Shown here: positions 1-32,830 of the stretch, piece after piece
Layout of the letters: every line of letters begins with the position of its first letter
Numbering within the stretch: position 1 is the stretch's first letter
Source: Natronorubrum sulfidifaciens JCM 14089
Lineage (GTDB): Archaea; Halobacteriota; Halobacteria; Halobacteriales; Natrialbaceae
Reading direction: 5' to 3'
DNA length: 32,830 nt
NCBI RefSeq assembly: GCF_000337735.1
Contig: NZ_AOHX01000061.1
Location: 1-32,830, forward strand
Position numbers and translations under genes: made by a program
Notes under the pieces: model-generated
What the model saw: the letters and a program-made list of their open reading frames with translations, nothing else
Database searches by the model: none
Told to the model about the DNA's origin: nothing

Positions 1-94
1 GACCGCAGGTGTGGAGTCCTCATCTTCTGCGTATTATATCGATAATCCCCGGTTACTATATAAGGCCTACGAACCGACCCCCTCAACGTGTGTG
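1..94 (-). repeat. Inverted copy of rRNA promoter/leader (left arm)
   Basis: This stretch is the reverse complement of 32540-32633 with one mismatch (position 79). Base 1 pairs with 32633, where the right copy continues toward 16S, so the left repeat is cut by the window edge and probably continues outward. It contains the same TATA-like box (56-63 on the minus strand) as the rRNA promoter at the right end. I infer a second rRNA operon transcribed leftward out of the window. The identity is seen directly; the operon itself is outside the window. Confidence 0.85.
56..63 (-). promoter_or_regulatory. TATA box of putative leftward rRNA operon
   Basis: The minus strand reads TTATATAG preceded by GTTCGTAGGCC, identical to the box at 32571-32578 upstream of the 16S gene. 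Transcription would start about 25 bp further left, near position 35, and run out of the window. Confidence 0.6.
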
Positions 95-227
95 AGTGAC
101 TACCTCAGCAATGGCTCGTCGACGAACACACGATCAGTTGTGGGATGTCACTCGTGACAACGAAGTAAGTTGTTATAGTCGCGAGCGTGCGCGCACGTTT
201 ATAGTAAAGATTGATCGTTTAAGAAGA

Positions 228-719
228 TCAAGCCGACTGATCATCGGACGAGTCTGGTTCGAATCCGGATGGTAGCCCAAGATGTTTGACACCCGCCTGC
301 TCTTCAATCTCGAGTCGATACAGTTCGGTCGTTGCCGACGTGCTGGCCTGTTCGAACACGTCCGGTCGCCATCGAATCTCCATGTCCTCGCGGATCGTCT
401 CTCGTTCGCGCTCCGGGACGGCAGTGATCGATCCAGTAAGGAGGACGCTCGTCCAGTTGAACGGTGTATCGGCGCGGTAGACGAGGAATCGAGCGGCAGC
501 TGTACTGTCAGTGCGTTCGGCTTTCCGACTACTGGATCCGAGAACATAGAGAATGTAGATGCATGACTCCCCATCGAACCAAAAAGACATCGGACGCAGA
601 ACCGGAGCGTCGTCCGTCGGGAGTCCAAGCACGCCGACGCTCTGACTCGAGAGGAAGTTCCGAATCTCGTCGTCGTCCATTCGAACCACGCCATAGTCAC
701 GGAGTGTATCGGTCGTCAT
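228..719 (-). CDS. Pyridoxamine 5'-phosphate oxidase-like FMN-binding split-barrel protein
   Basis: A 163-residue cytoplasmic protein of the haloarchaeal PNPOx-like split-barrel family. An N-terminal helix (MDDDEIRNFLSSQSVGVLG) leads into the strand pattern typical of the family: GVLGLPTDDAPVLRPMSFWFDG, then IYILYVLGSSSRKAER, then VLLTGSITAVPERE. Members bind FMN or a related flavin and usually have unknown substrates; true PNPO activity should not be assumed. I chose the ATG at 719 because the sequence from there starts with the family's normal N-terminus. A GTG 54 bases upstream (773) would add 18 residues with no family resemblance. It stands alone, divergent from the EamA transporter at 966. 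The Asp/Ser-rich C-terminus (DSSDDQSA) is a halophilic tail. Confidence 0.8.
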   Translation of the reverse strand: MTTDTLRDYGVVRMDDDEIRNFLSSQSVGVLGLPTDDAPVLRPMSFWFDGESCIYILYVLGSSSRKAERTDSTAAARFLVYRADTPFNWTSVLLTGSITAVPERERETIREDMEIRWRPDVFEQASTSATTELYRLEIEEQAGVKHLGLPSGFEPDSSDDQSA

Positions 720-965
720 CAGGTAACAAGGAGAGGGTGGATCGTCTAAGGTGTTTGTTCGGTTCTCACACACTGTTCACAAGCGGGAACCGCTTCGAAC
801 GCGATCGATCGAAACCGATCGTGGTGGTCTGGCATTAGGCAGGGCGAAACAGAATACTGGTCTCGGAACCGATCCGATATTGGAGAGACTGAGGGGAAAA
901 CCGAACGGAGGAGTGACCGTCGTCCAAGGCGGAGGCCTTTTGAAGAATAGATACAGCAACAGTGT

Positions 966-1832
966 ATGGACGATGAGACGATCGGGATCGTGTTCGTGCT
1001 CATCTCTGCGGTTGGGTTTGGGACGCTCGGTATCTTCGGTGTGCTCGCCGCCGAAGAAGGACTCTCGATTCCAGCAGTGCTCGCACTGCGGTTCAGCATC
1101 GCAACGGTCGTCGTCTGGACGATTCTCCGGATTCGAGGGCGGTTTCGACTTCTCACCGGACGGACGCTGGCAATTGCACTCGCTCTCGGCGGTATCGGCT
1201 ATGCCACACAGAGCGGGCTCTACTTTTTTGGCCTCGAGTTTATGACGGCAGGAATGGTTGCAATCGTCCTCTATACCTACCCCGCGTTTGTCGTCTGCAT
1301 CGTCGCGATCACGAACCCGGAGCGGGTGACCAGACACCTGTTGATCGCACTGAGTCTGTCGGTAGCCGGTGTCGCACTCATCACCGGTGCAGATCCAGCC
1401 GGTGTCGACCCTCGAGGGATCGCAATCGTGCTCGGTGCGGCGCTTGCATACTCACTGTACATTGTCGTCAGCCAGCAGGCGCTGGTGACGGTTGACGCCG
1501 AGTTACTGACGGCGTTCGTGCTACCCGCTGCGGCCGTGACCTTCGTCGTGTTCGGAGCTGGAACGGACACACTAACGATGCCGGCGACAGTCACCGCTTG
1601 GGGAGTCACCGTTGCGATCGCGGTTGTCGCGACAGTGATTCCCGTCCTCACCTTCTTCGCCGGCATCGCAAAGATCGGGGCGAGTCGGGCGAGTGTCATC
1701 AGCACCGCCGAACCCGCCGTCACAGTTGCACTGGGCGCGCTCCTGTTGGGAGAACCGGTGACGATCGTGACAGTCGTGGGTGGAACGCTAGTGATCACGG
1801 GCGTGATCTTGATCCAACGCGAGAGCCTCTGA
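966..1832 (+). CDS. EamA/DMT-family transporter
   Basis: A 288-residue integral membrane protein with ten hydrophobic segments arranged as two EamA repeats (about residues 5-135 and 145-285), the normal size of the drug/metabolite transporter family. Recognisable family stretches are LISAVGFGTLGIFG at the start of repeat 1, YTYPAFVV near its end, and ISTAEPAVTVALGALLLGEP in repeat 2. Family members export or exchange small metabolites such as amino acids; the substrate cannot be told from sequence. The ATG at 966 gives the short acidic N-terminus MDDE followed directly by the first membrane helix. It is a single gene, followed by a 474-bp gene-free stretch carrying origin-box-like repeats. 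Confidence 0.9.
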   Translation: MDDETIGIVFVLISAVGFGTLGIFGVLAAEEGLSIPAVLALRFSIATVVVWTILRIRGRFRLLTGRTLAIALALGGIGYATQSGLYFFGLEFMTAGMVAIVLYTYPAFVVCIVAITNPERVTRHLLIALSLSVAGVALITGADPAGVDPRGIAIVLGAALAYSLYIVVSQQALVTVDAELLTAFVLPAAAVTFVVFGAGTDTLTMPATVTAWGVTVAIAVVATVIPVLTFFAGIAKIGASRASVISTAEPAVTVALGALLLGEPVTIVTVVGGTLVITGVILIQRESL

Positions 1833-2306
1833 TATTGGCTCACACAGTTTCTGCAACATGGAAATCGAAACACTGATACACCACTCTGTCCGCTGTTCTC
1901 GATCAGAGCACAACGGAGTCAGTGTACGGACTCAAGCGACAGTACAACAGCGGACGCAGTGGTGTTTGCAACGGGTTATCACAAATATCTCTCTGACCAT
2001 TGTAGGTAGCAGATCCGTTGCAGATTTCCGTTCAAAAGCGATTCATGATGGGCAAATCACCACAAGGAGTATGTCAATGGTTGACGACCCTAGCTTGTTT
2101 AAACACTCCACAGAATAACTGAGTATATATTAAAATAATTGTGTCGGCGTTCTCGAAGCGATTCAGGTTCTCGGATTCGACCAATATATTGAAAGGATAC
2201 TGCCACTAGCCTTCCAGAAAGGTATTCGTCACAAAGCCGTCATTCGTGGCTCATCCTCAGACACAAGACAGTGTGCGTCTGAAAGATTGTTCAATTGTTT
2301 TGAAGA
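1833..2306. other. Gene-free stretch with a recognition-box-like inverted pair
   Basis: No convincing gene lies here. It holds the inverted pair 1878-1899/1946-1965, which matches the boxes around orc1/cdc6, and an AT-rich patch at about 2115-2147. The remaining short frames lack haloarchaeal protein character. Confidence 0.6.
1878..1965. repeat. Outlying ORB-like inverted pair
   Basis: Forward arm 1878-1899 (ACACCACTCTGTCC followed by GCTGTTCT) and reverse arm 1946-1965 (AACAGCGGACGCAGTGGTGT), separated by 46 bases. Both match the boxes at 7115-7186 and 9019-9080, with one or two substitutions in the ATG/CTG core. The spacer is unrelated to the other pairs, so the arms look like protein-binding sites and not like parts of one mobile repeat. 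No G-run flanks this pair. Confidence 0.7.
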
Positions 2307-3215
2307 CTAGTATTGGTCGGCTTCGTTCGATCGCATCGTCACCACTGGCACTGATGCTGTTCTGACGACGTCGTCCGTCACGCTGCCGACGATGAATCGT
2401 TCGAACCCACCACGTCCGGCGGTCCCCATCGCGATCAGATCGATGCTTTCTGTGTCAGCGTAGTCGACGATTTCCTCGGCAGGATCGCCGTCTCTGATTG
2501 TTGTAACCACATCTATATCGCAGGCTCGAGCCTCGGCAGCACGTTCATCGAGAGCGTCGGTCGCCCGCTCGCGGAGTTCAGCCGCGATGTCGGCGTCCGC
2601 GTTGGCAAGCGCCGAAAACACCTGTGCACGGTCGCTATCGATCACCGACAGGAGGTGAACCGTTGCATCGAGTTGGGCTGCGAGCTCGATGCCGTGATGG
2701 ATCACTGCCTCGGCAGTGTCGCTTCCGTCGGTTGGAAGCAGGATCGAGTCGACAGTCAGCTTCCGGGTCGCTTCGCTGGCTGCCTCCGGGTTGATCGTCA
2801 CGACTGGAACCGACGCGGTTCGGACGACCTTGTCGGCGACGCTACCGACGACGGCACGCGAGACACCACCGCGACCGGACGTGCCGATGGCAATGGCGTC
2901 CATGGCGTGTTCGTCCGCGTAGTCGACGATTTCCTTACTCGGTATTCCCTCACGAGTCACAGCGGTGGCCTCGAGCCCACAGTCTGTCGCGTCGTCTCGA
3001 AGCGCGGTCGCTCGAGCGGTCGCCTGTTCGCGGAGTCGCTTTCGGATCGACTGGGAGTCTCCCGAGTATCCCGCACCGGTCGCGATGGTGTCGTCTGCCA
3101 CTGAGAGGACGTCGACAGCCGCATCACACTGGGCTGCGAGGTCGAACCCACGTCGGGCAGCGGCTTCGGCCGGGTCGCTTCCATCGGTCGGAATCAGGAG
3201 TGTTTCGATTGTCAT
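2307..3215 (-). CDS. Tandem universal stress protein (UspA)
   Basis: 302 residues made of two complete UspA domains, about 1-145 and 153-297. Each opens with a strand ending in PTDGSD (LLIPTDGSDPAEA and ILLPTDGSDTAEA). Each ends with the ATP-binding glycine pattern: GTSGRGG...VVGSVADKVVR and GTAGRGG...IVGSVTDDVVR. The G-x2-G-x9-G-S signature is intact in both, so both should be of the nucleotide-binding type. The start codon (3215) lies 13 bases after the acr3 stop, so the two form an operon. USPs often sit next to transporters in haloarchaea and may modulate them or report energy state; that role is inferred. It ends at 2307 before the repeat-bearing gap. Confidence 0.92.
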   Translation of the reverse strand: MTIETLLIPTDGSDPAEAAARRGFDLAAQCDAAVDVLSVADDTIATGAGYSGDSQSIRKRLREQATARATALRDDATDCGLEATAVTREGIPSKEIVDYADEHAMDAIAIGTSGRGGVSRAVVGSVADKVVRTASVPVVTINPEAASEATRKLTVDSILLPTDGSDTAEAVIHHGIELAAQLDATVHLLSVIDSDRAQVFSALANADADIAAELRERATDALDERAAEARACDIDVVTTIRDGDPAEEIVDYADTESIDLIAMGTAGRGGFERFIVGSVTDDVVRTASVPVVTMRSNEADQY

Positions 3216-3228
3216 GGTCTGTGTGCGG

Positions 3229-4407
3229 TTAGTCGTCTGTACTGGACTCTGCGGGATCGGTTTCGGCTGTGGTCACGTCCTCGAGTCGGCCGGTTTCGTA
3301 GCCACCCCAATCGAACCGTTGTTGGAAGTAGATAGCCACGTGGACCAGCGCGAGCAGGACGGGAACCTCGATCAGCGGCCCGATGACGGTCGCGAACGCA
3401 ACGCCGGAGCCGACACCGAAGACCGCGACGGCGACGGCAATCGCGAGTTCGAAGTTGTTCGAGGCGGCGGTAAAGCCGATCGCGGTCGTCGTCGAGTAGT
3501 CCGCGCCGATTCCACGCCCCATCGCAAAGCTCACGAGGAACATCACGACGAAGTAGATCGTCAGCGGGACCGCGATCCAGACGACATCGGTCGGCTGCGC
3601 GAGGATGTTGTCGCCCTGTGTGGCGAACATCACGATAATGGTGAAAAGCAGCGCAATCAGCGTCAGCGGGCTGATCTTCGGTACGAACTGCTCCTCGTAC
3701 CACTCCTCGCCCTTCGATCTAACACCGCCCAGACGGGTCACGATCCCGCCGGCGAAGGGGACCCCGAGGAAGATCGCGATCGCCCAGAACACCTGTTCGA
3801 TCGTGATGTCGAACGTCCCGATACCGGCGACCAGCGCGTCCATTCCCAACAGTGGCGGCAGGAACAGCGCGAAGAACCAGATATACACCCCGTAGGTGAT
3901 GATCTGGAAGACGCTGTTGAACGCGACCAGACCCGCAGCGTACTCACTCGAGCCGTCAGCGAGGTCGTTCCAGACGAGGACCATCGCGATACACCGAGCC
4001 ATCCCAATAAAGATCAGTCCGAGGAAGTACTCGGGGTGGGCCGGAAACGGTGGCACGAGTCCACTGAAGAAGACCACCGCTAACAGGAACATTAACGTCG
4101 GGCCGATGAGCCAGTTCTGGATCAGACTCAGACTGAGCACGCGCCACGCGCTAAACACCCGCGGCAACTGGCCGTAGTTGACCTTCGCCAGTGGCGGGTA
4201 CATCATCGCGATCAACCCGATCTCGACGAGGTAGTAGTCCTGGATCGGATCGACAACCGACGGTGCAACGTAGCCCAAGCCGACACCGATCCCCATCGCG
4301 AGGAAAATCCAGACGGTGAGGTACTTATCGAGGAAATCCATCGACCGTGGATCACCACAGTCCGGACAGCCACAGTCCGGCCCGTGTTCGTGCTCGAGGC
4401 CACTCAT
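3229..4407 (-). CDS. acr3: ACR3-family arsenite efflux permease
   Basis: A 392-residue membrane protein with ten hydrophobic segments in the ACR3 (bile/arsenite/riboflavin transporter) fold. It extrudes As(III), and in some members Sb(III), using the membrane potential or proton gradient. Visible hallmarks are the fourth-helix motif [13 protein letters not shown] with its conserved Cys139, the NSVFQ segment, and the late-helix [14 protein letters not shown] with the conserved Glu. An unusual cysteine-rich leader, CGCPDCGDP (Cys12, 14, 17), preceded by His residues, could bind metalloid or metal. The ATG at 4407 follows GAGGTGGTGATCGCTG on the minus strand, which holds a plausible ribosome-binding site. 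It is co-transcribed with the downstream USP gene and probably with the small upstream frame 4493-4918. A candidate ArsR regulator lies at 6038. Confidence 0.92.
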
Positions 4408-4492
4408 CAGCGATCACCACCTCGGTAACGATTCGTCCAGTTGTCCGTTCGAGGCTCCACCAGTGGCCCTATTCGAGTATACATCTGTCTCG

Positions 4493-4918
4493 TCATTGTG
4501 CTGTAGCTGCGATGATATCGAACTGTACAGCCGCACCAGCGGGAAGCGAACGGATTCCAGCCGTCGTTCCCGATGGGTATTCGCCACCGGGCGGGGAGTG
4601 AGACGGGTCGTCCACGACGCCCCGATCGGCCAGCTCGGTCGATTGTCCCTCAGTTTTCATCGCGTTCGTCAGCTCCAGTCCCTTCGCAGAGAGAGCGTTT
4701 CCGGGCCCGTCGAAGCGAGTCGAAGTCCGCCCATTGGTTGAACGACCATTCAATACAATCACCATAGTTTCGGGAAGAGATCCCTCGAGAGAGGCGATGT
4801 CGGAGTTATCGAGTCGCTTCTCGAACGCCCCGGTACGACTCATTTCGTCGTGCTTTCGATTGCTTCCACTATCCAATTGCGTCGTTTGTGAAAATTCGTT
4901 ACTGCTCGAGCGACCCAT
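4493..4918 (-). CDS. Hypothetical small protein upstream of acr3
   Basis: A 141-residue frame starting at ATG 4918 (MGRSSSNEFS), ending 85 bases before acr3. I do not recognise the product. It is Ser/Thr/Gly-rich with a short central hydrophobic strand (ETMVIVLNG) and a C-terminus AGAAVQFDIIAATAQ; no cysteines or membrane segments. The best support is the promoter: the minus strand carries CTTTATACC at about 4939-4950, about 27 bp before this ATG, a good leaderless arrangement that would also drive acr3-usp. An internal ATG at 4843 is an alternative start. The protein could be a degenerate gene or just a leader region for acr3. Confidence 0.35.
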   Translation of the reverse strand: MGRSSSNEFSQTTQLDSGSNRKHDEMSRTGAFEKRLDNSDIASLEGSLPETMVIVLNGRSTNGRTSTRFDGPGNALSAKGLELTNAMKTEGQSTELADRGVVDDPSHSPPGGEYPSGTTAGIRSLPAGAAVQFDIIAATAQ

Positions 4919-4938
4919 ACATCGTATGAACAACTGCT

Positions 4939-4950
4939 CAGGTATAAAGA
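4939..4950 (-). promoter_or_regulatory. TATA box for the acr3-usp unit
   Basis: The minus strand reads CATCTTTATACC, a good haloarchaeal TATA element centred about 27 bp before ATG 4918. The MITE at 4982-5067 sits about 30 bp upstream of it and could change its activity. Confidence 0.45.
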
Positions 4951-4981
4951 TGGCCAATCGGCTGCACGACTACGTGGCACA

Positions 4982-5067
4982 CTATAGTAGCCACTGACCG
5001 TCACTGCACACCAGATCGCATGACGGCTCTGCGGTCTGTGTGTCACTCGTTTCAGTTGGTACTATAG
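4982..5067. mobile_element. MITE-like element, copy A (86 bp)
   Basis: Begins CTATAGTAGCCACTGA and ends CAGTTGGTACTATAG, giving imperfect terminal inverted repeats. The interior folds as a hairpin around CAGATCGCAT...CTGCGGTCTG. It is the same length as copies B (23065-23150) and C (27171-27256). It codes for nothing. It lies between the acr3 promoter and the secreted-protein gene. Confidence 0.8.
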
Positions 5068-5142
5068 CGACGTTGCGACGCCGACGAACACCGATTTAAT
5101 AAAACAGGAAATGGAAATGATGACTAGACGGCAGTTCTAGTA

Positions 5143-5577
5143 TCAGAAGCCGAAGTTGATGGCGTCCAGTATCTCGAGGAACTGGTTGAAGTTACTGTCA
5201 GCCTCAGTGTCAGCGTCCTGATCCTGATCGGAGTCTTGATCGATATCCTGGTCGATGTCAGCGTTCTGCTCCTGATCGAGTTCGTTCTGCTGATCGACAC
5301 TGTTCGACGCGTCGGCATTGCCGTGGACCGAGAGGGCGATGCTATCGCCTAACCAAGCCGTGTTGGACTGCGTAGCGCCTTGATCCTGATAATTTACTGC
5401 ATCTTGATCAGCGGCCTGATCGGAGTCCTGAGACTGATCAGTCTCCGCATTGGTGTCCTGTCCGAGGTCAGCGTTGTTCTCGATGGTCGCGTCCGCAGCT
5501 GCTGTTCCAGCGAACCCCATAAATGCGAGGCTGCCGATCAATGCAAGAGTCAGTACAAGCGTGAGTGCGCGTTTCAT
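5143..5577 (-). CDS. Secreted Asp/Gln/Asn-rich protein
   Basis: 144 residues. A Sec-type signal peptide (MKR, then hydrophobic ALTLVLTLALIGSLAFMGFAG) is followed by an Ala-x-Ala cleavage site near residue 28 (TAAA|DAT). The mature part is almost entirely Asp, Gln, Asn, Ala and Ser, in irregular repeats such as NADLGQDTNAETDQ, DQDIDQDSDQDQD and NSVDQQNELDQEQNAD. One less biased segment (NTAWLGDSIALSVHG) and the tail FNQFLEILDAINFGF are exceptions. No cysteine and no membrane anchor. The start at 5577 is chosen because it puts the signal peptide at the N-terminus. No function is recognised; extracellular, strongly acidic and possibly low-complexity or assembly-forming. Monocistronic. Confidence 0.75.
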   Translation of the reverse strand: MKRALTLVLTLALIGSLAFMGFAGTAAADATIENNADLGQDTNAETDQSQDSDQAADQDAVNYQDQGATQSNTAWLGDSIALSVHGNADASNSVDQQNELDQEQNADIDQDIDQDSDQDQDADTEADSNFNQFLEILDAINFGF

Positions 5578-6037
5578 GATTGGTGTCGTTGCTGTATGGT
5601 GGGTACTGCGTATCAGAACTGCTTGTCCCGTCGTCTCCAACGCTGGCAACTCGCTTCCGCTACGGCATGGTACCCAGTTGAGAGCCATCTCGAACAGTAA
5701 TATGAAACCCAAGAACGGTTTCAATCTAAAATGTCAAGCTAAAATCCACTCGATTAGTAGTGCGACTGAGACTATTGTTTATAAGTGATGCGTACTGGAC
5801 AGTTATCGAAAGAACATATTGAGCCACCAGACACCCCCTATCGGAACAACTGAACCGTCTCGAGATCAGCGAAGGGGAGCCATACAAGCCATACAAGCCA
5901 TACAAGCACTGCCGCAAACGCCATCGGAAGAGCTGGCTCAAGAACAGTCACACTCCACGAACACAGTCATGAACTCGAGAACATCGGGATGCTACCCTAC
6001 GGAACGCTTATTTGAAGGTGTCTACAACTATCGGACA
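5578..6037. other. Intergenic region with a 9-bp triplet repeat
   Basis: It separates the divergent secreted-protein gene and arsR. At 5879-5905 the 9-mer GCCATACAA is repeated three times. Frames across it lack support. Confidence 0.5.
6006..6013 (+). promoter_or_regulatory. TATA box of arsR
   Basis: GCTTATTT centred about 28 bp before ATG 6038, giving a leaderless start. Confidence 0.45.
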
Positions 6038-6427
6038 ATGTCTGAAACAGCAGATCGGCTTCAACGGTACCTCGAGGATGAGCTCGGGGAGTGCCAGAAC
6101 GAGGATCTGCAGGCGCGACTCGACGATCTCGATACCCTCGAGGGGTTGCTCGATGAAGAGATCATTTCGAACGACGTACAAACGCTGTCAGCGCTCGGTA
6201 ACGAGACGCGATATCGACTCGTCCGGTTGCTGGTAGAGGCGGACAACGAACTGTGTGTCTGTGAGATCACACCACTCGTCGACGTCAGTGACAGCGCTGT
6301 GAGCCATGCACTCTCGAAGCTCGTCGACGCTGGACTTGTGACGAAACGGAAAGACGGCCGGTGGCGGAAATATCGCGCAACTAGCCGGGCGAGTGCGCTT
6401 CTCACTGTTCTCGACGGGTCACGCTGA
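6038..6427 (+). CDS. arsR: ArsR-family metalloregulator
   Basis: 129 residues. An acidic N-terminal helix region (1-48) precedes an ArsR winged helix (about 48-118): LSALGNETRYRLVRLLVEADNELCVCEI, recognition helix SDSAVSHALSKLVDAGL, and wing TKRKDGRWRKYRA. Cys73 and Cys75 in ELCVCEI form the classic As(III)/Sb(III) sensing pair at the start of the DNA-binding helix, and Cys19 could be the third ligand. It should repress arsenic-resistance genes and release DNA on metalloid binding; acr3 at 3229-4407 is the natural target (inferred). The ATG at 6038 lies about 27 bp after GCTTATTT (6006-6013), so the transcript is probably leaderless. Confidence 0.9.
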   Translation: MSETADRLQRYLEDELGECQNEDLQARLDDLDTLEGLLDEEIISNDVQTLSALGNETRYRLVRLLVEADNELCVCEITPLVDVSDSAVSHALSKLVDAGLVTKRKDGRWRKYRATSRASALLTVLDGSR

Positions 6428-6667
6428 CATCGACACGACGTCTATCAGCCCGGTGTTGCTTGCACAGGATGCCATCACACTCACCAACAAACAGTCGGCT
6501 GGACCGGCTGCGATATCAGCGAGATGAGAGTGTTAGTTTTGAGTATATTCAATCGCTGAATCTGAAAGAGAATCCTAATCAAACAGCAGAAGGCCGTATT
6601 AGTTCATATCCCTACCCACAGTCGAAGGAGTTATCTGAATAAAGCCTCAATTGAAGAGTAGAGACAA

Positions 6668-6958
6668 ATGGCGGGAATCACAAGCGTCATCAAAAAGCTG
6701 CGCGACAGACTGACAGCCCCCTCAGTTGAGAAACCGAGCCAGCATGGAATCTACGCCAACACCCGGTCAAGAGATGGACTCTACTCGATTACCAACACTC
6801 AATCCAGAACGACCACCTACGCTGTGGCGCAACCGCAAACGAAACGAGAACACGCCACGGACGCGCCAGACCAAGATCGAGAGTCCATCAAGACGATCGC
6901 TTGTGAGGATCCACAGACGTGTCCGACTTGCAGTCCGTTCACGATAAACAATGACTGA
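6668..6958 (+). CDS. Hypothetical small protein with C-terminal cysteines
   Basis: 96 residues, not recognised. The N-terminus is a basic amphipathic helix (MAGITSVIKKLRDRL). The middle is polar and Thr-rich. The C-terminus has three cysteines (ACEDPQTCPTCSPF) that could bind a metal. A TATA-like TGAATAAAG at about 6635-6643 is placed for a leaderless ATG at 6668. The composition is less acidic than neighbouring proteins, which lowers confidence. Confidence 0.4.
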   Translation: MAGITSVIKKLRDRLTAPSVEKPSQHGIYANTRSRDGLYSITNTQSRTTTYAVAQPQTKREHATDAPDQDRESIKTIACEDPQTCPTCSPFTINND

Positions 6959-7114
6959 GTGAATTACCTCGAAGTCAAGCCCCAGGACAGTCTCTTATTT
7001 CCGCTTGTGAATCCGTCTAAAACAGTGGCGGCAGACGTTCCGTTCTTTGAAGGTTGGCTCGGAGCAACAGCCACGAAGGTACTCGACGAGCAGTGCGTCT
7101 CGAGACTGGGACAA

Positions 7115-7186
7115 CACACCACTATGTCCGCTGTTCTTTCGAGAAGGAGACGTTCCAATGGCAGGAACAGCGGACATAGTGGTGTG
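7115..7186. repeat. Perfect 22-bp inverted pair (ORB-like)
   Basis: Arm 7115-7136 (CACACCACTATGTCC then GCTGTTC) and arm 7165-7186 are exact reverse complements separated by 28 bases. The core TGTCCGCTGTTC is shared with the origin boxes, but a TA step replaces TT and there is no long C/G run. Confidence 0.85.
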
Positions 7187-7395
7187 GTAGACGGATGAAA
7201 GATGCGGCAGCGGAAAGTAAGAGCAAGAAAGCTATCGGAGATCGGTAACAGAGCCAAGAGAGGCAACACACGGGAGCCCGTGTTAGAGTGTCTGAGATGC
7301 CAGATTTAGCGAAGAGGATGATGGATCCGAAACGGGATCGTATCTCTGAAAGAAAGAGCAACACATGAGAGCTGTGGCGTACAAGATGTGCTTCA

Positions 7396-7423
7396 CACAC
7401 CCCCCCCACTTTGTCCGCTGTTC
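7396..7423 (+). repeat. Origin recognition box, left arm with C8 run
   Basis: CACA, eight C's, then ACTTTGTCCGCTGTTC. Bases 7396-7418 are the exact reverse complement of 7612-7634. The C/G run next to the conserved core is the G-string of haloarchaeal ORBs, a contact site for Orc1/Cdc6. Confidence 0.85.
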
Positions 7424-7466
7424 TACCGAAAAAGAGGGGGTGGGGGGTGAGAGGAAAGATAGTTTC

Positions 7467-7508
7467 ATCTTGTATGGGGTTAAGATATCTCTTAACCCCA
7501 CACAAGAT
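7467..7508. repeat. 42-bp palindrome at the centre of the origin
   Basis: Left arm 7467-7485 (ATCTTGTATGGGGTTAAGA), centre TATC, right arm 7490-7508. Arms are 19 bp with one mismatch. It lies between the two G-run boxes. It could extrude as a cruciform, bind a dimeric protein or help unwinding. Confidence 0.8.
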
Positions 7509-7611
7509 ACAATGATACTGCAGTACGGACTAACTCTCGCTGTACTATACTAAAACTTTCCCTTCTAGAGATCCCCGTTGACCCCCACCCCCACCTTCGG
7601 AGCTAGTTACT

Positions 7612-7634
7612 GCGGACAAAGTGGGGGGGGTGTG
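7612..7634 (-). repeat. Origin recognition box, right arm with G8 run
   Basis: GCGGACAAAGT, eight G's, TGTG: perfect 23-bp inverted partner of 7396-7418, facing it across about 190 bp. Confidence 0.85.
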
Positions 7635-7659
7635 TTCCAGAGAATGTAATAAATGAATA

Positions 7660-7696
7660 GAACAGCGGACACTGCGGACACGGTGGTTTTATAAAA
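7660..7696 (+). promoter_or_regulatory. orc1/cdc6 promoter overlapped by a recognition box
   Basis: GAACAGCGGACAC (7660-7672) followed by a second GCGGACAC and GGTGG runs into the TATA element TTTATAAAA (7688-7696). Transcription would begin near 7718, about 10 bases before ATG 7729. Box and TATA element abut, so Orc1/Cdc6 binding could repress its own gene. Confidence 0.65.
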
Positions 7697-7728
7697 GCTA
7701 CCGGTGAACAGTATTGTAGTGATCGTGA

Positions 7729-8988
7729 ATGGGGTTGTTCGAGCGTGATACTGAAATCTACAAAAACCGGGATGCACTGCGAGAGGATTATCAACCGGAA
7801 CAGCTCGTCGGGCGTGACGAAGAGATCCAGATGTACCAGACTGCACTCCAGCCGGTAATCAACGGCGAACAACCGAACAACGTCTTTCTCTACGGCAAAA
7901 CTGGTGTCGGCAAGACTGCAGCCACCCGGTATCTCCTCTCTCATCTCGAGGAAGACGCGAGCCAGTACGACGATATCGATCTTCACCTCACCTTTCTCAA
8001 CTGTGATGGGCTCACGTCTTCGTACCAGATCGCGACACGTCTCGTCAATGAACTTCGAGATGAAACGAACCAGATCAGCACGACCGGCTATCCGCGGGCG
8101 ACCGTCTATGAGATGTTGTGGGAAGATCTCGACGAAATCGCTGGGACGAATCTCATCGTACTCGACGAGGTAGACCACGTTGAAGACGACTCGATCCTCT
8201 ATCAACTCCCGCGTGCTCGTGCGAACAATAACCTCTCCAGTGCGAAGATCGGGATCATCGGGATCTCGAACGACTTCTCGTTTCGTGATGACCTTTCACC
8301 TAAAGTGAAAAGCTCGCTGTGTGAACAGGAAATCCATTTCCCAGCCTATGACGCAGGAGACCTCCAGAAAATTCTCGAGCAGCGTGCCGCTGTTGCGTTT
8401 CACGATGGTGTGCTCGACGATGCGGTGATTCCACTCTGTGCCGCCTACGGTGCAAAAGACGCCGGCGACGCCAGACAGTCGATCGACCTGCTGATGAAAG
8501 CTGGCGATCTCGCTCGAGAGGAAGAAGAGACGATTACAGTCACCGAAACCCACGTTGAATCCGGTCGTCATGACCTAGAACGTGGGCGTATCGAAGAGGG
8601 AATCAGCGGACTCACCCAACACGGTCATCTCGTTCTATACTCGCTGCTTACGCTTCATCTTCAAGACGAGACGCCGATCCGATCGCGGGATGTGAGACCG
8701 CGATATACGAGCTTCGCCCAGCGGGCTGGCCGTGATCCACTCGTCCCGCGCCGGATGCGCGATCACCTTTCGGAACTCGCCATGCTCGGGCTCGTTTCGG
8801 TCACTGAGCGAAATGAGGGTCGCCGTGGCGGGACGTATCGGGAATACACGCTCGATATGGATCTCGATCTCATCTTATCGGCGCTCGATGACGTTCTCGA
8901 CGACGTTGGTGTTCATGATTCTCTTCAAAGCCATTTCTCCGAACTCGATTCACCCGGCGAGAACACGTCACTAACTGAATTCCATTGA
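7729..8988 (+). CDS. orc1/cdc6: Orc1/Cdc6 replication initiator
   Basis: 419 residues, the usual size of archaeal Orc1/Cdc6. It is an AAA+ ATPase with Walker A GKTGVGKT (56-63), Walker B LIVLDEVD (142-149), sensor 1 GISND (178-182) and sensor 2 GDARQSIDLL (246-255). A C-terminal winged helix (about 295-375) includes PLVPRRMRDHLSELAMLGLVSV and a basic wing RNEGRRGGTYREY. It binds the boxes upstream of its gene, unwinds the origin and recruits MCM helicase. Association with parA, an iteron region and an integrase suggests it belongs to a plasmid-type or integrated replicon and not to the conserved chromosomal oriC1; this is inferred. The acidic tail after residue 380 varies in the family. Confidence 0.95.
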   Translation: MGLFERDTEIYKNRDALREDYQPEQLVGRDEEIQMYQTALQPVINGEQPNNVFLYGKTGVGKTAATRYLLSHLEEDASQYDDIDLHLTFLNCDGLTSSYQIATRLVNELRDETNQISTTGYPRATVYEMLWEDLDEIAGTNLIVLDEVDHVEDDSILYQLPRARANNNLSSAKIGIIGISNDFSFRDDLSPKVKSSLCEQEIHFPAYDAGDLQKILEQRAAVAFHDGVLDDAVIPLCAAYGAKDAGDARQSIDLLMKAGDLAREEEETITVTETHVESGRHDLERGRIEEGISGLTQHGHLVLYSLLTLHLQDETPIRSRDVRPRYTSFAQRAGRDPLVPRRMRDHLSELAMLGLVSVTERNEGRRGGTYREYTLDMDLDLILSALDDVLDDVGVHDSLQSHFSELDSPGENTSLTEFH

Positions 8989-9018
8989 TACCATCCGCTC
9001 GCTGATGGTGTGTATTTG

Positions 9019-9080
9019 ACACCATGATGTCCGCTGTTTCTGGTTTGCTTTCTCATGAGAACAGCGGACATGGTGGTGTT
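9019..9080. repeat. ORB-like inverted pair downstream of orc1/cdc6
   Basis: Arm 9019-9041 (GACACCATGATGTCC then GCTGTTTC) and arm 9059-9080 (GAACAGCGGACATGGTGGTG then TT) form an imperfect inverted pair with a 17-base spacer, only 31 bp after the orc1/cdc6 stop. It matches the upstream pair at 7115-7186. Confidence 0.75.
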
Positions 9081-9660
9081 GGCAGGACGAGACTTTCGCT
9101 TCGACCTTCCCGTAACAACTGACCTGATCTCCACCCATCGCACTGTCTGTGGCTCTCGCTCGAGTCCTCGCTCATGAATCGTTCCTCCCCGTTCGCGTTC
9201 CCGCGGGTCTCGATTACGTCGTTCGCTCTGACCCGCGCACGCTCCGACCCGCACTCTCGTCGCACGACAGGTGTGTAGTGACGGTCAGTGGCCCACGCTC
9301 GTTGTGGTGACGTCGCTGGCCAACAACGTTATTTAGGGTCAACCGAATTGCCTATCTGGCGAGTAGGGAGGAATTCGGTCGTTCCGACGGAATTCGTTCG
9401 ATTGTACGAGACACCATCGTATTCTCGCCACTGACCGGCCATCAGTGTCCCACTGATCGTTCCGGTCGCTGATCACCTCTCGATTGACACACCACCAACG
9501 AGGGTGAGTCGGCTGCCGGCTTCGGCCGGCGTTTTTGAACACGTCCGCGCCCCTCGAGCGCGAGCGAAGACTGCTATCGATTGTCGATCGGCGGTTGTCC
9601 GTTCTTCTCGAGTAGCGACACCAGCTTGGAAAACGAACCTTCCATACCGCCATCAGACAG
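9081..9660. other. Non-coding spacer between origin and iteron region
   Basis: No gene with haloarchaeal protein character. It contains a MITE remnant (9258-9292) and an isolated TATA-like GTTATTTA at about 9328 with no gene behind it. Confidence 0.5.
9258..9292 (-). mobile_element. MITE remnant, copy E (left end, inverted)
   Basis: GTGTGTAGTGACGGTCAGTG matches the reverse complement of the left third of copy A except for one base. The terminal CTATAG and the other half are missing. Confidence 0.55.
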
Positions 9661-9663
9661 GTC

Positions 9664-9838
9664 GAATAGCTACAATAGCTATAATAGGTGTAGTAGGCTC
9701 GATAGTTATCTCTCGCTCAGTGGCTGTAATAGGTACAATAGCTATAATAGGTGGTTTAGGCAAGTCACCTCGCTCACCTGAGCCACCTATTGAACCTGAG
9801 TCACCTATTGTATCTGAGCCACCTATCTAAGCTACCTG
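9664..9838. repeat. Iteron cluster upstream of parA (putative centromere)
   Basis: Two layers are visible. A 20-bp unit, TACAATAGCTATAATAGGTG, occurs exactly twice (9671-9690, 9734-9753), 63 bp apart. Then three tandem 18-bp units occur at 9778, 9796 and 9814: CTGAGCCACCTATTGAAC, CTGAGTCACCTATTGTAT, CTGAGCCACCTATCTAAG. The shared core AATAGGTG/CACCTATT is in opposite orientation in the two groups. Placement before parA suggests a partition site or iteron control region. Confidence 0.75.
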
Positions 9839-9895
9839 CGGTAGAATTAAGATGAACCGTAAAAGTATACTGAATGTCCGCTAAAGCAGGCATTC

Positions 9896-9917
9896 TGTAT
9901 ACAATAGGTGCCTATTG
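9896..9917 (+). promoter_or_regulatory. parA promoter with palindromic operator
   Basis: TGTATACAATA overlaps CAATAGGTGCCTATTG (9902-9917), an inverted repeat with 7-bp arms built from the same AATAGG core as the iterons. A start site near 9927 would put the operator between TATA and start, a position for autorepression by a Par protein. Confidence 0.5.
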
Positions 9918-9942
9918 CTATCGCGGCGGAGAGAACCTCACT

Positions 9943-10830
9943 ATGGCAACCGCAACTGAGCCACGCGCAGTAAGCGTCGTTATTCTGAAAGGCGGCGTCG
10001 GCAAATCAACGACCTCGATGAATCTCGCCCGACAGCTCGCCGAACGCGGCGAGACGTTGTTCGCGGATCTCGACCCGAACGGTCACGCAACGAACGGTCT
10101 CGGTTTTGAGGATGCATATCACGGCGACGTGAACCTCGGTGATGTCATTCTCGAGGGGACGGCGACACCCCACGATCTCATCCAGTCGACCGAGCACGGG
10201 TTCGACCTGTTGCCGTCCTCGAACACGCTCGAGGACGTCGAGAAGGATCTCGCCGGCGCGATGCAAGGATCGGCCCGCGTGAAATCGAAGATCGTCGATC
10301 CGCTTCTCGGCGAGCAGTACGAGTACGTCGTCTTCGACTGTCCGGCGTATCCCGGGATGCTCAACAACAACGCGCTGGTCGCGACGGGGAACGTCGTGAT
10401 CCCGATCGAACCGGGCTCGAGTGCGATCGGAGGTTACAAACGGACGATGGAACGGCTCATCGAGCCGGCTCGAGAGTACATCGACGTCGACGTCCTCGCG
10501 GTCGTCCCGAACAAACTCTCGGATCGAATCGACCAGCAGACCGAAGATCGGGAGCTGCTCGAGAACCTGAATACGGCGAGCTACGAGGTCAACCCCGGCC
10601 AGCCACTCAAGGAAGCCGTGCCGTCGTTCGCCCGGATCACGGCCACCGAGTTCGCCCGAGTCGATGCGGGTGAGGTTTCCGCGCCGAAACCGGGCATTCG
10701 ACATCGGTCTTCGCTCTCGCGGTCGCTGCAGGAAAACAAGCCGCTGCAGGAGTACGATCCGGACAGTGATCAGATCGAACACTATGAAGAACTCGCGACG
10801 ATCGTTGCCAATGGGGGGATCGACCGATGA
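9943..10830 (+). CDS. parA: ParA-family partition ATPase
   Basis: 295 residues. It carries the deviant Walker A motif KGGVGKST (about residues 16-23), switch I-like DLDPNGHATNGLG (about 46-58) and switch II/Walker B YVVFDCPAYPG (about 128-138), with NNNALVATGNVVIPIEP after it. ParA ATPases bind DNA nonspecifically and move replicons attached through a centromere-binding partner. I start at ATG 9943 because the family N-terminus follows; a further 23 in-frame codons from 9874 would run through the palindromic operator. Its stop overlaps the next start (ATGA), so the two are translationally coupled. The iteron cluster just upstream is the likely centromere. Confidence 0.92.
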   Translation: MATATEPRAVSVVILKGGVGKSTTSMNLARQLAERGETLFADLDPNGHATNGLGFEDAYHGDVNLGDVILEGTATPHDLIQSTEHGFDLLPSSNTLEDVEKDLAGAMQGSARVKSKIVDPLLGEQYEYVVFDCPAYPGMLNNNALVATGNVVIPIEPGSSAIGGYKRTMERLIEPAREYIDVDVLAVVPNKLSDRIDQQTEDRELLENLNTASYEVNPGQPLKEAVPSFARITATEFARVDAGEVSAPKPGIRHRSSLSRSLQENKPLQEYDPDSDQIEHYEELATIVANGGIDR

Positions 10831-11210
10831 CGAACCCCTTTGACGATCTCGGAAATGACGAAGACGACGACACTGACGTGACCGCAGCGACACCGGCTAC
10901 TGACGATGACTCGAGCCAACCGACATCGCCGCCGGCCCGGACAGCGTCCGAGCAGGCATCTGACGACGAGCCTGCAGTATCCGGTCCGGCGTTCGAATAC
11001 AGCGCTGTCCGCCAGCGGCCGCTGTACGCACGCGGTGAAACGTGGGACGCCCTCGAGGACCAACTCGGACTCACCGTCACGCCCGAACTGCGACGGATGG
11101 GCATCCGTGACGACGAAACCCGAGAGGTTCACGATGCGCTTCTCAAAGTCGCCCTCGAGCATATCGACGAAGTACCCGAACAGATCCTCGAGACGCGCCG
11201 ACAGGCGTGA
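10827..11210 (+). CDS. Small acidic partner of ParA
   Basis: 127 residues, overlapping parA by four bases. The first ~57 residues are a disordered Asp/Thr/Ser/Pro-rich tail. The C-terminal ~70 residues look folded and helical: FEYSAVRQRPLYARGETWDALED and a closing helix DALLKVALEHIDEVPEQILE. There is no ParB HTH or CTPase motif. Its position suggests it is the centromere-binding or adaptor component, as small non-ParB partners are in other archaeal plasmid partition cassettes. I know similar ParA-adjacent genes in haloarchaeal plasmids only as hypotheticals. It is convergent with the histidine kinase, with a 16-bp gap. Confidence 0.75.
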   Translation: MTNPFDDLGNDEDDDTDVTAATPATDDDSSQPTSPPARTASEQASDDEPAVSGPAFEYSAVRQRPLYARGETWDALEDQLGLTVTPELRRMGIRDDETREVHDALLKVALEHIDEVPEQILETRRQA

Positions 11211-11226
11211 TATCCTGATCACCTGA

Positions 11227-12816
11227 TCACTGGTTTATCCGAAATTCGAATCGAGCCCCGCCAGCCTTGCTCTCCGTTACTGTTATCGACCAGTCGTGGG
11301 CAGTCGCGATGCGACGGACAGTCGCGAGCCCGAGTCCGGTCCCGTCCCGGTGGGTCGTATACCCTGCGTCGAACACTTGGTCGCGATCGTCCGGTGGAAT
11401 CCCTGGGCCGTCGTCTTCGACATAGAATCCAGCTTGGTCGTCGAGTTCTCCGACATGGACTGTTACATCAGGCCCGCCGTGGTCGATCGCGTTCCGGAAC
11501 AGGTTCTCGAACAGTTGCCGAATGCGACTCTCATTGGCGGTGAACATCATCCCGTCGGTTGCAAACGCGAGACTGGCCGCCTCCGACTCGGCCATCTTCC
11601 ACGCGTCGGTCGCAACCGGCCTGAGACTCACTGGCTTTTCGTTTTCAACTGTCTGTCCCGCACGCGCAAGCCCCAGTAAATCCCTGATCAGCTCATCCAT
11701 TCGCTGGTGTGCAGCCTCGATTTCGGACAAGGATGTGCTATCACACTCCGTTTTCGCCACTTCGAGGTTCCCCTGTGCAACGGTCAGTGGGTTTCGAAGG
11801 TCGTGCGACACGACACTCGAGAACTCGGCGAGCCGATTGTTTTGGTCCTCGAGTTCACGTTGTTGTGCGCGCAACTGTTCTTCGCGTGCTGCTCGGTCGA
11901 GGACCGCGCCCGCGGCGTAGGCGAGCAGTTTGGCTGTCGAAACGTCGACCGAATCGAACGCGTTGGGTTCTCTCGAGCCGATGTTGAGGATCCCGTGAGC
12001 GCCAAGCGGCAGAATCATTTCGCTTTGGACGGGCGTCTCCGGATTGTAGCGTTCTGGATGGTCACGCAGATCATCGTACACCTGTGGCTCCCCCGTGATA
12101 AATACGTCCCATGAGAGCCCTTCCCCTTCCTCGTACGTCGGATGCTCATCGAATGTCTCCCGACCCTCCGCAGCCACTGCCACTGGCTCGAGGCGATTTT
12201 CAGCCTCGTTGTACAGCCACGCACCAGTGAGCGGCAACTGAAGCTCCGATACTGCCAGTTGGACTGTTTGTTCACAGACGTCCGTTTTGGTCTTCGCATC
12301 GACGAACGTACTCGTCGCTTTCTGGAGTGCTTCGATGCGATTCGACCGTCGTCGCATCTGTATCTCGTATCGCCCGAGCAGGAATCCCCCGAGAACGCCT
12401 CCAGTCGTGCCCACTGCGAGTTGGAAGACGGCATCCGATGGGAGCTCTCCGGCAAGGTACTGATGGAACGAAATCGTCCCGATGAGCATTCCCATCGCAG
12501 CCCCACCCAGCACCGTCCACGTCGTCAACGTGGCTACGTACTGCTGTGAGAAATCCTGCTGTGTCGTCCAGTATCCAAGGTAGCTGATCAGCAACGAGAG
12601 GCCTAGCGGAAAGACCGCACCGACGATCAGTGCCAGCGGTGGCTTGTCGTGCGCTACGAGATGAACGCTGTGAACAACAGCTAACAGCAGCCCGATACCG
12701 CCGATTGTGGCCCCTGCACGCCGTTTCGACGAAAACACTCTTCGGAGTCCAGTACTCAATATTGCGATCACGGACAGTTCGTAAGAACAGTATAGGAATC
12801 TATTGATATATCTCAC
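11227..12816 (-). CDS. Membrane sensor histidine kinase with GAF domain
   Basis: 529 residues. Four hydrophobic segments (about 36-56, 60-80, 97-117, 132-148) anchor it. A GAF domain (about 165-312) precedes a HisKA domain with SSVVSHDLRNPL (phospho-acceptor His338) and a complete HATPase: N box FENLFRNAIDHG (436-447), G1 EDDGPGIP (467-474), G2 GTGLGLATV (492-500). All catalytic motifs are present. It should sense a small molecule or redox state through GAF and phosphorylate a response regulator not visible nearby. The start is a GTG at 12816 with no strong TATA or SD, so the first ~30 residues are uncertain. It faces the parA operon and may be cargo of the same element. Confidence 0.9.
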   Translation of the reverse strand: MRYINRFLYCSYELSVIAILSTGLRRVFSSKRRAGATIGGIGLLLAVVHSVHLVAHDKPPLALIVGAVFPLGLSLLISYLGYWTTQQDFSQQYVATLTTWTVLGGAAMGMLIGTISFHQYLAGELPSDAVFQLAVGTTGGVLGGFLLGRYEIQMRRRSNRIEALQKATSTFVDAKTKTDVCEQTVQLAVSELQLPLTGAWLYNEAENRLEPVAVAAEGRETFDEHPTYEEGEGLSWDVFITGEPQVYDDLRDHPERYNPETPVQSEMILPLGAHGILNIGSREPNAFDSVDVSTAKLLAYAAGAVLDRAAREEQLRAQQRELEDQNNRLAEFSSVVSHDLRNPLTVAQGNLEVAKTECDSTSLSEIEAAHQRMDELIRDLLGLARAGQTVENEKPVSLRPVATDAWKMAESEAASLAFATDGMMFTANESRIRQLFENLFRNAIDHGGPDVTVHVGELDDQAGFYVEDDGPGIPPDDRDQVFDAGYTTHRDGTGLGLATVRRIATAHDWSITVTESKAGGARFEFRINQ

Positions 12817-13151
12817 TTGTTGGCGTCGCTTCCTGTTTCACTGACTGCTGTCCGACAGTGTTAGAACTGCAAGGCAGATGACACGGAACTTCACCCGGGC
12901 GGTTGGCGTACTTTCGTTTACGCTCCAACTCTGTTCGGCATGGTGGATTTGTGGCAGCAGTCTCCGCGAGCACTGCTGTCGATCTCTTTATCAACGAAAC
13001 ATAATATAACACAGCACTATAACAATAATTGGAACTCTGGTCTGTCGTTAGCCCTGTAGATAAAACTCAGTTCAACCACTTTCTAAACCACTCGAACGTA
13101 AAACAACATATCTGCAGCAAACTTCTTTAGGATACAACGAGAACGGGTTCT
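12817..13151. other. Intergenic, nothing recognised
   Basis: Divergent spacer between the histidine kinase and the HalOD1 gene. AT-rich near 13000-13060. No repeat or credible gene seen. Confidence 0.4.
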
Positions 13152-13445
13152 ATGGATCCTCACAACCGTCTCCAGAACTCCTCTCAGGTTGAAATTCAGG
13201 CCGAACGACGTCATACGGAATCGATCTTGGACACGATTCTGAGAGGGTTAGCTGTGCTCGAAGACGTCCCCGTTACCGAACTCGAGCCATTATATAACCA
13301 TATTAGCCCGGATGCGCTGATCAGCTTTCACCGACATGCGAAAGATGCTGACACCGCTATCAGCGTCGAATTCACGGTCGATGAGTATACGATTTCGGTC
13401 GTTCAGACCGACACAGTACGTATCCGTGACACGAGCACGGCCTGA
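13152..13445 (+). CDS. HalOD1 output-domain protein
   Basis: 97 residues. After a polar N-terminus (1-18) the protein is a single HalOD1 domain: ESILDTILRGLAVLEDVPVTELEPLYNHISPDAL, then a variable stretch, then SVEFTVDEYTISVVQTDTVRI. HalOD1 is found in haloarchaea alone or at the end of signalling proteins and is thought to be an output module of unknown biochemistry. No receiver or DNA-binding domain is attached. It lies beside the GAF histidine kinase but on the opposite strand, so a functional link is only suggested. Confidence 0.85.
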   Translation: MDPHNRLQNSSQVEIQAERRHTESILDTILRGLAVLEDVPVTELEPLYNHISPDALISFHRHAKDADTAISVEFTVDEYTISVVQTDTVRIRDTSTA

Positions 13446-13768
13446 TCGGACCGTTCCTTCTCCCGTAATAATTCGCATTTTGATATAAAACGCGTGCTCG
13501 AGACATGACCTGCTGTCGCTCTTGTCCACAGATTCGACCGAAACCACACACACGGCTCTGCGACTCCCTGTAGTCGCAGCTCTCCTGCGGGTCACATTCG
13601 TTATATCGGTATACAGTTTATAAGCTACTGCTGAACACGGATTTCACGCTCACAACACTCGAGACGAGTGTATTCGTAGGAGTAGTGGAGAGATATACCC
13701 TACTTTAGATTAGGCGAGTAATTACAAGTACCCTTATTGTCCCCGACGCCGTACGGCCATCGAAGTCG
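13446..13768. other. Integrase upstream region with hairpin
   Basis: Non-coding. It contains the perfect hairpin at 13558-13579, a TATA-like AGTTTATAAGC at about 13614-13624, and CCCTTATTG at about 13730, which can serve the integrase start at 13769. Confidence 0.45.
13558..13579. repeat. 8-bp-arm hairpin upstream of the integrase
   Basis: CTGCGACT, loop CCCTGT, AGTCGCAG: perfect arms. It might terminate transcription of the HalOD1 gene or mark a recombination core for the integrase. Confidence 0.5.
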
Positions 13769-14929
13769 ATGGATTCCAGCACTTCCGGGGCTGTACGACA
13801 GGGGGCGCGACTCGAGGACGTGCTGTCAGCGTGTCTCGAGAACAAAGGGACACTCTCGCCGAACTACCGCCAGAACTTCGAGCGAGTCGTCATCGACTGG
13901 ATCGAATTCTGCGAGCGTCGTGACGTCGAGACGATCGGCGATGTCTCCGACCGAACGATGGCCGGCTACGCGAGCCACCTCGCTCGCCGCATCGAAGCCG
14001 GCAAATCCAACGACGTCGACGGTGGAATCACTGAGACAACCGCTTGGACGTACTACGATTACGTCTCGGCGTTCCTGTCGTGGGCGGTCAAATGGGGCTA
14101 CATCGCTGACAACCCAGCCGAGAAAGCACAGGCTCGAGATAGTATGCCCGACCGCCCCTCGAGTGGCGAGTACGACCGGCAGTTCTGGCAACCCGAACAA
14201 CGCCAGACCATTTTGGAGTACGTTCGACGACGCGCTGCCAGCGCCTATCGAGATCCCGTCGCCCCGAAACCGATCTTGCACAAGCGCCTTCGGGATCGCG
14301 CACTCGTCGCCACAATCGCCTTTTCGGGCGTCCGTGGGGGCGAGGTCCTGAAGGACCCGGCTGACTCACGCCGAACTGGATTGCAGTGGGACGACGTCGA
14401 CCTCAAGGAGGGTGTCTGCTGGATTCTCGGCAAGAACCAGAACCGTGAGCCAGCCCAACTTCCCGGGCAGGTCGTCGGGCCGCTCGAGCGCTGGCGTGAG
14501 GCCTACGATCCCCCAAGCGGCGAGTGGCCGGTCTTTCCCTCGATGCACGTTCCGACGCTCTCGAGGCGGATTCGGACGGCGCTCGGTGCTGGCGAACGCG
14601 ATCGGTTGGTTGCACAGCGCCATCACTGGGAGATCGCGCTCGAGTATGGCGTTACGCCGCCTGCGATCACGACTGAGGGTGGTCGATCCGTGCTGAAGCG
14701 ACTGAGCAGGCAGGCGGCCGTCCCCGGGTTGGCGCTCGAGGACGGCGAGTATCTCACGCTTCACGGTGGGCGGCGTGGCGTCGGCGAACTCCTGTATCGA
14801 GAGGTGAGCCACGAGCAGGCCCAGCGGACGCTTCGCCACGCTGATCCCCAGACGACGAGTGAAATGTACTCGCATATCGAAACGAGCGAATTAGCCGAGG
14901 ACAACACGGCGGTGTTCGAAAACGATTGA
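13769..14929 (+). CDS. Tyrosine recombinase / phage-type integrase
   Basis: 386 residues. An N-terminal SAM-like core-binding domain (about 13-120; WIEFCERRDVETIGDVSDRTMAGYASHL) is followed by the catalytic domain (about 140-375). The active-site set is complete: Arg189 in FSGVRGGEVL, Lys222 in the beta turn ILGKNQN, His332-x-x-Arg335 in TLHGGRRGVGE, His357 in LRHADPQTTSEMYSHIE, and nucleophile Tyr367. XerC/D-like archaeal integrases catalyse site-specific integration or resolution. The gene is intact and probably active. No tRNA or clear attachment duplication was found beside it, so its target is unknown. ATG 13769 follows a TATA-like CCCTTATTG by about 30 bp. Confidence 0.93.
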   Translation: MDSSTSGAVRQGARLEDVLSACLENKGTLSPNYRQNFERVVIDWIEFCERRDVETIGDVSDRTMAGYASHLARRIEAGKSNDVDGGITETTAWTYYDYVSAFLSWAVKWGYIADNPAEKAQARDSMPDRPSSGEYDRQFWQPEQRQTILEYVRRRAASAYRDPVAPKPILHKRLRDRALVATIAFSGVRGGEVLKDPADSRRTGLQWDDVDLKEGVCWILGKNQNREPAQLPGQVVGPLERWREAYDPPSGEWPVFPSMHVPTLSRRIRTALGAGERDRLVAQRHHWEIALEYGVTPPAITTEGGRSVLKRLSRQAAVPGLALEDGEYLTLHGGRRGVGELLYREVSHEQAQRTLRHADPQTTSEMYSHIETSELAEDNTAVFEND

Positions 14930-14935
14930 CAGGCT

Positions 14936-14962
14936 CCACACGACTGAAGTCGTGGACTTTTC
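14936..14962 (+). terminator. Hairpin plus T-rich tail after the integrase
   Basis: CACGACTGAAGTCGTG (14938-14953) followed by GACTTTTCCTC, starting 9 bases after the integrase stop. It may be a terminator. Hairpins of this shape followed by TTTCCTC also occur at right ends of IS200/IS605-type elements, so an IS end remnant is possible; no transposase is present. Confidence 0.4.
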
Positions 14963-15578
14963 CTCAATGTTCTGTCAAACCGCAACTTTGCGAGAGGCTG
15001 AGACTGAGTCACTAAGGGATACTCGAGGAATAGCATGAGCTCTGCTGAAACCGGTCGCGAAGTCGTTGTACAGCATTTCCCGAGCGAATTACGGCACAGA
15101 CCGTGGTGCCCGAACGTGCTATCGAAAAAACGCCAGACGGGACGGTGTTACGGCAGATTTGCGTTTGCTGTAACACTGCTCTTTCGGCGAGGCGATGCCG
15201 TACGTTCTGTAGAGGCGTTATAGCACAGGAATTCTCTCGATACCGGGGTCTGTTACGGCAAAAACCAAGTGAGAAAGACCAGGGGGTCCCCATTGGAACT
15301 GCTGTTGGTCGACTGGGAAGGGAAGAAACTGTGTCTAGCGGTGGTGTGAACTCGAGTTCGATTTTGACGAGATTGTTGTCCCGTGGACAGCCGTCGTCTT
15401 CAGATAGCCATCTAAGACCGTCTACTGACTAGACTGCCGAGACTGCTCGAGAAGGGAGACCCACAACTAACCAACCCACCAACCAACTGCGGTCGTGTGT
15501 ATCAAACGTCGTTTCCTGAGAGTTTTTGGCCTCTCCCGAGGCTGGAATCGAGCCAGTGTCGGTGGCTAGCCGCAGACG
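14963..15578. other. Non-coding or decayed stretch
   Basis: Over 600 bases without a convincing gene. Overlapping short frames on both strands are basic or Cys/Ser-rich, unlike the neighbours. TTACGGCA recurs at about 15089, 15150 and 15253, with an inverted form TGCTGTAAC at 15167-15175. AACCAACC-type short repeats lie at 15468-15490. It may be integrase arm sites or a decayed gene. Confidence 0.4.
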
Positions 15579-16457
15579 TCAGCTGTCTCCGGAACTCTCT
15601 CCGTTCGAGCCCGTCATCTCACCGGGGATCGCAGCGTCTGTCCCGAGGACCAGTCGGCGTTCGGTGTACTCGAGGCCGTTCTTGCGCTGGGTTCGTTTAC
15701 GGATCGCGAGTCGGTTTTTGGAGAGGGTGAGGATCGCATCGATCGTCCGAGAGACGAGCTTCTTGGCGTACTCGTCGCTGATTCCCTCCTCTTGACGACG
15801 GATCCAGTGTTTCAGATCGCCAGCAGTGACGTACTCGCGGACGCTTGCGCTCCCTTGCTTCCACGGGTTGTCTCCAACCGTTGGGTCAGCACGCGCCTTC
15901 CAGAGCTTCGCAGCGAGCCGTGAGGGGAGTGTAGATGTCGTGGCCCGGAGCATATCCTCGTCCAGCTTCGCGAGTTGTTGAATCGGCAGGAGATCGCCGT
16001 GTGCGAGGGCGACGTCCCCGCCACGCTCGAGTGGATCATCGCTCTCGGGCAGTCGGAAGTAGCGCTCGCCGTCGTCTTTGCGGATGCGTTCGAGACGACC
16101 ATCCACGACGTCGATCTCATCTTCGTCGACGTGCTCCTCGAGGAGATGGGCGCCCTTCTCGAGTTCGCGTGCTTGGAGTTCACCGACGCGGTCTTTGGTC
16201 GCGTTGAGTTTCTTTTCGTGGGCGTCGAGGCGTGCCTCGATGGGCGTCTGTGCGTCTTCGAGGTCCTTGAGGCGATCTTCGATGTCTGTGTTTTCTTTTT
16301 GAGTCGCCTTGAGTTCAGTCTCGAGATCCTCGATCCGGGCGTCTTTTTTCTCGAGTTCCGTCTCGAGGGCATCGATACGATCGCGAAGCTGGGCGAGTTC
16401 GGCAGCGAACTGGTCTGAGAGTGATGCAGTCGTTGAATCGGTAGTGTCTGTGGACAT
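15579..16457 (-). CDS. Coiled-coil protein of accessory DNA
   Basis: 292 residues from ATG 16457 (a TTG at 16466 would add three). Residues about 15-105 are a long heptad coiled coil (LRDRIDALETELEKKDARIEDLETELKATQ...). A mixed domain follows (about 110-280) with IRKDDGERYFRLPESDDPLERGGDVALAHGDLLPIQQLAKLDEDM and a basic C-terminal part, SKNRLAIRKRTQRKNGLEYTERRLVL. No enzymatic motif is recognised. The layout (coiled-coil dimeriser plus a basic helical/wing region) would suit a DNA-binding structural or partition-like protein; this is inference. It lies downstream of, and on the same strand as, the HTH protein at 16610-16999, 150 bp away. Confidence 0.75.
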   Translation of the reverse strand: MSTDTTDSTTASLSDQFAAELAQLRDRIDALETELEKKDARIEDLETELKATQKENTDIEDRLKDLEDAQTPIEARLDAHEKKLNATKDRVGELQARELEKGAHLLEEHVDEDEIDVVDGRLERIRKDDGERYFRLPESDDPLERGGDVALAHGDLLPIQQLAKLDEDMLRATTSTLPSRLAAKLWKARADPTVGDNPWKQGSASVREYVTAGDLKHWIRRQEEGISDEYAKKLVSRTIDAILTLSKNRLAIRKRTQRKNGLEYTERRLVLGTDAAIPGEMTGSNGESSGDS

Positions 16458-16609
16458 TGGTCTCAATACTCGAACTACTGAGCGGGCGGTACCCCTGAAT
16501 CAGGAAAACGAGGCCGCTGAGAACACTGAGGATGCGAGACTCACAGCTAACCAGCACGTACTGGCGGTGGATCAGTCACCCAGCGGGTGTCTTCCCTCTT
16601 GCCGAGCGA

Positions 16610-16999
16610 TCAGTCCCCGCTGGCGTTGGCGATCGTGGTGTTTCCGTTGCCCGATCGCGACTGCGATTGGTCGATCAACTCGAGGAGTGCCGAGAGCCGG
16701 GTGGCGACCGCCGCCAGGTCGACTTCGATGTCGTCGTCATCGTCGATCCGGAGTGCACGGGCGCGATTGACGGCTATGTCGACGGTGCTCCGACTGTAGC
16801 CGGTGATTTCGGCGATCTGCGTGTGTGCCATGCCGTGAGCGGACATCCGACGGATCATCTCGTCGCGGCCAGCACGCTTGGCTTTCTTTGGAGCATCCGG
16901 CAGCCCGATTTCGACCTTGTCTTCGTGGTGCACAGCCGGGTGTTGCGGTTGCTGTGGGCCATCACTGATCACCTCGCGTGGGCTCGAGAATGACGGCAT
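16610..16999 (-). CDS. Small HTH DNA-binding protein
   Basis: 129 residues. A basic segment (KKAKRAGRDEMIRRMSAHGM) leads into a clear helix-turn-helix, HTQIAEITGYSRSTVDIAVNRARAL (about 59-83), resembling resolvase/sigma-type HTHs. An acidic linker (RIDDDDDIEVDL) and a short C-terminal helix follow. It is likely a regulator or a DNA-targeting subunit for the element; its target is unknown. The start is uncertain: ATG 16999 overlaps the upstream frame by 38 bases, while an in-frame GTG at 16972 overlaps only its stop codon and would suit translational coupling. The coiled-coil gene follows on the same strand. Confidence 0.7.
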   Translation of the reverse strand: MPSFSSPREVISDGPQQPQHPAVHHEDKVEIGLPDAPKKAKRAGRDEMIRRMSAHGMAHTQIAEITGYSRSTVDIAVNRARALRIDDDDDIEVDLAAVATRLSALLELIDQSQSRSGNGNTTIANASGD

Positions 17000-17234
17000 C
17001 CTCGCCGGCGATGATTACCTCCTCGTGATCGCTTGGACTGAGGATCTCGACACCCCTGTCGTCTGGATGGGCGTGCGTGATCGCGCGGGGGGATTCTACT
17101 GGGCGAGAAGTGTCACGCGGTCGTGTGTCTTGGTCTGCACTGCGGGTGGTTGTACGGCCATCGTCGTGACGGCCAGTCGACACTCGTGGGTCGTGGACCC
17201 TACAATTATGGGTCCGGGAGTTCTCTTGTCGCAT
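16962..17234 (-). CDS. Possible small protein upstream of the HTH gene
   Basis: 90 residues from ATG 17234. The first half is Arg/Thr-rich and unconvincing. The second half (HPDDRGVEILSPSDHEEVIIAGEDAVILEP) has the acidic, strand-rich character of a real haloarchaeal protein. Its stop overlaps the next gene's start region, as in coupled operons. The real start may be downstream. Function not recognised. Confidence 0.35.
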   Translation of the reverse strand: MRQENSRTHNCRVHDPRVSTGRHDDGRTTTRSADQDTRPRDTSRPVESPRAITHAHPDDRGVEILSPSDHEEVIIAGEDAVILEPTRGDQ

Positions 17235-17444
17235 GCTTCTGGATTCCCTTGGTAGGGGCTGGAAGCTGCGCCCGACGTGCTGCAACACGTCGGCACTTCT
17301 GGGGGTGCTCTACGTGACTTGGCTTCCAATCGGTTGTTTAGGCTATCATCACAAAAATCTTACTGTGCAATCCACAGCCAAAGATAGTAATTAGAGAATA
17401 GCTACAAGTGCTTGCACTGTGAACAGTATGACACCGATATAGCT
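17235..17444. other. Intergenic with hairpin and operator candidate
   Basis: CGACGTG...CACGTCG hairpin at about 17272-17291. The inverted repeat AGTGC-TT-GCACT at 17407-17418 lies between a TATA-like ATTAGAGAATA (about 17390-17400) and the likely start site of the wHTH gene at 17445, a repressor-operator position. Confidence 0.4.
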
Positions 17445-17735
17445 ATGAGTTACACAGTAGGATCACAAAATGTGCCCAGGAAGCGAGCTGACTGGATGAC
17501 GCAGGTCGATGAAGAAATCCTCGAGACACTGCGTGAAGAAGGGAACATGACACCACGTGCACTCGAGGACTTCGACGTTACTGTTGCAAACTATGCTCGC
17601 GACCGACTTTCAAAAATGAGTCAATATGGGCTCGTTGAGCGCCTATCCCGCGGCCTCTATCGGCTTACAGAAGACGGAAAGAAATTTCTCGACGAGGAAC
17701 TCGACGCGAGTGAACTTGAGCCTGCTGAAGAATGA
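17445..17735 (+). CDS. PhiH1-repressor-like winged-helix regulator
   Basis: 96 residues. The segment RKRADWMTQVDEEILETLREEGNMTPRALEDF, followed by helix DVTVANYARDRLSKMSQYGLVERLSRGLYRLTEDGKKFLDEEL, is the typical haloarchaeal PhiH1-repressor-like winged helix. The acidic tail (ASELEPAEE) is dispensable in relatives. I chose ATG 17445; a TTG at 17412 would extend into the palindrome 17407-17418. It lies 350 bp before the McrBC-like operon and shares its orientation. It may repress itself and possibly the defence genes; that link is inferred. Confidence 0.85.
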   Translation: MSYTVGSQNVPRKRADWMTQVDEEILETLREEGNMTPRALEDFDVTVANYARDRLSKMSQYGLVERLSRGLYRLTEDGKKFLDEELDASELEPAEE

Positions 17736-17816
17736 CTTGAGACTGTTCGCCGGATCTGCATTGTCTTCCGACATTCCCCGCGAGACTGTGAGTCCATGGC
17801 TTTGCTGACGACGTGA

Positions 17817-17996
17817 CCCACTCCGCTAGAGGACAAAGTACTTGTTACAGTCGATACCGAGTGTTCCTTGACGAATCCTCTCATCTCGACATATACGAAG
17901 GGTGAAAACCGGGTCACGTCTACGCTGATGGCTGTTCTCGAGAATGTCAACAACCAGTTAGCAGAAGACCTGCTCGAAACGGTCCGGGAATCGTAA
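17817..17996 (+). pseudogene. Gene remnant before the McrBC-like operon
   Basis: A 59-codon open stretch with no good start reads PTPLEDKVLVTVDTECSL...KGENRVTSTLMAVLENVNNQLAEDLLETVRES-stop. Its codon choice and helical, acidic character look like true protein, unlike other frames here. The only ATG (17928) lies in the last third. It is probably a fragment of a lost neighbour in the defence island. I cannot assign the family. Confidence 0.45.
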
Positions 17997-18049
17997 CGGC
18001 TGAACTGTTCTGCTCGAGGTTTGTTCCTCTGATCGGTTGTTCAACAGGA

Positions 18050-18057
18050 TTTATGAG
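18050..18057 (+). promoter_or_regulatory. TATA box of the McrBC-like operon
   Basis: GATTTATG lies about 30 bp before ATG 18084, so the first gene is probably leaderless. No internal promoter is needed for the overlapping second gene. Confidence 0.45.
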
Positions 18058-18083
18058 AAGCTGCTGTCTCGTGTTACGAAAGA

Positions 18084-21000
18084 ATGACAGACGAGCGCCG
18101 AATGTCTACCGTTCGGTTCTACGGAGGTATTGAGAAACGGTTGGATATTTTTACGGATCTACTCTCGCACCTTACTCAATCTACTGAGAACACCGAAGGA
18201 GTACCACGACACGAGGTCGTCGACTGGATCATCGCCGAGACGAACGCGAAGACGCCCGATTCGGTTGCGGACCGATTGAATTTCATCGAGGAACTCGGAC
18301 TCATCGAGAGCCAAGACGACACATACTCCTGTACACGAACCGGTCGCTGCTATCTCAGGGAGCGAGATCCGATCGTCTTGTACAACGCGCTTCGCACGAG
18401 CGTCAAGGGCTTCGATACGATCGTTCGTGCGTTAGCTCTCGAGTCCAGAACCGACGAGGACCTCATGGAACTGCTCGTTGGCGAGTTCGAAGAGTGCCAG
18501 ATGAAGACGCCGGGCGTGGTGACACGCCACCGCGAGTGGCTGCAGATGATCGGCTACGTGGAGCGAACAGACGAGCACAACCAACTCACTGAAGCCGGTG
18601 AGGCAGTCGCCGACCAACTCCACGGTGTCTCTGCTGTAGAGCTAGAGCCCGGCTCAACCTACAACCGTCAGACTCTCCACACAGAATACGGTGGCAGCAT
18701 CCAGGGCGGAATCGCGCCCTCGAGAGACGCACCCGTCGTCTTTCTCTTCACAGGCGGCACTGGAGAGGAGCACGGCTATCAGGACGTGATTCGCTCGGAC
18801 GGGACCGTGATCTACACTGGTGAAGGGCAGGTCGGCGACATGGAAATGAAACGCGGGAACCGCGCAATTCGAAGCCATCTCGAGCACGGACGGGAACTGC
18901 ACTTCTTCACGATGGAAACCGAAGGTGTGCAGTATGTCGGCCAGTTCATGTACGCCGGCCACTTCTTCGAGGAGATTTCCGATTCGAATGGCAACGCTCG
19001 GAACGGGATCCGATTCAAACTCGCACCGGTCACAACCGATCAGACCAGCCATCAACCAACAGCCACAGACGACCGCCCCTCGAGAAACTCCGATCTTCGC
19101 CAGTTCACCGATCCGACAGTCTATCAGGTACCCGTGAAGAACGGCGATGGCCCGATTCGAACGAATTTCGACCGGACGGTGATCGAGGGTGTTCCACGAA
19201 GCGAGGTGGAAGCCGTCTACGATCCGCCGATCGAACACGACACCCTCCGAGTATGGGGAAATCAGGAAGACGAACCCGCCACGGAGGGAGATTGTCTGTT
19301 GTTCGCTGACCGCGAGGGACGTCGAGGAGGTGAATATACGATTATCGCCCGTGTTGCTCATGCAACGGTTTTGGATCAAGAAAGGGCAGTTGCATTCACC
19401 GACGCAGTGGGCTGGGGTGATGTCACCGACGTGGTCTTTCCCCATGTCATGTTCCTCGAGCCGATCTACGAGGCCGAACTGGACCGAGAATCCTTCTGGG
19501 ATACGCTTGGGTTCAAAGGCTGGCCGAACGACACGTTCAGCGCGATCAACTTCGATCGGAACGGATCCACCTTCCACGATGAGTATGCCTCGACCAAGAC
19601 GTTCATTGACCAGATCAAAGGACGGCAACTCTATTCCGAGAACAACGACACAATCTCCGAGTACGATTCCCTCGAGCACGCACTCGAGGACGTCCACTCG
19701 AAGCTAACTCACGGGGAAGACGAGTCGGCGTGGCTGAAAAACCACATCGGTGAAGCAGTCATCAAAGACTGGTCCGACGCACTCAGGGGATTCCGACCGG
19801 CGGACGAGGTCGACCCCGACACCGCCGCGAAACTCGATCAGATCCGCCGCACGTATGAGCACCTCGAGTCGGAATTAGAGACAAAAGCCGCCGAACTCGG
19901 GGTCGGAACGCTCGATGCGTTTACACCCGCCCAGACGTTATTCCTCTGTGGGATTCGTCTCGTCCAAGACGACTCCGACATGTCGGGACCGTTCAATCAG
20001 CCCCGTCTGAATAGCGTTCTCGAGGAAGCGTACACAACGCCCGACGAACGTCCCGATCAACCATCGAACGTAGATCATCCACTGGCGACCCATATCCAGA
20101 CCACCGAACCGGGGATCTACAAGTTCACTGCACCACCGGACTACTGGCTTACGGCAGTCGAGTTCGCGTCGATCTCGTTCGAAACGAGTTCCCGCGATCA
20201 ATGGGATCGGCTCGAGAACGGCGACGTTGTTCTGTTCCACTCTCGAGCAAAACCAGCGAACACCGATCACTCGGACCAACCAAGCGGGGTAATCGGTGCC
20301 GGCATCATCGGCGAAACGTTCGAAAAGTCTGACCCGTGGTGGTGGGACGAACACCAAGAAACGAAAACGTTTCCGATGGTCGCAAGCCTCGAGCGAATGT
20401 TCCTCACCGGTGCTGTCGAAGACATCGATACCACGCGAAACATCACCGAAAAGGAACCGGCAGTCATCGAGCATCAACTCAGTGCACTCACCGCGGACTG
20501 CCTTCCGATCGAATCGGCCAACCAGCTTTGTATGAATGCCTCCGGAACGGCGTTCCCCGTCCAATCGATGTTCGGTGCGTTCCGCACGGATGACGGGAAA
20601 ATCGATTATGATCGCCCCATAGCGCTTCTCGAGGCGATGGCCACCGATCTGACCGAAGTCGCACCGATCAACCCACACAAACCACTCGAGAGCACACTCC
20701 CGGATGACATCCTCGAAGGGCTGCACTTCGAAGACGACCTCGGCGAGAAAATCCTCGAGCAGATCTCGACTGCGCTCCGAGCTGGAAAACATATCCTACT
20801 CACGGGACCGCCGGGCACGGGGAAGACCGAAATCGCCGAACGCGTCTGCGAACACCTCGCAGAAACACACCCATACCTGTACTCGGATTTCGAGATGACC
20901 ACGGCGACCGCAGATTGGTCGACGTTCGATACCGTCGGCGGCTATATGCCAAGCGAGTCCACCGAGGACGGCGAGGACCTCTCGTTTACGCCCGGGATCG

Positions 21001-21716
21001 TTCTCAACCGTCTCAAGAACACGCAAACAGGCACACAGTCGAACGACTTGGTCGTCATCGACGAACTCAATCGGGCGGACATCGACAAGGCCTTCGGCCA
21101 ACTGTTCACCCTTCTCTCGGGTCAATCCGTCCAACTCCCATACACCGTCGAAGGGCGCGAAGTCGAACTCACCACGTACGACGACCTCGAGGGAGTCCCT
21201 ACCAGTAATCAGTACATCGTCCCCAATTCGTGGCGCATCTTCGCGACGATGAACGCCTACGACAAGACCTCGCTCTACGAAATGAGCTACGCATTCATGC
21301 GCCGGTTCGCGTTCGTCCGCGTTCCAGCACCAACGCTCCCGGAGGCAACGGACTCCGATGATCCAGTCGAGGATATCGTCTTGGATTACGCGGAGGCCTG
21401 GGACCTTGAGATCACGCGACGAGAAGCTGGCGCAGTCGGTCGGGTGTGGCGCCAGGCGAACACGGCCGTCGAGGAACGCTCGATCGGACCCGCGATCATC
21501 AAAGACGTTCTCGAGTACGTCACCCAACATCCCGACGACCACCTTCCATACCACCTCACACAGGCAGTTATCAGCTACATCTTCCCACAGCTAGAGGGCG
21601 TTCCAAAGCGAAACACGATCGTCAGAGAACTCGCTTCGGTTCCGGATATCGAAACGTCGCTGCTCCACGGTGCAGCCCGAGAGATGCTCCAGGTCTCACT
21701 CGCCACGAATGAATAG
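18084..21716 (+). CDS. McrB-like AAA+ protein with wHTH, SRA-like and EVE-like domains
   Basis: 1210 residues, far larger than classical McrB (about 460). Domains: winged-helix-like repeats (about 15-190; ends of repeats read LGLIESQDD and IGYVERTDE); an SRA-like modified-base pocket of the ScoMcrA type (about 203-305; GGSIQGGI, FTGGTGEEHGYQD, YTGEGQVGDMEMKRGNRAI); a first EVE-like barrel (about 345-490); a helical linker; a second EVE-like barrel (about 672-790; WDRLENGDVVLFH, GVIGAGIIGE, PWWWDEH); then a C-terminal McrB motor with Walker A GPPGTGKT (908-915), Walker B and McrB signature VVIDELNRAD (990-999), ATMNAYD (1054-1060) and FMRRF (1071-1075). The motor should translocate and drive cleavage by the partner nuclease. 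The reader domains suggest recognition of modified DNA. All catalytic motifs are intact. Confidence 0.88.
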   Translation: MTDERRMSTVRFYGGIEKRLDIFTDLLSHLTQSTENTEGVPRHEVVDWIIAETNAKTPDSVADRLNFIEELGLIESQDDTYSCTRTGRCYLRERDPIVLYNALRTSVKGFDTIVRALALESRTDEDLMELLVGEFEECQMKTPGVVTRHREWLQMIGYVERTDEHNQLTEAGEAVADQLHGVSAVELEPGSTYNRQTLHTEYGGSIQGGIAPSRDAPVVFLFTGGTGEEHGYQDVIRSDGTVIYTGEGQVGDMEMKRGNRAIRSHLEHGRELHFFTMETEGVQYVGQFMYAGHFFEEISDSNGNARNGIRFKLAPVTTDQTSHQPTATDDRPSRNSDLRQFTDPTVYQVPVKNGDGPIRTNFDRTVIEGVPRSEVEAVYDPPIEHDTLRVWGNQEDEPATEGDCLLFADREGRRGGEYTIIARVAHATVLDQERAVAFTDAVGWGDVTDVVFPHVMFLEPIYEAELDRESFWDTLGFKGWPNDTFSAINFDRNGSTFHDEYASTKTFIDQIKGRQLYSENNDTISEYDSLEHALEDVHSKLTHGEDESAWLKNHIGEAVIKDWSDALRGFRPADEVDPDTAAKLDQIRRTYEHLESELETKAAELGVGTLDAFTPAQTLFLCGIRLVQDDSDMSGPFNQPRLNSVLEEAYTTPDERPDQPSNVDHPLATHIQTTEPGIYKFTAPPDYWLTAVEFASISFETSSRDQWDRLENGDVVLFHSRAKPANTDHSDQPSGVIGAGIIGETFEKSDPWWWDEHQETKTFPMVASLERMFLTGAVEDIDTTRNITEKEPAVIEHQLSALTADCLPIESANQLCMNASGTAFPVQSMFGAFRTDDGKIDYDRPIALLEAMATDLTEVAPINPHKPLESTLPDDILEGLHFEDDLGEKILEQISTALRAGKHILLTGPPGTGKTEIAERVCEHLAETHPYLYSDFEMTTATADWSTFDTVGGYMPSESTEDGEDLSFTPGIVLNRLKNTQTGTQSNDLVVIDELNRADIDKAFGQLFTLLSGQSVQLPYTVEGREVELTTYDDLEGVPTSNQYIVPNSWRIFATMNAYDKTSLYEMSYAFMRRFAFVRVPAPTLPEATDSDDPVEDIVLDYAEAWDLEITRREAGAVGRVWRQANTAVEERSIGPAIIKDVLEYVTQHPDDHLPYHLTQAVISYIFPQLEGVPKRNTIVRELASVPDIETSLLHGAAREMLQVSLATNE

Positions 21717-23055
21717 AGACCAACTCCTCGAGCAGCTCACCAGCGACATCCTCGCATACGCGATGCAAGGGTCGTTCCCAGAGCGAGAGCTTGCCCGCTC
21801 GATCAAGCCCGAGCAGTTAGACGAGCGCTTTGAGGAGTACGAACTCCTCCTCGATCTCCACTTCATCCTTCAGGACGACGTCGTCGAGTTCGTCAGGCAA
21901 CTCCCGGAACACCTGCGCAGCATTCGCACTGAGACCCGCACGACGTCGCGTACGAGACGCGGGACCGTTGACGGACGAATCAACTGGGGCGACACGATCA
22001 AAAAGCGCTACTCACAGTACCCTCGAGATAGCTCAATTTTCGTCTGCGACAATCGCTCGGTGGACTACGATATCCCCGAAAACCTCGTTCTCAAGCGACT
22101 CATCTCCGTCGTACATCGCACGATTCGGGAGGCCGAAGAGTATCTTCGCGCGGACTACGACTGGGTGAGTGAGACGTGGAAGGGAAGCGAGGACTTGATC
22201 GACGAACTCCAACGGATCGTCGACCGGAACGTCCACGTTCGACGGATCCGCGACCCCGAAACCTACGAGCCAACCGAGCGGATGCTGACGACGGCCGCCG
22301 ACTCGCGCCACGGAGTGTATCGAAACGCAGCCGCTCTGCTCAGAGGCCGCCAACGGTTGCTTCGGGGTGAACCTGACGAGATCCGCAGACTGCTCGAGGA
22401 AACCGCTATCGCCCCGGACGACACGGACGCGCTCTTCGAGCTGTTCGTCCTGTTTCGCTTCGTCGCCACGCTCGAGGAGATGCGAGAGAGTCAGCCACAG
22501 TTCAAAACGATCGCGACCGACCGTCAGGAAGTCGCCAGATTCGAAGGCGAGAAAGAGATTGCACTCTACCACGACAACTCCGCTCGAGACCGTGATCTCT
22601 CCTTTGTCGCTGTTCCAGATGCGGACACGGAGAACCCCTCACGAACAGATCAAGTCCAACTCGTCGCACAGGAGGTTGCGGGCAACTACTTCGGCAAAGA
22701 CTATCAGAACCACACTGGTCGCCCCGACGTTATCGTCCTCGAGATCATCTCCGAGGACGAGAACGAGCATGAGTACCTGATCGTCGAGGTGAAAAACAGC
22801 ACCAACGAGGACACGATTCGACGGGGTGTTAAGGAGACACTCGAGTACCTCGCGTTCCTGCGAGTCAACGAGGACTTCGTGTTCGGTCGTGACGATGGCG
22901 AGTACTTCGGCTCTGGGTGGAACGGGCTCTTGGTAGTCCAAGATCTCGCTGAGGAGACTGCATCACTCGAGGCACAATCCGATCGAGAAATAGCGATCCT
23001 TCAGGCCTCCGAGTTGGAAGATGAGTTAGAAACGATTCTTCGAGAAGTTGTGTAA
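21709..23055 (+). CDS. McrC-like PD-(D/E)XK nuclease subunit
   Basis: 448 residues from ATG 21709, overlapping the McrB-like gene by eight bases, so translation is coupled. The N-terminal two thirds are helical and charged, including a basic stretch RTETRTTSRTRRGTVDGRI (72-90) and the segment SVDYDIPENLVLKRLI, typical of this McrC-like/DUF2357-type family. The C-terminus is a PD-(D/E)XK nuclease: Glu243 in LFELFVLFRF, GRPDVIVLE (337-345, Asp340) and EYLIVEVKNS (355-364, Glu360, Lys362). The catalytic triad is complete. It should cut DNA when activated by the AAA+ partner, as McrC does with McrB. The start upstream at 21670 is rejected because it lies within the partner's coding region and encodes unrelated residues. 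A MITE begins 9 bp after the stop. Confidence 0.85.
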   Translation: MNRDQLLEQLTSDILAYAMQGSFPERELARSIKPEQLDERFEEYELLLDLHFILQDDVVEFVRQLPEHLRSIRTETRTTSRTRRGTVDGRINWGDTIKKRYSQYPRDSSIFVCDNRSVDYDIPENLVLKRLISVVHRTIREAEEYLRADYDWVSETWKGSEDLIDELQRIVDRNVHVRRIRDPETYEPTERMLTTAADSRHGVYRNAAALLRGRQRLLRGEPDEIRRLLEETAIAPDDTDALFELFVLFRFVATLEEMRESQPQFKTIATDRQEVARFEGEKEIALYHDNSARDRDLSFVAVPDADTENPSRTDQVQLVAQEVAGNYFGKDYQNHTGRPDVIVLEIISEDENEHEYLIVEVKNSTNEDTIRRGVKETLEYLAFLRVNEDFVFGRDDGEYFGSGWNGLLVVQDLAEETASLEAQSDREIAILQASELEDELETILREVV

Positions 23056-23064
23056 CGTACGAAT

Positions 23065-23150
23065 CTATAGTAGCCACTGAAATTCACTGCACACCTGACC
23101 GCACGACAGCTGTGCGGTCAGTGTGTAACTCGTTTCAGTTGTTACTATTG
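23065..23150. mobile_element. MITE-like element, copy B (86 bp)
   Basis: Begins CTATAGTAGCCACTGA, ends GTTTCAGTTGTTACTATTG. Internal stem CTGACCGCAC pairs perfectly with GTGCGGTCAG. It lies directly behind the mcrC-like gene and may act as its terminator. Confidence 0.8.
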
Positions 23151-23297
23151 GCGTTGACCAAACTCGCCACTGGTGTCTCTGCAGTTATCCGGAACCCTCC
23201 TTCGATGAGCAGTGGGCCACCTTGTGAGCGTACTTGTGCCATTCAGATCCAATTTCCGCCGCTGTTTGTGAGTGAAAATTGCAGCGAACGAATAGTC

Positions 23298-23957
23298 TCA
23301 GGCCTTCTGCTCGATGAGTTCCGTCACTGCATAGAACGGCACCGTATCAACAATCGCAACCAGCAACTTGACCAAGTACTGGCCAACGACGATCGAGACT
23401 AGCGCCCATCCCCATGTCGGATCACTACCAAGCCCGAGAGCGGGGAAGATTGCGAACCCGAGTGTGATGAATACGACCGTATCCGCGCCCTGACTAATAG
23501 CGGTCGATCCGCAGTTCCGTATCCATCGGTGGCGACCGGCTGTGCGAGCTTTGAGCTTCGAGAACAACCGTACGTCCATGTGCTGAGCAATCGCCAATGC
23601 GACGACTGACGCGAGGATGATCGACGCTGAATCACCCAACGTAGCCACGAACGCCGATTGCCCGTCGTAGAACGGTGCCGTTGGCATCCAAATCGCCAAA
23701 AAGACCAGCAGGTACGATATCGCGAGGGTGAACACGGTCCCGTTGACGACTGATGCCGCGTACTCACGTCCGTGGTATTCAACAAGCAAGTCAGACGCCA
23801 GATACGCGACGCCGAACGCAACGAACCCAGCTGGGACGGCGACGCCACCGATGCCAGGTAACTCGATCCACGTCAGTTTTGCCGCCAGCACGTTCGCAAG
23901 AACGACCGAGCCGGCGAAGAGAGCAGTAAAAATCGCTCGAGTATCCTCACTTTGCAT
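23298..23957 (-). CDS. Queuosine-precursor-type (YhhQ/VUT) transporter
   Basis: 219 residues with about six hydrophobic helices. Family features are the N-terminal helix with LANVLAAKL, the motif FGVAYLASDLLVEYHGREYA (helix 2, with the conserved D-x-x-x-E-x-x-G), the amphipathic IAQHMDVRLFSKLKART, the RNCGSTAISQGADTVVFITLGF segment, and a late VGQYLVKLLVAIVDTVPFY. The YhhQ/DUF165 family takes up 7-deazaguanine precursors of queuosine in bacteria; in archaea the corresponding pathway leads to archaeosine, so preQ0 or a related base is a reasonable but unproven substrate. ATG at 23957 gives the expected short polar N-terminus. Single gene with a palindrome in its upstream region. Confidence 0.87.
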   Translation of the reverse strand: MQSEDTRAIFTALFAGSVVLANVLAAKLTWIELPGIGGVAVPAGFVAFGVAYLASDLLVEYHGREYAASVVNGTVFTLAISYLLVFLAIWMPTAPFYDGQSAFVATLGDSASIILASVVALAIAQHMDVRLFSKLKARTAGRHRWIRNCGSTAISQGADTVVFITLGFAIFPALGLGSDPTWGWALVSIVVGQYLVKLLVAIVDTVPFYAVTELIEQKA

Positions 23958-24317
23958 ACTGAACCACCGCCTTCATTTGAAATCTCAGCTCACCGGTTGG
24001 TAGTCTAATACTACCCGACGCATCTTTTGATCTTCTTCGAGCCATACTGGGAGACTACAGTTGCAAAATATAGTCCTGCTGGTTGACCAAGACGACGCGT
24101 CAAGAGCAGGTCTCGGATCTGGATCAGAGACTCGTCAAGGGCATCCGGAAGTTTCGTGCTGAGTGGATCACCACTCGAGCACAGCAAACATACTGCAGCT
24201 GGTGTCGAGAAACGACTGGCTGTGTGACCAGTGTGTACATCGTTTCAGTTGGTACTATATGTGACGCAACCGAGTGCACGCGCTTCATCCCCGCCCACGG
24301 TGGGGCGGCGAACTCGC
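23958..24317. other. Intergenic with palindrome and MITE remnant
   Basis: Between the YhhQ-type gene and the HxlR-type gene, both on the minus strand. It holds GGTAGT-CTAAT-ACTACC (23999-24015), about 42 bp before the transporter start, and the truncated MITE 24216-24258. Short frames across it are not supported. Confidence 0.5.
24216..24258. mobile_element. MITE remnant, copy D (right half)
   Basis: TGGCTGTGTGACCAGTGTGT followed by ACATCGTTTCAGTTGGTACTATA matches the right half of the full copies with few changes. The left half is degenerate or lost. Confidence 0.6.
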
Positions 24318-25109
24318 TCACTCATCGTAAAACTGAGCAGTAAGATCCTCCGCTTTCAGTTGTGACTGTGGATAGATCGACTCGAGAATCGATAACTTCG
24401 CTTCGGTTCCGGCACAGTCGCGTTCAGTTTCTGACTGGCCAATGCACTCGAGTTGGGCTTTGGCTCGGCTCACGAGTTCTGTTTTCCGGATCGGCTTCCG
24501 TAGAACATCATCACAGTGCCACGCTGCCAGTGACAGGTCTGGACGGTCGCCGACAAGCAACATCCGCCGGGTTGTGGTCGGGCAGTACGTCTCGAATTCG
24601 TACATCGAACCGTCCCACAGAGCGATATCAACAACGACGAGTTCCGGGGCGTTGACCAGCGACTCACGGAGCTCTGCGGTGGTGTTGACGGATGTGACAT
24701 CGAAGGTCGCAGCTAACCACTCGCCGTACAACTCCGTGAGTCGGTCGTCACAATCGGCGACGACAGCCGTTGGAGTCGGTGTTTCGAGGTGGTCTTGTCC
24801 CCACGTACTGAGTGTCGAAAAGACCGGTTTCAACTGACGACCGGAATCCGTCAGTTCGTATTCGACCTGTGGTGGTGTGTCGCTGATGGTCTGTCGTTGA
24901 ACCAATCCGTGTTCGGCGAGCGATGCAAGCGCTGTCGTGAGCATGTTTGCAGAGATATCTGGCAATGCCGATTCAAGTTCGTTGAAACGAAGCGGCTCGT
25001 GATGGAGAAGCGTGAGGATGATTGCGGGTTCCCACTTATTTGAAAGTAATTCAAGTACCTCGAGTGAGAGCCGATCACTCGGTGGCACCAACACCGTGCG
25101 ACGATCCAT
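24318..25109 (-). CDS. HxlR-type winged helix fused to a receiver-like domain
   Basis: 263 residues. Residues about 12-105 are an HxlR-family winged helix: LELLSNKWEPAIILTLLHHEPLRFNELE, ISANMLTTALASLAEHGLVQR, wing PPQVEYELTDSG. Residues about 113-220 look like a response-regulator receiver: AVVADCDDR with acidic residues 119-122, Asp161 in LVVVDIALWDGS, and Lys205 in DVLRKPIRK, close to the canonical layout. HxlR proteins normally end after the winged helix, so the fusion makes this a one-protein response regulator with the output domain in front. ATG 25109 is about 25 bp from a palindromic TATA box shared with the divergent receiver-ATPase gene, suggesting the two act in one pathway. Confidence 0.85.
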   Translation of the reverse strand: MDRRTVLVPPSDRLSLEVLELLSNKWEPAIILTLLHHEPLRFNELESALPDISANMLTTALASLAEHGLVQRQTISDTPPQVEYELTDSGRQLKPVFSTLSTWGQDHLETPTPTAVVADCDDRLTELYGEWLAATFDVTSVNTTAELRESLVNAPELVVVDIALWDGSMYEFETYCPTTTRRMLLVGDRPDLSLAAWHCDDVLRKPIRKTELVSRAKAQLECIGQSETERDCAGTEAKLSILESIYPQSQLKAEDLTAQFYDE

Positions 25110-25129
25110 ACGGTGTTACCGGCTAACTA

Positions 25130-25139
25130 ACATATATGT
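25130..25139. promoter_or_regulatory. Palindromic TATA box shared by divergent signalling genes
   Basis: ACATATATGT lies in the 64-bp gap between starts 25109 (minus) and 25174 (plus). It is 25 bp from the minus ATG (leaderless) and would place a plus start near 25160, giving a ~14-base leader. Confidence 0.5.
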
Positions 25140-25173
25140 GTTTCTCAAGTAGTACTCTTATTTGAAAGGGGCT

Positions 25174-26298
25174 ATGTCGAGATTATCTACTGCGTCGCCA
25201 CTCAATGTCTTGCTCGTTGAAGACAACCCCGACGACATCCGCCTCGTTGAGTGGGCGTTCTCGGCAGCCCCTGATCCACACGGCCAATCACCGTCGTCAC
25301 AGCACTACGGTACCGAAGGCGACCAACTCCTCGATTTGAATAACCTCTCGCCTGTTAGACGGCTCTCCGAAGCGATCGACCACGCTAACACACAGGCTCC
25401 AGATGTCGTGTTGCTTGACCTCGATTTGCCGGATAGTCGTGGTATCGAAACACTTGATCGGTTTGTTCGTCGTACCCCGCCTGTTCCGGTTGTCGTTCTT
25501 ACTGGCCGAGACGAGGGTGAACTCGGAGTCGCTGCGATACAGCGTGGTGCCCAAGATTATATTTACAAAGGCAATCTCACGAACGCGCTTTTGGCTCGGA
25601 CGATCCGATACGCGGTGGAACGACACGAGATACAACACCGACTGCTCGATGCAACCGACCGCCTTCGGCTCACAAACCAGATTGTTCGGCGTCAACTGCG
25701 AAACGATATCAGCGTCATCGTCGGACAGGTCGATCAACTCGCTGAGTCCGATCAGTACAGCGATCGATCGATCACGTCGATTCTCGATGCCGCACGCGAT
25801 ATCGAAGAGACAATCGATATCACTGCTGAGTTTACTGACTCAGCTGTAACTGGTGACGGTTGTCCGACGCATAAGCTTGGAGCGCTTGTCTCGACTGCGA
25901 TCAGCCGTGTTGAGCAGACAACCGGCACGTCGATCGAACATCACACGGACTCCGACGCGGCTAGTTTTGGTTGTCCACCCTCGCTTCGGATGGCGATCAC
26001 CTCTCTCCTCTACAACGCAGTCGACCGTACTTCTCCGTCGGGAGCTGTCTCGATTACAACCGAGCTTGTCGACGGTGATGCAGTCGTTACCATCAGCAAT
26101 ACTGGGTCGGAGCTGGCAGCGGAACACAAAACTCTCCTGACAGCAAGTGATGACACGGACGTCACGATCCCTCGAGGGAATGTTGGACTGCAGCTGGCAT
26201 CGATGATCATCTCGAGGTTTGGAATCGCTGTCGCTGTCCGAGAGAACACCCCCTCCGGGTCGGTGATACAGCTCCATATCAGTGAAACAGACCGTTAG
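25174..26298 (+). CDS. Receiver plus HATPase-like protein with lost phospho-histidine
   Basis: 374 residues from ATG 25174. Residues 10-150 are an intact receiver: NVLLVEDNPDD (Glu16, Asp17), phospho-Asp82 in VVLLDLDLPDSRG, Thr110 in VVVLTGRDE, Lys132 in YIYKG. A linker helix and a HisKA-like region follow, reading NQIVRRQLRNDISVIVG. In relatives this is R-H-D-L-R-N-D; here His is Arg173 and Asp is Gln174. A degenerate HATPase_c domain (about 240-374) keeps SLLYNAVD as N box and GNVGLQLAS as G2 but lacks a DxGxG G1 box (ISNTGSEL). It cannot autophosphorylate on that histidine and is probably a receiver-controlled scaffold or partner of the divergent HxlR-receiver protein. Confidence 0.85.
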   Translation: MSRLSTASPLNVLLVEDNPDDIRLVEWAFSAAPDPHGQSPSSQHYGTEGDQLLDLNNLSPVRRLSEAIDHANTQAPDVVLLDLDLPDSRGIETLDRFVRRTPPVPVVVLTGRDEGELGVAAIQRGAQDYIYKGNLTNALLARTIRYAVERHEIQHRLLDATDRLRLTNQIVRRQLRNDISVIVGQVDQLAESDQYSDRSITSILDAARDIEETIDITAEFTDSAVTGDGCPTHKLGALVSTAISRVEQTTGTSIEHHTDSDAASFGCPPSLRMAITSLLYNAVDRTSPSGAVSITTELVDGDAVVTISNTGSELAAEHKTLLTASDDTDVTIPRGNVGLQLASMIISRFGIAVAVRENTPSGSVIQLHISETDR

Positions 26299-26317
26299 TA
26301 CCGACTTTTCGGCAATA

Positions 26318-27103
26318 TCAATTGGATTCTAGATCCGTCGTCGATGGCTCTCGGAACCCATCTAACGCAGGGTCGCCGGAACTGTCCGGTGAGAACACTG
26401 TTACGATGTCTTGGGGCTGGATCGTGGTGTGGCCCTGTGGTGTGAGGACGTCGTCATCACGCTCGACTGCGACCACGAGTGTATCATCATCCAAGATACC
26501 TTCTTCGGCGGCGGCTTGGAGTGTCTTTTCAGCGATTGGCGCACCTTCGTGTACAGTCACTTCGATCACCTCTGCACCGCCAGTGAGGCTGATGTAATCT
26601 GCCAGTGGCTCCACGCGTCGTCCGTTATCGGGACCATAGGGTGAGTAGGGGAAATGATGGTCCTTCTGCAAAAGGTACTCGTCTTCGATTTCGATGTTTA
26701 GGTTCTCAATCTCACGGCCGATACGTCTAAGATCCGTCGTGTCGGAGCCGACTGCGAGCACGTGGAGGTTTATTCTTCCACCCATCAATTCCCGTACATT
26801 GATCACACCAGGAACGGCTCCCAGTTGTCTTGCGGCAGTTTCGACATTGCCGAACGCAGTATGACAGAGAAAGAGGTTCATCAGCGAGTCATCAGCCCGT
26901 TCGAAATTGATAGTCGGATGGTAGCCCTCGATCAGCCCGTGTTCTTCCAAGTTGGTGATTCTGTTTCTGATTGTCGCCCCGGTTACGCCAACCTCCTCGG
27001 CTATTTTCGGAGCCGATGCATTCCGGGCGTCGACCATCAGTTTGTATATGATCTGCCGATCTATCTGGTCGAGTCGATAGTCTTCTCTCGAGCCACCAGT
27101 CAT
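26318..27103 (-). CDS. Lrp/AsnC regulator with TrkA_C (RCK_C) domain
   Basis: 261 residues. An Lrp/AsnC HTH (about 10-60; LDQIDRQIIYKLMVDARNASAPKIAEEVGVTGATIRNRITNLEEHGLIEGY) and a short ligand/dimerisation domain (about 72-140) are followed by a TrkA_C/RCK_C domain (about 172-243; EVIEVTVHEGAPIAEKTLQAAAEEGIL, VVAVERDDDVLTPQGHTTIQPQDIVTVF). RCK_C domains bind small ligands in potassium-channel regulation. The next genes on the other strand are an APC-USP permease and TrkH, so it probably senses a nucleotide or ion signal and controls potassium/amino-acid uptake (inferred). TATA element GGTATATGG lies about 28 bp before ATG 27103, implying a leaderless transcript; an inverted repeat sits just upstream of it. 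Confidence 0.9.
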   Translation of the reverse strand: MTGGSREDYRLDQIDRQIIYKLMVDARNASAPKIAEEVGVTGATIRNRITNLEEHGLIEGYHPTINFERADDSLMNLFLCHTAFGNVETAARQLGAVPGVINVRELMGGRINLHVLAVGSDTTDLRRIGREIENLNIEIEDEYLLQKDHHFPYSPYGPDNGRRVEPLADYISLTGGAEVIEVTVHEGAPIAEKTLQAAAEEGILDDDTLVVAVERDDDVLTPQGHTTIQPQDIVTVFSPDSSGDPALDGFREPSTTDLESN

Positions 27104-27142
27104 GGGACATTATCCGTGAAGCAAAACCATATACCTGTGGTG

Positions 27143-27158
27143 TTTTCGAATACGAAAA
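27143..27158. promoter_or_regulatory. Inverted repeat upstream of the lrp promoter
   Basis: TTTTCG-AATA-CGAAAA lies about 9 bp upstream of the TATA element (about 27126-27134, minus strand) of the Lrp-TrkA_C gene. Size and symmetry suit a dimeric HTH protein, perhaps the Lrp protein itself. Confidence 0.5.
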
Positions 27159-27170
27159 GCAAGGAGGGTT

Positions 27171-27256
27171 CTATAATAGCCACTGAACGTCACTGCACAC
27201 CAGATCGTACGATAGCTGTGCGATCTGTGTGTAAACCGTTTCAGTTGTTACTATAG
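27171..27256. mobile_element. MITE-like element, copy C (86 bp)
   Basis: Begins CTATAATAGCCACTGA, ends GTTTCAGTTGTTACTATAG. Internal stem CAGATCGTAC/GTGCGATCTG differs from copy B at two paired positions while keeping pairing. It lies between the divergent lrp and permease genes. Confidence 0.8.
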
Positions 27257-27518
27257 CTACGCTCGATCATGGTCGCTCTTTTTCGACTCTCTTGTATGGC
27301 TAGCTGTCTGAGAATCTCGTTTAGATTTTTGCGTAACAAGCTACTAAGCACTCTGTCTTCTATCTCGAAATATTGTACCCCTTCTATTTTTGATATAGAA
27401 ATATAGTCGGTGGTTTTATATTGGATACGGGGATACGATGCTGCATGATTCACTGGCAACCGGGAACCGTATCTCGTCGGTGTCCCTTTGTGGGGGCTGA
27501 TGGGGGAGGCCGATAGCC
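27257..27518 (+). promoter_or_regulatory. Promoter and leader of the APC-USP permease gene
   Basis: GTTTTATATT at about 27411-27420 is a good TATA element; a start near 27445 gives a ~75-base leader. GGGGGAGG (about 27502-27509), 9 bp before ATG 27519, is a strong ribosome-binding site, unusual among the mostly leaderless genes here. Confidence 0.55.
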
Positions 27519-29792
27519 ATGAGCGATGACGGTGCAGATCTCGCTCGAGATCTCGGCTTTCTCGAGGCGTACACGCTCGGGTTAGGGACGATGATCGGGG
27601 CAGGTATCTTCGTGCTCCCCGGAATCGTCGCGGAGAGTGCGGGGCCGGCAAGCATGATTTCGTTTATGATCGGTGGCGTGGTTGCCCTGCTCGCTGCGCT
27701 CTCGTTGTCGGAACTTGCGACGGGAATGCCGAAAGCCGGTGGCAGCTATTATTACGTAAACCACGCACTTGGCAGTTTTTTCGGGACGATCGTTGGCTGG
27801 GGGATGTGGGCTGGCCTGATGTTCGCAACGGCATTTTATATGCTCGGGTTTGGTCAGTACCTTCTAAATCAGCCATCTGACGCATTGCTCGTCGTTTTCG
27901 CTGCGGTGACGATGGCGTCACTGCTCGTCGCGGTTAATTATCGTGGCGTCAAAGAGACTGGCTCGTTACAGAACGTCATTGTTGTCTTGTTGCTCGGATT
28001 GATTATCGTGTTTATTCTCGTCGGATTGCTGGCTATCGATCCCGGACTGTTGGATCCGTTTGCACCCCAGGGTTGGCCGGCTGTCGGCGCAACCGCTGGG
28101 ACCGTGTTTGTCACGTTCATTGGTTTTGAGGTGATCGCCACCAGCGCCGAGGAGATTGAAGATCCCGGGCGTAACCTTCCGTTGTCGATGATTGCTGCCG
28201 TTGTGACACCGACGATCCTCTATGTGCTCGTTATGCTCGTGAGCACGGGAATCCTTGAAATTCCGGATTTGGCAGACTCCTCCGTTCCCGTTGCGACTGT
28301 TGCGGCCGCTGCAGCGGGAATGTTCGGTTCGATTTCCGTCGGCGAGTACACTCTTGAGTTTGCGACTGTCGGCTCGCTCGTTATGATCGTCGGAGCGATT
28401 CTCGCGACGGTATCCTCGGCTAACGCATCGATCCTCTCCGCCGCGCGCGTCAACTTCGCGATGGGACGTGATCGAGTTCTCACGAACTGGCTCAATAAGA
28501 TCCACACGACGTACCGGACGCCCTATCGGGCGATCCTCGTTACCGGCGGCGTGATCCTCGCGCTCATCGCGAGTCCATTGCCGATCGACACGCTCGCCGA
28601 CGTGGCGAGTTTTATGTTCCTGATCACCTACGCCTTGGTTCACGTTGCCGTCATCGTACTCCGCCGAGCGGAACCAGACGGATATGAGCCGGATTTCGAG
28701 ATTCCCTCGGTCGCTTATCCCATCGTTCCGATTCTTGGTTCACTCGCTTGCCTCATCGTCATGCTACAGATGGCGTGGGAGGTCCAGCTGATCGGTGCCG
28801 GAGTCGTCGTCGTTGGGATTCTCTGGTATCAGTTCTATGCGAAAGAGCAGGCACTCTCCACGACGCTTATTGGTGAGGCCGTTGCACCGTCTGAGACAAC
28901 GGTTGACGAGGACGTCTATCGTGTCGTCGTCCCGATTTCGAACCCCGAAACGCAGCAACTGCTCATCAAATACGCAGCGGCCAGTGCCGCGAGTCAGGAC
29001 GGCGAAACCGAACTCGTGGCTATCAACGTAATCGAAGTCCCGCCACAGATGTCGCCAGCACAGATCGAACTCGAACAAGAGCGGGTTGAGAGCCAACAGG
29101 CACTCCTCGAGAACGCTCGTGACGTCGCTGAGGAACTCGATGTTCCAGTCAGAACACGGGCGATTGTTGGCCGTCATGCTGGAGATACTCTTCTGTCAGT
29201 CCTCACTGAAGAAAATGCGGATCACGTGTTGCTTGGGTGGAGCGGTGAACGGCGTCGTCGAGATGTCCTCTTCGGTTCGACGATCGACCCCGTCCTCGAG
29301 CGCGCTCCGTGTGACGTAACGCTCGTCAAAGATCCGCGCGACTCACTTGGTGACATTGTAACGCTCGCCGGGGGCGGGCCACATGCGCCGGTATCTGCAG
29401 CACGCGCCCGTGAACTCATGCGAGCGTTCCCAGAGAGTACACTGACGCTGCTAAATGTCCAGCCAGAACCGGATGACGATGACGTCGATCCGGTTGATGT
29501 CGGTCGCGAAATGATTGCTGATGTCGCAGCAGCCGGTGGACTTGAGGAACACGAATATGAATCTCAGGTCGTGGTCAGCGACAATCTCAGTGAGACGCTC
29601 GTCACAGAAGTCACGGAGTACGATACGGTTTGTGTCGGTGCAACGGGGTCCAGCGCTGTCGCCCAAGCGTTGTACGGATCGATCCCACAGCGTATCGTCG
29701 ACGAGAGCACTGGAACAGTTCTTATGACACGTGGTGAACAACGAACACCGCGAACACTTCGTCAGGCAGTAATCCAACGGTTAGAACGATGA
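27519..29792 (+). CDS. APC-family amino acid permease fused to two USP domains
   Basis: 757 residues. Residues about 10-445 are an APC permease with about 12 hydrophobic helices; the first has the substrate-binding motif YTLGLGTMIGAGIFVLPG, and GFEVIATSAEEIEDPGRNLP is the family signature in the helix 6 region. After a linker, two UspA-like domains follow (about 465-605, YRVVVPISNP...; and about 612-745, ...DTVCVGATGSS). The first retains a glycine-rich binding stretch (LLGWSGERRRRDVLFGSTIDPVLERAPCDVTLV). Such fusions are common in haloarchaea and probably tie cation-coupled amino acid uptake to nucleotide or stress sensing. Substrate unknown. trkH follows 84 bp later in the same direction. 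Confidence 0.92.
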   Translation: MSDDGADLARDLGFLEAYTLGLGTMIGAGIFVLPGIVAESAGPASMISFMIGGVVALLAALSLSELATGMPKAGGSYYYVNHALGSFFGTIVGWGMWAGLMFATAFYMLGFGQYLLNQPSDALLVVFAAVTMASLLVAVNYRGVKETGSLQNVIVVLLLGLIIVFILVGLLAIDPGLLDPFAPQGWPAVGATAGTVFVTFIGFEVIATSAEEIEDPGRNLPLSMIAAVVTPTILYVLVMLVSTGILEIPDLADSSVPVATVAAAAAGMFGSISVGEYTLEFATVGSLVMIVGAILATVSSANASILSAARVNFAMGRDRVLTNWLNKIHTTYRTPYRAILVTGGVILALIASPLPIDTLADVASFMFLITYALVHVAVIVLRRAEPDGYEPDFEIPSVAYPIVPILGSLACLIVMLQMAWEVQLIGAGVVVVGILWYQFYAKEQALSTTLIGEAVAPSETTVDEDVYRVVVPISNPETQQLLIKYAAASAASQDGETELVAINVIEVPPQMSPAQIELEQERVESQQALLENARDVAEELDVPVRTRAIVGRHAGDTLLSVLTEENADHVLLGWSGERRRRDVLFGSTIDPVLERAPCDVTLVKDPRDSLGDIVTLAGGGPHAPVSAARARELMRAFPESTLTLLNVQPEPDDDDVDPVDVGREMIADVAAAGGLEEHEYESQVVVSDNLSETLVTEVTEYDTVCVGATGSSAVAQALYGSIPQRIVDESTGTVLMTRGEQRTPRTLRQAVIQRLER

Positions 29793-29876
29793 GACACGCT
29801 CTCAAAACTGAACACCGAGCGAATGAAATGAACATCTCGTCGCCGTCAAGGCGGTCAACGATCTGAGGCACTGTAG

Positions 29877-31412
29877 ATGAGAAGACAGCTTCGAGTGGAT
29901 TGGCGGGCAGGGTTGAGCCTCGTTGGAACGGTCCTCGCGGCTCTTTCGCTCGCATTCGTCATTCCGATTGTCGTCTCCGTACAGTACGGCGCCGAGGACC
30001 TGTGGGTGTTCGTGGCATCGATGGTTCTGACTGCCGGATTTGGGCTCTTACTTCGACGACTCGACCCAGATCCGACTCCGGGGGCGCGAGAAGCGTTCAT
30101 GGTTGTTGCGCTCACGTGGCTGTTAGCCTCGGTGTTCGGTGCAGTCCCATACGTTCTCGCTGGCAATGGGACGCTCGCCCACCCGGTCAACGCGTTGTTC
30201 GAAAGTATGAGCGGCTTCACGACGACGGGTGCAACCGTGATGGGCGATATCTCCTTTGAGACCCACTCTCGAGAGATGCTGATGTGGCGCCAGCTCACCC
30301 AGTGGCTCGGTGGGATGGGTATCATTGTTCTCGCTGTCGCTATCCTCTCGCAGATGGCTGTCGGTGGCGCACAGCTTATGAAGGCCGAAACGCCTGGGCC
30401 TGGCATTTCGAAACTGACCCCACACATCGCCGAAACCGCTCGAGTGCTCTGGCTCGCGTATATCGCGCTCACGCTTCTCTTGATGGCGCTTCTATACGGA
30501 CTCCACTTGCTCGGTTTCGCACCGAATATGGACGTCTACAACGCCATTGCTCATGGTCTCACGACGCTCCCGACGGGTGGCTTTTCGCCCGAGGCTCGGA
30601 GTGTCGAGGCGTTCTCGCCTGCAGTGCAGTGGCTGATCGTCCCGTTCATGTTCGCTGCAGGAGTCAACTTCGTGCTATGGTGGCACGTCATCTCCGGTGA
30701 CGCACGAACGCTGTTCCGGGACAATGAGTTCCGGTTCTATCTCGCTGCCGTCACCGTCCTGTCGCTGCTCGGAACGGTAATGCTCTTTCTCGATGCCGCT
30801 CTGTCGACACCGGAGACCGGACAAATCGGTGGCCACCTCGAGCGGTCCGCCCGCTATGCGACCTTCCAGATCGCATCGCTGACCAACTCGACCGGATTCG
30901 CGAATATGGACTTCAACGCCTGGAACGGACCGGCGCAGGTGGTGCTGTTGTTCGCGATGCTCCTTGGTGGTTCGACTGGGTCGACTGGTGGTGGCATCAA
31001 AATCCTCCGCTGGCTGGTTATTCTCAAATCGCTCAAACGAGAGCTGTTTACGACGATCCATCCCGAAGCAGTTCGCCCGGTCCGGATGAACGGGAAACCG
31101 CTCGAAGAGGAAGCGATCCGCGGGATTTACGCTTTTACGCTGTTGTATCTCGCAATCTTTTTCGTCGGTTTCCTCTTGCTCGCTGCGGATGCCACGCGTG
31201 TCGGATTCGATATCGGCACGATCGACCTTGTGACTGCATCACTCGCGACGATTGGAAATATTGGTCCGGGGTTCGGTGTTGTCGGACCCATGGGTGGCTA
31301 CGTCGACTTCCCCATCAGTTCGAAGCTGCTGCTGATCCTCTATATGTGGATCGGTCGCCTCGAGATCTTCCCCGTTCTCGTGTTGTTGACCGCTGCTTAT
31401 TGGCGAAGCTAA
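29877..31412 (+). CDS. trkH: TrkH-family potassium uptake protein
   Basis: 511 residues with the four M1-P-M2 repeats of Trk/Ktr channels. The filter loops are visible: SGFTTTGATVM (about 112-122), LTTLPTGGFSPE, SLTNSTGFANMDF, and SLATIGNIGPGFG; each has the key glycine that forms the K+ pathway. GGSTGSTGGGIKILR, the characteristic intramembrane loop, is also present. It imports K+, the main osmolyte of haloarchaea, usually gated by a cytoplasmic TrkA ring. No free trkA gene is in the window; the RCK_C domain of the upstream Lrp fusion acts at transcription, so TrkA must be encoded elsewhere. ATG 29877 follows GAGG by eight bases and gives a basic N-terminus before the first helix. Confidence 0.94.
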   Translation: MRRQLRVDWRAGLSLVGTVLAALSLAFVIPIVVSVQYGAEDLWVFVASMVLTAGFGLLLRRLDPDPTPGAREAFMVVALTWLLASVFGAVPYVLAGNGTLAHPVNALFESMSGFTTTGATVMGDISFETHSREMLMWRQLTQWLGGMGIIVLAVAILSQMAVGGAQLMKAETPGPGISKLTPHIAETARVLWLAYIALTLLLMALLYGLHLLGFAPNMDVYNAIAHGLTTLPTGGFSPEARSVEAFSPAVQWLIVPFMFAAGVNFVLWWHVISGDARTLFRDNEFRFYLAAVTVLSLLGTVMLFLDAALSTPETGQIGGHLERSARYATFQIASLTNSTGFANMDFNAWNGPAQVVLLFAMLLGGSTGSTGGGIKILRWLVILKSLKRELFTTIHPEAVRPVRMNGKPLEEEAIRGIYAFTLLYLAIFFVGFLLLAADATRVGFDIGTIDLVTASLATIGNIGPGFGVVGPMGGYVDFPISSKLLLILYMWIGRLEIFPVLVLLTAAYWRS

Positions 31413-31736
31413 CCGTCTATCTACGATTTTGAGACTCCACTCGAGTATGAATCCTCGTTTGACGGTATCAGGGTCCATCGGGTGCTCGGTCGCCACGGTC
31501 ACGGACTGTAGTGTGTGGTTGACAGACACGCCATGTCCATTGGCGTTCATCCTCACCCTATCTGTTATTACTCAATATCGTTAACACTGGGTAAAAATTG
31601 ACTGATCGGTCGCTATTCTATGGATACTGCCTATTTTTCTTAACACACAGGCAAAACTAGGGTGGCGTTGACAGCGTAGTCCGACCGAGTTGTTCCATTC
31701 GGAAAAAACATGACTGTGGCTTTCGTATAGGCATGC
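31413..31736. other. Intergenic, no clear gene
   Basis: Between trkH and the CBS gene. AT-rich stretches occur near 31590-31650. A minus-strand frame ending inside trkH is not well supported. Confidence 0.4.
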
Positions 31737-32111
31737 GTGACTACTACGAATAAAACTGTGGACGACGTAATGTCGACACCGTTGGAGATGGTCTCGAAAG
31801 ATGCGACACTCGAGGAGGCTGCGACACTGATGACTGATCATGAAATCAGTGCGCTCGTTGTCTCGACGGATCCGGCATCTATCATTACGAGTACTGATAT
31901 CGTTGCTGCTGCTGCTGATGGGCATGCACCAGCTGATCTCTTGGTGTCTGACGTGATGACAAAGTCAGTCGAGACTGTCCCACCAGACCTCTACCTCCAG
32001 CAGGTTGCTGCAATGATGACCAATTTCGGTATCAAACACCTTCCGGTTACTGACGGCGACGACTACATCGGTATGGTCTCTTCGACCGACGTTGCCGCCC
32101 AACTGTCCTAA
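31737..32111 (+). CDS. CBS-domain pair protein
   Basis: 124 residues consisting only of two CBS domains (about 5-58 and 66-122). Each starts with VMSTPLEMVSKDATLEEAATLM or VMTKSVETVPPDLYLQQVAAMM and ends with the STD (Ser-Thr-Asp) ribose-contact motif: IITSTDIVAAA and MVSSTDVAAQL. Free-standing pairs bind adenine nucleotides (AMP, ATP, SAM) and regulate partners by contact. The start is GTG 31737; a nearer ATG would delete part of the first domain. Its place downstream of trkH suggests but does not prove a role in potassium regulation. Confidence 0.9.
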   Translation: MTTTNKTVDDVMSTPLEMVSKDATLEEAATLMTDHEISALVVSTDPASIITSTDIVAAAADGHAPADLLVSDVMTKSVETVPPDLYLQQVAAMMTNFGIKHLPVTDGDDYIGMVSSTDVAAQLS

Positions 32112-32156
32112 CCACTACCGACTCGGCAGACGAACTCGTTCAGCTGTCGATGGCGC

Positions 32157-32456
32157 TCAAGCCGTTTCTTCGTCGTCCCCGGTTGCTTCTTCGACTCGTT
32201 TTGCGTGTTTCTCGAGATCTGTTGCGATCTCGCGCGCCTGCGCGGGCGTTAACTGAATCGTTTCCATGTGCGCAGGGAGATGTTCCTCGGTCATGTTGTC
32301 GAGTTCGAACTGTAACTGAACACAATCAGGATTCTTCTTGTCTGCTGTTGCGTTCACGACAGCGAACGCTTCCATTTCGAAGTCGTGTCCTTTTGCGACA
32401 GCATCGACGAGATCGAGCGTCGTGTACGCGTTGACTTTCATTAGTCGGTCAGCCAT
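32157..32456 (-). CDS. Conserved haloarchaeal protein (DUF6360-like)
   Basis: 99 residues: MADRLMKVNAYTTLDLVDAVAKGHDFEMEAFAVVNATA, then LQFELDN, a loop, and a C-terminal helix TPAQAREIATDLEKHAKRVEEATG. From memory this matches a small conserved haloarchaeal family (DUF6360) without known function. No cysteines, membrane segments or catalytic motifs. The minus strand has GAATATAAG at about 32484-32492, about 30 bp before ATG 32456, so it is nearly leaderless. It lies back to back with the rRNA promoters. Confidence 0.8.
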   Translation of the reverse strand: MADRLMKVNAYTTLDLVDAVAKGHDFEMEAFAVVNATADKKNPDCVQLQFELDNMTEEHLPAHMETIQLTPAQAREIATDLEKHAKRVEEATGDDEETA

Positions 32457-32518
32457 CTATCTGCCGCGCTAGACCGTTCGAACATACTTATATTCGTGCT
32501 GTAATCGTCCCTGCACGT

Positions 32519-32526
32519 GTTATATA
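32519..32526 (+). promoter_or_regulatory. Possible upstream rRNA promoter (TATA)
   Basis: GTTATATATGCGG lies about 50 bp before the main rRNA box. Haloarchaeal rRNA operons often have several tandem promoters. Confidence 0.4.
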
Positions 32527-32539
32527 TGCGGTTGGTACA

Positions 32540-32633
32540 CACACACGTTGAGGGAGTCGGTTCGTAGGCCTTATATAGTAACCGGGGATTATCGATATAA
32601 TACGCAGAAGATGAGGACTCCACACCTGCGGTC
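32540..32633 (+). repeat. rRNA promoter/leader inverted repeat (right arm)
   Basis: Reverse complement of 1-94 with one mismatch. It includes the core promoter and the start of the rRNA leader. Sequence just upstream (before 32540) no longer matches the left copy, so this marks one edge of the duplication. Confidence 0.85.
32571..32578 (+). promoter_or_regulatory. TATA box of the rRNA operon
   Basis: TTATATAG preceded by GGTTCGTAGGCC. Transcription would start near 32600, giving a ~190-base leader before 16S. The box is conserved in the left inverted copy. Confidence 0.6.
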
Positions 32634-32669
32634 CGCCGTATAGATGGGGTCTGATGTTAGCCTTGGTAG

Positions 32670-32709
32670 TTCGGTGACGCCTGATCGGTCGTCGATCGCG
32701 GTCACCGAA
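32670..32709 (+). repeat. Inverted repeat in the rRNA leader
   Basis: TTCGGTGAC (32670-32678) and GTCACCGAA (32701-32709) are perfect arms around 22 bases. It could be a leader stem or a binding site just before a further TATA-like element TTTATGT (32720-32726), a motif typical of haloarchaeal rRNA promoters. Confidence 0.5.
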
Positions 32710-32763
32710 CGTGGACCCATTTATGTGTGAGTGTGTATCTTAACATTCACCGCCAAATGAACC

Positions 32764-32783
32764 CTCCCGACAATGGTCGGGAG
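32764..32783 (+). other. Hairpin immediately before 16S
   Basis: CTCCCGAC-AATG-GTCGGGAG: perfect 8-bp stem ending eight bases before the mature 16S 5' end. It is probably part of the processed leader. Confidence 0.6.
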
Positions 32784-32791
32784 TATATAGC

Positions 32792-32830
32792 ATTCCGGTT
32801 GATCCTGCCGGAGGTCATTGCTATTGGAGT
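32792..32830 (+). rRNA. 16S ribosomal RNA, 5' end only
   Basis: ATTCCGGTTGATCCTGCCGG followed by AGGTCATTGCTATTGG is the universal archaeal 16S 5' end. Only the first 39 bases are in the window; the gene continues to the right. Confidence 0.97.

Follow-up and report, generated by a model that had tools for sequence, protein, structure and literature searches.

A gene pair of the haloarchaeon Natronorubrum sulfidifaciens JCM 14089 probably encodes a Type IV (modification-dependent) McrBC system. Its McrB, a GTPase with an NxxD signature, is predicted to carry a stack of two winged helices, an SRA domain, a YTH/EVE-like domain, a linker and an EVE domain ahead of the motor, and its McrC appears intact. 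The likeliest mark is 5-methylcytosine, and the readers appear to be exchangeable. Most descriptions of Type IV systems give them a single reader. The window that we analyzed is a stretch of 32,830 nucleotides that makes up contig C61 of a 3.46-Mb genome in 63 contigs. The features of the system within it are as follows.

18084-21716, + strand: McrB-like GTPase P0001, 1,210 aa; intact open reading frame with matches to AAA_5 and solved McrB chains.
18084-18632, + strand: two winged-helix domains, residues 1-183; weak Pfam matches to HVO_A0261_N and HTH_45.
18639-19058, + strand: SRA domain of the ScoMcrA type, residues 186-325; profile and predicted fold.
18777-18818, + strand: putative SRA pocket motif Y232-x-D234...Y244-T245; invariant and aligned with SUVH5.
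19113-19613, + strand: YTH/EVE-like domain of the TgMcrB N-terminal type, residues 344-510; profile and fold.
19614-20063, + strand: linker, residues 511-660; drawn from sequence alone, helical by inspection.
20073-20453, + strand: EVE domain, residues 664-790 (helical extension to 884); AlphaFold2 and Foldseek.
20166-20465, + strand: block apparently exchanged relative to a same-genus copy (L149), residues 695-794; clustering of differences.
20751-21713, + strand: McrB AAA+ GTPase, residues 890-1210; Walker A at 908, Walker B at 991, MNAYD at 1056.
21709-23055, + strand: McrC-like PD-(D/E)XK nuclease P0002, 448 aa; overlaps the McrB stop.
22726-22794, + strand: catalytic motif RPD...E-x-K in the McrC-like protein, D340...E360-x-K362.

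Upstream of the McrB gene, the window holds an Orc1/Cdc6 gene, a ParA-like gene and a phage-type integrase. Also upstream are a 107-aa winged-helix protein with weak Mrr_N/AbiEi-like matches (17412-17735) and, just before the McrB gene, a short remnant frame that ends in STYTKGENRVTSTLMAVLENVNNQLAEDLLETVRES and a stop (17840-17996) and resembles the truncated beginning of a longer gene. Small genes about the size of the winged-helix gene also stand upstream in two other loci (L001 and L004). The ATG of P0002 lies inside the 3' end of P0001 (junction sequence ATGAATAG), and a short overlap of the McrB and McrC genes recurs in L001-L005. The first-pass annotation had described motor and nuclease as intact, and both frames are indeed present, intact and overlapping. 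Twelve further genomes within the family have full-length homologs of P0001 with open frames of ~1,200 aa, and in pairs with relatives every P0001 domain has a dN/dS of 0.03-0.33, which indicates purifying selection; the frame is therefore not a product of chance. When whole proteins were scanned with Pfam, NCBIfam and PADLOC, the AAA domain alone was clearly recognized, and nothing was found for McrC.

The motor has the Walker A, Walker B and NxxD elements of an McrB AAA+ GTPase. Pfam AAA_5 matches residues 903-1075 (E = 2.8e-17), the protein matches the solved McrB chains of E. coli and Thermococcus at E = 1.7e-12, and its signature, N1057-A-Y-D1060, is the NxxD type of canonical McrB. We also considered a CoCoNuT, from the branch of McrB systems with long coiled-coils, and rejected it because CoCoNuTs carry an NxD signature (PMC11090510). 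For P0002 itself, Pfam gave no recognition, and sequence and profile searches of the PDB returned no solved McrC. We call it McrC-like because of its operon position, the invariant RPD...ExK motif and weak Pfam matches in one relative (PF10117 McrBC and DUF2357). Across archaea and bacilli, its homologs immediately follow McrB genes, and D340...E360-x-K362 shows no variation among 23 close and 17 wide homologs. Judged by these residues, McrC carries an intact predicted PD-(D/E)XK site.

The McrB chain had been read at first pass as a McrBC-like protein with winged helices, an SRA-like pocket and two EVE-like barrels of the PUA superfamily, and on this overall composition profiles and predicted structures agree. 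The intervals proposed there for checking (residues 190-310, 345-490 and 672-790) each hold by profile, by predicted structure or by both. In the winged-helix segment, the HVO_A0261_N match (E = 2e-6, residues 146-186) falls under the Pfam cut-off. Pfam SAD_SRA is likewise weak on the SRA domain (E = 0.017), and a profile was needed to identify this domain, since a single-sequence search of the PDB gave just E = 0.046 at best. The profile of 18 sequences (A3) matched ScoMcrA at E = 3e-6; the next hit was SUVH5, at 0.22. The structural model is confident (pLDDT 81-96 by block), and its fold matches SRA proteins, with Z of 13.8 to SUVH5, 13.5 to ScoMcrA and 12.1 to TagI. All 18 sequences share Y232, D234, Y244 and T245, and these residues line up with GGYND...IYTGQG in SUVH5, which we take to be the base pocket of that protein. 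Residues 186-325 accordingly show an SRA fold with a Tyr/Asp/Tyr base pocket.

The description of two EVE-like readers held for residues 664-790, which have an EVE fold, but the middle domain is nearer to the YTH/EVE-like domain of Thermococcus gammatolerans McrB (TgMcrB) than to an ordinary EVE. A ten-sequence profile (A7) matched the TgMcrB N-terminal domain (PDB 6p0f) at E = 1.8e-5, and a model of moderate confidence fits the TgMcrB structure with a Z of 7.2 and an rmsd of 4.2 over 136 aligned residues, so that sequence and fold both indicate homology. W391 and W444 are invariant in the middle domain and fall on TgMcrB tryptophans in the alignment. In reviews, the TgMcrB domain is described as a YTH domain that reads 6mA (PMC12707154, PMC11037411). 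The linker after the middle domain of P0001 is replaced or absent in some relatives. For the terminal EVE domain, structure was needed, because its profile (EVE2) alone reached just E of 0.5-0.9 at best against PH1033 and TgMcrB. The AlphaFold2 model (pLDDT 91.1) has the order strand-helix-strand-helix-strand-strand-strand and matches the EVE protein PH1033 (Foldseek E = 1.7e-4, Z 14.0, compared with ~12 to YTH domains).

What do relatives say about these readers? Among 391 Halobacteria genomes, residues 1-339 at ≥60% identity within a ~1,200-aa frame are confined to the same family. In proteins 268-566 aa long (L097-L103, L105-L107, L112, L120 and L121), the segment of two winged helices and SRA, or SRA alone, also precedes HNH domains, and residues 1-183 recur before HNH domains in other haloarchaea. 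The same cassette is carried by a 1,596-aa McrB of a different lineage (MNTADRS; L116, 1375-6165). Its presence on HNH nucleases and in this second McrB lineage marks the winged-helix-SRA cassette as a mobile specificity module. In viral contigs, we found 26 relatives of the SRA domain and none of P0001; 22 of the 26 were inspected in full, and all 22 are SRA-HNH or SRA-PD-(D/E)XK proteins. A single Gordonia phage, in two records, and one Rhizobium phage were all that a phage tblastn with SRA found. Because its relatives are fused to HNH or PD-(D/E)XK domains, the SRA domain is, by the company it keeps, a restriction specificity module. In L116, further PUA-like segments lie between cassette and motor. 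The genus itself holds an intact McrBC directly downstream of DndF-G-H on the same strand (L149, 7426-19438). In a second same-genus copy (L150, 8250-9311, on contig C1 of genome G292), residues ~1-353 with the winged helices and SRA are all that is left; this remnant is broken by a stop and followed by unrelated genes.

Other relatives share the motor and differ in what precedes it. In L006-L012 and L014, similarity to P0001 is essentially limited to the part from the YTH-like domain onward, and the N termini are otherwise unrelated; the match starts at residue 343-344, except in L010 (~250) and L014 (316), and L007-L009, L011 and L012 are without residues 1-342. The shared part begins only at ~640-665 in L021-L025, again after unrelated N termini, and a MrcB_N (ADAM) domain is present instead in 9 of 35 family members. 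A motor-domain tree, built by a quick method and with some open forks, interleaves the N-terminal types and shows at least four changes of SRA state. L017, L018 and L019 have motors that are 95-97% identical, but their chains differ in length (1,501, 1,034 and 1,306 aa) and in reader set. McrBs with several readers are common in the haloarchaeal lineage of P0001, and the readers appear to be swapped. This comparison of sequences suggests that readers are exchanged like cartridges and that motor and cutter are kept. The 1,306-aa chain (L019, 557-4477) appears to hold EVE, EVE-like, MrcB_N, YTH-like and EVE2 readers. Elsewhere, a McrB homolog lies in three frames, the middle one transposase-like (L029, 3049-7760), and was probably interrupted by an insertion sequence. 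A homolog in genome G212 adjoins a BrxC/PglY gene (L151, 9165-12001), a neighbor which suggests that defense islands are the usual home of these systems.

It is somewhat doubtful that only a single domain in the stack is a working modified-base sensor, with the other PUA-type domains and the winged helices serving as plain DNA-binding units or spacers. Relatives with fewer readers, such as the five loci without residues 1-342, are consistent with that arrangement, and so is HHPV4I (HhiV4I). This haloarchaeal enzyme resembles P0001 in combining an SRA-like domain with a winged helix, but it is a three-domain HNH enzyme, and its SRA-like domain is dispensable and the winged helix reads m6A (PMC10101028, PMC11037411); an SRA fold therefore need not mean a working 5mC reader. 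However, the pocket residues of the SRA and YTH-like domains are invariant, and purifying selection acts on each domain of P0001. Cooperation, in which the readers would form a coincidence detector for two modified bases, or for a modification together with sequence context sensed by the winged helices, is unlikely. The stacking of readers in one chain favors it, as do the winged helices of DpnI and HHPV4I, which read m6A or context (PMC11037411), but the independent gain, loss and swap of readers fits independent, additive readers better.

If the pair is, as we prefer to think, a Type IV McrBC system with exchangeable readers, which mark would it recognize? Such a system has to spare self DNA. 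Its own genome has no C5-cytosine methyltransferase (PF00145) gene. We therefore tested methyltransferase genes across 125 genomes of the family, with presence permuted within genera. C5-methyltransferases were found in 6 of 36 SRA carriers (11.2 expected; P = 0.004), 2 of 14 SRA-McrB carriers (5.1 expected; P = 0.02) and 5 of 33 EVE2-McrB carriers (12.1 expected; P = 0.0006), figures that come from several observational tests, devised after the own genome was found to be without such a gene. In the adenine-methyltransferase control (PF02384, E < 1e-20), 14 of 36 SRA carriers had the gene, compared with 13.9 expected, and the other carrier sets showed no significant deficit. Nearly every genome of the family has N4/N6 amino-methyltransferases, and PF01555, itself present almost throughout, was dropped as a contrast. 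A deficit of C5-methyltransferases in carriers, with none of adenine methyltransferases, makes 5-methylcytosine the likeliest non-self mark; G212, which has the system together with C5-methyltransferase genes, is a counter-case. Because the carrier sets overlap, the test speaks for the sets and does not assign the reader responsible. Most likely, the mark would be 5-methylcytosine or an oxidized form of it, recognized via the SRA domain, the terminal EVE domain or both, and N6-methyladenine or some other second mark may be the target of the YTH-like middle domain.

A mark other than methylation, namely phosphorothioate, which had been among the targets first suggested, or a viral hypermodification, is improbable. 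ScoMcrA, the nearest solved relative of the SRA domain, is phosphorothioate-dependent, but P0001 aligns with it in the SRA region only and has no match to its sulfur-binding domain, and the C5-methyltransferase deficit favors 5mC. In addition, the same-genus copy L149 stands beside DndF-G-H, so self DNA there is probably phosphorothioated, which makes phosphorothioate an unlikely target.

Between close relatives, the terminal EVE domain has a history of its own. Of seven segments compared between the window protein and L149, six show about 86-99% identity. The EVE barrel (residues 695-794) differs at 103 of 300 bases (34%), compared with 367 of 3,624 (10%) overall, and the confinement of this difference to the barrel points to reader exchange. 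The clustering has a z of 13.7, against a maximum of 6.3 in 1,000 codon shuffles. The block also resembles an imported allele, since dS is ~1.3 in the EVE domain and 0.17-0.51 elsewhere in the protein. Rapid local evolution instead of recombination is very unlikely: EVE2 identity does lie below that of the flanks in most pairs, but divergence at synonymous sites within the block equals that seen between genera, the edges of the block are sharp, EVE2 stays 89-96% identical in other pairs with near-identical motors, and the 125 family genomes hold no donor closer than 64% identity to the window EVE core.

Several known systems share parts of this architecture. TgMcrB, an already characterized YTH-McrB (PDB 6p0f/6p0g), joins a McrB GTPase to a homologous N-terminal reader, as P0001 does, but its solved N-terminal part is the YTH reader only, whereas P0001 also has winged helices, SRA and another barrel, of the EVE type. 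EVE-McrBs likewise place EVE on a McrB GTPase; they are the commonest EVE fusions in defense and frequently have extra domains (Bell et al. 2020, PMC7641849). Unlike them, P0001 has two PUA-type barrels and SRA, and an SRA fusion is unmentioned in that study. ScoMcrA and TagI have the same SRA type, and the haloarchaeal relatives of the cassette are SRA-HNH nucleases like them; however, both are single-chain HNH nucleases without a GTPase, and ScoMcrA has a sulfur-binding domain in the same chain, whereas the nuclease here is a separate PD-(D/E)XK protein. E. coli K-12 McrBC has, as here, a GTPase McrB and a separate, overlapping McrC PD-(D/E)XK nuclease, but a single reader of the DUF3578/ADAM type. 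NTD-wH-NTPase/McrC fusions also pair a winged-helix NTPase with McrC and are described without SRA (PMC11037411). The main text of the McrB census paper makes no mention of SRA. In the main texts of the papers searched, EVE-McrB and YTH-McrB are known, and neither an SRA-McrB fusion nor the P0001 domain order was found, consistent with the first-pass suggestion that this order may be uncharacterized.

By analogy with E. coli McrBC and similar enzymes, at least one of the readers would flip out the modified base, the McrB hexamer would translocate DNA with GTP, and McrC would cut once complexes meet. The readers would be exchangeable modules, with the N-terminal cassette common to SRA-HNH nucleases and the EVE barrel swapped between close relatives, so that the system could change its target and keep its motor and nuclease. 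Whether haloarchaeal McrBC systems at large are such reader arrays seems to us evenly poised. In that case, they would hold two to about five exchangeable readers per chain, with barrels swapped by recombination like Type I target-recognition domains, and a motor and nuclease that stay fixed could be directed at new DNA modifications; host 5mC methyltransferases would be excluded. The winged-helix-SRA cassette, common to HNH nucleases and McrB motors, would be a natural module for modification-specific tools. A McrB that combines SRA, YTH-like and EVE readers, in a lineage that shuffles its readers on a near-constant motor, would make target change and self-avoidance testable.
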